Below, in pieces: positions 1-64,000 of a stretch of DNA of 64,000 bases. The stretch is taken from the NCBI RefSeq assembly GCF_021531255.1, contig NZ_JAFBIO010000001.1, positions 310,001 to 374,000 of the forward strand. Direction: 5' to 3'. The stretch is from Allofournierella massiliensis. GTDB lineage: Bacteria; Bacillota; Clostridia; Oscillospirales; Ruminococcaceae. A program made the translations under genes and the position numbers. Under the pieces are notes generated by a model. It ran no database searches, was not told the DNA's origin, and saw nothing but the letters and a program-made list of their open reading frames with translations. Each line of letters starts with the position of its first letter. Position 1 is the stretch's first letter.

Positions 1-152
1 GGCATGCCGTTGTAGCCCAGGGAGAGAATTTTGTTTTCCGGGCTGACAATGCAGGCCCCCACCTGGCTGTTGTTGTCCTTGCTGCGCATGGCGGAAAGCA
101 TGGCAATCCCCATGAAATATTCGTCCCAGCTGATATAGTCCTGGCGCTTCAT
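1..152 (-). CDS. comEB: dCMP deaminase, N-terminal 50 residues (cut by window edge)
   Basis: The minus strand from 152 encodes a protein beginning [19 protein letters not shown], followed by S-x-D-N-N-S-Q-V-G and an [10 protein letters not shown] stretch. This is the usual N-terminus of deoxycytidylate deaminase, which turns dCMP into dUMP for thymidylate synthesis. The zinc-binding HxE and PCxxC motifs lie beyond the window, so catalytic integrity cannot be judged. The start codon overlaps the stop of the upstream flavoprotein gene as ATGA, and a strong ribosome-binding site (AAGGAGG) lies at 166-172. The two genes are therefore probably co-transcribed and translationally coupled. Confidence 0.85.
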
Positions 153-1024
153 ACGTTTGTTTTTCCTCCTTGGTCTTTGTTCAGCTTGTCCAGATAGGCG
201 GCGGCAGTGAGGGCAGCCGTCAGTCCTTCGCCCACGGCCTTGGCCACCTGATAGGGCGCGCCCGTGCAGTCGCCGGCAGCAAACAAGCCGGGGATATTGG
301 TGGCCATCTCCCGATTTACCTGAATATGTCCGTTCTGGGTTTCCAGGCCGGGGACCAGTTGGGCGGGGGAGACACCTTCCCGCAGGATGAAAACTCCGTC
401 ACAGGCCAGTGTCTCATTCCCAACCTGAACGCCTGTTACCTTCATGTCGCCCTCTACTGCGCTCAAACGGCCCTTAAGAAACGCAAAGCCGTGCTTCCCG
501 GCAGGTTCCGAGGCAGCCACATAAGTGACCTGGCAGCCCAGAGAGGCGAGAAAATCTGCTTCTTCCACAGCGCTCTCGCTAAGCCCCCAGACCACTACCT
601 TCTTGCCCTTGTACAGCATGCCGTCACAGGTGGCGCAGTAGGAAACACCCTGCCCCAAAAATTGGACCTCACCGGGCAGTTCGGCGCCTCTGTATACGCC
701 GCCGCAAAGGATCACCGTCCGGGCCTGAAGAATCTGGGAGTTTGCGTTCAGCATGAAGAAATCCCCCATGGGCAGGATATTGACCACCCTGCCGGGCTGA
801 ATATTCAGGCCGGCCTGGCGCACATGGGATTCAAATACTTCCATCATCTTTTGGCCGGAGATTTCCGGCAGGCCCAGGTAATTGTCTACCCGTTCCGCTT
901 TGGCCAGAAGGGTGGAGGTGTTGCCCAGGATACAGGGCGTTTTGCCGCGTTGGCGCAGGTTTAGGGCTGCGCTCAGGCCGGCAGGGCCAGCGCCGATAAC
1001 GGCGCAGTCAAACATATCGCTCAA
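149..1024 (-). CDS. thioredoxin-reductase-like FAD flavoprotein lacking recognisable NADPH motifs
   Basis: This 291-residue protein has an N-terminal FAD-binding GAGPAG motif (residues 11-16), a redox-active CATC disulfide (C130, C133) and a C-terminal GLFAAGDC motif, in the order typical of low-molecular-weight thioredoxin reductase. The second nucleotide-binding domain is unusual: the glycine-rich GGGxSA loop reads WGLSESA (about 146-152). The HRRxxxR segment that holds the NADPH phosphate is replaced by YVAASEP (about 168-174). It may therefore use another electron donor, for example ferredoxin, as known for some clostridial pyridine-nucleotide-independent enzymes; that is inference. An AAAGGAGT ribosome-binding site precedes the ATG. 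The stop overlaps the start of the dCMP deaminase gene. Confidence 0.8.
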
Positions 1025-1200
1025 AATTTTTTACTCCTTTGCCGTAAAAGCTATTTTCTTTCGTATATAAAAAGGGTATAACAAAAACAGGCTTTACTGT
1101 GATGCCCTTATTTTACCATAAGTTCTTTCTTTTTTTTAGCCCCCGAAGCAGAAAGAATGAAAAAAGCACAGGGAAAAGGTAGGATAGTGGCCGACTTTCC

Positions 1201-1229
1201 TTGAAAATATAAGCAAGGGGCATTATAAT
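1201..1229 (+). promoter_or_regulatory. sigma-A-type promoter for the PAP2 gene
   Basis: TTGAAA (1201-1206) and TATAAT (1224-1229) are separated by 17 bases. The transcript would carry a leader of roughly 85 bases containing an imperfect hairpin (about 1258-1289, CCTTCCGGCC pairing with GGCCGAAGG) before the ribosome-binding site at 1309-1316. The rest of 1025-1200 holds no gene that I can see. Confidence 0.7.
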
Positions 1230-1321
1230 GAAAATAAGTTCTGGAGGAGCGGTTCCCCTTCCGGCCAAAACAGGTTCTTTGGCCGAAGGGAAGTTTGCCC
1301 TCAGGGATAAGGAGAGAGTGC

Positions 1322-2014
1322 GTGCGGGAACGTATTAAGAAACATCCGTTTTTATTCTGGGCAGTCTATATGGTGTTTTATTTTACAGTGTTTTCGGCAC
1401 TGCAAACATATATACGGCCGAGAGTGATTATCGAGTGTGCGCTGGATCAGTACATTCCGTTTTTTAAATGGGCCATTATTCCCTATGTGCTGTGGTTTGT
1501 GTGGGTGCCTCTGATTATCATAATCTTTTTCTTCCGCTCCCGGGAAGATTTCTGGCGGCTGAGTTTTGTGCTTTTTACAGGCCTTACCTTCTGTCTGCTG
1601 GTGTACTTGGTGCTGCCCAACGGGCTGGCGCTTCGCCAGGTGGTGTATGGGGATGACCTGCTGAGCCAGATCGTAAGGAATCTGTACAGGATCGATCCGC
1701 CGGCCAATGTGTGCCCTTCCATCCATGTGTTCAACTCGCTGGCGGTATATGCTTCGGTGCATCACAGCGATCTGTTCCGGGATAAACCCTGGATCCGGCG
1801 GGCCAATTTGGTGCTGGCGGTAATGATCTGCCTTTCCACCGTCCTGCTCAAGCAGCACTCCTGTGTGGATGTATTCTGCGGGGCGCTTCTGTGCCTGGTG
1901 CTGGACCATATCTCCACCACCTATCTGGACAAGGATACCCCTTTTATGTTCGTCCGGGGGGATAAATCTTTGCATGGCAAACGCAGACGGAAGGCTTTTG
2001 CCAAAAGATCCTGA
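1322..2014 (+). CDS. PAP2-family membrane phosphatase
   Basis: The product is a roughly 230-residue integral membrane protein with about six hydrophobic segments. It carries the acid-phosphatase signature of the PAP2 superfamily: C-P-S-I-H (PSIH at about 132-135) and H-S-C-V-D (H179, D183). The family removes phosphate from lipid phosphates such as phosphatidic acid or undecaprenyl pyrophosphate; the substrate here cannot be read from sequence. A TTG further upstream (1295) is in frame, but the AAGGAGAG ribosome-binding site at 1309-1316 fits the GTG at 1322. The gene stands alone, with its own promoter at 1201 and a terminator at 2024. Confidence 0.75.
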   Translation: MRERIKKHPFLFWAVYMVFYFTVFSALQTYIRPRVIIECALDQYIPFFKWAIIPYVLWFVWVPLIIIIFFFRSREDFWRLSFVLFTGLTFCLLVYLVLPNGLALRQVVYGDDLLSQIVRNLYRIDPPANVCPSIHVFNSLAVYASVHHSDLFRDKPWIRRANLVLAVMICLSTVLLKQHSCVDVFCGALLCLVLDHISTTYLDKDTPFMFVRGDKSLHGKRRRKAFAKRS

Positions 2015-2023
2015 ATATGCAAG

Positions 2024-2061
2024 AAAAAGTGCTTGCTTCTGTTCGGAAGCAGGCGCTTTTT
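2024..2061 (+). terminator. intrinsic terminator after the PAP2 gene
   Basis: A 16-base stem (AAAAAGTGCTTGCTTC pairing with GAAGCAGGCGCTTTTT, two wobble pairs) closes a six-base loop and ends in five Ts. Confidence 0.8.
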
Positions 2062-2144
2062 GCCGGAAAAAATGCTTTTTCACATAACTGCCCGTTTTGC
2101 TGCATAATCCTGTATCAAAGTTTCGGTATGGGGAGGATGCAGGA

Positions 2145-2399
2145 ATGAAGGGCAACCCAGAGGAACGGGCAATCAGCCTGGGCGAATACATAGCGGAAAA
2201 ACAAGCCACCGTGCGCAGTGCGGCAAAAGCCTTCGGCGTGAGCAAGAGCACGGTGCATAAGGATATCCGAACAAGGCTGCAGAAGCAGAATGCAGGGCTG
2301 TATCAGGAGGTACAGAAAATCCTGGAAAAAAACAAGGCGGAACGCCATTTGAGAGGTGGGGAAGCTACCCGGCAAAAATACAAGCGGCGGAAAGGATGA
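2145..2399 (+). CDS. spoIIID: sporulation transcriptional regulator SpoIIID
   Basis: The 84-residue product matches Bacillus subtilis SpoIIID closely: an AKAFGVSKSTVHKD helix-turn-helix (about residues 27-40) and the basic C-terminal HLRGGEATRQKYK stretch that contacts DNA. SpoIIID is made in the mother cell under sigma-E and switches many sporulation genes on or off. The ATG at 2145 is preceded by GGGAGG with normal spacing, so 16 further in-frame upstream codons are not needed. Its presence implies that the organism can sporulate. No convincing vegetative promoter is seen immediately upstream; a GCATAATCC element near 2119 could be part of a sigma-E -10 box, but this is weak. Confidence 0.93.
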   Translation: MKGNPEERAISLGEYIAEKQATVRSAAKAFGVSKSTVHKDIRTRLQKQNAGLYQEVQKILEKNKAERHLRGGEATRQKYKRRKG

Positions 2400-2476
2400 A
2401 GCCGGGCAAAAGCGGGCGGATGCAGATTCGCCCGTTTTTGCGCTGCCGGAGGAGAGCGGGATTTCCGAGAAAAAGA

Positions 2477-2505
2477 TTGACAAATCTTTAAAATTGCGCT
2501 ATAGT
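2477..2505 (+). promoter_or_regulatory. promoter of tRNA-Ala
   Basis: TTGACA (2477-2482), a 17-base spacer and TATAGT (2500-2505) give a near-consensus sigma-A promoter about 35 bases before the tRNA. Confidence 0.85.
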
Positions 2506-2538
2506 ATACAAGTACCTTTGCGGGAGAAAATTGCATAA

Positions 2539-2614
2539 GGGCCTGTAGCTCAGTTGGGAGAGCGCTGCGTTCGCATCGCAGAGGTCAAGGGTTCGAATCC
2601 CTCCAGGTCCACCA
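2539..2614 (+). tRNA. tRNA-Ala (anticodon CGC)
   Basis: A complete 76-base cloverleaf: acceptor GGGCCTG pairs with CAGGTCC, discriminator A, encoded CCA. The D-arm is GCTC..GAGC and the T-loop TTCGAAT. The anticodon stem CTGCG/CGCAG frames the loop TTCGCAT, giving anticodon CGC, which reads the alanine codon GCG. It has its own promoter and terminator and stands between spoIIID and the MATE gene. Confidence 0.95.
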
Positions 2615-2618
2615 CCAG

Positions 2619-2648
2619 AAATCACTGCCAGACCGGCGGTGATTTTTT
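2619..2648 (+). terminator. terminator after tRNA-Ala
   Basis: AAATCACTGCC (2619-2629) pairs with GGCGGTGATTT (2635-2645, one wobble), running into six Ts. Confidence 0.85.
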
Positions 2649-2727
2649 GTTTATCTTGAAAAATATCACAAAGAAATTTTGGCGTTGACCGTTTAACGAG
2701 GCGCCAGCAAAAGGATAAATATAAAAT

Positions 2728-2760
2728 CACAGCCGCTGCAGGGGTGCCGCAGCGGCTGTG
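2728..2760 (-). terminator. terminator of the MATE gene
   Basis: CACAGCCGCTGC and GCAGCGGCTGTG form a perfect 12-base-pair stem. On the minus strand it is followed by an ATTTTATATTTAT tail just beyond the end of the MATE reading frame. Confidence 0.7.
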
Positions 2761-2787
2761 TTGGGTTTTGGGGATGATCCCAGGGGA

Positions 2788-4142
2788 TTATTTTTCTGGT
2801 TCTGCAGGGAGATTCTGCAGGGACACCTGCTTTCGGTAAAGATGATAAGAGAGGATCGCCGTAATCCATTCCGTAAGCCAAAATGCATGCCAGACGCCGA
2901 CTGCGCCCCAAAGCCGGCTTAGGATAAAAGCAGCAGGGAGAATAAACACCGCATAGCGGAACAAGGAGATGACCAGGGAAGGGGTGCCATGCCCAGACCC
3001 TCCAGGGCACCGCTGGAAATAACGGAAACAGAAGAAACAATAAATCCGATGCTGATGATCCGCAGGGCGGTGCTGCCGGCCTGGATGGTATCCGCATTGG
3101 TAGAAAACAGCCCGATCAGCCGGCCGGGCATCAACCAGCACAGGAGCGTTCCCAAGGTCATGATGCAGACGGAAAGCACAAGGGCTGTGCGGTAAATTTT
3201 ATGCACTCGCCCATACTCTTTTGCGCCAAAATTGTACCCTACAATCGGGCGCATCCCTTGCACGATTCCGTTGGCGGGCAGATATAAAAAGGTCTGGAGT
3301 TTGTAGTAGACGCCCAGCACCAAAATGTATACCTGCGAATATGCGGACAATATGATGTTCAGGCAGGAAATCAGCAAGGACGGAAGCGCAAGATTCAGGG
3401 AGGCAGGGATTCCAATGGAATACATCTTTTTGGTCAGGCGCAAATCAAAGGTTTCCCTGGTAAAACAGAGACGCACCGGGAAATGCCCTGTAAAGTAGCA
3501 GATTCCATAAATCGCCAGGCTGAGAGTCTGGCCGATGCCTGTTGCCAAAGCGGCGCCCTCAATCCCTATTTCCGGGAAGGGGCCCCAGCCAAAGATCAAA
3601 ACAGGGTCCAGAACAATATTGGCCACGCAGCCGGACAGCATGCAGAGCATGGTCAGCAGCATTTTCCCGACCGATTGAAACATCTTTTCCATTGACATGG
3701 AAGCGGCGATAAATATCGCAAAAGCGAAAGCAATTCGGGAATACCGCACCCCCATATCAATCACCTGTTTGTCTGCGGTGAAGAGCTGAAGGAAAAACGG
3801 GACGGCGGCAATATAAACAATGGTCAGCAGCAGCCCGTGAATGGCATTGTACAGGATACTTTGGGTTGCTGCCGCGTTTGCCTTGGCGTGATTCTGCGCG
3901 CCAAGGTGGTAGGAAATGACGGCGTTGGCCCCAATGGAAAAGCCGATGGTAATGGCATTGATCAGATTTTGTACGGGAAAAACCAGCGAAAGCGCGGTCA
4001 TGGCGTCCTCGCTGATCTTGGCAACATAGTAGCTGTCCACAATATTATAGAGAGACGCGACCATCATGGATATGACCATTGGCAGGGACATGGACAGTAC
4101 CAACGGCAATATGGGTTTTGTTTTCATAAATGTCTGCTGCAT
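2788..4142 (-). pseudogene. MATE-family multidrug efflux transporter, disrupted by a single-base frameshift
   Basis: The reading frame from 4142 encodes about 385 residues of a MATE exporter (N-terminus with LPLVLSMSLPMVISMM, then twelve-helix-like hydrophobic segments). It runs to E-G-L-G-M at about 2986. The expected C-terminus, with LVISLFRYAVFILPAAFI and GVWHAFWLTEWI, continues in another frame down to 2788. One missing base in ATGGCACC near 2985-2990 (where ATGGGCACC would restore M-G-T-P-S-L) explains the break. The family exports cationic drugs using Na+ or H+ gradients. The gene is therefore either a very recent pseudogene or carries a sequencing error in a short G run. The start has an AGGGAGAG ribosome-binding site. 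Confidence 0.8.
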
Positions 4143-4170
4143 TTTCCGGACACTCTCCCTTTTGACAGAT

Positions 4171-4227
4171 AAAAAGAAAAAAGCTATAAGCCCTTGTTTA
4201 TCTCATTACAAGGAAACTTATAGCTTT
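4171..4227 (-). terminator. terminator in the 5' leader of the MATE gene (attenuator candidate)
   Basis: On the minus strand AAAGCTATAAG (plus 4217-4227) pairs with CTTATAGCTTT (plus 4180-4190), with inner CCTTG/CAAGG pairing, and is followed by a T-rich run. It lies between the promoter at 4238-4266 and the MATE ribosome-binding site. Transcripts would therefore stop before the gene unless the hairpin is prevented from forming. Confidence 0.75.
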
Positions 4228-4237
4228 CACGTTTTTC

Positions 4238-4266
4238 ATGCTATCATGTTTGCAGGCGTATGTCAA
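4238..4266 (-). promoter_or_regulatory. promoter of the MATE leader
   Basis: On the minus strand TTGACA (plus 4261-4266) and TAGCAT (plus 4238-4243) are spaced by 17 bases. Transcription would start only about ten bases before the leader hairpin. Confidence 0.7.
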
Positions 4267-4319
4267 CAGGCGGATAAGATGGCTTCTTTGCCCGCCAAAA
4301 GGTTTTGCCTGTTGTTTTC

Positions 4320-4347
4320 AAAAGTCCGGCCCTGGTCGGGCTTTTTT
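4320..4347 (+). terminator. orphan terminator-like hairpin
   Basis: AAAAGTCCG pairs with CGGGCTTTT (one wobble) around an eight-base loop and runs into six Ts on the plus strand. No plus-strand gene ends here. It may insulate the downstream promoters or end an unrecognised small RNA. Confidence 0.5.
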
Positions 4348-4446
4348 AGTCTGGCATCGTTTTTGCAAAGGCCTAAAAAAGAGAAGGGGAACACAAAGGG
4401 ACTGGGCATAGCGCCAGAATTGTATGGGGATAAAGTGCGACTTTTC

Positions 4447-4510
4447 CTTGACTTGGGCAGGAAAGTTTCTATAATAAACTTGACTGGGGCAGGAAAGTTT
4501 CTATAATAAA
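4447..4510 (+). repeat. 32-bp tandem duplication, each copy a full promoter
   Basis: Units 4447-4478 and 4479-4510 are identical at 31 of 32 positions (T versus G at the eighth base). Each holds TTGACT, a 16-base spacer and TATAAT: -35 at 4448-4453 and -10 at 4470-4475 in the first; -35 at 4480-4485 and -10 at 4502-4507 in the second. Both -10 boxes sit within GTTTCTATAATAAA, an AT-rich near-palindrome that could be a Fur/PerR-type operator. The promoters drive the PerR-type regulator and the hydrogenase-rubrerythrin gene. Confidence 0.85.
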
Positions 4511-4543
4511 ATTGGAATAATTCTAAATTCTAGTGATGAATTC

Positions 4544-4918
4544 TTGAGCAAATACACAAAGAAAATTCTGGAGATTGTGCAGGCTTCCCGGGACCATATG
4601 ACGGCGGAGCAGATTTTTGGAACACTGTGGCAGACCTACCCCTCTGTGGTGCGGGCTACGGTGTACAACAACCTGAACCGGCTGTGTGAGGAAGGGAAGA
4701 TCCGAAAAATATCCCTGGAAGGAATGCCCGAACGATATGACAGAATCCAGCGGCATGACCATCTGGTGTGCAGAAAATGTGGCCGGCTGTCTGATCTGGA
4801 TCTGGGAGATATGACCCGTCAGCTGGAAAGAAAGGCGGGGATATCCATTCTTTCCTATGATTTGAAATTGTTGTATCTGTGCGAGGAGTGCAGGAATAAA
4901 TCGGAACAGAAAGGATAG
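4544..4918 (+). CDS. perR: PerR-type (Fur family) peroxide-responsive repressor
   Basis: A 124-residue Fur-family protein with a winged-helix domain ([13 protein letters not shown] recognition region, about 35-47) and a C-terminal metal domain. The structural zinc cysteines are present (C76, C79, C113, C116). The regulatory metal ligands of B. subtilis PerR all have counterparts at nearly the same spacing: H18 (H37), D66 (D85), H71 and H73 (H91, H93), D84 (D104). This supports peroxide sensing by iron-catalysed histidine oxidation rather than iron-uptake control. The N-terminus is shorter than in B. subtilis. The only possible start is TTG 4544, because an in-frame TGA lies nine bases before it, and no good ribosome-binding site is seen. 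Its stop overlaps the next gene's GTG by one base. Confidence 0.82.
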
Positions 4919-6981
4919 TGAGGAAACTGAAACATTTACCTTTGTCCGTCCGCGTCCCCATTGAAGAAGACAATCCCAGCATCATGCGCTGGGAAGAAAA
5001 GTGCATACGCTGCGGCATGTGCAAGGATGTCTGTACCAATCTGATGGGGGTTCATGGCACCTATACCCTGGAAGAAACGGGTGGGAAGGCCATCTGCATC
5101 TACTGTGGGCAGTGCGCCAATGTCTGCCCGGTAGACAGCATCACCGAAAGAGACGAAAGCCCGGCGGTGCGTCAGGCGGTGGCCGACCCGGATAAAATTG
5201 TGGTGGTCAGCACTTCGCCTGCGGTTCGGGCCTCTCTGGGCGAAGAGTTTGGCATGGAGCCCGGTGCCTTTGTGGAAGGAAAGATGGTGGCACTGCTGCG
5301 GGCGCTGGGCGCCGACTATGTGCTGGACACCAACTTTGCCGCGGATCTCACCATTGTGGAAGAAGCCAGCGAACTGGTTCGCCGCATCAAGGAAGGCGGC
5401 CGGCCTCTGCCGCAGTTTACCAGCTGCTGTCCTGGCTGGGTACGTTTTGCCGAGATCTACGCGCCGGAACTGCTGCCCCATCTTTCCACAGCCAAGAGCC
5501 CCATCGGGATGCAGGGGCCCACGGTAAAAACCTATTTTGCCAAAAAAATGGGCCTGGATCCCCGCAAGATCGTTCATGTAGCGCTAACTCCCTGCACGGC
5601 CAAGAAGTTTGAGATACGGCGGGAGGAGATGCACGCAGCTGCGGATTATCACGGCATAGAAGGAATGCGGGATACCGACCAGGTCATAACTACCCGGGAA
5701 CTGGCCCGCTGGGCCAAAGCGGCAGGAATCGAATGGGAAACCCTGCCGGATTCCGCCTATGATTCCCTCATGGGCAAGGCTTCGGGCGCGGGTGTCATCT
5801 TTGGCAATACCGGCGGAGTGATGGAGGCAGCGCTGCGCACGGCCTATGAGTACATCACGGGCCAGAAAGCACCGGATGCCCTGCTCAGCCTTCAGCCGGT
5901 TCGGGGATATGAGGGCGTGCGGGAAGCCCAGGTGGAGATCGCCGGCCAGACCATTCGGGTGGCGGTGGTATACGGCACGGCCAACGCCCGCACCTTCCTG
6001 AATCACATGAAAGAAAGCGGCAAACAATATCATTTTGTGGAAGTGATGGCCTGCCCCGGCGGATGCATCGGAGGCGGCGGTCAGCCCAAGGACCTGATGA
6101 AGGATGCGGATGAGACCCGTAAGAGCCGGATAGCGGCACTGTACCGGCGGGATGAATCCATGACCCTGCGCACCAGCCATGAAAACCCGGAAATCCGTCA
6201 GGTCTATGAGGAATTTTACGGCAAGCCCCTCAGTGAAATGGCGGAGAAAATGCTGCATACCGCCTACCGGGATCAGAGTGGAATGATCCAGAAGAAAGGA
6301 GAAACGAAAACTATGACCAAGTGGAAATGCAAGGTTTGCGGATATATCTATGAGGGCGAGAGCCTGCCGGAGGGATTCGTCTGCCCGCTGTGCAAGCAGC
6401 CCGCTTCGGCTTTTGAGAAAATTGAGGAGCCTGCGGCCAAATCCGAGGGCAAATATGCAGGGACCCAAACCGAGAAAAACCTGGAAGCGGCCTTTGCCGG
6501 GGAGTCTCAGGCCCGGAACAAGTACACCTACTTCTCGGCGGTAGCCCGCAAAGAAGGGTATGAGCAGATTGCGGAGCTTTTCCTGAAAACGGCGGAAAAC
6601 GAGAAAGCCCATGCGCAGCTGTGGTTTGAGGAACTCAACGGGCTGGGCGATACGGCGGAAAATCTTCTGCATGCCGCCGAAGGGGAGAACTACGAGTGGA
6701 CGGATATGTATGACGGCTTTGCCAAAACTGCCGAGGAAGAAGGATTCCCGGAGCTGGCCGCCAAATTCCGCCTGGTAGCCGCCATTGAAAAGCGCCACGA
6801 AGAGCGCTATCGTGCCCTGCTGCGCAATGTGGAAACCGCCAAGGTGTTTGAAAAGAGCGAGGTCAAGGTGTGGGAATGCCGCAACTGTGGCCACATCGTG
6901 GTGGGAACGGCGGCCCCGGAAGTCTGCCCGGTCTGCCTGTATTCCAAGAGCTTCTTTGAGATCAGCAGCGAGAATTACTGA
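4918..6981 (+). CDS. [FeFe] hydrogenase fused in frame to a rubredoxin-rubrerythrin-rubredoxin module
   Basis: One uninterrupted 687-codon frame. Residues 29-70 carry two [4Fe-4S] ferredoxin motifs (C29/32/35/39 and C60/63/66/70). Residues about 90-450 form the H-cluster domain with FTSCCPGW (C170, C171), TPCTAKKFE (C226) and [16 protein letters not shown] (C379, C383). After a short linker, residues 466-500 form a rubredoxin-like knuckle (C471/474/489/492). Residues about 515-640 form a rubrerythrin di-iron domain with [15 protein letters not shown] and EKRHEERY, and residues 650-681 a second rubredoxin (C654/657/670/673). Hydrogenases of this type interconvert H2 and protons; rubrerythrin reduces H2O2. 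A ribosome-binding site and ATG at the junction suggest two genes fused by stop-codon loss. The GTG start overlaps the perR stop. Confidence 0.85.
6295..6315 (+). promoter_or_regulatory. internal ribosome-binding site and ATG for stand-alone rubrerythrin
   Basis: AAAGGAG (6295-6301) lies 11 bases before the ATG at 6313, in frame with the hydrogenase. From this ATG a 222-residue rubrerythrin (6313-6981) could be made by itself. The site codes for the K-K-G-E linker of the fusion, as expected if an intergenic region had been absorbed into the frame. Confidence 0.7.
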
Positions 6982-7036
6982 TAGGGCATGGTCGGTTGTG
7001 GAATGACCTGACTGCCTGAAAAAAGAATCCTTATAC

Positions 7037-7069
7037 AAAAACGCCCGGCCTTTCAGGTCGGGCGTTTTT
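7037..7069. terminator. terminator after the hydrogenase-rubrerythrin gene
   Basis: AAAAACGCCCG pairs with CGGGCGTTTTT around an eleven-base loop. It is T-rich on both strands and can therefore also end the convergent response-regulator transcript. Confidence 0.88.
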
Positions 7070-7114
7070 CTTTTTGAAGGCGGGAAACATAAGGCGGAAA
7101 GGGGAGAAACGCGG

Positions 7115-7801
7115 TCAGGGAATCACAAAGCGATAGCCCAGCCCACGTACGGTTTGGATATATACCGGATGGGAAGGATCATCTTCGATTTTTGCCCGGA
7201 TCCGGTTGATGTACACCATGATGGCATTTTCGTCAATAATGGAAGAACCCCACACCAGGTCATAGATCATGTCCTTGGAGAAGATGTGGTTGACATTGTC
7301 CATGAATAATTTGACGATGGCGTTTTCTTTGGAAGAGAGAGGAATCTCCTGGCCGTTTTTATAAAACCGAAGGGTACTGGTGTTGTACTGGAAAGGCCCT
7401 GCACAGAGCAGGTTATCAGCACCCGGAAGATTGCCCCGGCTTCGGCGGATCAGCGCCTTGGCTTTTGCGGCCAAGGTGACCGGGTTGAAGGGTTTGGTGA
7501 TATAATCGTCCGCCCCGATATCCAGGCCATAGAGGGTGTCATAGTCCTCTTTTCTTCCGCTGACCAGAATAATGGGGATTTTGAAGCCCCGATTCCGAAG
7601 CTGCTGGACCACCTGGAATCCGTCCAGGCCGGCCAGATTGATATCCAACAGGAGAAGATCATAATTCTTTTCTCCTACCATTTTCAGGCATTCTTCTCCG
7701 GTGGAAGCCGTATCCGCCAAAAGCCCGTTGCCCTGGATCACTTTGTATAGCATGGAGAGAACTGCCTGGTCGTCATCCACAATCAGTACCGAATCCGCCA
7801 T
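7115..7801 (-). CDS. OmpR/PhoB-family response regulator
   Basis: The 228-residue protein has a receiver domain (acidic VDDDQ near the N-terminus, phospho-acceptor aspartate in LLLLDINLAGLDGF at about 53, conserved lysine in YITKPFNP). A winged-helix DNA-binding domain follows, ending IQTVRGLGYRFVIP. It should bind DNA after phosphorylation by a sensor kinase. No intact kinase gene is adjacent: the divergent neighbour at 7891 is a broken sensor fragment with no kinase domain, so this regulator is an orphan here. The ATG has an AAAGGGGGA ribosome-binding site. Target genes cannot be told from sequence; the nearby CDF metal transporter is a possibility only. Confidence 0.9.
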   Translation of the reverse strand: MADSVLIVDDDQAVLSMLYKVIQGNGLLADTASTGEECLKMVGEKNYDLLLLDINLAGLDGFQVVQQLRNRGFKIPIILVSGRKEDYDTLYGLDIGADDYITKPFNPVTLAAKAKALIRRSRGNLPGADNLLCAGPFQYNTSTLRFYKNGQEIPLSSKENAIVKLFMDNVNHIFSKDMIYDLVWGSSIIDENAIMVYINRIRAKIEDDPSHPVYIQTVRGLGYRFVIP

Positions 7802-7847
7802 AACCGTTCCCCCTTTACATTGTGCGCTTGTTTCGATAACGTACCAT

Positions 7848-7877
7848 AGTGTAAGAGAAAATTCACAGATTTGGCAA
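7848..7877 (-). promoter_or_regulatory. probable promoter of the response regulator
   Basis: On the minus strand TTGCCA (plus 7872-7877) and TACACT (plus 7848-7853) are separated by 18 bases. The -35 box overlaps the ribosome-binding site of the divergent sensor fragment. Confidence 0.5.
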
Positions 7878-7890
7878 GGGGGGATTTTCC

Positions 7891-8672
7891 TTGAATAGGA
7901 AAAAAGGAAGAAAGCGGCTGTTTTGGTGCGCCGTGGCCCTGATACCGATGCTGATGCTGGCAGGCATTTTTATGACCTTTCAGGTGTTTGGCAGATATGA
8001 GAAGATTATCATCCAAAACGAGGATCGGCAGCTTTTGGGTCTGGCCGCTTCGGTGGACCGGAGCATTGACAGTTACCTGTATGAATTTTCCAGAGATCTG
8101 GATCATGTGGTAAGTCAGGATGGCTTGACTCAGACAGAAGAGGGCGACTCCCTCATCCGTTATCAGGACGAAAATCTCCTGATGGGCAACCCGCTTACCT
8201 GGGATGTGGTTTGCGTAAAGGAGGATACAGTCCTTTACTCGGCCCAGGGCCAAACAGGGTGTCGATTCCTGGAAAAATCGCGCTGGATGAAAACACCTGG
8301 GCCGTGCCCTGCCTGGATGAGCAGGAGGAATGCTATCTGGCGATCCTGAAGGGCGGGGAAGATGGCTCCGATTTCGGTGTGCTGATCCGTCTGGAAGAGC
8401 TGTATCAGGCGGTTGCCGGCAACCTGATTGCGGGCACGCAGGACCAGATCTTTTTGATGGATACCCGGGGGCAGGTGTTTATCCGCCAGGAGGGAGAAGA
8501 GATCCGGGCGGGAATCCTCCCGGAACAAGAGACTGGCTCCCGGCGGGCAGAGGATATGCTGATCGCGGAGGCCCACCGGATCTCCCGGGAGATTCGCGGC
8601 GCAGTGGAAGCCCGGGTGCCGGAAGTGAAACACTGTCTGGTTCATGTGAACCCGGCCAAGAGCTGCGGCTGA
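7891..8672 (+). pseudogene. broken membrane sensor fragment ending in a cation-diffusion-facilitator C-terminal tail
   Basis: From TTG 7891 (AAGGGGGG ribosome-binding site) the frame encodes a membrane anchor (about residues 9-30) and the first part of an extracellular Cache-like sensory domain, ending in other-frame nonsense at 8349. The domain continues (VSIPGKIALDENTWAVPCL onward) in a second frame that reaches 8672, so a one-base loss near 8250-8265 splits it. The last 40 residues (AEAHRISREI ... LVHVNP) do not look like a kinase or cyclase. They resemble the cytoplasmic C-terminal domain of CDF metal transporters. The remnant thus seems to be a deletion chimera between a sensor gene and a second CDF gene, later frameshifted. 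Confidence 0.6.
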
Positions 8673-8676
8673 AGAT

Positions 8677-8715
8677 AAAAAAGCAGAGCCGCTTTGGCGA
8701 GCGGCTCTGCTTTTT
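8677..8715. terminator. bidirectional terminator between the sensor fragment and the CDF gene
   Basis: AAAAAGCAGAGCCGCT pairs perfectly with AGCGGCTCTGCTTTTT around a six-base loop, with T runs on either strand. Confidence 0.9.
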
Positions 8716-8734
8716 ATAAAGTTGAGAAAAAAGT

Positions 8735-9682
8735 TTATTCCATGTAGGGCTCGATGTGGATCACCACGTCATAGGTGTGCTCCACAGAAGCGAAGAGGGC
8801 GCGCTTTACAGCGGCAGCCACGTCGTGGCCCTGGGTGATGGTGAGGGTGGGATCCACCATCACGATCATATCGATCATGATGTAGGGGCCCTGCTGCTTG
8901 GCACGGATGTTCTGGACAGCCTTGACGCCTTCCACAGCGGAGCTGGTCTCCTCGATCTTCTTCAGAACTTCCGCATCGCAGGAGGCGGACATGATCTGGT
9001 TCAGGCCGTCTTTGGCAATATCCAGAGCCATGTGCATGATGAAGAAGGAAACCACAATGCCGCCCACGGGGTCCAGCACGGGGAAGCCCAGCAGAGCGCC
9101 GCCGATGCCGATCACGGTGCCGATGGAGGAGTACACGTCAGAGCGATGGTCCCAGGCATTGGCAATCAGGGAGGGGCTGTTGATGCGCTTGCCCACCTTG
9201 TAGGTGGCACGGAACATCCATTCCTTGGTGGCGATGGAAACAACAGCGGCGATGAAGGCGATCACGCCGGGAGCCTCGATGGCCTCACCGTGAACAAAGT
9301 GGCCGTAAATGGTCTGGCAGCCGGTGGAGAGGATGCCCAGGCCGGCGATGAACAGAACCACGGCGCAGATCATGGTGGAAACGATCTCGGCGCCGCCGTG
9401 GCCGTAGGGATGACGCTCGTCACGGGGCTTTTCGGCAATCTTCATGCTGGCGAACACCACGCCGGAAGCGATGATGTCGGAAGCAGAGTGGGTAGCGTCG
9501 GCCACCATGGCGGTGCTGTGGCCCAGAATGCCGGCCACATACTTGAAAACGGTCAGAAAAAGGTTGCCGGCCACACCAATGATGGCCCAGCGCTGGCCGG
9601 TCTTAAAGTTGTCGGCCAGGATCTTCTGCTGCTCCTGCTGATCGGGGGTGAGCACGGGGGTGCTGTTTTGCGTTTCTTGCAC
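8735..9682 (-). CDS. cation diffusion facilitator (CDF) metal exporter
   Basis: A 315-residue protein with six hydrophobic segments. It has the HSTAMVADATHSASD metal-binding motif in the second helix, the RHPYGHGGAE loop after helix three, WDHRSDVYSS in helix five, and a C-terminal cytoplasmic ferredoxin-like domain ending VVIHIEPYME. Members export Zn, Co, Ni, Mn or Fe in exchange for protons; the metal here is not clear. An upstream in-frame start at 9742 is disfavoured, because GGAGG (plus 9692-9696) sits eight bases before the GTG at 9682. The long structured leader suggests RNA-level control. Confidence 0.9.
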   Translation of the reverse strand: MQETQNSTPVLTPDQQEQQKILADNFKTGQRWAIIGVAGNLFLTVFKYVAGILGHSTAMVADATHSASDIIASGVVFASMKIAEKPRDERHPYGHGGAEIVSTMICAVVLFIAGLGILSTGCQTIYGHFVHGEAIEAPGVIAFIAAVVSIATKEWMFRATYKVGKRINSPSLIANAWDHRSDVYSSIGTVIGIGGALLGFPVLDPVGGIVVSFFIMHMALDIAKDGLNQIMSASCDAEVLKKIEETSSAVEGVKAVQNIRAKQQGPYIMIDMIVMVDPTLTITQGHDVAAAVKRALFASVEHTYDVVIHIEPYME

Positions 9683-9926
9683 GAATAAAACCTCCAGTAA
9701 AAATAAAATAGAAAAAAGAGACAAGAGACTTCTCAAAGGCAAGCGGCTCTATGGCGGATGCGCCATGGGGCCGCTTGTCGTTTGCTTCAGAAACAGCGGA
9801 ACCCCTGTGGCGGGAAATACTTGCCAAAATTTTCTCAAATATGCGATTTTAAAGAACCAAGTTGCAACCAAGAAACTTTAAAATGCCATTTCGAGAAAGT
9901 GAGATGCTGCCGGAATGTGTCTCTAC
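9683..9926 (-). promoter_or_regulatory. long structured leader of the CDF gene, riboswitch candidate
   Basis: The transcript would have about 245 untranslated bases. Its most visible element is a two-tier hairpin (GACAAGCGGC/GCCGCTTGCC outside, CATGGCG/CGCCATA inside, plus 9738-9779) followed by a T-rich tract before the ribosome-binding site. Leaders of clostridial CDF genes can carry Ni/Co-sensing riboswitches. I cannot match that consensus from memory, so the assignment is only a suggestion. Confidence 0.4.
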
Positions 9927-9932
9927 TGTCAT

Positions 9933-9961
9933 AGTATAAACATATGTTAAGAAAAATGCAA
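9933..9961 (-). promoter_or_regulatory. promoter of the CDF gene
   Basis: On the minus strand TTGCAT (plus 9956-9961) and TATACT (plus 9933-9938) are 17 bases apart. Confidence 0.65.
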
Positions 9962-10285
9962 TCGTTAAAACGATAAAAGTTTGAAAAATGTCCCTTTCGG
10001 GCCTTTGTCTGAGCAAAAAGTGAAAATATTGCGCTTTTATGAAGGCAAGTTAGTCTGAGCTATCTCAAAAATGAGAAAGTTAGTTAAAACAAACGTTTTA
10101 AAATCTGAGGCGGATAGAGATAACTAACCAGCCGGGCGGACTCGTTTTTGAGAATAGCCCCTAAAATATTGAGAAAGAAAGCCCCTGAAAAGCCCGAGAA
10201 AGTGGGGGCTGGCTGTGTTTTGGCTGCAAGGTCAGAGGCAAAACGGCAAAAGCGCAGGAAAAGGCGGGAGCGGAAGGAACTTCCC
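9962..10285. other. AT-rich gene-free stretch with hairpins and repeated GAGAAAG
   Basis: No coding sequence is evident. A nested inverted repeat sits at 10079-10128 (GTTAGTT ... AACTAAC flanking TTAAAAC-AAAC-GTTTTAA). GAGAAAG occurs at about 10070, 10170 and 10195, and once more at about 9894. An AGCCCC...GGGGCT hairpin lies at about 10180-10207. Base composition is clearly more AT-rich than the flanking genes. Function is unknown; it may be a degenerated insertion or a small-RNA locus. Confidence 0.5.
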
Positions 10286-10314
10286 TTGTGAAATCCGGGA
10301 TTTTGACATATAAT
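10286..10314 (+). promoter_or_regulatory. promoter of uvrBA
   Basis: TTGTGA (10286-10291), a 17-base spacer and TATAAT (10309-10314). No obvious LexA box is seen beside it. Confidence 0.65.
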
Positions 10315-10384
10315 CTATATACATATGTTCAGGGCCGGCCCCCGGGCCATGCCTGCCGTTCAACCAGGGGAAAAGGAGTTTGTT

Positions 10385-12433
10385 TTGCAGAGCGAGATGA
10401 ATCAGGTTTTTAAACTGCACGCGCCCTATCAGCCCACCGGCGACCAGCCCCAGGCTATCGCCAAGCTGACCGAAGGGGTGCTGCGGGGAGATAAATTCCA
10501 GACCCTTCTGGGCGTGACCGGAAGCGGCAAGACCTTCACCATGGCCAATATCATTGCCAACCTGAACCGGCCCACCCTGGTGCTGGCCCATAACAAAACA
10601 TTGGCAGCCCAGCTGTGCACCGAATTCCGGGAATTCTTCCCGGAAAACGCGGTGGAGTATTTTGTTTCCTACTATGATTATTATCAGCCCGAGGCCTATA
10701 TCCCTTCCACAGATACCTATATAGAAAAGGACAGCGCCATCAACGATGAGATCGACCGGCTGCGCCATTCGGCCACGGCGGCCCTTTCCGAGCGGCGGGA
10801 TGTGATCATCGTGGCCAGTGTTTCCTGCATCTACAGCCTGGGTGACCCCATCGATTACCGCAGCATGGTGATCAGCCTGCGCCCGGGCATGGAGATGAGC
10901 CGGGAGCAGCTCTGCCGCCGATTGGTGGACCTGCAGTACGAGCGGAACGATGTGAACTTTGTCCGCAACAAATTCCGGGTACACGGGGATATTGTGGATA
11001 TCAACCTGGCCTATATGAGCGATACTGCCATCCGGGTGGAGTTTTTCGGCGATGAGGTGGATCGGATCAGCGAGATGAATCCCCTCACCGGCGAGAGGAA
11101 AAACGTGGTGCGCCATGTGGCCATCTTCCCGGCCAGCCACTATATCGTCTCCCCCGAGAAGATGAAGGTGGGCCTGAAAAAGATCCAGGCAGAGATGGAC
11201 GAGCAGGTGCAGAAATTCCAGAGCAAGGGCAAGCTGATCGAGGCCCAGCGCATCGCCCAGCGCACCAATTATGATATGGAAATGCTGTCGGAAGTGGGGA
11301 TGTGCAAGGGCATCGAGAACTATTCGGCGGTGCTTTCCGGCCGCGCCCCCGGCTCCACACCCACCACTCTGCTGGACTATTTCCCCGAGGATTACCTTTT
11401 GTTCACAGACGAAAGCCATGTGATGCTGCCCCAGCTGCGGGCCATGTACGGCGGCGACTATGCCCGGAAAAAGACCCTGGTGGAGTACGGTTTCCGGCTG
11501 CCCTCCGCCTTTGACAACCGTCCCCTGAAATTTGAGGAAATTGAGGAAAAGTTCAATCAGGTCATCTTTACCAGTGCCACCCCCGGCGAATATGAGCGGC
11601 AGCACAGCACCCAGATCGCGGAACAGGTGATCCGCCCCACCGGCCTGCTGGATCCCCTCATCGTGGTAAAGCCGGTGGAAGGCCAGATCGAGGATCTGCT
11701 GGGGGAGATCACCCAGCGCACCGAGAAAAACGAGCGGGTGCTGGTGACCACCCTTACCAAAAAGATGGCGGAGGACCTCACCGATTACCTCACCGAGCAT
11801 GGGGTGAAGGTGAAGTATATGCACCACGAGGTGGATACCTTCGAGCGGATGGAGATCATACGGGATCTGCGCCTGGGCGATATTGAGGTGGTGGTGGGCA
11901 TCAACCTGCTGCGGGAGGGCCTGGACCTGCCCGAGGTGTCCCTGGTAGCCATCCTGGATGCAGACAAGGAGGGCTTCCTTCGCAGTGAGACCAGCCTGAT
12001 CCAGACCATCGGCCGGGCGGCCCGAAACGCCAACGGCCAGGTGATCATGTATGCCGACGAGGTGACCCCCAGCATGGAGCGGGCCATCCTGGAGACCGAG
12101 CGGCGCCGCCAGATCCAGACCGCCTACAATGAGGCCCACGGCATCGTGCCCAAAACGGTGGTCAAGGGCATCCGGGAGAGCATCGAGATCAGTGACCAGG
12201 AGGAGAACCAGCGGCTCAAGGGCCGCCGCCGGCTGAGCAAGGCCGAGCGGGAACAGATGATCACCCGCCTGACCCGGGAGATGAAAGAGGCCGCCAAGCT
12301 GCTGGAATTTGAACATGCGGCCTTCCTGCGGGATCAGATCGACCGGCTGCGCAAAGGGGAAAACCCGCTGGAAGAAAAGGAGAAAGCCCCGGCAGCCCGT
12401 TCCGGCCGGGGAAGAAGAGGCAAACGCGGCTGA
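10385..12433 (+). CDS. uvrB: UvrABC excinuclease subunit B
   Basis: The 682-residue DNA helicase-like subunit verifies damage in nucleotide excision repair and hands it to UvrC. Visible motifs are Walker A GVTGSGKT (about 43-50), the beta-hairpin [17 protein letters not shown] used for strand clamping, helicase motifs [10 protein letters not shown] and [11 protein letters not shown], and a C-terminal UVR domain ([20 protein letters not shown]) that docks with UvrC. Upstream in-frame codons from 10325 lack a ribosome-binding site. AAAAGGAG at 10371-10378 points to TTG 10385, with ATG 10397 as the alternative. It is followed 33 bases later by uvrA, so the two form an operon. Confidence 0.96.
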
Positions 12434-12466
12434 AGCGAAAACACGGTATAAAGGGGATTACGCATT

Positions 12467-15361
12467 TTGGAAAACGATAAAATTGTCATTCACGGTGCCC
12501 GTGAGCACAATCTGAAGAATATTGACCTGACCCTGCCCCGGAACAAGCTGATTGTGATGACCGGCCTTTCCGGCAGCGGTAAATCCAGCCTGGCCTTCGA
12601 TACCATCTATGCGGATGGCCAGCGCCGGTATATGGAAAGCCTTTCCAGCTATGCCCGGATGTTCCTGGGCCAGATGGAAAAGCCGGATGTGGATGAGATC
12701 ACCGGCCTGTCGCCGGCCATCAGCATCGACCAGAAGACCACCAGCCACAACCCCCGTTCCACTGTGGGTACCGTCACCGAGATCTACGACTATCTGCGTT
12801 TGATGTATGCCCGCATCGGCATCCCTCATTGCCCGGTCTGCGGGCGGGTGATCAGCCAGCAGACGGTGGACGAGATGGTGGATGAGGTGCTCAAGCGGCC
12901 GACGGACACCCGGTTCATGGTGCTGGCCCCGGTGGTGCGGGGTCGCAAAGGCACCCAGCAGAAGGAACTGGAAGCTGCCCGCCGGGCCGGCTATGTGCGT
13001 GTGCGGATCGACGGGAATCTCTACGACCTGGACGAGGACATCACCCTGGAAAAGAACAAAAAACATACGGTGGAGATCGTGGTGGATCGGCTGACCGTGA
13101 AAGGGGAGGAGACCCGTACCCGACTGGCCGACAGCCTGGAGACTGCCCTGGCCCTCACCGGCGGCCTGGTAAATGTGGACTGGATGGACGGGGAGGTGAC
13201 CCAGTTCAGCCAGAGTTATGCCTGCCCGGAACACGGTGTTTCGGTGGAGGAACTGAGCCCCCGGATGTTCAGCTTCAACAACCCCTTTGGCGCCTGTGAG
13301 ACCTGCACTGGCCTGGGTACCTTTATGAAGGTGAACCCGGACCTGATCATGCCCAACAAAAAGCTCTCCATCCGGCAGGGAGCCATCAAGGCTAGCGGCT
13401 GGTATTATGCGGAGGGGTCTATCTCCGAAATGTACTATCTGGGGCTTGGCAAGCGATACGGCTTTACACTGGATACCCCCATCTGCGAGATGAGCAAGGA
13501 GGCCGTTCACGCCCTTTTGTACGGCACCAATGGGGAACGGATCGAAATGCACCGGGAAAACGAGTTCGGCAGCGGGCGGTATCTCAATGAATTTGAGGGA
13601 ATTGTCACCAATCTGGAACGGCGCTTCCGGGAAACCAACAGTGAGTGGATGAAGGAAGAGATCGCCACCGTGATGGATGGCGTGGAATGCCCCGACTGCC
13701 ACGGTAAGCGCCTCAAACCCACCAGTCTGGCCGTGACGGTGGGCGGCATCAATATCAGCGACTTCTGCGCCATGAGCGTGCGGGAAGAATTGGAATTTCT
13801 CAATCGCCTGGAACTGACCCCCCAGGAACACCGGATCGGCGACGGCATCCTGAAAGAAGTGCGGGAGCGGCTGAACTTCCTCCAGAGCGTGGGGCTGGAT
13901 TATCTGACCCTCAGCCGGGGCGCTTCCAGCCTTTCCGGCGGCGAAAGCCAGCGGATCCGGCTGGCCACCCAGATCGGCAGCGCCCTCACCGGGGTGCTGT
14001 ATGTGCTGGACGAGCCCAGCATCGGCTTGCACCAGCGGGATAACGACAAGCTGATCGCTACCCTCAAGCATCTGCGGGATATGGGGAACACCCTGATCGT
14101 GGTGGAACACGATGAGGATACCATGCGCCAGGCGGATTTTCTGGTGGATATCGGCCCGGGGGCCGGCGTCCACGGGGGCGAGGTGGTAGCCGCCGGCAGT
14201 GTGGAGGACGTTTGCAAGGTAGAGCGGAGTATCACCGGAGATTATCTTTCCGGCCGCAAAAAAATCGAGGTACCCCAGCACCGCCGGGAAGGCAATGGGA
14301 AGAGCCTGAAGATTCTGGATGCCTGCGAAAACAACCTGAAGCATGTGAATGTGGAAATTCCCCTGGGCAAGATGACCGTGGTCACCGGTGTGTCCGGTTC
14401 GGGTAAATCCACCCTGATCAATGAGATCTTGTATAAACGGCTGGCGGCAGACCTGAACGGAGCCAAGCGGCGGCCGGGCAAGCATAAGGACATCGAGGGG
14501 CTGGAATATGTGGATAAGGTGATCGGCATTGACCAGTCGCCCATCGGCCGCACCCCCCGTTCCAACCCGGCCACCTATACCGGCGTCTTTACCGATATCC
14601 GGAGTGTTTTTGCCCAGACCCAGGAAGCCAAGATGCGGGGCTACGGGCCGGGACGGTTCAGCTTTAATGTGAAGGGCGGCCGGTGTGAGGCTTGCGAGGG
14701 CGACGGCATCATCCAGATCGAGATGCATTTCTTGCCGGATATCTTTGTGCCCTGTGAGGTGTGCAAGGGAGCCCGCTACAACCGGGAGACCCTGGAAGTG
14801 CACTACAAGGGCAAGACCATCGCCGATGTGCTGCACATGACGGTGGAGGAGGCCTGCACCTTCTTTGCCAACAACCCCAAGATTCACCGCAAACTCCAGA
14901 CCTTGCTGGATGTGGGCCTGGGGTATATCGAGCTGGGGCAGAGCGCCACCACCCTTTCCGGCGGCGAAGCCCAGCGGGTAAAGCTGGCGCTGGAATTGGC
15001 AAAACGGGAGACCGGCCAGACCGTCTATATTCTGGACGAGCCTACCACCGGCCTGCATGTGGCCGATGTGCACCGGCTGGTGCAGGTATTGGATAAGCTG
15101 GTGGATGCGGGCAACACCGTAGTGATCATCGAGCACAACCTGGATGTGATCAAGCGGGCGGACCATATCATCGACCTGGGCCCGGAGGGGGGCGCCGCCG
15201 GCGGCCAGATCGTAGCCCAGGGCACCCCGGAAGAGGTGGCCCAGGTATCCGGGAGCTATACCGGCCAGTATCTCAAGCGGGTTCTGGGGCCGGGCGCAGC
15301 CCCTGCCCAAAAAACCGCCAAGGCCGGCGGAAAGAAAAAGGCCGGCAAAGAGAAAGGTTGA
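12467..15361 (+). CDS. uvrA: UvrABC excinuclease subunit A
   Basis: This 964-residue ABC-type ATPase finds bulky DNA lesions and loads UvrB. It has two nucleotide-binding units: Walker [10 protein letters not shown] (about 33-41) with LSGGESQR, and GVSGSGKST (about 640) with LSGGEAQR. It also has the DNA-contacting zinc modules (CPVC with later cysteines; CEAC ... CEVC). Length and order are standard. The start is TTG 12467 behind AAGGGGA at normal spacing. The C-terminus ends in a lysine/glycine-rich tail. It is co-transcribed with uvrB; the promoter of miaB overlaps its stop codon. Confidence 0.97.
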
Positions 15362-15386
15362 ACTCGGGCCCTATTTGTTGTATAGT
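15358..15386 (+). promoter_or_regulatory. promoter of miaB overlapping the uvrA stop
   Basis: TTGAAC (15358-15363) includes the uvrA TGA. After 17 bases comes TATAGT (15381-15386). Confidence 0.7.
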
Positions 15387-15440
15387 ATAAATTGGTTTAT
15401 TCTCGGAAGATACTATATAGCAGGAAACGGAGCCTCTTTT

Positions 15441-16823
15441 ATGGCGAGCATGATCTATCATCACGACGAGCGGGCGGCGCGCTGCATTGCCGAGCATTAC
15501 GAGCAGCCGCCCCTGGCCTATGTGCACAGCTACGGCTGCCAGCAGAATGTGGCCGACGGCGAAAAAATCAAGGGCGTTCTGCTGGATATCGGGTATGGGC
15601 TTTGCGATTCGCCCGAATTGGCAGACCTGATCCTTTTCAATACCTGCGCGGTGCGGGAACACGCTGAACAGCGGGTGTTTGGGAATGTGGGTGCCCTGAA
15701 AAAGTATAAGCAGGCAAAGCCCGGGCTGATCATCGGCCTGTGCGGCTGTATGCCCCAGCAGCCCCAGGTGGTGGACAAGATCCGGGCCAGCTACCCTTAT
15801 GTGGATTTGGTGTTTGGGGTAAACCGGATCGACCTGCTGCCCCAGCTGCTGACCGAAAAGCTGGAGGGCAAAAAGCGGGTGCTGCTGGAGCCCGGCGAGC
15901 GGCCCGAGGTGGTGGAGCAGATCCCCGCCAAGCGGGATTCTTCGTATAGGGCCTGGCTGCCCATCATGAACGGCTGCGATAACTTCTGTTCCTACTGCAT
16001 CGTGCCCTATGTGCGGGGCCGGGAGCACAGCCGCAAGCCCCAGGACATTCTGCAGGAGTTCCGGGGTCTGGTGGAAGCCGGCTACAAGGAGATCACCCTG
16101 CTGGGGCAGAACGTGAATTCCTACGGCAAGGGCTTGGAAGAGGAGTGCGATTTTGCCGACCTCATGAATCTGCTCTGCACCGTGCCGGGGGAATACCACA
16201 TCCGGTTTATGACCAGCCATCCCAAGGACGCGACCCATAAGCTGATCGACACCATCGCCGCCCAGGATCATATCTGCAACCACATCCATCTGCCGGTGCA
16301 GTGCGGTAGCGACCGCCTGCTTAAGAAGATGAATCGGCATTATACCGTGGAAAAATATCTGGGCCTGATCGATTATGCCCGCAAGAAGATCCCGGACGTG
16401 ACCTTCTCCAGCGACATCATCGTGGGCTTTCCGGGGGAGACCGAAGAGGATTTCCAGGGTACGCTGGACCTGATCCGCAAGGTGGAGTATATGCAGCTTT
16501 TCACCTTCATTTACTCCAAGCGGGCCGGCACCCCCGCCGCCCTGCTGCCCGACGAGACCACCCATGAGGAAAAAACCGAGCGGATGGCCCGGCTGCTGGC
16601 GGCACAGGAGGAAATCGCCTTCAAGCTGACGGCCCAGCAGGTAGGCAAGCGGCAGATCGCCCTGGCCGAGGGCCCGGGCCGCAACCCCGGCACCGTGAAT
16701 TTCCGGCTGCGGAACAATCTGGTGGTGGAGATCCCCTGCGGCATGGAATGGGCCGGCAGGGAAGCTATGGTGCTGCCCACCGGGGCCCGGGGCGCCATGC
16801 TTACCGGTGAACTGGCCCTGTAA
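15441..16823 (+). CDS. miaB: tRNA-2-methylthio-N6-dimethylallyladenosine synthase MiaB
   Basis: The 460-residue radical-SAM methylthiotransferase adds the 2-methylthio group to i6A37 of tRNAs reading U-starting codons. It shows the N-terminal MTTase cysteines (SYGCQQN at about 31-36, NTCAVREHAEQ, GLCGCMPQQ), the radical-SAM CDNFCSYCIVPYVRGRE cluster, and a C-terminal TRAM domain. MiaA, which supplies its substrate, is encoded at 22258 in the same region. I chose ATG 15441 because the upstream codons overlap the promoter; its ribosome-binding site (GGAAACGGAG) is weak. Confidence 0.95.
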   Translation: MASMIYHHDERAARCIAEHYEQPPLAYVHSYGCQQNVADGEKIKGVLLDIGYGLCDSPELADLILFNTCAVREHAEQRVFGNVGALKKYKQAKPGLIIGLCGCMPQQPQVVDKIRASYPYVDLVFGVNRIDLLPQLLTEKLEGKKRVLLEPGERPEVVEQIPAKRDSSYRAWLPIMNGCDNFCSYCIVPYVRGREHSRKPQDILQEFRGLVEAGYKEITLLGQNVNSYGKGLEEECDFADLMNLLCTVPGEYHIRFMTSHPKDATHKLIDTIAAQDHICNHIHLPVQCGSDRLLKKMNRHYTVEKYLGLIDYARKKIPDVTFSSDIIVGFPGETEEDFQGTLDLIRKVEYMQLFTFIYSKRAGTPAALLPDETTHEEKTERMARLLAAQEEIAFKLTAQQVGKRQIALAEGPGRNPGTVNFRLRNNLVVEIPCGMEWAGREAMVLPTGARGAMLTGELAL

Positions 16824-16860
16824 TAATCAAAAGGGGAGAAATTCCTGTTTTGAGAGATAT

Positions 16861-16892
16861 CTGTTTCGCAAAAGAAAAGTTTTGCGAAACAG
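16861..16892. repeat. perfect 13-bp palindromic hairpin
   Basis: CTGTTTCGCAAAA (16861-16873) and TTTTGCGAAACAG (16880-16892) surround a six-base loop. There is no T run, so it is not a classical terminator. A similar sequence with core TTTCGCTAAA lies at 52726-52753. Confidence 0.8.
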
Positions 16893-17065
16893 GCCAAAAA
16901 CAGAAAGAAACGAAAAGGGCGGGGCGCCTGCCGCCTGTTTGGGCCGGCCGGGGCTGCACAAGCCCATAATACCTTTATTATAAATAAGGGCCAGGGGCGT
17001 TTTCGCGCTTTTCGTTTTCAGAACAAGTTATATCAATCCCATCAAACAAAAGGAGAAAATGGAAC

Positions 17066-17473
17066 ATGGATGTTATTGAACTCTTCAAGCAGGCCGCTGT
17101 GGCCATGCAGTCGGATATGCGTTACCTGGCCCTGGATGCCGCCCGCCGCGCCATGGACAGCGATCAGGAGCTGCAGGACCTGATCGGCCAGTTCAACCTG
17201 GCCCGGATGGACCTGAACAACGAAATGGTGAAGGACGAGCGGGACGAAGCTCACATCAACGAGCTGAACAACCGGGTCAGCCAGCTGTACCAGCAGGTGA
17301 TGAACCACGAAAAGATGAAGGACTTCAACGAAGCCAAGGCCGAAGCGGAAAAGATGGTGGCTCACATCGACGCCATCATCAATACAGCCATGAACGGCGG
17401 GGATCCGATGCTGGTGCAGGAGCCTCAGGGCGGATGCAGCGGCAGCTGCTCCTCCTGCGCGGGCTGCCACTAA
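17066..17473 (+). CDS. ylbF: YlbF/YmcA-family regulator with cysteine-rich tail
   Basis: A 135-residue, mostly helical protein of the YlbF family. In B. subtilis YlbF, YmcA and YaaT form the Y-complex, which carries iron-sulfur clusters and controls RNase Y and Spo0A activation. The body matches the family (ELFKQAAVAMQSDMRYLALD, then AR-x-A-x2-x-D-x-ELQDLIGQF). The C-terminus is a compact cysteine motif, C-x3-C-x2-C-x2-C, followed by H and the stop; this could ligate a metal or cluster. AGGAG precedes the ATG by ten bases. It sits between miaB and mutS, an order I recall from related Clostridia. Confidence 0.85.
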   Translation: MDVIELFKQAAVAMQSDMRYLALDAARRAMDSDQELQDLIGQFNLARMDLNNEMVKDERDEAHINELNNRVSQLYQQVMNHEKMKDFNEAKAEAEKMVAHIDAIINTAMNGGDPMLVQEPQGGCSGSCSSCAGCH

Positions 17474-17480
17474 GAACAAG

Positions 17481-17510
17481 AGCCGGGGTAAGGGAAGCCT
17501 TATCCCGGCT
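17481..17510 (+). terminator. hairpin between ylbF and mutS (weak terminator)
   Basis: AGCCGGGGTAAGG pairs with CCTTATCCCGGCT (one wobble) around GAAG. Only TTGGT follows, so it probably reduces rather than stops transcription into mutS. Confidence 0.5.
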
Positions 17511-17579
17511 TTGGTAAACAAAAGGGGGAACTTTTCACAGGGGAAACTTTTCCCTGAGAGAACAGGAGGAAAGCAGACC

Positions 17580-20180
17580 ATGGCCGAGCTGTCGCCCATG
17601 ATGGCGCAATATTTTGAGATCAAGAAGCAGCACCCGGATGAAATCCTTTTTTTCCGTTTGGGCGACTTTTATGAGATGTTCTATGATGACGCCATTCTGG
17701 CGTCCCGGGAACTGGAACTGACCCTTACCGGACGGGATTGCGGCCAGGAAAAGCGTGCCCCCATGTGCGGCGTGCCCTTCCACAGCTACGAGGGCTATGT
17801 GGCCCGGCTGATTGCCAAAGGCTATAAGGTGGCCATCTGCGAGCAGATGGAGGACCCTGCCCTGGCCAAGGGGCTGGTGAAGCGGGATATCATCCGGGTC
17901 ATTACCCCGGGCACCGTCATTGAAAGCAGCATGCTGCAGGATGACCGGAACAACTACATTGCCAGCATCTGCGTCCAGGGGAATCAGGCGGGCCTCTGCT
18001 TTGCCGATATCTCCACCGGTGAGGCCCATGCCACCTGCCTGAATGCCGAAAAGCTGGGCCCTCAAATCATCACCGAGATCTGCCGCTTTACCCCCAGCGA
18101 ACTCCTGATGAACCCGGAACTGCTGCGCTATAAAGATGTGACCAGTTATATCAAGCAGCATATGACCTGCAGTGTGGAGCTGCTGGAGGACTCGGAGTAC
18201 GGGGACGAGGCGGTTCTGCCCCTGCTGTGGGAACAGTTTGGGGAGGATTGGCCCAAGAGCTGCGGCCTGGAACAGGGGAGCGTTACCGCCCGGGCCCTGG
18301 GGGCATTGCTGGGCTACCTGCACCGCACCCAGAAGAAGGGCGTGGAGCGGCTCAAGAGTGTGCACAACTATGCCGAGGCCCAGTTCATGCAGCTTTCCAT
18401 GGTCACCCGTGCCAACCTGGAACTGACCCAGACCCTGCGGGGCCGGGAGAAAAAGGGAACCCTGCTCTGGGTCCTGGATAAGACCCAGACTGCCATGGGC
18501 AAGCGGATGCTGCGCAGCTGGATCGAGCAGCCCCTGGTGAGCAGCCAGGCCATCAATCAGCGCCTGGCCGCTGTGGAGTCCCTGTTTGACCAGACCATCC
18601 TGCGGGCGGATATTGCGGAAGCGCTTTCCAGAGTGTTTGATATGGAGCGGCTGATGACCCGCACGGTGTACGGGTCGGCCACGCCCCGGGAAATCTACGC
18701 CCTGGCCAATACCTGCGACCAGCTGCCGGAATTGAAAAAGCTGGCAGGGGAGTGCGGCTGTGCCCCCCTGCAGGAGCTGGCAGACCGGATCGACCCGCTG
18801 GCCGATATCCGGGATAAGATCTATGCGGCCATCCAGGAGGAATGCCCCTCCACTTTAAAGGACGGGGGTGTCATCCGGGAAGGCTACAGCCAGGAAGTGG
18901 ATGAACTGCGGGATATCGTCCATGGCGGCAAGGGCTATCTGGCCCAGATGGAGGCCAAACTGCGGGAAGAGACCGGTATCCCCAAACTGAAGATCGGCTT
19001 CAACCGGGTGTTCGGGTATTATATCGAGATCAGCCGCACCTATACCGGGGAAATCCCCCAGGGCTTTGTCCGTAAGCAGACCCTGGCCAATGCCGAGCGG
19101 TACATAACCGACGACCTCAAGCAGCTGGAAAACAAGATCCTGGGTGCCAGCGAGCGGCTTCTGGTGCTGGAGCACGAGCTGTTCGACAGCCTGCTCAAGG
19201 AGATTTCCGGCCAGCTGGTACGCATCCAGGCCACGGCGGTGGCGGTGGCAACCCTGGATGTGCTGGCCTCCCTGGCGGAGGTGGCGGCGGTCAACCACTA
19301 TGTAAAGCCCCTGGTGGATGACGGAGATGAATTCGTCATTGAAGAGGGCCGTCACCCGGTGGTGGAGCAGGTGCTCAAGGGCAGCCTTTTTGTTCCCAAT
19401 GATACCCTGCTGGACTGCGGCGAAAACCGGATGCTCATCATCACCGGCCCCAACATGGCGGGCAAATCCACCTATATGCGCCAGAATGCCCTGATCGCCC
19501 TGATGGCTCAGATCGGCAGCTTTGTGCCGGCCAAGAGCTGCCGGCTGGGTGTGGTGGACGCCATCTTCACCCGGGTGGGCGCTTCGGACGACCTGGCGGC
19601 GGGCCAGTCCACCTTTATGGTGGAGATGACCGAGGTGGCGGAAATTCTCCAGAAAGCCACCCCCAAGAGCCTGGTGATCCTGGATGAGATCGGCCGGGGT
19701 ACCTCCACCTTTGACGGCATGAGCATTGCCCGGGCCGTGGTGGAGCATATTTGCGATAAAAAGGAAGGCCCGGGCTGCAAGACCCTTTTCGCCACCCATT
19801 ACCATGAGCTTACCGAGATGGAAAACTCTCTGGAAGGGGTCAAGAATTACAACATTGCGGTGAAAAAGCGGGGCGATGACGTCACCTTCCTGCGGCGGAT
19901 CCTGCGGGGCGCGGCGGACGACAGCTACGGCATCGAGGTGGCCAAGCTGGCAGGTTTGCCCGCCAGCGTCACCAAGCGGGCCAAACAGATCCTGAAAGCG
20001 CTGGAAGCCTCCGCCCCGGATGCCCACAAGGTAATGCAGCTGGATTTTGAGACGGTGGAGGCCTACCAGTCCCCCGAAGCGCCCAGCGAGGTGTTCGATA
20101 AACTGAAAGCGCTGGATGTGGATACCTTGACGCCCCTGGAAGCGCTCAATTTCCTGTATGAACTGAAAAAATTTTTCTAA
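17580..20180 (+). CDS. mutS: DNA mismatch repair protein MutS
   Basis: The 866-residue protein recognises mismatches and recruits MutL. The mismatch-binding F-x-E motif is present (DFYEMF, F30 and E32). The C-terminal ABC-type ATPase shows Walker A GPNMAGKST (about 621-629), the STFMVEM signature region and VILDEIGRGTSTFDG as Walker B. The C-terminus ends in a helix-rich segment (LTPLEALNFLYELKK) as in MutS1. A GTG-type extension upstream to 17511 lacks support. AGGAGG sits nine bases before ATG 17580. mutL follows after 30 bases. Confidence 0.97.
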   Translation: MAELSPMMAQYFEIKKQHPDEILFFRLGDFYEMFYDDAILASRELELTLTGRDCGQEKRAPMCGVPFHSYEGYVARLIAKGYKVAICEQMEDPALAKGLVKRDIIRVITPGTVIESSMLQDDRNNYIASICVQGNQAGLCFADISTGEAHATCLNAEKLGPQIITEICRFTPSELLMNPELLRYKDVTSYIKQHMTCSVELLEDSEYGDEAVLPLLWEQFGEDWPKSCGLEQGSVTARALGALLGYLHRTQKKGVERLKSVHNYAEAQFMQLSMVTRANLELTQTLRGREKKGTLLWVLDKTQTAMGKRMLRSWIEQPLVSSQAINQRLAAVESLFDQTILRADIAEALSRVFDMERLMTRTVYGSATPREIYALANTCDQLPELKKLAGECGCAPLQELADRIDPLADIRDKIYAAIQEECPSTLKDGGVIREGYSQEVDELRDIVHGGKGYLAQMEAKLREETGIPKLKIGFNRVFGYYIEISRTYTGEIPQGFVRKQTLANAERYITDDLKQLENKILGASERLLVLEHELFDSLLKEISGQLVRIQATAVAVATLDVLASLAEVAAVNHYVKPLVDDGDEFVIEEGRHPVVEQVLKGSLFVPNDTLLDCGENRMLIITGPNMAGKSTYMRQNALIALMAQIGSFVPAKSCRLGVVDAIFTRVGASDDLAAGQSTFMVEMTEVAEILQKATPKSLVILDEIGRGTSTFDGMSIARAVVEHICDKKEGPGCKTLFATHYHELTEMENSLEGVKNYNIAVKKRGDDVTFLRRILRGAADDSYGIEVAKLAGLPASVTKRAKQILKALEASAPDAHKVMQLDFETVEAYQSPEAPSEVFDKLKALDVDTLTPLEALNFLYELKKFF

Positions 20181-20210
20181 CTCTCACAAGCAGAAAGGCA
20201 GGTGGCTCAA

Positions 20211-22274
20211 ATGGCAGTGATTCATGTGCTGGACCCCCACACCGCAGAGCTGATTGCGGCGGGCGAGGTGGTGGAGCGGCCGGCCTCGGTGGCCAAGGAA
20301 CTGCTGGAAAACGCCGTGGACGCGGGAGCGAGCCAGATCACCCTCACCATCGAGCGGGGCGGCATCTCCCTGCTGGAAGTGGCGGATAACGGCAGCGGTA
20401 TTGAGAGCGAGTATATCGCCAAAGCCTTTATCCGGCATGCCACCAGCAAGATTCGCTGTGAAAAGGACCTGGAAAGCATCCATACACTGGGCTTCCGGGG
20501 TGAGGCTCTGGCCTCCATTGCCAGCGTGGCCCGGGTGGAGGTGCTGACCCGCACCGAAGAAGACGAATTTGCCTGCCGCTACCGCATTGAGGGCGGCAGA
20601 GAACAGGGGATGGAGGCAGGCGCCCGGCCGGTGGGAACCACCATATCGGTGCGGGATCTATTCTACAATACCCCGGCCCGCATGAAGTTCTTGAAAAAGG
20701 ATTCCAGTGAGGGCACCTTTGTGGGCGAGACCATCTCCCGCATTGCCCTGTCTCATCCGGAGATCGCCTTTACTTTTATCCGGGACGGCAAGGTGCAGTT
20801 CCGCACCACCGGGGACGGAAAGCTGAAAAGCGCCGCCTATGCGGTTCTGGGCAAGGCTTTTTCCCAGAATCTGCTGGAGGTGGAGGGGGGCAAGGAACCC
20901 TATAAAGTAGAAGGCCTTGTCACCTCTCCCGCTGACTGCCGGGCCAGCCGGGGTATGCAGTTCTTCTATATCAACGGCCGGTTTGTCAAAAACCGTACCA
21001 TGATGGCCGCCCTGGAAAACGCCTATAAAGGCACCCTGATGCAGGGACGTTTCCCCGGCTGCCTGCTCATGCTGGAAATGCCTGCGGATCTGGTGGATGT
21101 GAACGTGCATCCCGCCAAGACCGAGGTGCGGTTTGCCCGGGAGGCGGATGTATTTGATGCGGTGTACGGGGCGGTAAAAGCCACCGTTCTGCTGCCGGCC
21201 AGCGGCGAAAGGCGGTTCCGGTTTGAAGAAACCCGGCAGCCGGCACCTCAAACCGGGCAGCAAAAAGAGGAAAAACCACAAGCTACAAAACCGGCCCAAA
21301 CCTTGCCGGTGGGGGAAGCCGGCCCCTTGCACGGGGCTTCTGAGCCTGTAAAAACCGATACTGTCAGGAGTGGGTCGGCATGGCCGATGCCTCCCCGGCA
21401 GGAGATGCCCCGCCGGGAAGAAAGGATGCCGGCAGGCCGGCCTTCCCTGGCCGACCCGGTTCTGTCCCCCTGGGCGCATACTCTCCAATCTGCCTCCCTT
21501 ACCCTGCAGCGGGATAGCCGCCCGGTGCGGGAGGAAGAACTGGATATCTGCCCCACCGAGGAAGAAAGCCAGGCATTTACAGCCGCTCCGGCACAGCCGG
21601 CCAGCCAGCCGGAAAAACCGGAACCGGCTGCCCTTGCCCAGGCAGCTCCCGCCCCCCAGGAACCGGAAAAAGGACAGCAGCTGGAACTGGAGCCCCCGGA
21701 AGAAGAGCCCCTGCGGTATGTGGGAGAGGTCTTCAAAACCTACATCGTCACCCAGCGGGGCGAGGAACTCTGCCTGATCGACAAGCACGCAGCCCATGAG
21801 CGGATGATCTATGAGCAGATCGCCGCCAATTACGGCCATGTGAGCAGCCAGATGCTGCTGGTGCCGGTGCAGGTGAACCTGTCGGCGGAAGAAAAGGACG
21901 CGGTGCTGCAGAACCTGCAGATGTTGGAGGATGCCGGGGTGGAATTGGAAGACTTCGGCGGCAATACCGTGCTGCTGCGGGCGGTACCTGCCGATGTGGT
22001 CATCGAGGACGGGGAGAGCCTGGTGGTGGAACTGGCTGCCAAGCTGGCAAAGGGAAGCAAGGACGCCCTGAGCGAAAAGACCGAATGGGTGCTGCACTCC
22101 ATCTCCTGCCGGGCAGCCATGAAGGCGGGGGATAAAAACCACAGTGAGCCTCTGATGGCCATTGCCCAGGCAGTGCTTTCCGGAAAGATCCCGCCCTTCT
22201 GCCCTCACGGGAGGCCCATTGTATTAAGACTCACCAAAAAGGAGCTGGAAAAACAGTTTGGCAGACTTGGCTGA
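20211..22274 (+). CDS. mutL: DNA mismatch repair protein MutL
   Basis: This 687-residue GHKL ATPase has ELLENAVDAGA (N box), DNGSGIE and GFRGEAL in its N-terminal domain. A long Pro/Ala/Glu-rich linker follows (about 330-510), then a C-terminal endonuclease and dimerisation domain. The metal-binding motif usually written DQHA-x2-E-x4-E reads DKHAAHERMIYE (about 524-535), and CPHGRP is present near the end. It should nick the new strand after MutS binds a mismatch. ATG 20211 is preferred over GTG 20202, because AAAGGCAGG lies at the right distance. The last 17 bases overlap miaA. Confidence 0.95.
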   Translation: MAVIHVLDPHTAELIAAGEVVERPASVAKELLENAVDAGASQITLTIERGGISLLEVADNGSGIESEYIAKAFIRHATSKIRCEKDLESIHTLGFRGEALASIASVARVEVLTRTEEDEFACRYRIEGGREQGMEAGARPVGTTISVRDLFYNTPARMKFLKKDSSEGTFVGETISRIALSHPEIAFTFIRDGKVQFRTTGDGKLKSAAYAVLGKAFSQNLLEVEGGKEPYKVEGLVTSPADCRASRGMQFFYINGRFVKNRTMMAALENAYKGTLMQGRFPGCLLMLEMPADLVDVNVHPAKTEVRFAREADVFDAVYGAVKATVLLPASGERRFRFEETRQPAPQTGQQKEEKPQATKPAQTLPVGEAGPLHGASEPVKTDTVRSGSAWPMPPRQEMPRREERMPAGRPSLADPVLSPWAHTLQSASLTLQRDSRPVREEELDICPTEEESQAFTAAPAQPASQPEKPEPAALAQAAPAPQEPEKGQQLELEPPEEEPLRYVGEVFKTYIVTQRGEELCLIDKHAAHERMIYEQIAANYGHVSSQMLLVPVQVNLSAEEKDAVLQNLQMLEDAGVELEDFGGNTVLLRAVPADVVIEDGESLVVELAAKLAKGSKDALSEKTEWVLHSISCRAAMKAGDKNHSEPLMAIAQAVLSGKIPPFCPHGRPIVLRLTKKELEKQFGRLG

Positions 22275-23208
22275 GAAAAAACCGGATTTGCTGGTGGTGG
22301 GCGGGCCTACCGCTTCGGGCAAAACCTCTCTGGCAATCCGACTGGCCCGGGAATTGGGGGGCGAGATCCTCTCGGCGGATTCCATGCAGATCTACCGGGG
22401 GCTGGAAATCGGCACCGCCAAGGCAACACCGGAGGAACAGCAGGGCATTCCCCACCACATGCTCAACATCCGATCCCCGGAGGAAAGCTACAGTGTGGCG
22501 GAATATGTGGACGAGGCGGCCCGAGTGATCCGGGAAATCCGTGCCCGGGGCCGGGTACCCATCCTGGCCGGCGGTACAGGTCTGTATATTTCCAGCCTGC
22601 TGCGGGGCCTTCGGTTTGAGCCCCAGCCCGATACCAGCCCCATCCGCGCCCGATTGGAGTGGGAATGGGAGGAGGGCGGTTCGGCTCTTCTCTATGAGCG
22701 GCTGCAAAAACTGGACCCGGAGGCGGCGGAAAAGATCCATCCCCACAACCGGGTTCGGGTGATCCGGGCGTTGGAGGTCTGCGAGGAGGGCGGCAGTCAG
22801 GCCTTTTCTCGTCAAAAGGCCCAGGCTCTCCCGGAGGAAAGACCCTACCGGGCCCTGCTGCTTTGCCTGAATTACCAGGACCGGCAGCAGCTTTACCGGC
22901 GCATCGACCTGCGGGTGGATAAGATGATGGAGCAGGGGCTTCTGAATGAGGCGGTGCAGGTCTACCTGCACCGGCACAGCTGGCTTACAGCGGCTCAGGC
23001 TATAGGGTATAAAGAGTTTTTTGGATATTTTGAGGGCCGTCAGACCCTGCCGGAATGTGTGGAACTGCTGAAGCAGTCCTCCCGCCGGTATGCCAAGCGG
23101 CAGCTCACCTGGTTCCGGCATCAGGAAGAGGCCGTCTGGCTGGAAGCCTCCGACCCGCAGGCAGGGGACGAGGCGGCAGAGCTGGCGCGGGCGTTTTTAA
23201 AGGGATGA
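22258..23208 (+). CDS. miaA: tRNA dimethylallyltransferase MiaA
   Basis: The 316-residue enzyme transfers a dimethylallyl group to A37 of tRNAs reading UNN codons; MiaB at 15441 then thiomethylates it. Motifs include the P-loop GGPTASGKTS (about 15-24), LSADSMQIYRGLEIGTAK, IPHHMLNI, the GGTGLYI loop and the C-terminal RYAKRQLTWFR segment. It starts at a TTG inside the end of mutL, with AAGGAG about 14 bases upstream. A second TTG nine bases later is possible. The overlap indicates translational coupling in a mutS-mutL-miaA operon. Confidence 0.95.
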   Translation: MADLAEKKPDLLVVGGPTASGKTSLAIRLARELGGEILSADSMQIYRGLEIGTAKATPEEQQGIPHHMLNIRSPEESYSVAEYVDEAARVIREIRARGRVPILAGGTGLYISSLLRGLRFEPQPDTSPIRARLEWEWEEGGSALLYERLQKLDPEAAEKIHPHNRVRVIRALEVCEEGGSQAFSRQKAQALPEERPYRALLLCLNYQDRQQLYRRIDLRVDKMMEQGLLNEAVQVYLHRHSWLTAAQAIGYKEFFGYFEGRQTLPECVELLKQSSRRYAKRQLTWFRHQEEAVWLEASDPQAGDEAAELARAFLKG

Positions 23209-23227
23209 CCGGGAAAGGAGGCCGGCA

Positions 23228-24448
23228 GTGGACGAGAAAAAAAGGAAAAAGAATCAGATCCTTTCCTGGGCCATCCGGGGGCTTCTGGCCCTTCTGGCCC
23301 TGTATGTGGGAATGCAGCTGTTGGCTGTAATGAATCGGGGGTATAAAACCGAGACGGCCATCCAGTACAGCATGACCGACAGCATCACCATGGACGGCTT
23401 TTTGGATTTTGACCAGATCACGGTGGAAGGGGATGGCCTGCTGGGATATCTGGTCAAGAGCGGAGAGAGAGTTTCGGCTGGTACGGCCTTGGCCGAAAAA
23501 TATGACAGCATTGAACAGGCCCAGTGCCGGGAACAGCTGCAAAAGGTGGAAGATCAGATCGCCCTGCTGGAAAAGAGCCAGAGCAATGCGGCCGATGTGG
23601 ATATCCTGCTGAACCAGATGCAGAGCAATCTCATCCAGGTACTGGAAGACCTGGACCGGAAGGATTATTCCGGCCTGGAAGAGAGCGGAGGCGAATACCT
23701 GCTTTCGGCCAATAAATTCCAGTACACCACCGGCAAGGTGCGGGATTTTTCCCAGCCCCTGAGTCAGCTGCAATCTGCGAAGCAGGAATTGGAATCCCAA
23801 CTGGGTAGCCCGGAGGCCATTTATGCTTCCACCAGCGGCTATTTTGTGGACGCCCCCCATGCGCTGACCCTGGATCTGGACCGGGAAAGTTTGCAGAATA
23901 CCACCCCGGCCCAGATGAAGGAATATCTCTCTCAGGACCATACTTCTCCGCTTTCCGGCGCTGCCGGCAAGATCGTTACCAGCTATCAATGGTATTTTTA
24001 CGGGGTGTGCACCCTGGAAGAGAGCGGAAAGTTCAGTGATACCGAGGAAGTTACCCTTTCTTTCCCCGGCTGGGCGGAGCAAAAACTGCCGGCCCAGGTG
24101 GTGCAAGTCATTCCCGACGAGGAAGCGGGGGTCGCAAAGGTGGTGCTGAGCTGCGAGTACATGAATGCGGAAATCCCCGCATTGGCCCAGCAGTCTGCCC
24201 AGGTGGATTTCGCCAGCTACGAGGGCATCCGAATCCCTGCCGAGGCGCTGCATATCGTGGACGGAAACAAGGGCGTCTATGTAAAATACGGGAATATCGT
24301 CTATTTCCGCAAGATCCAGATTTTGTATCAGGATGAAGATTTTATCCTGGTGCCGGAAGGCGGCAAGGTGGGCAGCGACAATGAGGTGAGGTCGTATGAC
24401 GAGATCATCACCGAGGGCAGCGGCCTGAAAGACGAGAAATTGCTATAA
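23228..24448 (+). CDS. HlyD-like membrane-fusion (adaptor) protein without adjacent transporter
   Basis: A 406-residue protein with a basic N-terminus, one membrane anchor (about 12-34), then a lipoyl/biotinyl-like segment (GLLGYLVKSGERVSAGTALAE). A helical coiled region and a second beta-rich half (IRIPAEALHIVDGNKGVYV) follow, the general plan of HlyD/AcrA-type adaptor proteins. In Gram-positive organisms such proteins usually work with ABC exporters, but no transporter or outer-membrane partner is nearby. It lies between miaA and the division gene sepF, so a role at the cell envelope is only inferred. GTG 23228 is preceded by AAAGGAGG. Confidence 0.7.
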   Translation: MDEKKRKKNQILSWAIRGLLALLALYVGMQLLAVMNRGYKTETAIQYSMTDSITMDGFLDFDQITVEGDGLLGYLVKSGERVSAGTALAEKYDSIEQAQCREQLQKVEDQIALLEKSQSNAADVDILLNQMQSNLIQVLEDLDRKDYSGLEESGGEYLLSANKFQYTTGKVRDFSQPLSQLQSAKQELESQLGSPEAIYASTSGYFVDAPHALTLDLDRESLQNTTPAQMKEYLSQDHTSPLSGAAGKIVTSYQWYFYGVCTLEESGKFSDTEEVTLSFPGWAEQKLPAQVVQVIPDEEAGVAKVVLSCEYMNAEIPALAQQSAQVDFASYEGIRIPAEALHIVDGNKGVYVKYGNIVYFRKIQILYQDEDFILVPEGGKVGSDNEVRSYDEIITEGSGLKDEKLL

Positions 24449-24474
24449 GTCCGGCAAAAATATCTCTGCTTTGG

Positions 24475-24503
24475 TTGACATCCTGCCCAAAACAGGGGAT
24501 AAT
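24475..24503 (+). promoter_or_regulatory. promoter upstream of sepF
   Basis: TTGACA (24475-24480) and GATAAT (24498-24503) with a 17-base spacer, leaving a leader of about 150 bases that holds no gene. Confidence 0.7.
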
Positions 24504-24663
24504 AAAACTATGTAAACCCTGGGGCAGACTGCGGCAGGGCCGGTGATCCGGCCCGCATCGGCGGGGTGTTCCGATTTTGTACCGGGCGGCGAGGCAGCCG
24601 CAGAAAGAAATCGTTTTTGCCGTGTACTGTACAGCGCGGTAAAAATATAAGGAGGATATCTGG

Positions 24664-25107
24664 ATGTGGGATAAACTGAAAAATGCTCTTGGCATTGGCG
24701 AAGAGGATGATCTGGGCGAATACGAAACGGACGATATGCCGTTTGTGAGCAGCGGCCGCGCCCCGGCAGATGACGGGGCAGACCTGGGGGTGCCCAAGCG
24801 GAACAAGGTGGTAAACATCAACGCCACCACCCAGTTGCAGGTTGTGCTGGTCAAGCCCGAGCGCTTTGACGACGCCAGCTCCATTGCGGACCACCTCAAT
24901 GCCAAGCGCACGGTGGTGCTCAACCTGGAAAACACCAACAAAGAGGTTTCCCGCCGGCTGGTGGATTTCCTTTCCGGAGTGGCCTATGCCAACAATGGCC
25001 AGATGAAGCGGGTTGCTGCCAGCACCTTTATCATCACCCCGTATAATGTGGATATCATGGGCGAAGATCTGCTGGACGAGCTGGAGAGCAATGGCGTATT
25101 CTTCTGA
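24664..25107 (+). CDS. sepF: cell division protein SepF
   Basis: A 147-residue FtsZ-interacting protein with an N-terminal amphipathic helix (MWDKLKNALGI) that binds membrane, an acidic linker, and the conserved C-terminal domain (RPERFDD-like VKPERFDDAS, VLNLENTNKEVSRRLVDFL, GVAYANNGQMKRVA, FIITPYNVDI). SepF polymerises and anchors the Z-ring. AAGGAGG precedes the ATG. It opens a sepF-ylmH-divIVA division cluster, and its last 17 bases overlap ylmH. Confidence 0.95.
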   Translation: MWDKLKNALGIGEEDDLGEYETDDMPFVSSGRAPADDGADLGVPKRNKVVNINATTQLQVVLVKPERFDDASSIADHLNAKRTVVLNLENTNKEVSRRLVDFLSGVAYANNGQMKRVAASTFIITPYNVDIMGEDLLDELESNGVFF

Positions 25108-25897
25108 TCCCCATCAAAAGCGAAATTTCCTTCCCCCGCAAAACCAGCAGGAAAACCTGGTGATGCGCCGGGCGGAAGATCTCTGCCGGGCGGCCTCCAA
25201 AAGGGGGAAAGCCTGCTTTTCCGCTTTTTTGAGCGACCGGCAGCAAGACCTGGCCCGTGCCGCCCTGGAAAAGCTGGGCTGCGATTTTTATCGCTTTGAC
25301 GGGGGATACCCGCAGGCTCAGCGCCAGGTGCTGGTGCTGGACCCGGAAGGGGAGGATGCCCCGGCCCCGGTCTGTTTTCTGCGGATCGAAAGCACCGCCT
25401 TTGCCCAGCAGAAGCTGACACACCAGGATTACCTGGGGGCTCTGCTGGGGCTTTCGGTGGAGCGGGAATGTCTGGGCGATATCCTGCTTTTGCCCGGTGA
25501 GCCGCAGGTTGCATATGCGGCGGTACTGGAACGGATGGCGGATTTTTTGGTCCGGGAACTGACCCAGGTGGGCCGGGACCCGGTGCGGACCACCGTCTGT
25601 GAGGCTGCCGAGGTGGAATGGCAGGAGATGCCGGAACCGGAGGTTAAAATGGCAACGGTTTCCTCCCTGCGGCTGGATAGCGTGCTGGCGGCCCTGCTCA
25701 ATACCAGCAGAGCGCAGGCTTGCGCCCTGATCCGGGAGGGCAGGGTAGAGATTGGCCATATTCCCCAGACCAACGCCCATGCCGGCGTATACGAAGGGGA
25801 TGTCTTTTCCATTCGGGGAAAAGGAAAGTTCCGGCTGAAGGCTGTGGGAGGCCGAAGCCGGAAAGACAGGATCTTCATAGAGTTTTTTCAGTACTGA
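25091..25897 (+). CDS. ylmH: YlmH-family S4-domain RNA-binding protein
   Basis: The product is 268 residues if the ATG at 25091 is used; GGAGAG precedes it and it overlaps sepF. The N-terminal two thirds are typical of YlmH (DRQQDLARAAL, LGALLGLSVERECLGDIL). The C-terminal S4 domain (LRLDSVLAALLNTSRAQACALIREGRVEI) binds structured RNA. YlmH has been linked to septum placement and more recently to rescue of stalled large ribosomal subunits. The position between sepF and divIVA is the conserved Gram-positive order. Confidence 0.9.
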   Translation: MAYSSDPHQKRNFLPPQNQQENLVMRRAEDLCRAASKRGKACFSAFLSDRQQDLARAALEKLGCDFYRFDGGYPQAQRQVLVLDPEGEDAPAPVCFLRIESTAFAQQKLTHQDYLGALLGLSVERECLGDILLLPGEPQVAYAAVLERMADFLVRELTQVGRDPVRTTVCEAAEVEWQEMPEPEVKMATVSSLRLDSVLAALLNTSRAQACALIREGRVEIGHIPQTNAHAGVYEGDVFSIRGKGKFRLKAVGGRSRKDRIFIEFFQY

Positions 25898-25951
25898 TCC
25901 TTTTGCGGGATCCCAGTATGAACGAATAAGTACATCGGAGGAAGAAACAGT

Positions 25952-26683
25952 ATGATGTCACCGGAAGAAGTGCGTACCGTCACCTTTGACAAACAGAACA
26001 TGGGTGGTTATCGGCGCGTGGATGTGGATTCTTTCCTGCAGCAGATTGCGGACGAGCTGGAGGAATCCCAGCGCAAGCAGGCCGAGGCGGAGAAAAAGCT
26101 CCTGGTCCTGGCCCAGAAAATTGAGGAGTACCGCAAGGATGAGGACAACGTGAAGACGGCGCTTCTCAACGCCCAGCGTATGGCCGAGAACATCATACGG
26201 GAGGCCCGGCAGAAGTCCGAGGCCATGCTGCGGGAAGCCGGGATCAAGGCCGATGACATCGTACAGAATGCCAAGGGCCGGGTGACCGACGAGCAGTTGG
26301 AACTGGAGAGAGTGCAGGGCGAGGTGGCTCGCTTCAAGGCCAACGTGCTGCAGCTGTATAAGCAGCACATCGAGTCGCTCAGCACCCTGCCGGGCGGCGA
26401 AGAGAATGTGGAAGAGGTTGTTCCTCAGGAGCAGGCTCCTCAGGCCGAGCTGCCCCGGGAGAAAGAACCCCAGCCCCAGGCTGTGGCGGAGCCGGAACTG
26501 GAGATCAGTTTTGATCTGCCCGACGCTGAGGAAGAAAAGGGAAAGACCGAAGCTCCTGAGATTACCTTTGACCTGAGCGGGCTGGTGGAGCCGGAAGAGG
26601 AAGAAAAGAAGGAAGAGGCCGAGGAGCCGGAAGATCAGGCCCCCCTGTTTGATTCCTTCCAGGGAATTAAATTCAGCGACTGA
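25952..26683 (+). CDS. divIVA: DivIVA-family cell-pole/septum protein
   Basis: The 243-residue protein has the N-terminal membrane-curvature-binding DivIVA domain (TVTFDKQNMGGYRRVDVDSFL, about 9-29) and long coiled coils rich in Glu, Gln and Lys to about residue 145. A highly acidic low-complexity tail follows. DivIVA marks strongly curved membrane at poles and septa and recruits other proteins. The 'x-F-x-x-x-x-G-Y' core reads TFDKQNMGGY. Its ribosome-binding site is GGAGGAAG. It ends the division cluster, with ileS following after about 50 bases. Confidence 0.93.
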   Translation: MMSPEEVRTVTFDKQNMGGYRRVDVDSFLQQIADELEESQRKQAEAEKKLLVLAQKIEEYRKDEDNVKTALLNAQRMAENIIREARQKSEAMLREAGIKADDIVQNAKGRVTDEQLELERVQGEVARFKANVLQLYKQHIESLSTLPGGEENVEEVVPQEQAPQAELPREKEPQPQAVAEPELEISFDLPDAEEEKGKTEAPEITFDLSGLVEPEEEEKKEEAEEPEDQAPLFDSFQGIKFSD

Positions 26684-26733
26684 ATGCCGCGCTGTTTCAT
26701 GCAGAAATTCATCGAATGAGGAGTTGTATACCA

Positions 26734-29529
26734 TTGGCACAGGATTATAACAAGACCATCAATCTGCCCCGCACCGCGTTTGAAATGCGGGCAGGTCTGC
26801 CGAAAAAAGAGCCGGTTATGCTGGAAGACTGGAAAAAGAACCGGCTGTATGAGGAACTGATCAAGCACAACGAGGGCAAGCCCAAGTATGTGCTGCACGA
26901 CGGCCCTCCGTACGCCAACGGCAATATCCATATGGGCACCGCCCTGAACAAGATCATCAAGGATATCATTGTCCGCTACAAGAACATGAGCGGTTATCAG
27001 GCCCCCTATGTGCCTGGCTACGATACCCACGGCCTGCCCATCGAGCTGAAGGCACTGGCTTCCTTTGGTGATAAAAAGAAGGATATCTCCAAGCTGGAGC
27101 TGCGCAAGATCTGCCATGACTTTGCCACCGAGCATATCGGCATCATGGGCGAGCAGTTCCAGCGTTTGGGCGTGATTGGTGATTTTGATCATCCCTACCT
27201 GACCCTGAAGCCGGAATTTGAGGCCCGCCAGATCGAGATCTTTGGCGATATGGCCAAGAAGGGCTATATCTATAAGGGCATGAAGCCGGTATACTGGTGC
27301 CCCGAGTGCCGCACCGCCCTGGCCGAAGCCGAGATCGAGTACGGCGATGATGAGTGCGATTCCATCTATGTGCGTTTCCACATCACCAAGGATCCGAACG
27401 GTGTGCTGGCCAAGTACGGCATCCCCAAGGAGAGCGCTTATGTGGTGATCTGGACCACCACCACCTGGACCCTGCCCGCCAACGTGGCTACCTGCCTGAA
27501 CAAGGACTTCGAGTATGTCTTTGTCAAGATCGGCAACGAGTACCACATCATGGCCGACGAGCTGGCCGAAACCGCCCTCAAGGCCTGCGGCATTACCGAG
27601 TATGAGATCCTGGAGCCCCGTGTCAAGGGCAGCGAGTTCGAGGGGATGGAGTACCAGCATCCTTTCCTGGACCGGAAGGGTCTGGTCATCCTGGGCGACC
27701 ATGTTACCCTGGAAAGTGGTACCGGCTGCGTACACACCGCTCCCGGCCACGGCGTGGAGGACTTTGATGTCTGCGTCAAGAACTATCCTCAGTTGCCTGT
27801 GGTAGTGCCTGTGGACGACGGCGGTTTCCTCACCGAGGAGGCGGGCGAGTTTGCCGGCCTGAAGGTGTGGAAGGCCAACCCGGTCATCCTGGCCAAGATC
27901 AAGGAACTGGGCTGCCTGATGGGCGTTGAGCACATCAACCACCAGTATCCCCACTGCTGGCGCTGCCATAAGCCCATCATCTTCCGCACCACGGAGCAGT
28001 GGTTCTGCTCGGTGGCTGCCTTTAAGGAAGATGTGTACAAGGCCATCGATCAGGTCAAGTGGCAGCCCGCCTGGGGTCATGACCGGATGTACGGCATGGT
28101 GCGGGACCGCAGCGACTGGTGCATCAGCCGTCAGCGTACCTGGGGTGTGCCCATCCCTGCCTTCTACTGCAAGGCCTGCGGCAAATATCATATTTCCGAT
28201 GAATCCATCCGGGCTGTCTCCGAGCTGTTCCGCAAGGAGGGCAGCGATGCCTGGTATAAGTATGATGCCAACGAGATCATGCCTGCCAGCGTGAAGTGCG
28301 AGTGCGGTGCCAGCGACTGGCGCAAGGATACCGACATTATGGACGTGTGGTTCGATTCCGGTTCCACCCATGTGGCGGTATTGGAAGAACGGCCCGAACT
28401 GGCCTGGCCCGCCGACCTGTACATGGAAGGCGCCGACCAGTTCCGCGGTTGGTTCCAGTCCAGCCTGCTTACCAGTGTGGCGACCCGCGGCGTGGCTCCC
28501 TACAAGAATGTGCTGAGCCATGGCTGGGTTGTGGACGGCGAAGGCAAGCAGATGCACAAATCCGCCGGCAACGGCATCGAGCCCAAGGAGATCATCAAGG
28601 ATTACGGCGCGGATATTATCCGCCTGTGGGTGGCTTCTTCGGATTACACCGTGGACGTGCGCATCAGCAAGGAGATCCTCAAGCAGCTTTCCGAGGCTTA
28701 CCGGAAGATCCGCAACACCGCCCGCTTTATCCTGGGCAACCTGGATGGCTTTGATCCCAACACCGATATGGTGGAGGATGATCAGCTGTACGAGATCGAC
28801 CGCTGGGCTCTGGATGCGGTGGACCGGCTGATGGAGCTGACCACCCAGGCCTACGAGGATTTTGACTTCAGCCGTGTATACCATGCGGTGCATAAGTTCT
28901 GCGTGGTGGATATGTCCAACTTCTATCTGGATGTGATCAAGGACCGGCTGTATACCAGCAGCGCTGCCGGCGCTGGCCGCCGGGCTGCGCAGACTGCCAT
29001 GTACAAGATTCTGGTGGAACTGACCCGGATCGTGGCCCCTGTCCTGGTCTTTACCAGCCAGGAAATCTGGAGCTTTATCCCCAAGATGCCTGGTATGAAC
29101 CAGTATGTGGCTTTTGAGGAGATGGGCAAGACGGGCCGGTACCGTCAGGATGCCGCCTTTGAGGAAAAGTGGGATAAGATCATCGCGGTGCGCGATGATG
29201 TGAAGAAGGCCCTGGAGCAGGCCCGCGCGGACAAGATGATTGGCGCTTCCCTGGAGGCTCAGGCCAAACTTTACTGCTCCAAGGAGATGTACGATTTCCT
29301 CAACAGCATCCCCATGGATGAGCTGGCCGACCTGATGATCGTTTCTTCTGTGGATCTGGTGCAGGAGAAGGGCGGCGTGCAGGGCCTGGTGGAAGGTCTG
29401 GGCGTGGAAGTGCTTCGCGCTCCCGGCCAAAAGTGCGAGCGCTGCTGGAAATACACCCAGGATGTGGGCAGCAGCCAGCAGCATCCCACCCTTTGCGCCC
29501 GCTGCGCGGCAGTGCTGGAAGAGAAATGA
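26734..29529 (+). CDS. ileS: isoleucyl-tRNA synthetase
   Basis: The 931-residue class I synthetase has the catalytic core, the editing (CP1) domain (GTGCVHTAPGHG), an anticodon-binding domain and a C-terminal zinc knuckle (CERCWK ... CARCA). Two signatures deviate from the usual form: the HIGH motif reads HMGT (in PPYANGNIHMGTALNK) and the KMSKS loop reads QMHKS (GKQMHKSAGN). The remaining core is intact, so it is probably active. I chose TTG 26734 because GAGGAG lies ten bases upstream; ATG 26716 lacks a ribosome-binding site. No T-box leader fits in the short gap after divIVA. Confidence 0.95.
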   Translation: MAQDYNKTINLPRTAFEMRAGLPKKEPVMLEDWKKNRLYEELIKHNEGKPKYVLHDGPPYANGNIHMGTALNKIIKDIIVRYKNMSGYQAPYVPGYDTHGLPIELKALASFGDKKKDISKLELRKICHDFATEHIGIMGEQFQRLGVIGDFDHPYLTLKPEFEARQIEIFGDMAKKGYIYKGMKPVYWCPECRTALAEAEIEYGDDECDSIYVRFHITKDPNGVLAKYGIPKESAYVVIWTTTTWTLPANVATCLNKDFEYVFVKIGNEYHIMADELAETALKACGITEYEILEPRVKGSEFEGMEYQHPFLDRKGLVILGDHVTLESGTGCVHTAPGHGVEDFDVCVKNYPQLPVVVPVDDGGFLTEEAGEFAGLKVWKANPVILAKIKELGCLMGVEHINHQYPHCWRCHKPIIFRTTEQWFCSVAAFKEDVYKAIDQVKWQPAWGHDRMYGMVRDRSDWCISRQRTWGVPIPAFYCKACGKYHISDESIRAVSELFRKEGSDAWYKYDANEIMPASVKCECGASDWRKDTDIMDVWFDSGSTHVAVLEERPELAWPADLYMEGADQFRGWFQSSLLTSVATRGVAPYKNVLSHGWVVDGEGKQMHKSAGNGIEPKEIIKDYGADIIRLWVASSDYTVDVRISKEILKQLSEAYRKIRNTARFILGNLDGFDPNTDMVEDDQLYEIDRWALDAVDRLMELTTQAYEDFDFSRVYHAVHKFCVVDMSNFYLDVIKDRLYTSSAAGAGRRAAQTAMYKILVELTRIVAPVLVFTSQEIWSFIPKMPGMNQYVAFEEMGKTGRYRQDAAFEEKWDKIIAVRDDVKKALEQARADKMIGASLEAQAKLYCSKEMYDFLNSIPMDELADLMIVSSVDLVQEKGGVQGLVEGLGVEVLRAPGQKCERCWKYTQDVGSSQQHPTLCARCAAVLEEK

Positions 29530-29564
29530 AACAGCGGCAGCTGACAAAATGGCGGCTGCCCGAT

Positions 29565-29596
29565 AGCGGCGGCGCTTTTCGCGAAGCGCCGCCGCT
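29565..29596 (+). terminator. GC-rich hairpin after ileS
   Basis: AGCGGCGGCGCTT pairs perfectly with AAGCGCCGCCGCT around TTCGCG. It is followed by pyrimidines rather than a pure T run, so termination may be partial, allowing some readthrough to lspA. Confidence 0.55.
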
Positions 29597-29631
29597 TCTT
29601 CTTCTGTATTCTCTCTCAAAGGAGACTGGTT

Positions 29632-30132
29632 TTGAAAAAACGAGCTTATAATGTGGCCTGCACAGTCCTGCTGATGCTGGCCCTGATTGCGGCGGATCAG
29701 CTTCTCAAGCAATATGCCGAAAAGGTGCTTCTGGCACGGCCTGAAGGCGTCCCCTTTATTCCCCATGTGCTGGATTTCTTTTTGGTATATAATGAAGGGG
29801 CGGCATTCAGCCTGCTTACCGGTCGTCAGGGCTTTTTGATTGCCTTTACCGGCATAGCGCTGATCCTGGTGCTGGTCTACCTGTTTTTGGGCAAGTGCAC
29901 CGACCGGCTGGAATACTTTGGCTTGGTGCTGATCTTCAGCGGCGGTGTGGGCAACCTGATCGACCGGGTGATGAACCAGAAAGTGATCGATTATATCCGG
30001 CTGCTGTTCATTGATTTCCCCATCTTCAATTTTGCGGATATCTGCGTCTGCGTGGGGGTGGGCCTGTTTGCCCTTTCCATGATCCTCTTCAGCAGTAAAA
30101 AAGAACCGAGCAAGAACCATGAAGCAGATTGA
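29632..30132 (+). CDS. lspA: lipoprotein signal peptidase
   Basis: A 166-residue four-helix membrane aspartyl protease that removes the signal peptide from prolipoproteins. The catalytic aspartates sit in GGVGNLIDRV (about residue 110) and FNFADICV (about 135), and ADQLLKQY and NEGAAFSLL are also conserved. A likely client in this window is the CapA-type lipoprotein at 61027. It starts with TTG after AAAGGAG. The gene overlaps rluD by 14 bases. Confidence 0.95.
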   Translation: MKKRAYNVACTVLLMLALIAADQLLKQYAEKVLLARPEGVPFIPHVLDFFLVYNEGAAFSLLTGRQGFLIAFTGIALILVLVYLFLGKCTDRLEYFGLVLIFSGGVGNLIDRVMNQKVIDYIRLLFIDFPIFNFADICVCVGVGLFALSMILFSSKKEPSKNHEAD

Positions 30133-31039
30133 GATTCTGGTAGAGCCGGCACAGGCCGGCGCCCGGCTGGATAGCCTACTGGCAGCTCAGCTGACGGATA
30201 TTTCCCGCAGCATGATCCAGCGTTTGATCGAGGAAGAACATGTATCCTGCAACGGCCGCACGGTGAGTAAGAGTTTTCGCCCCAAGGAAGGGGATAAGCT
30301 GCAGCTGACCTTGCCGGACCCTGCGCCGGTACAGGTTCTGCCCCAGAATATCCCCCTGAATATCTTGTACGAGGATGACCACCTGCTGGTGGTCAACAAG
30401 CCCAAGGGGATGGTGGTGCACCCGGCGCCGGGCAACCCGGATGGGACGTTGGTCAATGCGCTGCTATACCATTGCAGGGGCAGCCTTTCCGGTATCGGGG
30501 GCGAATTGCGCCCCGGCATTGTGCACCGGATCGATAAAGATACCAGCGGCCTTTTGGTGGTGGCCAAGGATGACCGCACACACGCAGGCCTCAGTGAACA
30601 GATGGCGGTGCACGGCATTCACCGACTGTATCAGGCGGTGGTATACGGCAGCCTGAAGGAAGACGGATTTGTAGAAGCACCCATTGGACGGCATAAAACC
30701 GACCGGAAGAAGATGGCGGTGACACAGCAGAACTCCAAATATGCCTATACCGGTTACCGGGTGCTTGAAAAGTATATTGGCTTTACACATATAGAGTGCA
30801 AGCTGAAAACCGGCCGTACCCACCAGATACGGGTGCACATGGCCAGCATCGGGCACCCGTTGGCCGGAGATGAGGTGTATGGCCCCCGTGCAGTGATCAA
30901 AAAGCTGGGGGGGCAGTGCCTCCATGCCAAAACCCTGGGGTTTGTGCATCCCATCAGCGGGAAATATATGGAATTTGATTCGCCGCTGCCCGATTATTTT
31001 CTGAAGTTTTTATCATCCCTGAAAAAAGAGGAGCCCTGA
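30119..31039 (+). CDS. rluD: RluD-family 23S rRNA pseudouridine synthase
   Basis: A 306-residue protein with an N-terminal S4 domain (RLDSLLAAQLTDISRSMIQRLI, about 16-37) and a RluA-type catalytic domain. The catalytic aspartate lies in HRIDKDTSGLLVVAK (about residue 140). KTGRTHQIRVHMASIGHP is the second family signature. It should convert uridines in 23S rRNA helix 69 or nearby to pseudouridine; the exact site cannot be deduced. It overlaps lspA, the common Gram-positive arrangement. Confidence 0.9.
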   Translation: MKQIEILVEPAQAGARLDSLLAAQLTDISRSMIQRLIEEEHVSCNGRTVSKSFRPKEGDKLQLTLPDPAPVQVLPQNIPLNILYEDDHLLVVNKPKGMVVHPAPGNPDGTLVNALLYHCRGSLSGIGGELRPGIVHRIDKDTSGLLVVAKDDRTHAGLSEQMAVHGIHRLYQAVVYGSLKEDGFVEAPIGRHKTDRKKMAVTQQNSKYAYTGYRVLEKYIGFTHIECKLKTGRTHQIRVHMASIGHPLAGDEVYGPRAVIKKLGGQCLHAKTLGFVHPISGKYMEFDSPLPDYFLKFLSSLKKEEP

Positions 31040-31041
31040 GC

Positions 31042-31854
31042 ATGACGGATTTGCATCATCAACTGGTCATATGCAGTGCCGAAAGCTGTTTGGGCAGCCC
31101 GGCCCGCTGGCTGCCCAGTGATCTGGCTGCCATTCGGCTGTATCAGATGATGGGCGGACGCCTGATTCTGGAAACCGAGGGTTCGCCCTCTTCCGTGCGG
31201 CAGTTATATCGCCAGGCCGGCCTGCAATTGCCAATTTTGTGCTGGGAAGGCAATTGGCTTTACAGCTTTGCTACCGGCCAGATCTGCGGGGGAGAGCCTC
31301 TGCCTGGCCGGGACATGCGGGCTCTGGCCCGGGATCTGCTGGAGGCATTCCCCGGGGCGGCCATGGGCATTCTTACCGGTGGGGGGAAGGTATATCTGCC
31401 CCGCATCAACCGGTTGGCCCATGCCCAGCTGAAGAAGGAAGGCTGCCTGTACATATTGAGCGAGCTGGATTCCATACCGGCGCCCTGGTATCAGGTCACC
31501 TTCTTCGCGGACCCCGCGCAGTTTGGGCGGATCCGGATGTACCTTTCCGAGAAAGATTTTCAAAATTATCAGATCCGCCAGAAGGACCTTTGGCTGCAGT
31601 TCCTGCCTCGCGGGATAGGGGCCGATCAGGTTTTGGAGAGCATCTGGCGGGATTGGAACATCCAGCCGGAGAATACCCTTTGGCTGGGATGCCGGAGTCT
31701 GGGGCCGGAAACTCTGAGCCGCCTGGGCCGTGTGGTGGCTGCCTATAACGCAGAGGATGCAGTGAAGAAAAAAGCAGCTCTGCGGCTGCAAAATGCCTGT
31801 GAAGGGTGTATAGGCAAAGAACTTTACAGACTTTGCAAGGAAGCGGAATCGTGA
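31042..31854 (+). CDS. HAD/Cof-like protein lacking catalytic aspartates (probable pseudoenzyme)
   Basis: A 270-residue protein whose length and pattern of segments resemble Cof-type HAD phosphatases: an N-terminal strand, a GRLILETEG-like motif II region, a cap domain, and a C-terminal ENTLWLGCR ... VVAAYNAEDAVKKKA stretch. The catalytic residues are missing. The DxDGT loop reads C-S-A-E-S (residues about 12-16). The GDxxND loop reads G-C-R-S-L-G. It therefore probably lacks phosphatase activity and may act by binding. ATG 31042 follows GAGGAG, two bases after rluD. The next gene's GTG overlaps its stop. Confidence 0.55.
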   Translation: MTDLHHQLVICSAESCLGSPARWLPSDLAAIRLYQMMGGRLILETEGSPSSVRQLYRQAGLQLPILCWEGNWLYSFATGQICGGEPLPGRDMRALARDLLEAFPGAAMGILTGGGKVYLPRINRLAHAQLKKEGCLYILSELDSIPAPWYQVTFFADPAQFGRIRMYLSEKDFQNYQIRQKDLWLQFLPRGIGADQVLESIWRDWNIQPENTLWLGCRSLGPETLSRLGRVVAAYNAEDAVKKKAALRLQNACEGCIGKELYRLCKEAES

Positions 31855-32204
31855 ACAATCAGAAGGGCAAAACTGGGACAAAAAGACGAATTATAGTGAT
31901 TTTTCTCTTTGCGGTCGCGGTATGGATCGGGGCTTTGCTTTTCTTGGCACCGGCATATCAGGGGGATTTTGTTCCGTTGCCGGAAGTGAGCGAAGAGTTG
32001 GAGCAATCTGGCCGGATTGATCTGAATCAGGCGGATCTGGAAACGCTTTGTCTGCTTCCCGGCGTCGGGGAGGTTAAGGCACAGCGAATCCTGGAGTACC
32101 GTCAGAAACACGGCCCCTTTGCCAGCCTGCAGGAGCTGGATCAGGTAGAAGGTATCGGCCCCAAAACCATTGAGAGCTGGGAAGGGCTGGCCTGGGTGAG
32201 CTGA
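31851..32204 (+). CDS. ComEA-like helix-hairpin-helix protein
   Basis: A 117-residue protein with a basic N-terminus, one membrane anchor (about 16-35) and a C-terminal tandem helix-hairpin-helix domain. The latter begins IDLNQADLETLCLLPGVGEVKA and ends GIGPKTIES. This matches the DNA-binding part of ComEA, the competence DNA receptor. However, the SLBB domain usual in full-length ComEA is absent and no ComEC is nearby. It could still bind DNA outside the membrane. GTG 31851 overlaps the previous stop as GTGA. Confidence 0.75.
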   Translation: MNNQKGKTGTKRRIIVIFLFAVAVWIGALLFLAPAYQGDFVPLPEVSEELEQSGRIDLNQADLETLCLLPGVGEVKAQRILEYRQKHGPFASLQELDQVEGIGPKTIESWEGLAWVS

Positions 32205-32307
32205 GCAATCGGTTATCTTTTTGCCTTTTATCCAAACGGGCCTGTTGCGACAGGCCTGTTTCTCTATCTTTTGTTTCTCTGCTCTCATCCTTTGTAAGAT
32301 TTATAAA

Positions 32308-32350
32308 AAAGAAAGGCGTCGGTACTTTTAGGTGCCCGGCGCCTTTCTTT
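32308..32350 (+). terminator. terminator after the ComEA-like gene
   Basis: AAAGAAAGGCGTCGG pairs with CCGGCGCCTTTCTTT (one wobble). A smaller GGCCTGT/ACAGGCC hairpin precedes it at about 32239-32258. Confidence 0.7.
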
Positions 32351-32418
32351 ATGCGCATTTTCTTGACGGGCGGGGAATAAAATGGGGTATATGCTATAAA
32401 GAAAAGGCGGCGGGAAAG

Positions 32419-33285
32419 ATGTGGCAGAATGAAACGCAACAACAGAATGAGCAGTTGTTTCCGCCCCAGCCGCCGCTGAAAGAGATGTTCCGGTATCCGG
32501 AGGAAGAAGCGCCTGCTGATAAGAGCGGAGCGGTAAGTCCGGTATTAAAGGTACAGATGCTGCTCTGTATTTTGCTGCTGGGGGCTGTACTGGGGCTGCG
32601 GCTTCTCAAATTGCCGGCTTATGAATATTTCAAGGGGCAATATGAGACCATCATGGCCGAGGATGGGGAGTTCTTGCGCCAGCAGGAATGGTTTACCCTG
32701 GCGGAGAGCTTTTTGGAAGGGGTACGGGTCCGGGCAGAAGAGACGGTATCCGTTTGGGAGCAGCAGCTGGAACAGGAAAAAGAGTCACAGGATGCGCAAA
32801 TTCCCCAAATGGCCTTCTGGAATGGGTGGTTCCGGAAAGAAGCGCCGGAGGGATGCTCGCTGGATACCTTTCTGCCCGCCGGGGACTTTGTCCAGCCGTT
32901 GGCAAGTTATACGGTTTCTTCCGAATATGGCTGGCGCACAGACCCGATCACCGGAAAAAAGGGGGATTTCCATAAGGGAATCGATCTGGCAGCCGGAGAA
33001 GGCCAGCCGATTTATGCGCCCATGGACGGATGGGTGGAAAATGTTCAGTCAGATGATTCCGGGGGCAACTGGATCCTGTTGCGGCATGAGGGGTGGACCG
33101 ATACCCGATATTGTCATATGCAGTATATCTTTGTTCGAGCAGGGGAAAAGGTATCGGCGGGGCAGATCCTGGGCACCGTCGGTCAGACCGGACAGGCCAC
33201 CGGCCCGCATCTTCACTGGGAGCTGATCCATGAAAACCTTCGTTACGACCCGTCTGAGGCGCTTGGATTGGCCGGCGCGGTATAA
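32419..33285 (+). CDS. membrane-anchored M23 peptidase, SpoIVFA-like position
   Basis: A 288-residue protein with a cytoplasmic N-terminus, one membrane segment (about 43-63), a coiled stretch and a C-terminal LytM/M23 domain. The zinc ligands of active M23 enzymes are visible: H-K-G-I-D in DFHKGIDLA and H-L-H in GPHLHWE. The next gene is an M50 membrane protease overlapping it by 56 bases. In Bacillus, SpoIVFA (M23-like) holds SpoIVFB (M50) inactive until pro-sigma-K is cleaved. By synteny this may be the SpoIVFA counterpart, though it could also be an active murein endopeptidase. Confidence 0.7.
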   Translation: MWQNETQQQNEQLFPPQPPLKEMFRYPEEEAPADKSGAVSPVLKVQMLLCILLLGAVLGLRLLKLPAYEYFKGQYETIMAEDGEFLRQQEWFTLAESFLEGVRVRAEETVSVWEQQLEQEKESQDAQIPQMAFWNGWFRKEAPEGCSLDTFLPAGDFVQPLASYTVSSEYGWRTDPITGKKGDFHKGIDLAAGEGQPIYAPMDGWVENVQSDDSGGNWILLRHEGWTDTRYCHMQYIFVRAGEKVSAGQILGTVGQTGQATGPHLHWELIHENLRYDPSEALGLAGAV

Positions 33286-33694
33286 GTTTTTAACCATTCC
33301 GCACCCGGTCTGCACCCTGGCGCTGCTCTTTTTTCTCTTTCAGCGGGACGGCACAGGCCTGACCCGGCTGAGCCTGGCCGCGGCACTCTGGCATGAGTGC
33401 GGCCATCTGCTGGCCTACCGTCTGCTTTGTGGGGGATGGCCCCCGCTGCGGCTGCAGTTTACCGGTTTTTCCTTGGAAGGCTGTGCCCTGAGCCGAAAGC
33501 AGGACCTGTGGGTTACCCTGGCCGGGCCGGCGGCTAACTTCCTGGCCAGCCTGGCTTTCTGGTCGGCAGCCCAGCGGCAGGCCGGCTATGGCTTGTACGC
33601 CTGCGCGGCAGTGAACCTGTGGGTGGGGGCCTTCAATCTGCTGCCGGTTTCCCCGCTGGACGGGCGGCGAATCTGGCGGCTGCTGTGGGATTAA
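33230..33694 (+). CDS. M50 membrane zinc protease, SpoIVFB-like
   Basis: A short (154-residue), strongly hydrophobic protein. It has the zinc-binding HECGH motif in a membrane segment (about 54-58) and the second M50 signature NLLPVSPLDGRR (about 137-148, where D is a zinc ligand). It lacks PDZ and CBS domains and is smaller than typical SpoIVFB. Site-2 proteases of this type cleave substrates within the membrane, in sporulation pro-sigma-K. The ATG lies inside the preceding M23 gene, with GGAG upstream, indicating coupled translation. Confidence 0.75.
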   Translation: MKTFVTTRLRRLDWPARYKFLTIPHPVCTLALLFFLFQRDGTGLTRLSLAAALWHECGHLLAYRLLCGGWPPLRLQFTGFSLEGCALSRKQDLWVTLAGPAANFLASLAFWSAAQRQAGYGLYACAAVNLWVGAFNLLPVSPLDGRRIWRLLWD

Positions 33695-33695
33695 A

Positions 33696-33724
33696 TTGCT
33701 TTTTGAGGGCAAATCATGTACAAT
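33696..33724 (+). promoter_or_regulatory. promoter of the radical-SAM pair
   Basis: TTGCTT (33696-33701), 17 bases, TACAAT (33719-33724), directly after the M50 stop codon. Confidence 0.55.
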
Positions 33725-33760
33725 GGGTCACAGTGAATAATCGGGCGGAGGAAGTAAAAC

Positions 33761-35620
33761 ATGTTTGATCCTGCATTGAGAGAAGCCCTGGCAAATGTGC
33801 AGAAGCCGGGCCGATATACCGGCGGCGAGCCGGGATGCGTATATAAGGATAAGGAGAAGGTAGACCTGCGGTTTGCCTTCTGTTTCCCCGATACCTATGA
33901 GGTGGGGATGTCCTTCTTGGGGGAGAAGATCCTCTATGAGATCCTCAACCAAAAGGAAAACTGGTGGTGTGAGCGGGTCTTTATGCCTTGGCTGGATATG
34001 AAGGCGGAAATGGAGCGGCTGCATATCCCCCTATATGCCCTGGAAAGCAAGGACCCTCTCACCGCATTTGATATTGTGGGCTTTACCCTGCAGTATGAGC
34101 TTTCCTATACCACCATCCTGGCCATGCTGGATCTGGGCGGGATTCCTTTCTATGCCAAGGAGCGGGATGAAACCTGGCCCTTGATCGTGGCGGGCGGGCC
34201 CTGTGTCTGCAATGCGGAACCTCTGGCGGATTTCTTTGATATGATGATGCTGGGCGAAGGGGAAGAACAGCTGCCCCAGGTGTGCGCTGTGGTGGAGCAG
34301 GCCAAAAAAGAGGGCGTGGACAAGCAGGAGCTGCTGCGCCGCCTTTCCCGCATTCCCGGCTGCTATGTGCCTTCCTTCTATGAGGTGAGCTACCAGCCGG
34401 ACGGCCGCATTCAGGCCATCACCCCCCGGGAAGGCGCGCCGGCTGTGGTGCACAAAGCCATTATCAAGGATATGAACCGGCAGGCCCTGCCCACCCATTT
34501 TATTGTGCCCATGATCGGGGCCATCCACGATCGGGCCCAGGTAGAGGTGCTGCGGGGCTGTGTGCGGGGCTGCCGCTTCTGCCAGGCAGGCTTTTTGTAC
34601 CGCCCCATGCGGGAGCGGGGCGCCGAAATGCTGGACAAGGCTGCCCAGGATCTCTGCGCCAATACCGGCTATGAAGAGGTGAGCCTGCACAGCCTTTCCA
34701 CCTCCGACCATTCTCAGCTGGAACAGGTTCTGGACCGGATGAATGAGTGGATGCCCAAGGAGCATGTGAGCATTTCTCTGCCCAGCCTGCGGATCGACAA
34801 TTTCAGCGAGAGCCTGATCGAGAAAACCACCAAGATCCGCAAGAGCGGCCTGACCTTTGCCCCCGAAGCGGGCACCCAGCGTCTGCGGGATGTGATTAAC
34901 AAGAACATCACCTGGGAAGAAATTGAAAAGACCTGTTCCATGGCCTTCCGGGATGGGTACACCTCGGTAAAGCTCTATTTCATGATGGGCCTGCCCACCG
35001 AGACTATGGAGGACATTGAGGGCATTGCCGAGACCGCCCAGAAAATCGTGGACCTGTACTATGCCAACCCGGACAAGCCCAAGGGCAAGAGCGTCCAGGT
35101 GACCATCAGCGTGGCCTGTTTTGTGCCCAAGCCCCACACACCCTTCCAGTTTGTTCCCCAGGATACAGAGGAGAGCCTGAAGGAAAAGCAGCAGCATCTG
35201 CTGCACAGTGTCCGCAGCCGGAAGATCCGGGTGAACTACCACGACAGTTCCACCAGCTTTTTGGAGGCGGTGTTCGCCAAGGGTGACCGCCGGCTGGCCC
35301 CGGTGATGGTGGCGGCCTACCGCAAGGGCTGCTATCTGGACAGCTGGTCCGACTGCTTCCACTATGACCGGTGGATGGAGACTTTCCGGGAATTCGGGAT
35401 CGACACAGCCTTTTATGCCAACCGGTTTATCGGGCTGGATGAGATCACCCCCTGGAGCCACCTGGATTATGGTGTGAGCCATGAATTCCTGGTGCGGGAA
35501 TACAAGAAGGCCCTGGAGGCCAAAACTACCCAGCCCTGCAATCGTCAGTGCAGCGGCTGCGGCGCAAATCTTTTGTTGGGAGGGCCCTGCTTTGAATACA
35601 GTAAGGATCTGGTTCAGTAA
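33761..35620 (+). CDS. TIGR03960-family B12-binding-type radical SAM protein
   Basis: A 619-residue protein with an N-terminal B12-binding-like domain (FPDTYEVGMS, GFTLQYELSYT). Its radical-SAM core holds the cluster motif CVRGCRFCQAG (about 270-280), and SLHSLSTSDHSQL and MMGLPTETMEDI are further conserved stretches. A C-terminal CNRQCSGCGAN cysteine motif may hold another metal site. The family is widespread in Clostridia next to a TIGR03936 gene and ribosomal protein genes. Its substrate is, to my knowledge, not firmly established. The next gene overlaps its end. Confidence 0.85.
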   Translation: MFDPALREALANVQKPGRYTGGEPGCVYKDKEKVDLRFAFCFPDTYEVGMSFLGEKILYEILNQKENWWCERVFMPWLDMKAEMERLHIPLYALESKDPLTAFDIVGFTLQYELSYTTILAMLDLGGIPFYAKERDETWPLIVAGGPCVCNAEPLADFFDMMMLGEGEEQLPQVCAVVEQAKKEGVDKQELLRRLSRIPGCYVPSFYEVSYQPDGRIQAITPREGAPAVVHKAIIKDMNRQALPTHFIVPMIGAIHDRAQVEVLRGCVRGCRFCQAGFLYRPMRERGAEMLDKAAQDLCANTGYEEVSLHSLSTSDHSQLEQVLDRMNEWMPKEHVSISLPSLRIDNFSESLIEKTTKIRKSGLTFAPEAGTQRLRDVINKNITWEEIEKTCSMAFRDGYTSVKLYFMMGLPTETMEDIEGIAETAQKIVDLYYANPDKPKGKSVQVTISVACFVPKPHTPFQFVPQDTEESLKEKQQHLLHSVRSRKIRVNYHDSSTSFLEAVFAKGDRRLAPVMVAAYRKGCYLDSWSDCFHYDRWMETFREFGIDTAFYANRFIGLDEITPWSHLDYGVSHEFLVREYKKALEAKTTQPCNRQCSGCGANLLLGGPCFEYSKDLVQ

Positions 35621-36239
35621 AAAAGGGGAGGCGTCCTATATCTCCCTGCTGGACCTGCAGCGGGTAATGGGGCGCGCCATCAAGCGCAGCGGGGTGCCGG
35701 CCTGGTATACCCAGGGATTCAATCCCCATATCTATATGACCTTTGCCTGCCCGCTGCCTCTGGGCCAGGAGAGCCTGGTGGAGAGCGTGGATTTCAAAAC
35801 CGAGGAAGAGCACCCGGATTTTGAGGCCTGGGCCAAGGCCCTGCGGGGCGTGATGCCCACGGGCATTGAGGTGAACCGGCTTTGCTCGGCGACCCGCAAG
35901 GCCGAAGAGATCGCCTGGAGCCGGTATACAATCACCTATCCTGCAAAGACGGCCGGCGATGCGGCCCGGCGATACAACGCACTGCCCCAGGCCTTGGTGG
36001 AAAAGAAAAGCAAGCGGGGCGTCAAGACCCTGGATCTGAAGGAATATATCCCCCGTATCGAGGTGCACGAGGAGGCGGAAGGGGACTGCTTTGAGCTGCT
36101 GCTGCCCGCCGGGGTGTCCTTTACGGTCAACCCCGCCCTGCTCACCGGTTTTTTGGAAAAGGAATATGGCCTTGAGCCCTGGAACGCCCGGATCCTGCGC
36201 ACCGAGCTGCTGACCGGAAAAATGGAAAAATTTGAATAA
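35592..36239 (+). CDS. TIGR03936-family radical-SAM-associated protein (DUF2344)
   Basis: A 215-residue protein with the family start (RIWFSKKGEASYISLLDLQRV) followed by VMGRAIKRSGVPAWYTQGFNP. It always travels with, or is fused to, the TIGR03960 radical-SAM protein; here it overlaps that gene by 29 bases, so the two products probably work together. Molecular function is unknown. I place the start at TTG 35592, with GGGAGG about nine bases before; the longer upstream frame reads through TIGR03960 coding sequence and looks random. Confidence 0.8.
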   Translation: MNTVRIWFSKKGEASYISLLDLQRVMGRAIKRSGVPAWYTQGFNPHIYMTFACPLPLGQESLVESVDFKTEEEHPDFEAWAKALRGVMPTGIEVNRLCSATRKAEEIAWSRYTITYPAKTAGDAARRYNALPQALVEKKSKRGVKTLDLKEYIPRIEVHEEAEGDCFELLLPAGVSFTVNPALLTGFLEKEYGLEPWNARILRTELLTGKMEKFE

Positions 36240-36244
36240 TGCCC

Positions 36245-36273
36245 TTGCATCCTTGCCTCCACTGTGCTACAAT
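36245..36273 (+). promoter_or_regulatory. promoter of rplS
   Basis: TTGCAT (36245-36250), a 17-base spacer and TACAAT (36268-36273), just after the TIGR03936 stop. Confidence 0.75.
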
Positions 36274-36276
36274 ATT

Positions 36277-36378
36277 TAGGCGTTAGTGTACGCTGGCACC
36301 ACCAGCGGGGTTAATGCGTAGCATTAAAACAGACGGTCCTCTGCCGCTGGTTCGGGTATGAACGTCACAAAAAATGGA
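36277..36378 (+). ncRNA. L19 ribosomal-protein leader (autoregulatory mRNA element)
   Basis: The leader between promoter and rplS starts TTAGGCGTTAG..ACGCTGGCACCACC, pairs CGCTGG/CCAGCG locally, and continues with ATGCGTAGCAT and TCTGCCGCTGG. This is the type of sequence found in Firmicute L19 leaders, where excess L19 represses its own synthesis. The call rests on position and recalled consensus; a covariance-model search would settle it. Confidence 0.65.
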
Positions 36379-36389
36379 GGATTATCAGA

Positions 36390-36731
36390 ATGGACGCAAT
36401 GAAGATCATGACCGAGGGCATGCTCAAGGCTGAGAAGCCCCAGTTTGAAGTGGGCGATACGGTTCGCGTGGATGTTCGCATCAAGGAAGGCGAGCGCGAG
36501 CGTATCCAGGCTTTTGAGGGCACTGTCATCGCCAAGAAGCACGGCGGCATCCAGGAAACCTTTACCGTTCGCCGTTCTTCCTACGGTGTAGGCGTGGAGC
36601 GTGTGTTCCCCATCAACTCTCCCTTTGTGGAGAAGGTTACCGTGGTTCGCCGCGGTAAGGTCCGCCGCGCTAAGCTGTTCTATCTGCGCAGCCGCACCGG
36701 CAAGGCCGCCAAGGTCAAGAGCAGAGTCTGA
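36390..36731 (+). CDS. rplS: 50S ribosomal protein L19
   Basis: The 113-residue protein matches L19 throughout: [53 protein letters not shown] and the basic end [20 protein letters not shown]19 lies at the 30S-50S interface near the bridge region. GGAGGA precedes the ATG. It has its own promoter, leader and terminator. Confidence 0.98.
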
Positions 36732-36742
36732 ATTCTCAAAGG

Positions 36743-36770
36743 AAAAGGGGCAAGCGATTGTCCCTTTTTT
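36743..36770 (+). terminator. terminator after rplS
   Basis: AAAAGGGGCAA pairs with TTGTCCCTTTT (one wobble) around GCGA, running into further Ts. Confidence 0.75.
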
Positions 36771-36817
36771 CTTTTTATATCCAGCTGTTTGAAAAAGGGC
36801 AGCAAAGGGGGCGGAGC

Positions 36818-37357
36818 ATGACTTCCCGACGGAGAAAAAGCAATCAAAATATTGTGGAATGGTACGAAGCACTGATCTTTGCGCTGGCCTTTCTGGTGTT
36901 GCTGTTCACCTTTGTGGTGCGGGTGGTGGCAGTGAACGGGTCCTCCATGGTGCCCACCCTGAACAGCGGGGATCGTCTGTTGGTGCAGAGTTCCCTGTTT
37001 CAGGTGGAGCGGGGCGACGTGGTAGTCATTGACAGCTATATCGAATATGGCAAGCCCCTGGTCAAACGGGTGATTGCCGTGGGCGGCGACCGGGTGGATA
37101 TTAATGCCGAGACTGGCGAGGTCTTTGTGAATGGTCAGCTTCTGGACGAGCCCTATATTGCCGAAGCGACCCGCCAGAAGGGGGATATGGAATTCCCCCT
37201 TACGGTGCCGGAAGGGTACCTTTTTGTGATGGGCGATAACCGGATGCATTCCACCGACAGCCGCTATCAGGATATCGGCTTTATTGACGAACGAGACATC
37301 TTGGGGCAGGTCCTTTACCGGACCTATCCCTTTTCAGCGATAGGAAGCATAACATGA
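36818..37357 (+). CDS. lepB: signal peptidase I
   Basis: A 179-residue type I signal peptidase with a single N-terminal membrane anchor (about 16-36). The catalytic serine is in NGSSMVPTL (about 44-52), the lysine base in VKRVIAVGGD (about 86-95), and GDNRMHSTDSR is box E. It releases exported proteins from the membrane. ATG 36818 has GGGGGCGGAG upstream, and the longer frame from 36758 runs through the rplS terminator. The gene overlaps rbgA as ATGA. lepB-rbgA-rnhB-yraN is a familiar Gram-positive order. Confidence 0.95.
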   Translation: MTSRRRKSNQNIVEWYEALIFALAFLVLLFTFVVRVVAVNGSSMVPTLNSGDRLLVQSSLFQVERGDVVVIDSYIEYGKPLVKRVIAVGGDRVDINAETGEVFVNGQLLDEPYIAEATRQKGDMEFPLTVPEGYLFVMGDNRMHSTDSRYQDIGFIDERDILGQVLYRTYPFSAIGSIT

Positions 37358-38256
37358 GTGAAGAATTTATTCCCCGGCAGAATATTCAGTGGTTCCCGGG
37401 TCATATGACCAAGACCCTGCGCATGATGGAAGCGGATATCCGCCAGGTGGACGGCGTCCTTCAGCTGCTGGACGCCCGCATCCCCCTGAGCAGCCTGAAC
37501 CCGGAGATCGAGCGGATCACCGCAGGCAAGCCCCATCTGTATGTGCTGAATAAGGCCGACCTGGCTGACCCGGAGATCACCGCCCAATGGATTCGATATT
37601 TCCGGAGTGTGGGAGCAGGCTGTGTATCCATCAATGCCCGGCAGAAGGGCGGAGCCTCGGCAGTCAAGGGGCAGATTTTGAAAGAGCTGTCGGCCCTGCT
37701 GGAAAAACGGGAGAAAAAGGGCATGGGCGGCGCCAAGCTGCGGATCATGGTGGTGGGCATCCCCAATGTGGGCAAATCCACCTTCATCAATACCTTTGCC
37801 GGCGCAGCCCGGGCCAAGGCTGCCGACCGCCCCGGCGTGACCCGGGGTAAGCAGTGGGTGAGCGTGGAAGGCTTTGACCTGCTGGATATGCCGGGCGTGC
37901 TTTGGCGCAAGTTTGATTCCCTGGAAGTGGCCACTAATCTGGCTTTTATTGGTTCCATCAAGGACGATGTGCTGGATATCGAGGAATTGGCCATGGGCCT
38001 GCTGAGCCAGGTACGCCGGATCTACCCGGAAAAGATCCGGGACAGATATAAGCTAAGTGAAGAAGAGCTGGCGGGTTCGGCTTGGGAGCTTTTGGAGACC
38101 ATTGGCCGCAAGCGGGGTATGCTGGTGAGCGGCGGCGAGATAAATACCGAACGGGCCGCCATCATGCTGGTGGACGAGTTCCGGGCCTCCAAATGGGGCC
38201 GCATCTCTCTGGAAAAGCCTCCCGCAAGGCAGGATGAGGAAGAGGACTATGACTGA
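37354..38256 (+). CDS. rbgA: ribosome biogenesis GTPase RbgA (YlqF)
   Basis: A 300-residue circularly permuted GTPase. The G4 motif (NKAD, about 68-71) precedes G1 (GIPNVGKST, about 134-142) and G3 (DMPG), the hallmark of the YlqF/YawG family. RbgA acts late in 50S assembly. The C-terminal domain is of normal length. It overlaps lepB by four bases and rnhB by eight, so the whole lepB-yraN set is probably translated in a coupled way. Confidence 0.95.
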
Positions 38257-38851
38257 GGAACTGTATGCCTTTGACCAGGCGGTGAGGGCGGAACACGGGA
38301 CCTTCTGCGGGGTGGACGAGGCCGGCCGGGGCCCTCTGTGCGGGCCGGTGTGCTGCGCTGCCGTGATACTGGACCCGGAAAACCCGATAGAAGGGGTCAA
38401 TGATTCCAAAAAGCTCAGCGAGAAAAAGCGGGAACTGCTCTATGAGGAGATTACCCGGAAGGCACTGGCCTGGCAGGTAGTCATGGTGGGGCCGGAGGTG
38501 ATTGACGAAAAAAACATTCTCTGGGCCACCATGGACGGAATGAGGCAGGCGGTGGAAGGACTGAAGATCCAGCCGGCCTTTGTGCTGGTGGACGGAAACC
38601 GCTGCCCTCAGCTGAACATCCCTGTTGCCAGCCAGGTAAAAGGGGACGGTGTAAGCGCCAGTATTGCGGCCGCATCCATCCTGGCCAAGGTCACCCGGGA
38701 CCGGTATATGTGCCAGCTGGACAAGGAATATCCCCAATATCAGCTGGCAAAACATAAAGGCTACGGCACCAAGCTGCACTATGAGCTGATCCGCCAGTAT
38801 GGTATCCAGCCTTTTTACCGCAAGAGCTTTTTGAAAAAGCTGGGGTACTGA
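38249..38851 (+). CDS. rnhB: ribonuclease HII
   Basis: The 200-residue enzyme cleaves RNA in RNA-DNA hybrids and single ribonucleotides in DNA. The catalytic acidic residues are recognisable in [10 protein letters not shown] (about 21-30), the aspartate of LVDGN, and the [20 protein letters not shown] stretch. ATG 38249 lies within the end of rbgA, with GAGGAAGAGG before it. yraN starts two bases after the stop codon. Confidence 0.95.
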
Positions 38852-38852
38852 G

Positions 38853-39221
38853 TTGGAAAGGGCAAAGCTGGGGGCAAAGGGGGAGGCAATAGCCGCCCAA
38901 TATTACCTGCGGCAGGGCTACAGCCTGTATGCCCACAACTTCCGCTGCCGTATGGGGGAGCTGGACCTGGTCCTTACCCGGGGGCGCCTTTTGGTGGTGG
39001 CGGAGGTCAAGACCCGCACCGACTGCCAGCGGGCCCGGCCCCGGGAGGCGGTGGATCTGTATAAACAGAAAAAGCTGATCCTGGCCTGCCGGTATCTGCT
39101 CACTCAGCTGCCTCCGGCTGACTGGACGATTCGCTTTGATGTGGTGGAGGTGTGCCCCCGCCCGGCGGGTGGTTATGAGGTCCACTGTATCCAGGATGCT
39201 TTCCGGGCGGGAGAGTTTTAG
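38853..39221 (+). CDS. yraN: YraN-family (UPF0102) putative endonuclease
   Basis: A 122-residue protein with the family's nuclease-like fold. It shows GAKGEAIAAQYYLRQGY, then R-x-G-E-L-D-L-V and the metal-binding-type E-V-K-T-R in VVAEVKTRT, which resemble the restriction-endonuclease-like active site D-x(n)-E-x-K. Cellular function is not well defined. It starts with TTG. Position right after rnhB is conserved in many bacteria. Confidence 0.9.
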   Translation: MERAKLGAKGEAIAAQYYLRQGYSLYAHNFRCRMGELDLVLTRGRLLVVAEVKTRTDCQRARPREAVDLYKQKKLILACRYLLTQLPPADWTIRFDVVEVCPRPAGGYEVHCIQDAFRAGEF

Positions 39222-39232
39222 GCAGGAAACTT

Positions 39233-39261
39233 TTGAATGGCGGGGTCCGGTATGTTACAAT
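39233..39261 (+). promoter_or_regulatory. promoter of thrC
   Basis: TTGAAT (39233-39238), 17 bases, TACAAT (39256-39261). The remaining leader of about 60 bases contains a small GGGCTGCGCC-type hairpin but no recognisable riboswitch. Confidence 0.7.
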
Positions 39262-39326
39262 AAAAGGGCTGCGCCGGGCCGCTCCCTGGGGGCGGGAAAC
39301 AGAAAAGCGCGAGAGGGGAAAAAACG

Positions 39327-40793
39327 ATGTGGTTTTACAGCACCAGAGATAAAAACAACCGGGTTCGCTCTTCCCAGGCCATTCTGCAGGGCCTTTCGGA
39401 GGAGGGCGGCCTTTTTGTGCCGGAAAGCTTTCCGCAGATCAATCTGGAAGAAGCCTGCCGGCTGGAATACCCCCAGCTGGCAGCGCTGATTCTGCGTCAG
39501 TATCTGGACGACTATGACCCGGATTTTCTGCTGCAGGCAGCGAGGGAAACCTATGGGGACGCCTTCCAGGGGAAGGCTGGGGAACTGAAGAAGGTGGAGA
39601 AGGGCCTGTACTCCCTGGAACTGTGGCACGGCCCCACCTGCGCCTTCAAGGATTACGCCCTGCAGCTGATGCCCCGCCTGCTGGTGCAGGCCAAGAAGAA
39701 CCTGAACCGAGGTGAGACCACCCAGATTCTGGTGGCCACCAGCGGGGATACCGGCAAGGCTGCTCTGGCGGGATACCGGGATCTGCCGGGGATCCGCATC
39801 CAGGTATTCTATCCTGAGAGCGGTACCAGCGAGATCCAGCGGCTGCAGATGGCCACCCAGGAAGGGGAGAACCTGTCTGTCTGGGCTGTGCAGGGCAACT
39901 TTGATGACGCCCAGACCGGCGTGAAAAAAGCCTTTGCCGACCGGGAGCTGGAAAAAGCCCTGAATGCGCAAGGCGTCCGGCTTTCCAGCGCCAACTCTAT
40001 CAACTGGGGCCGGCTGGTTCCCCAGATTGTCTACTACTTTGCCGCCTATGGCCGACTGGTGCGGGAAGGTGAAGTAAAGCTGGGGCAGAAGGTGGACTTC
40101 TGTGTGCCTACCGGGAACTTCGGGGACATTCTGGCCGGCTATTATGCCAAACGGATGGGCCTGCCTGCGGGGCGGCTGGTCTGCGCTTCCAATAAGAACA
40201 ATGTACTCACCGATTTCTTTGCCACCGGCTTTTATGACGCCCGGCGGGAGTTTTATAAGACCGATTCGCCCTCCATGGATATCCTGATCTCTTCCAACCT
40301 GGAGCGGATGCTGTACCATCTGCTGGGCAGCGACGAGGCGGTGCGGCTGCGGATGGATCAGCTGGCCCGGACCGGCCGCTACACCATTGAGGAGCAGGAC
40401 CTGAACCGGCTGAAAGAGGTGTTTGACGCCGGGTTTGCCTCCGATGAGGAAGGGGCCGGGCAGATCCGAACCTGCTTTGAAAAGGACGGATACCTCTGCG
40501 ATACCCATACGGCGGTGGCCTTTAAAGTGGCCCGGGAATATATGGCCCGGCAGGCAGAACACAACCCGATGGTGGTGCTCAGCACCGCCAGCCCCTTCAA
40601 GTTCCCGGCGGCGGTGCTGGGGGCATTGGGACAGAAAGCGCCCCAGGATGATTTTGAGGCCCTGCATCTTCTGGAAGAGGTCTCGGGGTGCAAGGCGCCC
40701 CTCAGCCTGTGCCAGCTGAAAGAAATGCCGGTACGCTTTGACCGGGTGATTCGCCCGGAACAGATCAAGGCGGCTGCCCTGGGTGAGCTGTAA
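39327..40793 (+). CDS. thrC: threonine synthase
   Basis: The 488-residue PLP enzyme converts O-phosphohomoserine to threonine. The PLP lysine lies in CAFKDYALQLMP (about residue 110), the phosphate-binding loop in TSGDTGKAAL, and SSANSINWGRLVPQ is characteristic of the longer bacterial and yeast-type ThrC. The aspartate-semialdehyde needed upstream comes from asd, encoded at 58202. The gene is monocistronic with its own promoter and is followed by a GC-rich hairpin shared with the convergent DUF1540 gene. Confidence 0.96.
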   Translation: MWFYSTRDKNNRVRSSQAILQGLSEEGGLFVPESFPQINLEEACRLEYPQLAALILRQYLDDYDPDFLLQAARETYGDAFQGKAGELKKVEKGLYSLELWHGPTCAFKDYALQLMPRLLVQAKKNLNRGETTQILVATSGDTGKAALAGYRDLPGIRIQVFYPESGTSEIQRLQMATQEGENLSVWAVQGNFDDAQTGVKKAFADRELEKALNAQGVRLSSANSINWGRLVPQIVYYFAAYGRLVREGEVKLGQKVDFCVPTGNFGDILAGYYAKRMGLPAGRLVCASNKNNVLTDFFATGFYDARREFYKTDSPSMDILISSNLERMLYHLLGSDEAVRLRMDQLARTGRYTIEEQDLNRLKEVFDAGFASDEEGAGQIRTCFEKDGYLCDTHTAVAFKVAREYMARQAEHNPMVVLSTASPFKFPAAVLGALGQKAPQDDFEALHLLEEVSGCKAPLSLCQLKEMPVRFDRVIRPEQIKAAALGEL

Positions 40794-40806
40794 CAGAAGC
40801 CCCAAA

Positions 40807-40841
40807 AGCGCCCGCCGGGCCCTCAAGGGGCGGCGGGCGCT
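40807..40841. terminator. hairpin between convergent thrC and DUF1540 genes
   Basis: AGCGCCCGCC pairs with GGCGGGCGCT, with inner GCCCC pairing. The T run (TTTTGGG) is on the minus strand, so it serves the DUF1540 gene best. Confidence 0.6.
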
Positions 40842-40856
40842 CTGATTTGACAGCGC

Positions 40857-41015
40857 TCAGATCTCGGTAAAGGTCTCGCACATGGTCTTTTCCGGGTCGG
40901 CGCTCTGGCTGCGCACATGGATGCCGGGGGCAGTGCAGCAGCTGTTTCCGTTGTTGTGTACGCAGTTAGAGACTTCGCAGCAGATCCCCTGCAGAACGGG
41001 CTCCTGTTGGTCCAT
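40857..41015 (-). CDS. small DUF1540 cysteine-rich protein
   Basis: A 52-residue minus-strand gene. The protein reads MDQQEPVLQG, then C-C-E-V-S-N-C, N-S-C-C-T-A-P-G-I-H-V and E-K-T-M-C-E-T-F, ending T-E-I. The pattern C-x-V-x2-C-x(n)-C-x-A-x2-I-x-V ... T-x-C-x-T-F is that of DUF1540, short clostridial proteins with paired cysteines thought to bind metal. A GGAGGGAT ribosome-binding site lies just upstream of the ATG and a hairpin with a T run follows. Function unknown. Confidence 0.85.
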   Translation of the reverse strand: MDQQEPVLQGICCEVSNCVHNNGNSCCTAPGIHVRSQSADPEKTMCETFTEI

Positions 41016-41086
41016 GCCTATCCCTCCTTTTTCGGGTTAGTATGGCAGGCAGATCCCGGTTTTATCAGTTGAACGGGAGGTTTTCC

Positions 41087-41770
41087 ATGGCAATTTTTGT
41101 GATCGCGGATCTGCACCTCTCCCTGGGCGCGGCCGATAAGCCGATGGATGTGTTCGAGGGCTGGCAGGGGTATCTGCCCAAGCTGGAACGGAACTGGCGT
41201 ACCCTGATTGCGCCGGAGGATACGGTGGTGCTGCCGGGAGATATCAGCTGGGCCATGAGCCTGGAGGATACCCGGGAGGACTTTGCTTTCCTGAACGCTC
41301 TGCCCGGCAAAAAGATCATCCTGAAGGGAAACCACGATTATTGGTGGACCACCCTGAACAAGATGAACCGCTTTCTGGAAGTCAACGGTTTTGATACCCT
41401 GCAAATCCTGCACAACACTGCGATCCAGGCGGAAGGCGTGTTTTTGTGCGGTACCCGGGGTTGGATGAGCGATGTGCAGGGGCCGGAGGATGAAAAGATC
41501 CTGAACCGGGAGATCGGCCGGCTGAGAATGAGCCTGGAAGCCGCCGGGGAAGGGGAAAAGCTGGCCTTTCTCCATTATCCGCCCCTGTACCCCGGGCAGA
41601 TGGAGGGCGGCCTGGCAAACCTTTTGAAGGAATTCGGGGTGAGCCGCTGCTTTTATGGCCACCTTCACGGCGTTTCCATCCGGTATGCGGTGCAGGGGGA
41701 ACATGACGGAGTGGATTACCGCCTCATCAGCGCCGACGCACTGAAATTTTGTCCCTATAAAATCCGGTAA
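41087..41770 (+). CDS. calcineurin-like metallophosphoesterase
   Basis: A 227-residue protein with the two-metal phosphoesterase motifs in order: D-L-H in VIADLHLSLG (about 6-15), GDISW, GNHDYWW (about 84-90), LHYPPLY and GHLHG (about 189-193). The substrate is unknown; relatives act on nucleotides or small phosphodiesters. GGGAGG precedes the ATG. It is probably transcribed alone; a promoter for tig follows immediately after its stop. Confidence 0.88.
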   Translation: MAIFVIADLHLSLGAADKPMDVFEGWQGYLPKLERNWRTLIAPEDTVVLPGDISWAMSLEDTREDFAFLNALPGKKIILKGNHDYWWTTLNKMNRFLEVNGFDTLQILHNTAIQAEGVFLCGTRGWMSDVQGPEDEKILNREIGRLRMSLEAAGEGEKLAFLHYPPLYPGQMEGGLANLLKEFGVSRCFYGHLHGVSIRYAVQGEHDGVDYRLISADALKFCPYKIR

Positions 41771-41784
41771 TGGACAAAAAAATC

Positions 41785-41813
41785 TGGCATTTTTTTGCAT
41801 CCTATGCTATAAT
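41785..41813 (+). promoter_or_regulatory. promoter of tig-clpPX
   Basis: TGGCAT (41785-41790), 17 bases, TATAAT (41808-41813). No CtsR heptad repeat is apparent beside it. The leader before tig is about 125 bases. Confidence 0.65.
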
Positions 41814-41945
41814 CTCAAAGAATGGCCGCATCTGTGCGCTATGGGGCGCTTTTCCATAAAAAAGCCCGCCGCAAAGCAGCGGTTTCCTGCTCTGCGGATC
41901 CCAGGCAGCCGTCAAAAAGTCGTATTATTTTTTGGAGGAAATAGA

Positions 41946-43274
41946 ATGAAACTGGTAAAAAGCGAAAAACTGGAAAAAAGCATGTACGAACTTCAGTTTG
42001 CGGTGGACGCGGAAACCTTCCAGGCTGCCGTTGACAAGGCTTTCAAGCGCGAGGGCAAAAAGTATTCTGTTCCCGGCTTCCGCAAGGGCAAGGCTCCCCG
42101 TCATCTGATCGAGAAGCTGTACGGTGCCGATATCTTCCATTACGATGCTATCAATGATCTGTTCCCGGCCAACTACGAGGCCGCTGTGGAAGAGGCCGGC
42201 ATCGAGGTTGTGGGCCAGCCCGAGGCGGACGTGGTTTCCCAGTCCCTGGAAGAGGGCGTTGTCCTCAAGGTGATCGTGCCGGTTAAGCCCGAGGTCACCC
42301 TGGGCGAATACACTGGTTTAAAGGCTACCAAGAAGGTCCATACTGTGGAGGAGTCCGATGTGGACGCCGAGCTGGCCCGTATGCAGGACCGCAACGGCCG
42401 GATGATCACCGTGGACGGCAAGGCCGAGAACGGCGATACCGCCAACATCGACTTTGAGGGCTTTGTGGACGGCGTCGCTTTCGAGGGCGGCAAGGCTGAA
42501 AACTACGGCCTGGTTCTGGGCAGCGGTTCCTTCATCCCCGGCTTTGAAGAGCAGGTGGTGGGCCATGCCGCCGGCGAAGAGTTCGACGTGAACGTCACCT
42601 TCCCCGAGGAGTATCAGGCCAAGGAGCTGGCCGGCAAGGCTGCCGTCTTCAAGATTAAGCTGCATGAGGTGCAGCGCAAGGAGCTGCCCGCCCTTGACGA
42701 CGAGTTCGCCAAGGACGTGAGCGAGTTCGACACCCTGGATGAGCTGAAGGCCGACATCCGCAAGGGCATGGAGGAGCGCAACGAGAAGAGCGCTTCCCTG
42801 GACGTGGAAAACGATCTGGTGGATCAGGTTGTGGCCGGCATGCAGGCGGATATCCCCGCTGCCATGATCGAGAGCCGCATCGACGATTCCGTGCGGGATT
42901 TTGAGTACCGCCTCTCCCAGCAGGGCCTGAAGCTGGCGGATTACCTGAAGTATATGGGCGTTTCCATGGATGATTTCCGTTCCAACTTCAAGGAGAACGC
43001 TGAGAAGCAGGTCAAGATGCGTCTGGCCCTGGAGGCTGTGGCCGCCAAGGAGAACATCGTGGCTTCCGATGAGGAGTTTGAGGCCAAGGTGAAGGAGCTG
43101 GCTGACCAGTACAAGATGGAAGTCGATCAGGTTAAGGCTGTTGTGAACGCGGAGGAATTGAAAAAGGATCTGGGCGTCAACAAGGCAATCGACTTTATTA
43201 AGGAAAAGGCCGTGATCACGACCGAAACCGTAGGCAAAGAAGAAGAGGCCAAGACCGAGACCGAGGCTGAATAA
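41946..43274 (+). CDS. tig: trigger factor
   Basis: A 442-residue ribosome-bound chaperone and prolyl isomerase. The N-terminal ribosome-binding signature G-F-R-K-G-K-A-P-R is intact (about 40-48). A central FKBP-type domain ([14 protein letters not shown] ... [18 protein letters not shown]) and the helical C-terminal arms follow, ending in an acidic tail. GGAGG precedes ATG 41946, and upstream in-frame codons from 41841 belong to the leader. tig-clpP-clpX is a conserved protein-quality-control order. Confidence 0.97.
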
Positions 43275-43285
43275 TTTGCTGCTTT

Positions 43286-43332
43286 AAAGTTGACCGGTAC
43301 GCGCCCAGCGGGTGTGGTATCGGTCAACTTTT
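43286..43332 (+). terminator. hairpin between tig and clpP
   Basis: AAAGTTGACCG pairs with CGGTCAACTTT and is followed by TTC. It probably terminates part of the tig transcripts and lets the rest run into clpP. Confidence 0.65.
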
Positions 43333-43366
43333 CTTAAGAATTGGATTTTCAGGAGGCGAAAGCACC

Positions 43367-43957
43367 ATGAGTTTGGTCCCTTATGTCGTTGAACAGACCG
43401 CGCGGGGAGAGCGCTCTTACGATATCTTTTCCCGTTTGCTGAATGACCGCATCATTGTTTTGAGCGAGGATGTGAACCCCGCCTCTGCCAGCGTGGTGGT
43501 GGCCCAGCTGCTTTACCTGGAAGGGCAGGACCCGGAAAAGGATATCAGCTTTTATATCAACAGCCCTGGCGGCTCCATCACCGACGGCATGGCCATCCAC
43601 GACACCATGAAGTATATCAAGTGCGATGTCTCCACCATCTGCGTAGGCATGGCCGCTTCCATGGGCGCGTTCCTGCTGGCCAGCGGCACCAAGGGCAAGC
43701 GCTTCGCTCTGCCCAATGCGGAGATCATGATCCATCAGCCCCTGATCGGCGGGGGCGGCATCTCCGGCCAGGCCACCGATATTAAGATCCATGCCGATCA
43801 TATCATCCGGATCAAGGAAAAAATGAACACCATGCTCAGTGAGTACACGGGTCAGCCCCTGGAAGTGATCAAGGCGGATACCGAGCGGGACAATTATCTG
43901 ACCGCCCAGCAGGCCGCTGATTACGGGCTGATCGACAAAGTGATCTCCAGCAGATAA
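43367..43957 (+). CDS. clpP: ATP-dependent Clp protease proteolytic subunit
   Basis: The 196-residue serine protease forms the tetradecameric chamber fed by ClpX. The catalytic serine is in GMAASMGAF (about 96-104), the histidine in EIMIHQPL (about 119-126) and the aspartate near the start of the handle region. [16 protein letters not shown] is conserved. AGGAGG precedes the ATG. clpX starts 17 bases after the stop, so the subunits are made together. Confidence 0.98.
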
Positions 43958-43974
43958 AGCAAAAGAGGTACTCA

Positions 43975-45270
43975 ATGGCGAACAACAATCAGGGCAATAA
44001 AGAAAAGACCCCGGTCTGCAGCTTCTGCGGCAAAAGCCAGGATGCAGTGGAGCGGATGGTTCTGGGCCCTGGGGTCAGCATCTGCAGCGAATGCATCGAG
44101 TTGTGCTATTCCATCCTGCATGATGACGAACCCCTGCCCAAGGCGGGCCCCCGCCGGCCTGCCAAGAACGGCTCTATGCCGTCCATCAACATCCTGAGCC
44201 CGGCCGAGATCAAAGAGCGGCTGGATCAGTATGTGATCGGCCAGGATGAGGCGAAGATCACCCTGGCGGTTTCGGTTTACAACCATTACAAGCGGATCCT
44301 CAGCGGTTCGGAAAATGATGTGGAGCTGCAGAAGAGCAATGTGCTGATGCTGGGCCCCTCCGGCGTGGGCAAGACCTTGCTGGCCCAGACCCTGGCCAAG
44401 ATGCTGGGTGTGCCCTTTGCCATTGCGGACGCCACCACCCTCACCGAGGCCGGCTATGTGGGCGAGGATGTGGAGAACATCCTGCTCAAGCTGATCCAGG
44501 CGGCGGATTTTGATATCCCCAAAGCCGAGATCGGCATCATCTACATTGATGAGATCGACAAGATCACCCGCAAGAGCGAGAACCCCTCCATCACCCGGGA
44601 CGTGGGCGGCGAGGGTGTGCAGCAGGCCCTGCTGAAGATCCTGGAAGGCACCGTGAGCAACGTGCCGCCCCAGGGCGGCCGCAAGCACCCCCAGCAGGAG
44701 TTCATCCAGATCAACACCAAGAACATCCTGTTCATCTGCGGCGGCGCTTTCGACGGGCTGGAAAAGCTGATCCAGAAGCGCACCGATACTTCGACTCTGG
44801 GCTTTGGCCGTCAGCTCAAGGAGAACAAGGTGGATACCCACAAGGTTTTGTCCCAGGTAGAGCCCCACGATCTGGTCAAATTCGGCCTGATTCCCGAGCT
44901 CATTGGCCGTATCCCCGTGGTTACGGTGCTGGATGCTCTGGATGAGGACGCTCTGGTCCGTGTGCTGAAGGAACCCAAGAACAGCCTGCTCAAGCAGTAC
45001 CAGGCCCTGTTCCAGATGGACAATGTGACGCTGGAATTTACCGAGGGGGCCCTGCGCGCGGTGGCCCGCAAAACCATCGAGCGCAAGAGCGGCGCCCGCG
45101 GCCTGCGCAGCGTGATGGAAAAGCTGCTGATGCCGGTGATGTATCAGATCCCCAGCGACCCCACCATCATTCGGGTTACGGTGGACGAGGACGCCGTCAA
45201 CGGCGGCCAGCCCAAGTTGGAATACGGCGCAGTGCGCAAGCGGTATAAAAACCAGCTGCCTGTGGCCTGA
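43975..45270 (+). CDS. clpX: ATP-dependent Clp protease ATPase subunit ClpX
   Basis: A 431-residue AAA+ unfoldase. It has the N-terminal zinc-binding domain (CSFCGKSQ ... CSECIELC, about 16-43), Walker [12 protein letters not shown] (about 125-135), Walker [11 protein letters not shown], the GYVGEDVE pore loop, and an IGF-like ClpP-docking region. It feeds unfolded substrates to ClpP, encoded just upstream. A strong terminator follows. Confidence 0.98.
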
Positions 45271-45297
45271 CCGGCTCTCGATTCAAGAATTTATCAG

Positions 45298-45326
45298 AAA
45301 AACAGGCCGGAAAACGGCCTGTTTTT
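45298..45326 (+). terminator. terminator after clpX
   Basis: AAAAACAGGCCG pairs perfectly with CGGCCTGTTTTT around GAAAA. Confidence 0.92.
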
Positions 45327-45363
45327 CTTGTTTTTGGGGCTTTGGGAAAATCCTACCCCAAGG

Positions 45364-45392
45364 TTGAACATTTCATGGCTTTTGTGTATAAT
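45364..45392 (+). promoter_or_regulatory. promoter of lon
   Basis: TTGAAC (45364-45369), 17 bases, TATAAT (45387-45392). Confidence 0.8.
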
Positions 45393-45447
45393 GAATACTC
45401 AATAAGTCCCTTTCCACTCTGGGGACGGAAGGGAAGAGTTATACTGT

Positions 45448-47892
45448 ATGTCTGAAAGAGTTAAAATCAAGCTGGACCGGGAAGTACAGCGCATGCCTGC
45501 CATCGCGCTTCGCGGTCTGGTGGTTTTTCCAAATAATGTGGTCCACTTTGAGGTGGGCCGGGAGCGTTCCATCGCCGCAGTGGAATGGGCGATGGAGAAT
45601 ACCAATGCCATCTTTTTGGTGGCCCAGCGGGAGATGGATGTGGAAGATCCCGGCATGAAGGATCTGTATACCTACGGCGTTGTGGCCGAGGTCAAGCAGG
45701 TGCTGAGGGTTTCCAACGAGCTGGTGAAGGTCCTGGTGGAAGGTAAGTACCGGGCCAAGCTTTTGGGGCTGGACAACAACGAAAAATACCTGCAGGCGGC
45801 CATCCGGCCTGCGCCGGTGCGGGGGCTCAAAGCCGGTATCTCGGTGGACACCGACGCCATGGTGCGCACCATCAAGGAGACCTTTGAGAACTATCTGGCC
45901 CTGAATCCCCGGTTGTCCAAGGATGTGGTGTACAACATCCTTTCCAGCGACGACCCGGCCTATCTCAGCGAATACATACCTGCCAACCTGCTCTTTAAAT
46001 ATCAGGACCGGCAGATGATCCTGGACGAAAACACCCTTACCAGCCGGCTGGAACACCTGCTGGTGCTGCTGCGCCGGGAGTGCCAGATCCTGAAGATTGA
46101 AAGGGAGCTGGAGGAAAAGGTAGAAGATCAGATGGACAAAAACCAGCGGGAATACTACCTGCGGGAGCAGATGCATCTGATCGCCGAGGAGTTGGGGGAG
46201 AGTGAGGATTCCCACGACGAAGCCAGCCGGTATCTGAAAAAGATCCAGCAGACTCCCATGGGCCAGGAAGCCACCGAAAAGCTCACCAAGGAGGCCGAGC
46301 GCCTGGCGAGGATGCAGTCCAGCAGCCCGGAAGCGGCTGTGGTGCGCACCTATCTGGATACCTGCCTGGACCTTCCCTGGTCTGTGACCACGGTGGATGA
46401 CCTGAACATCCAGCGAGCACAGCAGGTGCTGGATAAGGAGCATTACGGCCTGGCCAAGGTGAAGGATCGGATCCTGGAACTGCTGGCGGTCCGCAAACTC
46501 AGCCCGGACGTGAAGGGACAGATCATCTGCCTGGTGGGCCCCCCGGGCGTAGGCAAGACCTCCATCGCGCGCTCGGTGGCCCAATGCCTGGGCCGCAAGT
46601 ACGCCCGGATGAGCCTGGGCGGCGTGCGGGACGAGGCCGAGATTCGGGGTCACCGCCGCACCTATATCGGCGCCATGCCGGGCAAGATCATCAGCGCCAT
46701 CCAGACGGCCAAGAGCCGCAACCCTCTGATCCTGCTGGATGAGATCGACAAACTGGCCAATGACTTCCGGGGTGACCCGGCCTCCGCTCTGCTGGAAGTG
46801 CTGGATCCGGAGCAGAACAAGACCTTCAAGGACCATTATCTGGATATTCCTTTTGATCTGAGCGAAGTTCTGTTTATTACCACGGCCAACTCACTGGAAA
46901 CCATCCCCGGCCCCCTGCGGGACCGGATGGATATCATCGAGCTGCCCAGCTATACCCGTATTGAAAAATATCAGATTGCGCGCCGCCATCTGATCCCCAA
47001 GCAGCTGAAGAATACCGGCCTGGAAAAGAAGGTGGTGTTTCGTTCAGCTGCCATCTATGGCATCATTGACGGCTATGTGCAGGAGGCGGGTGTCCGCAGC
47101 CTGGAGCGTACCATCGTGGAAGTGCTGCGCAAGTGCGCCCGCAAGATCGCGGCCGGGGAGAGCGAGAATTTCTGTGTCACCGCGGCTTCGCTGGAAGAAC
47201 TGCTGGGCCCCCGCCGGGTCAAGAAGAATTTCCTGAACCGGAATAACTCTGTAGGTATTGCCAACGGCCTGGCCTGGACCAGCATCGGCGGCGAGACTCT
47301 GCCCATCGAGGTGGCGGCCATTCCGGGCGGCGACGGCAAGATCGAGGTTACCGGCTCCCTGGGCGATGTGATGAAGGAGAGCGCAAAACTGGCGCTGACC
47401 TACACCCGTGTGCATGCCCAGGAATATGGGATTGACCCGGAAATGCTCAAGAAGCTGGACCTGCATATTCATGCGCCGGAAGGGGCGGTACCCAAGGACG
47501 GCCCCAGCGCCGGCGTGACCCTCACCACGGCCCTGATTTCCTGCCTGTCCGGTCGGCCTGTCCGCTCGGATCTGGCTATGACCGGCGAAATCACCCTGCA
47601 CGGGAATGTACTGCCCATCGGCGGGCTGCGGGAAAAGAGCATGGCTGCCTATCGGGAAGGGATGAAGACCGTGCTGATCCCCAAGGAGAATCAGAGCGAC
47701 CTTTATGAGGTGGATCCCCTGGTCAAGGAGAAGATCCATTTCGTTCCGGTGTCCAATCTTCAGCAGGTGCTCAAGCTGGCCCTAATCCCGGTGGAAGGGG
47801 AAGCAAAAGCCACCCACCGCCAGGCAGAGGAAGGGCATGCAGCCAAGGCTCCTGCGCCGGCGGAAAAAAGCTCCGCCGTGCTGCGGCAGTAA
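45448..47892 (+). CDS. lon: ATP-dependent protease Lon (LonA)
   Basis: The 814-residue protease has an N-terminal substrate-binding domain, an AAA+ module with Walker [10 protein letters not shown] and ILLDEIDKL as Walker B, and a C-terminal Ser-Lys protease. The catalytic serine is in [14 protein letters not shown] and the lysine in [17 protein letters not shown]. It degrades misfolded and regulatory proteins. A variable Ala/Lys/Glu-rich tail ends the protein. engB follows after 11 bases, the usual Gram-positive pairing. Confidence 0.97.
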
Positions 47893-47903
47893 AAGAGGAG
47901 ATC

Positions 47904-48497
47904 ATGAATTTCAATAAAGCGGAATTTCTGGCGTCTTATGGTCTGGCCAGCCAGCTGCCCGACAGCGACCGCCCCGAGTTTGTTTTTTCGGGGCGGTCCA
48001 ATGTGGGCAAATCCAGCCTGATCAACAAGCTGTGCAACCGGAAAAATCTGGCCAGAGTCAGCGCAACGCCGGGCAAAACAGCCACCATCAACTATTATCA
48101 GGTGGATGATGTGTATTTTGTGGACCTGCCCGGGTATGGGTACGCAAAGGTCTCGGCAGCCGAGCGCCGCCGGTGGGACCAGCTGATCAACCGATATTTT
48201 GAGGCAAGGCGTAGCCAGGCCCTGCTGCTGCAGCTGCTGGACAGCCGCCACGCCCCCTCGGCGGACGATTTGCAGATGATGGAATATCTGCGCTATCACG
48301 GCATTCCTTTCTGGGTGGTGCTGACCAAGATCGATAAGCTGAAAAAAAGTCAATTGGCTGTGCTGGAGAAGCAGTTCCGGGAATACTGTGCCCCCTATGG
48401 CTGTGAAGGAATTTCTCCTGTCAGCAGTGAAAAGGGGACCGGTATTCCGGAATTGCAGGCTCTGATGGCAAGCTTTTTGGAAAAGGATGGGGATTGA
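47904..48497 (+). CDS. engB: ribosome biogenesis GTP-binding protein EngB/YsxC
   Basis: A 197-residue Ras-like GTPase required for 50S assembly. G1 is GRSNVGKSS (about 31-39), G2 T in SATPGKTATIN, G3 DLPGYGYAKV (about 74-83), and G4 TKID (about 142-145). Lengths are standard. It lies between lon and a methyltransferase gene that starts three bases after its stop, indicating one operon from lon to hslO. Confidence 0.95.
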   Translation: MNFNKAEFLASYGLASQLPDSDRPEFVFSGRSNVGKSSLINKLCNRKNLARVSATPGKTATINYYQVDDVYFVDLPGYGYAKVSAAERRRWDQLINRYFEARRSQALLLQLLDSRHAPSADDLQMMEYLRYHGIPFWVVLTKIDKLKKSQLAVLEKQFREYCAPYGCEGISPVSSEKGTGIPELQALMASFLEKDGD

Positions 48498-48500
48498 CCC

Positions 48501-49268
48501 ATGGCCTATAACGAATTTGCGTACTTTTATGACGAATTCAACGGTGAAGCCGATTACGAGGCTCTCTTCGGGTACATCCATGCCAAGCTGCAGCAGGCGG
48601 GCATCCAAGACGGGATCGTGGCGGATCTTGGCTGCGGAACCGGCGATCTGACCCTGATGCTGGCCCAGGCCGGCTACGATATGATCGGAGTGGATCAGTC
48701 GGAAGAGATGCTCTCGGTGGTACGGGATAAGGCGGATCAACTGGAAATGGGAGATCGGCTGCTCCTGCTGCAGCAGGATATCCTGGAATTGGACCTGTAC
48801 GGCACGATTCGGGCCGTGGTATCCACTTTTGATACCTATAATCATATCCCGCCGGATCGGTTTGAAACGGCGATCCGCAAGGCTGCCTTCTTTATGGAAG
48901 AAGGCGGCCTGTTTGTGTTTGATATGAACACCCCCTATAAGCACCGGGAGGTTCTGGGCGAGAACCGGTATGAGATCGAAACGCCGGAGGCCAGATGCCT
49001 GTGGCAAAATCACTATGATGAAGAGAACGGACGGGTGGAGATCCTGCTCACCATTGAAAATATGGAGGAGCAGGAGACCTACCATGAGGATTTTTATGAG
49101 TACAGCTATGAGCCGGGCTATGTAAAGAAGGTACTGGAACAGTATGGCTTCCAATGCCAGGAGATGGCAGACGGAGAGGACTTTGGCCCTCTGCGGGAAA
49201 AATCCCAGCGGGTGATTTTTACCGCCCGCAAACAGTACACACAGGAGAGCGATCAGAATGGAAAATAA
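48501..49268 (+). CDS. class I SAM-dependent methyltransferase
   Basis: A 255-residue protein with the Rossmann-type methyltransferase fold. Motif I VADLGCGTGDLTLML binds S-adenosylmethionine (about 41-55), followed by GVDQSEEML and the post-motif VVSTFDTYNHI. The starting segment YNEFAYFYDEF is typical of a clostridial family of unknown substrate. It could act on a small molecule or on RNA or protein; the sequence gives no further clue. It overlaps hslO by 11 bases. Confidence 0.85.
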   Translation: MAYNEFAYFYDEFNGEADYEALFGYIHAKLQQAGIQDGIVADLGCGTGDLTLMLAQAGYDMIGVDQSEEMLSVVRDKADQLEMGDRLLLLQQDILELDLYGTIRAVVSTFDTYNHIPPDRFETAIRKAAFFMEEGGLFVFDMNTPYKHREVLGENRYEIETPEARCLWQNHYDEENGRVEILLTIENMEEQETYHEDFYEYSYEPGYVKKVLEQYGFQCQEMADGEDFGPLREKSQRVIFTARKQYTQESDQNGK

Positions 49269-50133
49269 GAAAAATATGCTGCGGGCCATTTCGGAAAATG
49301 GGGGAGTGGTGTTCTGCGGCCTGGATTCCACCGATATGGTGCGCCGGATGGAAGAACTGCACAAACCCAGCGCAGTTTGCAGCGCGGCTCTGGGGCGGCT
49401 GCTCACGGCGGCTTCCATGATGGGGATCATGCTGAAAAGCGAGAAGGACACCGTGACCCTGCGGGTCAAGGGCGGCGGCCCTGCCGGGCTGCTGCTGGCT
49501 GTTTCGGATGGCACCGGGAACGTTAAGGGGTATATGGAAAATCCTCTGGCGGATATGCCGGCCCGCCCGGACGGGAAACTGAATGTGGGCGGCGTAGTGG
49601 GCCGGGATGGCACCCTGAGCGTGGTGCGTGATCTGGGCCTGAAAGAGCCCTATGTGGGGATGGTACCCCTGGTGTCCGGCGAAATTGCCGAGGATGTTAC
49701 CTCTTATTATGCGGTGAGCGAGCAGATTCCCACTGTATGTGCTCTGGGGGTGTTGGTGAACCCGGATCTGACCATTCGGTGCGCAGGGGGCTTTTTGCTC
49801 CAGCTGCTTCCCGGGGCCAGTGAGGAGGAGATCAGCCGGTTGGAGAAAAATATTGCCGCCATGCCCAGTGTGACCCAGATGCTGGATCAGGGGGCGGATC
49901 CCCGCAAGATGATGGAGCTGGCTATGGCAGGCTTCGATCCCCAGGTGCTGGACGAGTACCGGGTGGATTATCGCTGCGACTGCAGTATGGAGCGCACCGA
50001 GCGCGCCCTGATCAGCCTGGGGAAAAAAGAGCTGGAAGATCTGTATAAGGAAGAGCCCACCGCAGAGGTGGTGTGTCAGTTCTGCAATAAAAAATACCAG
50101 GTGGACCTGGGAAAATTGATTAAAAAAGTGTAA
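49258..50133 (+). CDS. hslO: redox-regulated chaperone Hsp33
   Basis: A 291-residue holdase that becomes active when oxidised. The zinc-binding redox switch is complete: C-D-C (C240, C242) and C-Q-F-C (C273, C276). The N-terminal domain has the family pattern (AVCSAALGRLLTAASMMG, LRVKGGGPAGLLLAVSDG). In an anaerobe it protects proteins during oxygen or hypochlorite exposure, consistent with the peroxide-defence genes at 4.5-7 kb. ATG 49258 overlaps the methyltransferase gene. An AT-rich hairpin spans its stop (50111-50141). Confidence 0.95.
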   Translation: MENKKNMLRAISENGGVVFCGLDSTDMVRRMEELHKPSAVCSAALGRLLTAASMMGIMLKSEKDTVTLRVKGGGPAGLLLAVSDGTGNVKGYMENPLADMPARPDGKLNVGGVVGRDGTLSVVRDLGLKEPYVGMVPLVSGEIAEDVTSYYAVSEQIPTVCALGVLVNPDLTIRCAGGFLLQLLPGASEEEISRLEKNIAAMPSVTQMLDQGADPRKMMELAMAGFDPQVLDEYRVDYRCDCSMERTERALISLGKKELEDLYKEEPTAEVVCQFCNKKYQVDLGKLIKKV

Positions 50134-50266
50134 CAATTTTCATTTTGGCATGAATTTCTTTGCATAAAATAGGAAGAAAAAATGGAAAAGCAGGAAAATA
50201 ATTCATCGTTTTATCGATAAATATATGCTTTTTGAATGGGAAATTTAAAAAAATCAAAAAAATGTG

Positions 50267-50295
50267 TTGACAAATGGGTCTTAATGCGATAGAAT
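50267..50295 (+). promoter_or_regulatory. promoter of the four-tRNA transcript
   Basis: TTGACA (50267-50272), 17 bases, TAGAAT (50290-50295). The preceding 50134-50266 is AT-rich and shows no gene. Confidence 0.8.
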
Positions 50296-50341
50296 AAACA
50301 GCGTCGCCCGGAGATGTTACTCAACTCTTCCGAAAAGACCT

Positions 50342-50417
50342 GCGGCCGTAGCTCATCTGGTAGAGCGCCACCTTGCCAAGGTGGAGGTAGCGAGTTCGAG
50401 CCTCGTCGGCCGCTCCA
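50342..50417 (+). tRNA. tRNA-Gly (anticodon GCC), copy 1
   Basis: A 76-base cloverleaf with acceptor GCGGCCG/CGGCCGC, discriminator T, encoded CCA and anticodon loop TTGCCAA inside CCACC/GGTGG. It is identical to the copy at 50911. Confidence 0.95.
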
Positions 50418-50424
50418 CATTTTT

Positions 50425-50500
50425 GGAAGTTTAGCTCAGCTGGGAGAGCATCTGCCTTACAAGCAGAGGGTCACAGGTTCGAGTCCTGTAACTTCCACCA
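50425..50500 (+). tRNA. tRNA-Val (anticodon TAC)
   Basis: A 76-base cloverleaf: acceptor GGAAGTT/AACTTCC, discriminator A, CCA encoded, anticodon loop CTTACAA between TCTGC and GCAGA. It reads GUA and probably other valine codons. Confidence 0.95.
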
Positions 50501-50503
50501 TGT

Positions 50504-50580
50504 GGCCCGGTAGTTCAGTTGGTTAGAACGCTAGCCTGTCACGCTAGAGGTCGTCAGTTCGAGCCTGATCCGGGTCGCCA
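50504..50580 (+). tRNA. tRNA-Asp (anticodon GTC)
   Basis: A 77-base cloverleaf: acceptor GGCCCGG/CCGGGTC, discriminator G as expected for aspartate, CCA encoded, anticodon loop CTGTCAC within GCTAG/CTAG pairing. Confidence 0.95.
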
Positions 50581-50584
50581 CTAT

Positions 50585-50660
50585 GCCTCTGTAGCTCAGT
50601 CGGTAGAGCAGGGGACTGAAAATCCCCGTGTCATTGGTTCGATTCCGATCGGAGGCACCA
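50585..50660 (+). tRNA. tRNA-Phe (anticodon GAA)
   Basis: A 76-base cloverleaf: acceptor GCCTCTG/CGGAGGC, discriminator A, CCA encoded, anticodon loop CTGAAAA between GGGGA and TCCCC. Confidence 0.95.
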
Positions 50661-50698
50661 AAAAAACGCAGGTATCCAAACGGATACCTGCGTTTTTT
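50661..50698 (+). terminator. terminator of the first tRNA transcript
   Basis: AAAAAACGCAGGTATCC pairs perfectly with GGATACCTGCGTTTTTT around AAAC. Confidence 0.95.
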
Positions 50699-50829
50699 GT
50701 TGTTTTATCGCGGTTTGATTAAAATCTGAACAAAACGCAACAATATGAATATTTATTCTCAAGGTTTGGAATAATAACTGTAACAATATACAAAAGACCC
50801 GGAAAAGCAAAAGAAATCCAAAACAGGTC

Positions 50830-50858
50830 TTTACTTTTTCTGGGAACCGTGGTATTAT
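50830..50858 (+). promoter_or_regulatory. promoter of the second tRNA transcript
   Basis: TTTACT (50830-50835), 17 bases, TATTAT (50853-50858). The preceding 50700-50829 is AT-rich and shows no gene. Confidence 0.5.
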
Positions 50859-50910
50859 ACTAATGCACCAAACGACAGGGGTTCACAAAAAGCCCGGATG
50901 CCTTGTTTGT

Positions 50911-50986
50911 GCGGCCGTAGCTCATCTGGTAGAGCGCCACCTTGCCAAGGTGGAGGTAGCGAGTTCGAGCCTCGTCGGCCGCTCCA
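50911..50986 (+). tRNA. tRNA-Gly (anticodon GCC), copy 2
   Basis: Identical over all 76 bases to the copy at 50342, with its own upstream promoter. A second copy raises supply of the main glycine tRNA, which suits a GC-rich genome using GGC heavily. Confidence 0.95.
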
Positions 50987-50992
50987 AAAAAC

Positions 50993-51013
50993 GTGAAGCG
51001 GTTACCGCTTCAC
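50993..51013 (+). other. spacer hairpin between tRNA-Gly and tRNA-Cys
   Basis: GTGAAGCGG and CCGCTTCAC pair perfectly around TTA. There is no T run after it, so it is more likely a processing element than a terminator. Confidence 0.6.
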
Positions 51014-51018
51014 AATAT

Positions 51019-51093
51019 GGTTCCGTGGCCAAGTGGTAAGGCAAAGGTCTGCAAAACCTTCATTCACCAGTTCGAATCTGGTCGGAACCTCCA
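51019..51093 (+). tRNA. tRNA-Cys (anticodon GCA)
   Basis: A 75-base cloverleaf: acceptor GGTTCCG/CGGAACC, discriminator T (U73) as expected for cysteine, CCA encoded, anticodon loop CTGCAAA between AAGGT and ACCTT. Confidence 0.95.
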
Positions 51094-51125
51094 AAAAGCC
51101 CGGTAGAGAAATCTATCGGGCTTTT
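51094..51125 (+). terminator. terminator of the second tRNA transcript
   Basis: AAAAGCCCGGTAGA pairs with TCTATCGGGCTTTT (one wobble) around GAAA. Confidence 0.9.
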
Positions 51126-51240
51126 CTCTTGTTTGATGTTTTGCCTTTTCACCGGAAGGCCCGGCGAAAAGGCAAGAGTCTGGCTAAGGCGGTAGCACCG
51201 GCCGGCTCGGGGCCCTTCAGGATAGCGGAGGATTAAATCT

Positions 51241-52635
51241 GTGAGAGAAAAACTGAAAACCATTTATATATGTTCGGAATGCGGGGAGACCAGCCCCCGG
51301 TGGATGGGGCGCTGCCCCTCCTGCGGAGCCTGGAACACCATGACGGAGGATGTGGTGGCCCAGCCTTCAGGCGGTTCCTCTTTGAAGGGAAGCCGTGCAG
51401 AGAGCGTCCTGGGGGGCGCAGGGCTCACGGCGGGTAAACTTTCAGAGACCAGCATCAGCGAAGAGCAAAGCCGGATCGTGACCCATATCCATGAACTGGA
51501 CCGGGTGCTGGGGGGCGGCATTGTGCTGGGCAGCGTGGTGCTTCTGGGCGGTGAGCCGGGCGCAGGCAAGTCCACCCTTTTGCTGCAGCTCTGCGGCAAT
51601 ATTTCGGCCCACTATGAGGTTTTGTATGTGACAGGCGAGGAATCGGTACGGCAGATCAAATTGCGCGCAAATCGCCTGAAAGTGCCCCAGGAGAACATCT
51701 GGCTCACGGCCGGCAACGATATTGATGCCATCTGTGAGCTGATCGAGCAGAAAAAGCCGGATCTGGTGGTGATTGACTCTATCCAGACCATGCACTGCAG
51801 TTCGGTGGCTTCTTCCGCCGGCAGCGTGTCCCAGGTGCGGGAGTGTTCCTCCCGGCTTTTGAATGTGGCAAAGCGGCTGGAGATCCCGACTTTTATTGTG
51901 GGCCATGTGAATAAGGATGGCGCCATCGCCGGCCCCAAGGTGATGGAGCATATTGTGGATACGGTGCTGTACTTTGAAGGCGACAAAACGCTGCCTTACC
52001 GCATTTTGCGGGCAGTAAAAAATCGGTACGGCTCCACCAACGAAATCGGCATGTTTGATATGACCACCCAGGGTTTGCAGGAGATCGATAATCCCTCTCA
52101 GCTGTTGCTGGAAGGCCGCCCCTTGGGTATCAGCGGCAACAGTGTCTGCTGCGTGATGGAGGGCACCAGGCCGGTGCTCAGCGAGATCCAGGCACTGGTC
52201 ACAAAAAGCGGCCTGTCCACCGCCAGGCGCACCTCCAGCGGCTTTGATTATAACCGGGCCAATCTGCTGCTGGCAGTGCTGGAAAAGCGTGCCGGGTATT
52301 TCTTCGGCAATCTGGATGTATATATCAATGTGGTGGGTGGATTGTACCTCAGCGAGACTTCCTGTGATCTTTCGGTCTGTATTGCGCTTTTGTCCTCCTT
52401 GCTGGATAAGCCGGTGGGGGATAAAACTGTGGCCATCGGAGAAGTGGGGCTGGGAGGAGAGATCCGCAACGTGAACTCGCTGGAGCAGCGTTTGCGGGAA
52501 GCCCAGCGGATCGGCTTTACCAAGGCCATTGTGCCGCAGCACAGCCTCCGCCAGCTGAATCTGCAGGAATTTCAGGATATGGAGCTGATTGGCCTCAACT
52601 ATGTGCGGGATGCGGTACGGGCGCTGGAAGGTTAA
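51241..52635 (+). CDS. radA: DNA repair protein RadA
   Basis: A 464-residue RecA-like ATPase that promotes branch migration during recombination. It has the N-terminal C4 zinc finger (CSECGETSPRWMGRCPSCGAW, C at about 12, 15, 26 and 29 by spacing), Walker A GGEPGAGKST, the RadA-specific KNRYGS motif and a C-terminal Lon-protease-like domain. The start is GTG with GGAGG upstream. In B. subtilis radA lies in the clpC operon; here it is next to tRNAs and a Xer-type recombinase. Confidence 0.96.
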   Translation: MREKLKTIYICSECGETSPRWMGRCPSCGAWNTMTEDVVAQPSGGSSLKGSRAESVLGGAGLTAGKLSETSISEEQSRIVTHIHELDRVLGGGIVLGSVVLLGGEPGAGKSTLLLQLCGNISAHYEVLYVTGEESVRQIKLRANRLKVPQENIWLTAGNDIDAICELIEQKKPDLVVIDSIQTMHCSSVASSAGSVSQVRECSSRLLNVAKRLEIPTFIVGHVNKDGAIAGPKVMEHIVDTVLYFEGDKTLPYRILRAVKNRYGSTNEIGMFDMTTQGLQEIDNPSQLLLEGRPLGISGNSVCCVMEGTRPVLSEIQALVTKSGLSTARRTSSGFDYNRANLLLAVLEKRAGYFFGNLDVYINVVGGLYLSETSCDLSVCIALLSSLLDKPVGDKTVAIGEVGLGGEIRNVNSLEQRLREAQRIGFTKAIVPQHSLRQLNLQEFQDMELIGLNYVRDAVRALEG

Positions 52636-52725
52636 AACATGCGGACAGGGGGCTCTGCCAGACTCTGCACAGACCGGCGCAAAGCCGGGGCAGGGGGAAA
52701 AGCCCTTCCCTGAAAGAAGTATATT

Positions 52726-52753
52726 ATTTCGCTAAATGTAAATTTAGCGAAAT
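52726..52753. repeat. perfect 12-bp palindromic hairpin
   Basis: ATTTCGCTAAAT and ATTTAGCGAAAT surround GTAA, with no T run. The core resembles the palindrome at 16861-16892. Confidence 0.8.
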
Positions 52754-52898
52754 GTAGGGGAGCGCAAAATGGCCCTTTCCGGCTGCGGCCCCTCTTGGGC
52801 GCCGTTTGCGTGCTTTAGCGGCAGCTGATTGCCGGAGGCTGCTTTTTGTGTGCATGGCCGTCAAATCCAGTGAATGCGCAGCTTTCCGTCAAATATTT

Positions 52899-52926
52899 TG
52901 CTGGCGCAATGTTGTTTGCGCCGGCA
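52899..52926 (+). promoter_or_regulatory. hairpin directly upstream of the recombinase gene
   Basis: TGCTGGCGCAA pairs with TTGCGCCGGCA (one wobble) about 15 bases before the GGGAG ribosome-binding site. It may stabilise the mRNA end or limit translation. Confidence 0.45.
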
Positions 52927-52952
52927 GGTTTTAAATGAAATCGGGAGATTGT

Positions 52953-54035
52953 ATGGCAGAAAAAAAGAATCGATATGAATATGAAGATGTTCCCCAGGAT
53001 GTGCGGGATTATCTTCGCTATATGGGCACGGTCAACAACCGTTCACCCCGTACCATTGACGGCTATCACATCGACCTGCGCACCTTCTTCCGCTATCTGT
53101 ATGGCGTGCGGAACCCCCAGTGCGCCCAGGCTTTTGAGGACCGGAATATCAGCGGATTGGACCGGGCCTTCATCGCAGCCATTACCAAGGAAGAGATCTT
53201 TGATTATCTCTATTATTTAAAGGAAGAACGCCGCAATGCGCCGGCGGCCCGTGCCCGGAAGCTGAGCAGCATCAAGGGCTTTTTTACCTTTATGACCGTC
53301 AAGACCGACCGGCTGCCTTTCGACCCGGCCCGGGATGTGAGCGTGCCGGCCCAGCGCAAGACCATGCCAAAATACCTTTCTCTGGAAGAATCCATGGAAT
53401 TGTTAAAAAATATACAAAGTGGGTTTTATACCCGGGATTACTGCATTCTCACCCTGTTTCTGAACTGCGGCATGCGTCTGAGCGAGCTGGTGGGAATTAA
53501 CCTGGGCGATTTTAAGGAAGGCACGGTACGGATTGTGGGCAAGGGCGACAAAGAGCGCCTGGTGTACTTAAACAAGGCCTGTGAGATGGCTTTGAAGGAT
53601 TACTTGGAGGAAAGGGCTTCCCTGCCCCGTCTGGTGGATAAAAACGCGCTGTTCATCTCCAAGCGCACCGGGCGGCGTATGAGCAACCGTCGGGTGGAAC
53701 AGGTGGTGGAACAGTGCCTGAAAACCGCCGGATTGGAAGGAAGAGGCTATTCCGTGCACAAATTGCGGCACACGGCAGCTACCCTGATGTATCGGTACGG
53801 CGGGGCGGATATGCTGGCGTTGAAGGAGATCCTGGGCCATGCTCATGTGACCACCACCGAAATCTACACCCACATCAACACCGAGCGGCTGCAGAAAGCC
53901 GTGCGGTCCTCGCCTCTTTCCAAGCTGCATTTTGAGCAGAAAAGCGAGGACGAGTCAATCCAGCAGGAAACCGAAGACCTGGCAGAGCAGGACAGCCAGG
54001 CCGCAGGGCAGGATGGCCAGGATGGAATTCAGTAA
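52953..54035 (+). CDS. Xer-type tyrosine recombinase
   Basis: A 360-residue tyrosine recombinase with a core-binding SAM-like N-terminal domain and a full catalytic set: R in CGMRLSELVG (about 175), K in GKGDKERLVY (about 200), H-x-x-R in HKLRHTAATL (about 270), H in ILGHAHVTTTEIYTH, and the nucleophile Y of EIYTH (about 305). This fits XerC/XerD, which resolve chromosome dimers at dif. The tail after about 325 is Gln/Glu-rich and not conserved. No attachment sites or phage genes flank it. ATG 52953 follows GGGAG. Its last 81 bases overlap the convergent spoIIM gene. Confidence 0.85.
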   Translation: MAEKKNRYEYEDVPQDVRDYLRYMGTVNNRSPRTIDGYHIDLRTFFRYLYGVRNPQCAQAFEDRNISGLDRAFIAAITKEEIFDYLYYLKEERRNAPAARARKLSSIKGFFTFMTVKTDRLPFDPARDVSVPAQRKTMPKYLSLEESMELLKNIQSGFYTRDYCILTLFLNCGMRLSELVGINLGDFKEGTVRIVGKGDKERLVYLNKACEMALKDYLEERASLPRLVDKNALFISKRTGRRMSNRRVEQVVEQCLKTAGLEGRGYSVHKLRHTAATLMYRYGGADMLALKEILGHAHVTTTEIYTHINTERLQKAVRSSPLSKLHFEQKSEDESIQQETEDLAEQDSQAAGQDGQDGIQ

Positions 54036-54626
54036 GTATACCCGCATCAATCTGTTTTGAAGCGACTGAAGAGAGACAGGCCTTGCGCCCCTGCTTGTCC
54101 GCCAAAGGGCAAGAGAGCTTCGGCTGGCAGCCCGGAACAGATAGAGCGAAAGTACAGCGGCCAGCGCCTCAGCAGGCCAGAAAAGCAGAATAGCGCTGAG
54201 CATGCCCTGCCGCCCTTCTTCCAGCAAAAGCTGGATGAGAAAGCTGCCGGTGGCGGCCCCCTTGAGAAAAGCCAGGGCAAACAGTGCCGGCAGCCCGAAG
54301 GTGCACAGCCCCATCAGAAGGACGGCGGTGAACAGCACAAAGAGGGATAAAAACCGGGTGCCGAACAATAGCGGGAACTGATCTTCCCGGCACAAGGAGA
54401 GGATGTTTTCGTAATAGTATTGCAGATAGACCAGAGGACCGCTGCTGAGTTTTTGACAGAGCAGACTGCCCCAGACCTCCCCGGCCAGATAGCTGCCGGC
54501 AAAGGCCAGCAGCCAGAGCAGGCTGACATCCCGGCTGGACGCGGTGGGGATGCGGGGCGCTTCCGGCTTGGCAATCGGAGCGCTGCGGGGCATGACGGGC
54601 GTATGTTTTTGTTGATAGGTCCACAA
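53955..54626 (-). CDS. spoIIM: SpoIIM-like sporulation membrane protein
   Basis: A 223-residue protein with a hydrophilic N-terminus and about five hydrophobic segments, arranged as in stage II sporulation protein M (WLLAFAGSYLAGEVWG, GLPALFALAFLKGAATGSFL). SpoIIM works with SpoIID and SpoIIP to thin septal peptidoglycan during engulfment; those partners are not in the window. TTG 54626 is supported by AGGAGGGG six bases upstream, while the longer frame from 54869 runs through the neighbouring gene. It ends inside the convergent recombinase gene, an 81-base overlap. Confidence 0.75.
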   Translation of the reverse strand: MWTYQQKHTPVMPRSAPIAKPEAPRIPTASSRDVSLLWLLAFAGSYLAGEVWGSLLCQKLSSGPLVYLQYYYENILSLCREDQFPLLFGTRFLSLFVLFTAVLLMGLCTFGLPALFALAFLKGAATGSFLIQLLLEEGRQGMLSAILLFWPAEALAAVLSLYLFRAASRSSLALWRTSRGARPVSLQSLQNRLMRVYLLNSILAILPCGLAVLLCQVFGFLLD

Positions 54627-54696
54627 GGTTGTCCCCTCCTGTATGGAAAATAGATGGCTTTCCCCCTTGCGGGAAAAGCCATCGGTGGCCGGAGTT

Positions 54697-55125
54697 TCAG
54701 GGCCGTCTGGGCTTTTTGGGCGCGCTGTTCCGGTAGTTGGCAAACAGCCCGCCCAGCAGGCCGCTGGTGAGCAGCGCGGCAGCCCGGAGCGCGGTAAGGC
54801 TGGTAAACTGTGGCTCGCCTTCCATAAGAGCTGCCGCAAGGAACAGTCCGAACAGTACCGTGCCCACACAGAGGCCGGCCAGAGCGCCGGAAAACTTGTA
54901 AGTCCGGGTAAGAAGCAGGCTGATCAAAAAGGCGCCTGCGCAGACACTGGCAGTGGAAAAGGGCACCGCCATATATAAAGGAAGATTCGTCCTGCTGAGA
55001 AGGCAGGCGAACAGAAAAAAGCAAAGGCCGGTGGCGGCCAGGCCGAAAAGGACACACAAACATCCCGGAAGCCAGGAGCGTGCGGACGGCTTGCTGTGCT
55101 GTTTGCGCTGTTTTTGGTATTCCAT
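54697..55125 (-). CDS. TIGR04086-family membrane protein
   Basis: A 142-residue protein with a basic N-terminus and four hydrophobic segments, of a type common in Clostridia next to yajC. It resembles the TIGR04086 family of unknown function (CAGAFLISLLLTRTYKFSGAL, GLLGGLFANYRNS). The ATG at 55125 is preferred over 55131 for spacing to GGGGGTG. That ribosome-binding site lies in the 3' arm of a strong hairpin, so translation may be restrained. Confidence 0.7.
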   Translation of the reverse strand: MEYQKQRKQHSKPSARSWLPGCLCVLFGLAATGLCFFLFACLLSRTNLPLYMAVPFSTASVCAGAFLISLLLTRTYKFSGALAGLCVGTVLFGLFLAAALMEGEPQFTSLTALRAAALLTSGLLGGLFANYRNSAPKKPRRP

Positions 55126-55131
55126 AATCAA

Positions 55132-55169
55132 AACACCCCCTGCATAACATAAAGTATGCGGGGGGTGTT
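55132..55169 (-). promoter_or_regulatory. hairpin sequestering the ribosome-binding site of the TIGR04086 gene
   Basis: On the minus strand AACACCCCCCGCATA pairs with TATGCAGGGGGTGTT (one mismatch) around eight bases. The second arm contains the ribosome-binding site, and TTTTGATT follows. It could act as a weak terminator after yajC, as a translational brake, or both. Confidence 0.6.
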
Positions 55170-55204
55170 TGCTTTATGCCTTTGAGGCGTGGTTTAAACA
55201 AAAA

Positions 55205-55232
55205 CGGCAAGGGCCTAAAACAGCCCCTGCCG
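55205..55232 (-). terminator. terminator after yajC
   Basis: CGGCAGGGGC pairs with GCCCTTGCCG (one mismatch) and is followed on the minus strand by TTTTTG. Confidence 0.7.
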
Positions 55233-55243
55233 GAAAAATCATC

Positions 55244-55534
55244 TTATTTCTTTTCGGGCACATCCAGGTTCAGCTTGTCCACAGCCTGGATAGCGGTGCG
55301 CAGGAAACGGATGCGAACACGGTCGCTGCCGGTTTCCAGCACGAAGGTCTCGTCCTTAATGGCGACCACGCGGCCGATCACGCCGCCGATGGTGGTCACT
55401 TCATCCCCGATTTCCAGGGCGTTCCGCATTTCGGTGTCTTTTTTCTGCTGCTTCTTCTGAGGGCGCCAAATCAAAAAGTACATCAGCGCAAACATCAGTA
55501 CCATTGTGATGAGCAGGCTCATTGTCTGGTCCAT
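55244..55534 (-). CDS. yajC: Sec translocase accessory subunit YajC
   Basis: A 96-residue protein with one N-terminal membrane helix (about 6-24), the family WRPQKKQQK stretch, and a C-terminal YajC domain (ALEIGDEVTTIGGVIGRV). YajC associates with SecDF and stimulates protein export. It follows tgt on the minus strand (queA-tgt-yajC), the classical order. secDF is not visible in the window. Confidence 0.95.
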   Translation of the reverse strand: MDQTMSLLITMVLMFALMYFLIWRPQKKQQKKDTEMRNALEIGDEVTTIGGVIGRVVAIKDETFVLETGSDRVRIRFLRTAIQAVDKLNLDVPEKK

Positions 55535-55677
55535 TATAGGATAATCTCCTTTATCAAAGTATTTTGGTACGCAAGAAAGATTATAGCAAATCTTGCCGGG
55601 TCATGCAAGGGAAAAGGGCCGTATGGCAGATAAAATGCCAAACTTTCACCATCTTTTTGCCCTTTGCCGGCAAAAGG

Positions 55678-57866
<2,189 letters not shown>

Positions 57867-57884
57867 AGTTTTCCCTTTCTGCCG

Positions 57885-57913
57885 TTGACAAGGGCAAAAG
57901 TGAATGTTATAGT
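57885..57913 (+). promoter_or_regulatory. promoter of the lysine-pathway operon
   Basis: TTGACA (57885-57890), 17 bases, TATAGT (57908-57913), divergent from queA. Confidence 0.85.
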
Positions 57914-57919
57914 TAAAAC

Positions 57920-58084
57920 GAATACAGAGGTGCGATGGGCATCAGTAACATTCTGCGGCTGCCAGGCTGTCAAGTGGGATGCGAAAGGGCAAGTCGCCGA
58001 AGGCGATGTTCGGCAAGCATTCGCCTGGTTTCAATGCTGAACAAGATTGAGACTGTCACGCAGAATGTGTGGAGTGCTGTGTTC
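57920..58084 (+). ncRNA. lysine riboswitch (L box)
   Basis: The element has a closing stem GAATACAG (57920-57927) with CTGTGTTC (58077-58084). The conserved L-box stretches follow: AGAGGTGCG, AGTAAC, a GAAAGGGC loop region, CGCCGAAGG and ACTGTCACGCAGAATGTGTGGAGTGCTG. Bound lysine stabilises the aptamer and permits the downstream terminator (58118-58145) to form. High lysine would therefore switch off asd, dapA, dapB and the gene after them. Confidence 0.93.
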
Positions 58085-58117
58085 AACTCATGCAATATCT
58101 AATTATATTGCATCTCT

Positions 58118-58145
58118 TGCCGGTTTTCAAGCCGGTATTTTTTTT
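58118..58145 (+). terminator. expression-platform terminator of the lysine riboswitch
   Basis: TGCCGG pairs with CCGGTA (one wobble) around TTTTCAAG and runs into eight Ts. An additional ATGCAATAT/ATATTGCAT hairpin precedes it (58090-58113) and may be part of the switching structure. Confidence 0.8.
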
Positions 58146-58201
58146 ACCGTTTTTGCAGATTAAGCGCTCAAAAGAGCGGTGCGGAAAGGATCTTGAGTAT
58201 C

Positions 58202-59281
58202 ATGAAAGAGTTCAAAGTCGGTGTTGTAGGCGCTACGGGTATGGTTGGCCAGCGGTTTGTGACCCTGCTGGAAAATCACCCCTGGTTCCATCTGACGGCG
58301 GTGGCCGCTTCCGGCCGCAGCGCAGGCAAAACCTATGAGGAGGCTGTGGGTTCCCGCTGGGTCATGGCTACCCCCATGCCCGAGGCCGTGAAAAAGATGG
58401 TGGTGCTGGATGCCTCTCATGTGGAGGAGATGGCTTCTCAGGTGGATTTCATCTTCTGCGCAGTCAATATGAAGAAGGATGAGATCCGTGCCCTGGAAGA
58501 GGCCTATGCCAAGGCCGAGTGCCCGGTGGTTTCCAACAACAGCGCGCATCGGGGCACCCGGGACGTGCCCATGGTGATCCCCGAGATCAATGCGGAGCAT
58601 GTGGAGATCATTCCGGCTCAGCGCCGCCGCCTGGGCACCAAGCGCGGCTTTATTGCCGTGAAGCCCAACTGCTCGCTGCAGACCTATGTGCCGGCCCTGG
58701 CTCCTCTGAAGGAAGAGTTCGGCCTCAAGCAGATCCTGGCCTGCACCTACCAGGCCATTTCGGGGGCCGGCAAGACCTTCGAGCGCTGGCCCGAGATGGT
58801 GGACAATGTGATCCCCTATATCGGCGGCGAGGAAGAAAAGAGCGAGCAGGAGCCCTTGAAGATCTGGGGCCATATCGAGGGTGGGGAGATCGTTCCCACC
58901 GATAAGCCCAACATCACCGCCCAGTGCCTGCGGGTGGCTGTGTCCGACGGCCATATGGCGGCGGTGTACGCTTCTTTTGACAAGAAGCCCACCATGGAGC
59001 AGATGAAGGAAGCCTGGGCCAATTTTGAGGGCCCTGCCCAGAAGCTGAAGCTGCCCAGTGCCCCCGAGCACTTCCTCCACTACTTTGAGGAGGAAGACCG
59101 GCCCCAGCCTCGTCTGGACCGGAACCTGGGCAACGGCATGGCAGTAGGCATCGGCCGTCTGCGCCCCGACACCCAGTATGACTACAAATTCGTATGCCTT
59201 TCCCACAACACCCTGAGAGGAGCTGCCGGCGGCGCAGTGCTGCTGGCTGAGCTGCTGGCGGTCAAGGGCTATTTGGACTGA
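58202..59281 (+). CDS. asd: aspartate-semialdehyde dehydrogenase
   Basis: The 359-residue enzyme reduces aspartyl phosphate to aspartate semialdehyde, the branch point to lysine/diaminopimelate and threonine. The NADP-binding GATGMVGQRF (about 11-20) and the active-site cysteine in VKPNCSLQ (about 158-165) are visible, and GRLRPDTQYDYKF and HNTLRGAAGGAVL are conserved. The length and the NCSL variant suggest the archaeal/fungal-like subtype. I prefer ATG 58202 over TTG 58193 because AAGGA is too close to the latter. It is controlled by the lysine riboswitch. Confidence 0.95.
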   Translation: MKEFKVGVVGATGMVGQRFVTLLENHPWFHLTAVAASGRSAGKTYEEAVGSRWVMATPMPEAVKKMVVLDASHVEEMASQVDFIFCAVNMKKDEIRALEEAYAKAECPVVSNNSAHRGTRDVPMVIPEINAEHVEIIPAQRRRLGTKRGFIAVKPNCSLQTYVPALAPLKEEFGLKQILACTYQAISGAGKTFERWPEMVDNVIPYIGGEEEKSEQEPLKIWGHIEGGEIVPTDKPNITAQCLRVAVSDGHMAAVYASFDKKPTMEQMKEAWANFEGPAQKLKLPSAPEHFLHYFEEEDRPQPRLDRNLGNGMAVGIGRLRPDTQYDYKFVCLSHNTLRGAAGGAVLLAELLAVKGYLD

Positions 59282-59341
59282 ACCGCCCGGCGCTTACATA
59301 TTTATAAGGAATAGGATACACGGCAAGAAGGAGGGTTTCCT

Positions 59342-60229
59342 GTGAAGAAGACTGTTTTTACCGGCGCAGGCGTTGCCCTGATCACCCCCATGAAGGAAGA
59401 CGGCAGCATCAATTTTGAGGAGTTGGGCCGGATTCTGGACGCCCAGATCGAGGGCGGCACCGACGCCGTCATCATCTGCGGCACTACCGGCGAGCCGGCC
59501 ACCATGCCCGATGAGGAGCATCTGTCCTGTATTGAATACGCGGTGCAGCATGTGAACCACCGCATCCCGGTGATTGCAGGCACCGGTTCCAACGATACCC
59601 GTCACGGCTGCGAGCTGAGCCGCAAGGCCGCCGATCTGGGCGCCGACGCCCTGCTGTTGGTGACCCCGTATTATAACAAGACCACCCGGGAAGGGCTGGT
59701 GCAGCATTTTAAGGCCATTACCGAGTCGGCCGGCCTGCCCTGCATCGTGTACAACGTGCCCAGCCGTACCGGCATGAACATTGACCCGGAGACTGCCTAT
59801 GAGCTGGCCAAGAATCCGCTGATCTGCGGCATCAAGGAAGCCAGCGGCAACATCAGCCAGATCGCAAAGACCGTGGCCCTGTGCGGCGACGAGCTGCCCC
59901 TCTATTCCGGCAATGATGACCAGATCGTTCCCCTGCTGGCCTTGGGCGGCAAGGGCGTGATCTCGGTGCTTTCCAACGTGGCGCCCCGGCAGACCCATGA
60001 TATCTGCCGGCTGTGGTTTGAGGGCAAGACTCAGGAGAGCGCGGCCCTGCAGCTGGAGCTGCTGAGCTTGGCCAACAGCCTGTTCTGCGAGGTGAACCCC
60101 ATCCCCGTCAAGTACGCCATGAATCTGCTGGGCTTCAAGGCGGGCCATTGCCGTCTGCCCCTGGTAGACCCCACCCCCGCCCATCAGGAGCTGATCCGCA
60201 AGGAAATGGAAAAGGCCGGCCTGATCTGA
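59342..60229 (+). CDS. dapA: 4-hydroxy-tetrahydrodipicolinate synthase
   Basis: The 295-residue TIM-barrel aldolase condenses pyruvate with aspartate semialdehyde. The Schiff-base lysine lies in GIKEASGN (about 163), the catalytic tyrosine in YNVPSRTGMN (about 135), and the pyruvate-binding CGTTGEPATM loop (about 42-51) is intact. The start is GTG with AAGGAGG upstream. The gene lies 60 bases after asd and before dapB. Confidence 0.97.
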   Translation: MKKTVFTGAGVALITPMKEDGSINFEELGRILDAQIEGGTDAVIICGTTGEPATMPDEEHLSCIEYAVQHVNHRIPVIAGTGSNDTRHGCELSRKAADLGADALLLVTPYYNKTTREGLVQHFKAITESAGLPCIVYNVPSRTGMNIDPETAYELAKNPLICGIKEASGNISQIAKTVALCGDELPLYSGNDDQIVPLLALGGKGVISVLSNVAPRQTHDICRLWFEGKTQESAALQLELLSLANSLFCEVNPIPVKYAMNLLGFKAGHCRLPLVDPTPAHQELIRKEMEKAGLI

Positions 60230-60266
60230 AACAATGAGAGCCCTTTGGGCGAAAAGGAATAATAAG

Positions 60267-61025
60267 ATGACGGATATTATCATTCAAGGAATCAACGGCC
60301 GGATGGGCCGGGTGCTGTGCGAGCTGATCGCCGGCCGGCAGGACTGCCGGGTAGTGGCAGGCGTGGATATCTGCCCGGGCAGCGGCGATATCCCGGTGTT
60401 TTCCAGCTTTGAGGAAGTGAACATCCCGGCGGATGTGCTGATCGACTTTTCGTCGGCGGCAGCCACGGACAAGGCGGTGGATTACTGTGTTGCCCATGGC
60501 CTGCCCTGCGTGATCTGCACCACCGGCCTGAGCGAAGAAACCCTGCAGAAGCTGGAAGAAGCCTCTAAAAAGGTGGCGGTGTTCCGCAGCGCCAATATGT
60601 CCCTGGGTGTAAACTTGCTGATCGAGCTGGCTAAAAAAGCAGTGGATCTGCTGGGGTTGGATTATGACATTGAGATTGTGGAGCGGCACCACCACAACAA
60701 GCTGGACGCCCCCAGCGGCACGGCGCTGATGATTGCCGATGAGCTGAACAAGGAGGCCGGCGGCATCTATCACTATGTGTACGACCGCCATGAGGTGCGC
60801 CAGAAGCGGGACCCCCACGAGATCGGTCTTTCGGCAATTCGGGGCGGTTCCATCGTGGGCGACCATGATATCCTGTTCTGCGGGCCGGACGAGGTGATCA
60901 CCCTCTCCCACAGCGCTTATTCCCGCACAGTGTTTGCCAACGGAGCGGTGAATGCCGCAGTGTTCCTGGCAGGCAAGGGGCCCGGACATTACACCATGGA
61001 TGACTTGCTGAAAGAGAAGGTCTGA
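60267..61025 (+). CDS. dapB: 4-hydroxy-tetrahydrodipicolinate reductase
   Basis: The 252-residue enzyme reduces the DapA product to tetrahydrodipicolinate. Visible motifs are the nucleotide-binding GINGRMGRVL (about 8-17), the substrate motif E-R-H-H-H-N-K-L-D-A-P-S-G-T-A (about 136-150) with catalytic histidine and lysine, and SLGVNLL. ATG 60267 has AAAAGGAAT upstream; the earlier in-frame ATG 60234 has no ribosome-binding site. The next gene begins two bases after the stop. Confidence 0.96.
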   Translation: MTDIIIQGINGRMGRVLCELIAGRQDCRVVAGVDICPGSGDIPVFSSFEEVNIPADVLIDFSSAAATDKAVDYCVAHGLPCVICTTGLSEETLQKLEEASKKVAVFRSANMSLGVNLLIELAKKAVDLLGLDYDIEIVERHHHNKLDAPSGTALMIADELNKEAGGIYHYVYDRHEVRQKRDPHEIGLSAIRGGSIVGDHDILFCGPDEVITLSHSAYSRTVFANGAVNAAVFLAGKGPGHYTMDDLLKEKV

Positions 61026-61026
61026 G

Positions 61027-62226
61027 ATGAACCGGCGGAAAGTGACGGCGCTCTGCCTGGCGGTGCTGATGTTGGCCGGCTGTTCCGGCAAGGAAAGCCA
61101 GCAGGCCAATGCGGAGACGGAATCTTCGGTTTCCCAGAGTGTCTCCCCTACCCCCACTCCCGAGCCCGAACCGGAAGTATATCAGGTGAGCTTTTCTGCC
61201 ACCGGGGATAATCTGATCCACGATGTGCTGTACCGGCAGGCCCAGCGCAGAGCAGGCGGCAGCGGGTATGATTTTTCCTTCTGCTACGACAATCTGCGGG
61301 AATTTTACGGGGGATATGATCTGAACTGGATCAACCAGGAAACTCTGGTCACCGATACATTGGAGCCTTCCAGCTATCCCTGCTTTTCCACCCCGGGCCA
61401 GATGGGGCGGGATCTGTATGATCTGGGGATGCGGGCGTTCAGCCTTTCCAACAACCACACCTATGACCAGGGAGCCCGCGGCATTGCGGATACCCTGGCT
61501 TACTGGAATGGCATGCCGGAGGATGTGACTTTCAGCGGCCTGTATAACGAGGAGATGGAAAATGAGGGCGTGGTCCTGCGCCAGCAGGACGGCATTACCT
61601 TTGCCTTCCTTTCCTATACCGAGTATACCAACGGCATCCCCACCCCTTCCAGCGCCGAAGCCCATGTGATCTACACCAGTGAGACCGAGCGAATCCAGAG
61701 CCAGGTGGAATTGGCTGCCGAGCTCTCGGATTTTGTAATCGTCAGCTGCCATTGGGGCGTGGAGGACAGCCACCAGATCACCAATGGACAGCGGCAGCTG
61801 GCTCAGCAGCTGGCTGATTGGGGCGCTGATTTGATCATCGGTACCCATCCCCATGTGATTCAGGATGCCCAGTGGCTGACCGCCCAGGATGGCAGGCAGG
61901 CTTTTGTGGCCTATTCCCTGGGAAATTCTCTCAGTGCCCAGGCCCGCCCCGATGAGATGGTGGGGCTGATCCTGACCGTGAAGTTCGAAAAGACCCTGCG
62001 GCCGGATGACTCCCAGACGTTGGGAATGAGCGAGCCCAAGCTGGTACCCCTGGTGAACCACTATGATGCGGGATATTCCAATATCCGGCTGTATCTGTTG
62101 GAGGATTACCCGGAGGATCTGGCAAGGCAGCATGGGATCCGGGCCAATTACCCGGAATTTGACCGGACTTATATTCAGAATCTGTTGACGGAAAACGTAC
62201 AGGCGGAATTTTTGCAGGCTGCCTGA
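61027..62226 (+). CDS. CapA-family lipoprotein
   Basis: A 399-residue exported protein. It has a signal peptide with lipobox LAGC (cysteine at about 19), a Ser/Thr/Pro/Glu-rich linker (about 22-50), then a metallophosphoesterase-like CapA domain with SATGDNLIHD, SLSNNHTYDQG, VSCHWGVE and IGTHPHVIQD. CapA proteins take part in poly-gamma-glutamate synthesis or export, but many clostridial members stand alone with unknown roles. It is the last gene of the lysine-riboswitch operon, two bases after dapB. Co-regulation by lysine suggests an envelope role, which is inference. Confidence 0.88.
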   Translation: MNRRKVTALCLAVLMLAGCSGKESQQANAETESSVSQSVSPTPTPEPEPEVYQVSFSATGDNLIHDVLYRQAQRRAGGSGYDFSFCYDNLREFYGGYDLNWINQETLVTDTLEPSSYPCFSTPGQMGRDLYDLGMRAFSLSNNHTYDQGARGIADTLAYWNGMPEDVTFSGLYNEEMENEGVVLRQQDGITFAFLSYTEYTNGIPTPSSAEAHVIYTSETERIQSQVELAAELSDFVIVSCHWGVEDSHQITNGQRQLAQQLADWGADLIIGTHPHVIQDAQWLTAQDGRQAFVAYSLGNSLSAQARPDEMVGLILTVKFEKTLRPDDSQTLGMSEPKLVPLVNHYDAGYSNIRLYLLEDYPEDLARQHGIRANYPEFDRTYIQNLLTENVQAEFLQAA

Positions 62227-62238
62227 AGCATCTAAAAT

Positions 62239-62272
62239 AAAAAGGCCGTTCCCTTTTGGGAACGGCCTTTTT
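62239..62272. terminator. bidirectional terminator between the lysine operon and tyrS
   Basis: AAAAAGGCCGTTCCC pairs perfectly with GGGAACGGCCTTTTT around TTTT. Confidence 0.95.
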
Positions 62273-62289
62273 GCTTTTACTTTTCGCTT

Positions 62290-63510
62290 TTACAGGATTA
62301 CCTTGTGGTAAACTTTTTTGCCCTTTTTGAGGATGACACCCTCCCGCAGGAGATCCTCGCCCAGGTAGAGAGCGGTATCGGTAACCTTTTCGCCATTCAG
62401 CATCACGCCGCCCTGCTGGATCAGCTGGCGGGCTTCCCGCTTGCTGGGCACAAGGCCGGTCTTGAGCATCAGGTCCAGCAGACCGATCTTGCCGTCGGTC
62501 AGGTCGGCATCGGCCAGCTGGGTGGTAGGCATATGCTCGGTGTCTGCCTGGCCTCCAAACAGGGCCCGGGCAGCGGCCTGAGCTTTCTCTGCCTCTTCCT
62601 TGCCGTGCACCAGGCTGGTGAGCTCGTAAGCCAGAATCTCCTTGGCCTTATTCAGCTCCTCCCCTTTCCAGGTGTCCATTTCATCGATCTGTTCCAGAGG
62701 CAGGAAGGTGAGCATCCGGATGCACTTGAGTACGTCCGCATCCCCCACGTTCCGCCAGTACTGGTAGAATTCGAAGGGAGAGGTCTTGTTGGGATCCAAC
62801 CAGACCGCGCCGGACTGGGTCTTGCCCATCTTTTTGCCCTCGCTGTTCAAAAGCAGGGTGATGGTCATGGCGTAGGCATCCTTGCCCAGCTTTTTGCGGA
62901 TCAGCTCGGTGCCGCCCAGCATGTTGGACCACTGATCATCGCCGCCGAACTGCATGTTGCAGCCGTAATGCTGGAACAGATGATAGAAGTCATAGCTCTG
63001 CATGATCATGTAGTTGAATTCCAGGAAGGACAGGCCCTTTTCCATCCGCTGCTTGTAGCATTCGGCCCGCAGCATGTTGTTGACCGAGAAGCAGGCGCCC
63101 ACCTCCCGCAGAAGCTCCACATAGTTCAGCTTCAGCAGCCAGTCGGCATTGTTGACCATGATGGCCTTGCCATCCCCAAATTCAATAAAGCGTTCCATCT
63201 GCTTTTTGAAGCAGTCGCAGTTGTGCTGGATGGTCTCCGGGGTCATCATGGAGCGCATATCGGTACGGCCGGAAGGGTCGCCCACATAGCCGGTACCGCC
63301 GCCGATGAGCACCACCGGCCGGTTGCCGGCCATCTGCAGCCGCTTCATCAGGCAAAGGGCCATGAAGTGGCCCACATGCAGGCTATCAGCAGTGGGGTCA
63401 AAGCCGATATAGAAGGTGGCCTTGCCCTGGTTGATGAGATTCCGGATCTCCTGTTCGTCGGTAACCTGGGCAATCAGCCCGCGGGCTACCAGCTCGTCGT
63501 AAATGGTCAT
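62290..63510 (-). CDS. tyrS: tyrosyl-tRNA synthetase
   Basis: The 406-residue class I synthetase has HVGH as its HIGH motif ([15 protein letters not shown], about 45-60) and KMGKT as its KMSKS motif (about 230). A C-terminal S4 domain is present ([22 protein letters not shown]). The start is ATG 63510 with GGGAGG upstream; the longer frame to 63600 crosses the T-box terminator. Expression is controlled by the tyrosine T-box immediately upstream. Confidence 0.97.
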
Positions 63511-63545
63511 GGTTTTACCTCCCTGTGTTGTGCGGCAAAAGGCAA

Positions 63546-63822
63546 CAAAAAGCCCTCTGCCAAATGTCTTTGGCAGAGGGCGAAAAAATCGCGGTACCAC
63601 CTCTGTTCACTTCACCCTCACGGATGAAGCCTTACAAGTGCGCTATACACTCTGGCGCTGTAACGTGCGCTGTACGGCTCAGCCTACCGGCCCGAAAGGG
63701 CGTTCAGCCTGCTGCTCAGAGATGTATTCGCCTGCCCATCCGCTCCCCTTTTCAGCACCCAGGGGCTCTCTGCGCCGGAGGCGGGCAGGTTACTGGTTCT
63801 CGTCTTTGCATTTAATAAAACA
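63546..63822 (-). ncRNA. tyrosine T-box riboswitch
   Basis: On the minus strand the leader contains an AGTA bulge motif near the start of stem I. The specifier codon UAC (plus 63724-63726, in GAATACATCTCTG) lies on the 3' side of stem I. The T-box sequence GAGGTGGTACCGCG (plus 63589-63602) follows, then a 13-base-pair terminator (plus 63552-63581) with five Ts. Uncharged tRNA-Tyr pairs with the UAC specifier and with UGGU of the antiterminator, letting tyrS be transcribed. Confidence 0.95.
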
Positions 63823-63823
63823 A

Positions 63824-63852
63824 ATTATACCTGCCCCTTCCGACAAAGTCAA
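63824..63852 (-). promoter_or_regulatory. promoter of the tyrS T-box transcript
   Basis: On the minus strand TTGACT (plus 63847-63852) and TATAAT (plus 63824-63829) are 17 bases apart. The -35 box overlaps the stop codon of recN. Confidence 0.8.
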
Positions 63853-64000
63853 GCCCCGCCCTGATGGAGCATCTCCCGGGCGTTGGCCAGGCTCAGTTCG
63901 GTGACATTGTCGCCCGAGATGATGCGGGCCAGGGCCTGGATGCGGCCTTCCTCATCCAGGGGGTGAATCTCGGTATAGGTCTTCTGGTTGGTCACGTTCT
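63849..64000 (-). CDS. recN: DNA repair protein RecN, C-terminal end (cut by window edge)
   Basis: The last 49 codons of a minus-strand gene encode ...KTYTEIHPLDEEGRIQALA, then RIISGDNVTELSLANAREML and a short tail. This matches the C-terminus of RecN, the SMC-like ATPase of double-strand-break repair (pattern PL-x-x-E-x-R-x-x-E-LARM-x-G ... T-x-x-x-x-x-x-A-x-E-L-L). The rest of the gene, including its ATPase motifs, lies outside the window. Its stop codon overlaps the promoter of the tyrS leader. Confidence 0.8.
   Translation of the reverse strand, partial: NVTNQKTYTEIHPLDEEGRIQALARIISGDNVTELSLANAREMLHQGGA

Follow-up and report, generated by a model that had tools for sequence, protein, structure and literature searches.

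A hydrogenase-rubrerythrin fusion gene of Allofournierella massiliensis with a PerR-like gene upstream and a conserved candidate translation start at the fusion junction

Does a reading frame that joins an [FeFe] hydrogenase to a rubrerythrin specify a hydrogen-driven peroxidase, and is that all it specifies? The question is raised by the frame extending from position 4918 to 6981 on the forward strand of a 64,000-nucleotide stretch of the Allofournierella massiliensis genome (hereafter, the window). Translation of this frame yields 687 residues with no stop. Pfam, NCBIfam and the translation agree on two [4Fe-4S] motifs, the H-cluster motifs, a rubredoxin, a rubrerythrin and a second rubredoxin in this single frame, just as the preliminary description had read it. 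The parts are as follows.

4918..6981, + strand: hydR, [FeFe] hydrogenase - rubredoxin - rubrerythrin - rubredoxin, 687 aa; first codon uncertain
5002..5127, + strand: two [4Fe-4S] motifs, Cys 29, 32, 35, 39 and 60, 63, 66, 70
5194..6273, + strand: H-cluster (catalytic) domain and C-terminal small-subunit domain, residues 93-452
6274..6312, + strand: linker, residues 453-465, its length differing among relatives
6313..6978, + strand: rubredoxin 1 (Cys 471, 474, 489, 492), di-iron domain (520-635) and rubredoxin 2 (Cys 654, 657, 670, 673)

Pfam matches in the product are Fer4, Fe_hyd_lg_C (93-387, E 2.6e-93), Fe_hyd_SSU (398-452), RUBY_RBDX twice (best stretch 469-500) and Rubrerythrin (520-635, E 4.1e-22). 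Two NCBIfam models score over their cut-offs, TIGR02512 for group A [FeFe] hydrogenases (475 vs 406 bits) and the rubrerythrin model NF045767 (265 bits vs a curated cut-off of 200). The L1, L2 and L3 motifs of the H-cluster are all complete. The metal ligands, previously described as intact, are indeed so: all eight [4Fe-4S] cysteines, the cysteines of both rubredoxins and the Glu and His residues aligned with the di-iron ligands are invariant across 20 aligned fused sequences. The di-iron ligands were assigned by alignment to 1b71. Among solved structures, the first part of the protein scores best by sequence against HydA1 of the electron-bifurcating hydrogenase 8a6t, and the second against rubrerythrin 9fj2. 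An AlphaFold model of the protein was poor (mean pLDDT 66, with low confidence over the linker region 435-466) and was used for no conclusion. The first codon is uncertain: the GTG at 4918 overlaps the TAG of the upstream FUR-family gene, which ends at 4918 (TAGTG), and has AAAGGA only 2 nt ahead of it. The sequences of some relatives suggest that the true start may lie about three codons downstream.

With the window genome a draft of 92 contigs, the fused frame might be thought an assembly or annotation artefact. The chance of this is practically nil. Independent copies refute it: the search for the same domain order in other genomes, advised in the preliminary description, found the fusion in one frame in 28 distinct genomes, the window's included, and in complete plasmid records of Paraclostridium bifermentans and Cetobacterium somerae. 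One of the 28 (L023) lacks the first rubredoxin and was counted as a fused HydR. Because so many genomes and complete plasmids carry it in frame, the fusion is no assembly accident. The window gene is a real, well-preserved member of a known hydrogenase-rubrerythrin chimera.

The preliminary description knew of no described hydrogenase that carries a full rubrerythrin. Such a chimera was in fact predicted in 2010 by Calusinska et al., as credited in Taylor et al. (PMC11926857), and the latter authors reported in 2025 that purified HydR of Clostridium perfringens (CPF_1076, here CperHydR) is an H2-dependent H2O2 reductase. They gave evidence for each cofactor, with 14 of the 18 expected iron ions present in one preparation, and found almost no H2 evolution besides measuring H2-dependent H2O2 reduction (PMC11926857). 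Both the HydR kind and the proposed reaction are thus already published, and the fusion in the window is of that known type.

The likeness of the window protein to CperHydR is drawn from the published description and from a quoted motif: the L2 sequence TPCTAKKFE is identical in the two (PMC11926857). Threonine and alanine in the L2 motif (TPCTAKK) are also found in CpII, the uptake [FeFe] hydrogenase of Clostridium pasteurianum; no rubrerythrin is mentioned where that enzyme is described in PMC11926857, and CpII is set beside the window protein by description only. Taylor et al. deduced a homodimer from a shortened rubrerythrin loop, 13 residues fewer than in Desulfovibrio vulgaris. The window rubrerythrin is also 13 residues shorter than that of D. 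vulgaris (query 49-220, 172 aa, vs chain 5-189, 185 aa). Both proteins have the short loop typical of dimers and, judged from this sequence gap, the window rubrerythrin would be of the dimer type. The free rubrerythrins of D. vulgaris (1b71) and P. furiosus (1nnq), like 9fj2, share with the window protein the di-iron domain and the C-terminal rubredoxin; its N-terminal rubredoxin and fused hydrogenase are extra to all three. The words "PerR", "linker", "internal" and "Shine" have zero occurrences in the main text of Taylor et al. (PMC11926857), and four features seen here were not found in that paper: the position behind a PerR-like gene with its operator, the conserved candidate start at the junction, a host genome without detected H-cluster maturases, and HydR copies borne on plasmids and annotated "rubrerythrin".

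The first of these features concerns the sequences flanking hydR:

4448..4507, + strand: two tandem promoter-like sites, TTGACT-16-TATAAT, 11/12 each
4512..4526, + strand: 7-1-7 operator-like palindrome TTGGAATAATTCTAA, 13/14 to TTAGAATNATTCTAA
4544..4918, + strand: FUR-family regulator, PerR-like, 124 aa, TTG start; PF01475 E 6.7e-20
7037..7069, + strand: intrinsic terminator-like hairpin with T tail, 15 pairs

The regulator falls within the FUR family (PF01475). PerR models are its best NCBIfam matches and score under their cut-offs (66 vs 200 and 65 vs 180 bits), and for this reason we call the gene PerR-like only. A FUR-family gene lies directly upstream from hydR in 16 of the 28 distinct genomes with the fusion (17/30 rows), two of these genes being distant (29-32%); the other 12 genomes have none adjoining. 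The palindrome TTGGAATAATTCTAA sits just past the second -10 and 17 nt ahead of the FUR-like start, and presumably resembles PerR or Fur boxes. With up to 2 mismatches allowed, TTAGAATNATTCTAA matches the 64 kb once, at this site, against 0.07 expected. Among 22 loci whose FUR homologue is at least 52% identical, 14/14 positions of TTAGAATNATTCTAA are found in 19 and 13/14 in two more, while the last, L125, has 11; the count takes in near-copies and divergent-tail loci, as well as L019, whose gene is cut by a contig end and which was left out of the trees and fusion counts. None of 200 shuffles equalled the operator score in those 21 loci, with the reservation that the consensus was derived from the same sequences it was scored on. 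Loci with a distant FUR gene or none stay below 13 positions, except L120. The tandem promoters are supportive only, as 3 kb hold 4 promoter-like sites vs 1.7 expected (sd 1.5). Terminator-like sites in 3 kb number 5 vs 3.9 expected, the one at 7037-7069 having the longest stem.

Whether the hydrogenase moiety can work in the window host is a separate matter. HydE, HydF and HydG are the factors known to assemble the H-cluster. Three [FeFe] hydrogenase genes lie in the window genome (2.53 Mb in 92 contigs, 99.9% complete); searches of it returned no match to HydG at E up to 0.001, none to HydE at E up to 1e-5, and 11 to HydF, which score no higher than 83 bits and so stay far below the cut-off of 326. 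Among 57 genomes with HydR-like or related hydrogenases, HydE and HydF score over cut-off in 12 (HydG too in 9 of these) and none of the three does in the other 45; HydG-like matches below cut-off only were seen in 5 of the 57. Three pairs in this set look like the same genome twice, and the L029, L030, L035 and L037 genomes have split or plain forms. The 45 include G020, with a fused HydR in a 2-contig assembly, G188 (3 contigs) and G163 (6 contigs), whose tails are of other types, and the L028 genome, which is complete and has hydrogenase and rubrerythrin as separate genes. Counting the 28 distinct genomes that carry the fusion, 5 possess one maturase or more. The search does pick up HydG, relatives that have it scoring down to E 7e-288. 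Across the order as a whole HydG is often missing: at E up to 1e-60 it is absent from 34 of 61 relatives, and 30 of those 34 have hydrogenase matches. For this reason the absence of HydG marks HydR genomes only in part (HydG is present in 1/9 HydR-type vs 26/52 other genomes).

The pattern has precedents. A passage of the ProPhylo paper speaks of hydrogenase genes without maturases in "a few species" (PMC3226654), and the part of PMC4967309 dealing with Rhodospirillum rubrum, whose [FeFe]-hydrogenases come without maturase genes, concludes that these are probably inactive or have a different role. Since the window genome has no HydE or HydG match and no HydF over cut-off, a point of difference from CperHydR, activation of H2 in this host is not to be assumed. 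The one-chain, H2-driven peroxidase proposed in the preliminary description is thus supported for the family, by the measurements on CperHydR (PMC11926857), and is not secure in the window host, where it may be called plausible. Here, either maturation goes by another route or another donor feeds the rubrerythrin.

We compared 22 H-cluster pocket and proton-path positions, mapped by motif to the numbering of CpI. Eighteen, including every cluster ligand and proton-path residue, are invariant both in 43 rows without maturases and in 12 rows with them. The remaining four vary: A/S whether or not maturases are present, T/A a single time in either set, and two isolated changes among the maturase-free rows. 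This conservation bears on both of the routes just named. A hydrogenase module devoid of its two-iron part could serve as a docking or relay domain, with ferredoxin or another donor feeding the rubrerythrin. The lack of maturases over cut-off in the window genome and in 45 of the 57 genomes with HydR-like or related hydrogenases speaks for such a role, as do the conclusion drawn for R. rubrum (in the part of PMC4967309 cited above) and the existence elsewhere of rubrerythrin modules fused to a glutamate-synthase-like FMN domain or to a domain with [4Fe-4S] motifs. A mere relay, however, needs neither ligands nor proton path kept invariant, and we regard this explanation as rather unlikely. Slightly less likely still is a novel route that would build the H-cluster without HydE, HydF and HydG in the window lineage. 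The full conservation of ligands and proton path in maturase-free genomes and the persistence of three [FeFe] hydrogenase genes in the window genome would fit such a route; against it, the conservation may have another cause.

The junction between the two halves of the gene holds what looks like a ribosome binding site and start codon:

6295..6301, + strand: predicted internal Shine-Dalgarno AAAGGAG
6313..6315, + strand: internal ATG (Met466), predicted from conservation to start a free 222-aa rubredoxin-rubrerythrin-rubredoxin protein

We compared this site in 37 genes whose C-terminal part reaches 150 aa or more (30 HydR, six with a divergent tail, and L020; the window gene is included). A start codon stands at the head of the second module in 36 (32 ATG, 4 GTG), the single exception being L020, which is fused to a different rubrerythrin-like domain and was kept in the denominator. 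In 33/36 the start precedes the first C..C by exactly 5 residues. Among 31 representatives under 95% identity, predicted pairing with the anti-Shine-Dalgarno sequence averages -8.1 kcal/mol vs -2.7 for 547 other in-frame ATGs, and reaches -6 kcal/mol or better in 26/31 vs 10% of those ATGs (Mann-Whitney 1e-16; since the rows share descent, this value is no true probability). The window site scores -8.0 kcal/mol, and none of the 18 other ATGs in the gene is as low. An AGGA/GGAG core is present in 29/31, L128 and L021 being without it. All 27 genes that have a Gly codon ahead of the internal start use GGA for the first one, compared with a mean of 23% and a maximum of 68% GGA at 39 conserved Gly columns of the same proteins. 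Valine at the start position is coded GTG in 4/4. Linker length across relatives ranges from 6 to 36 residues. The three plasmid HydR genes inspected all have AGGAGG and ATG at the junction.

Six hydrogenases with a rubredoxin-only tail, which fall under the 150-aa filter and were treated separately, offer a comparison. None has an ATG at the junction and none combines a start-type codon with AGGA/GGAG; GTG occurs in one, which lacks AGGA/GGAG, and GGAG in another, which lacks a start codon. From the conserved start codon and Shine-Dalgarno core, and their absence from rubredoxin-only tails, it follows that hydR probably makes both HydR and a free rubrerythrin, and we find it reasonably probable that internal initiation at the junction is under selection. 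The preliminary description had set separate products of about 50 and 25 kDa against the fusion. The frame is fused, as it had claimed; the conserved internal start, on the other hand, predicts the full-length chain and a product of about 25 kDa together. Searching the literature turned up no paper on rubrerythrin together with "internal translation initiation".

A protein motif, K-G-E, was considered as the cause of the conservation at the junction. It is disfavored, because the DNA site is read in another frame, as K-E-E, in L012 and L119, and likewise in some modules joined to other domains, and because GGA is used in 27/27. Randomization of synonymous codons with the amino acids kept gave a combined p of 0.004 (0.21 for the window gene); the test is weak because the residues K-G-E already encode most of the internal Shine-Dalgarno.

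The main rival to selected internal initiation holds that the cell makes nothing but the full-length chain, with the internal Shine-Dalgarno and ATG left over as relics of separate genes in an operon. The history of the family gives this some weight. Fused state costs 12 changes on the hydrogenase tree, at least 8 of them forced by well-supported branches, and 15 on the rubrerythrin tree, at least 11 forced (on the latter tree the labels "GLTB" and "other" follow ORF length rather than a domain search and are wrong in places; only HYD, which is unaffected, was used). These counts on both trees imply that the family often fuses, splits and swaps partners. Split neighbors with hydrogenase and rubrerythrin as separate genes exist (L028, L035, L037), and in L032 and L090 a hydrogenase with a divergent tail is followed by a gene whose rubrerythrin module is 86-87% identical to that of the window. 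With architecture changing so often, some internal sites may be leftovers of recent fusions. Moreover, the site is not general: 20 hand-picked rubrerythrin modules fused to other domains include 12 with an ATG at -6 kcal/mol or better, often in another frame, and a 13th with GTG at -6.6, so that 7 or 8 are without such a site. Yet relics should decay. Across 24 HydR representatives four-fold sites average only 35% identity, and still the core persists in 29/31 representatives. The uniform use of GGA and of GTG for Val, and the absence of the site where only a rubredoxin tail follows, are likewise hard to reconcile with mere leftovers. On balance, we think that explanation somewhat doubtful and favor selection for internal initiation.

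We consider it likely that the locus is a two-gene operon, most likely for peroxide defense, encoding a PerR-like FUR-family repressor and an H2-driven HydR with an internal start at Met466. The hydrogenase domain would take electrons from H2, as demonstrated elsewhere for C. perfringens HydR, and these would reach the di-iron site by way of both [4Fe-4S] clusters and the rubredoxins, H2O2 being reduced there to water. Two HydR chains would probably pair through their rubrerythrin domains, the operon may respond to peroxide and, going by conservation, translation from Met466 would most likely supply some free rubredoxin-rubrerythrin-rubredoxin beside HydR. We infer reaction, peroxide control and pairing; domains, ligands and fused frame are present in the window itself. 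This explanation draws on the domain and ligand content, the L2 motif shared with CperHydR, the FUR gene upstream in 16/28 genomes, the operator kept in close relatives and the rbr and ahpC genes near hydR on one Cetobacterium plasmid, and must contend with the lack of HydE, HydG and an above-cut-off HydF and with the 12/28 genomes that have no FUR gene beside hydR. More tentatively, and with chances we put somewhat below even, hydR may be a gene within a gene, yielding HydR and free rubrerythrin, whose hydrogenase module stays intact without HydE, HydF and HydG, implying a novel H-cluster route or an H2-independent electron input to the peroxidase. Use of the internal start would place control over how much peroxidase is made, and of what composition, inside a single gene. 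If the hydrogenase works without the three maturases, a bacterial system would be at hand in which to ask how, or whether, the H-cluster forms without the known factors; the window host offers a handle on the wider question of hydrogenase genes without maturases.

Many anaerobes of the gut type have HydR, plasmids in two phyla carry it too, and in part of the family it is tied to a PerR-like regulator. A HydR-like hydrogenase (E up to 1e-145) was found in 30 of 396 sampled genomes of the window's taxonomic family. Sixteen of these have a fused HydR (window's included), seven the hydrogenase alone, five a rubredoxin - intervening part - rubredoxin tail whose middle is without the E..H motif, and two a tail of one or two rubredoxins. 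The class sample gave 3 matches in 391 genomes, the window's own included, and the phylum sample 29 in 398; besides the window's own and G048, the latter matches are hydrogenases about 50-56% identical, whose tails measure 2 to 27 residues in the 28 loci inspected. The sole same-genus genome in the sample (84% complete) returned no HydR-like hydrogenase. Titled fused relatives, among the best 80 of at least 590 matches, come, among others, from metagenome assemblies of Lachnospiraceae, Oscillospiraceae and Spirochaetales and from the isolate Parasutterella secunda An562. Related rubrerythrin modules also occur fused to other donor-like domains, namely a glutamate-synthase-like FMN domain and a domain with [4Fe-4S] motifs.

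Five plasmid records, three from Paraclostridium bifermentans and two from Cetobacterium somerae, match over at least 80% of the protein; four of the five were inspected directly. Four of the plasmid genes are annotated merely as "rubrerythrin", a name under which these HydR copies lie hidden. The fifth (L201, CP124691) has a broken frame and no annotated gene, and was dropped before the counts. On one of the Cetobacterium plasmids, rbr precedes hydR and ahpC is the second gene after it.

A search for domains identified five loci in which the rubrerythrin module found in HydR (rubredoxin, di-iron rubrerythrin, rubredoxin) is joined in one fusion to a glutamate-synthase-like FMN domain (PF01645).

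Loci encoding the FMN-domain/rubrerythrin fusion
L081:3935-6040, PF01645 fusion
L064:4022-6151, PF01645 fusion
L067:3989-6103, PF01645 fusion
L084:3998-6043, PF01645 fusion
L058:3-1634, PF01645 fusion

A FUR-family gene precedes the fusion in L081, L064 and L067. The FMN domain is a putative electron-donor alternative to the hydrogenase. The module also follows other N-terminal parts, in ORFs of about 380-410 amino acids (L032:6032-7222, L040, L041, L046, L075 and L202); in the L032 ORF, the one of these that the domain search covered, the N-terminal part has [4Fe-4S] motifs. A related 546-amino acid ORF occurs in L044, from an assembly titled archaeal (Methanomethylophilaceae).

In L032:3968-6028, L090, L124, L125, L132 and L134, the hydrogenase tail consists of two rubredoxins flanking a middle part that lacks the E..H motif, perhaps a degenerate rubrerythrin. 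A gene that follows encodes a rubrerythrin module with 83-87% identity to that of the window.

The window's promoter-like region (4448-4507) consists of a segment of about 32 bp repeated in tandem, with TTGACT and TATAAT in both copies. Within the start region of hydR (4918-4944), the spacing from AAAGGA to GTG 4918 is very short, and comparison with relatives suggests a first codon about three codons further on; GTG 4918 is thus an uncertain start.

Three plasmid-borne hydR copies (NZ_CP079738.1, NZ_CP092521.1, NZ_CP143321.1) are annotated "rubrerythrin" alone, which hides their hydrogenase part. The frame is broken in a fourth, CP124691.1.

Searching 61 relatives from the order, we found the H-cluster maturase HydG absent (E up to 1e-60) from 34 genomes, 30 of which have [FeFe] hydrogenase matches.
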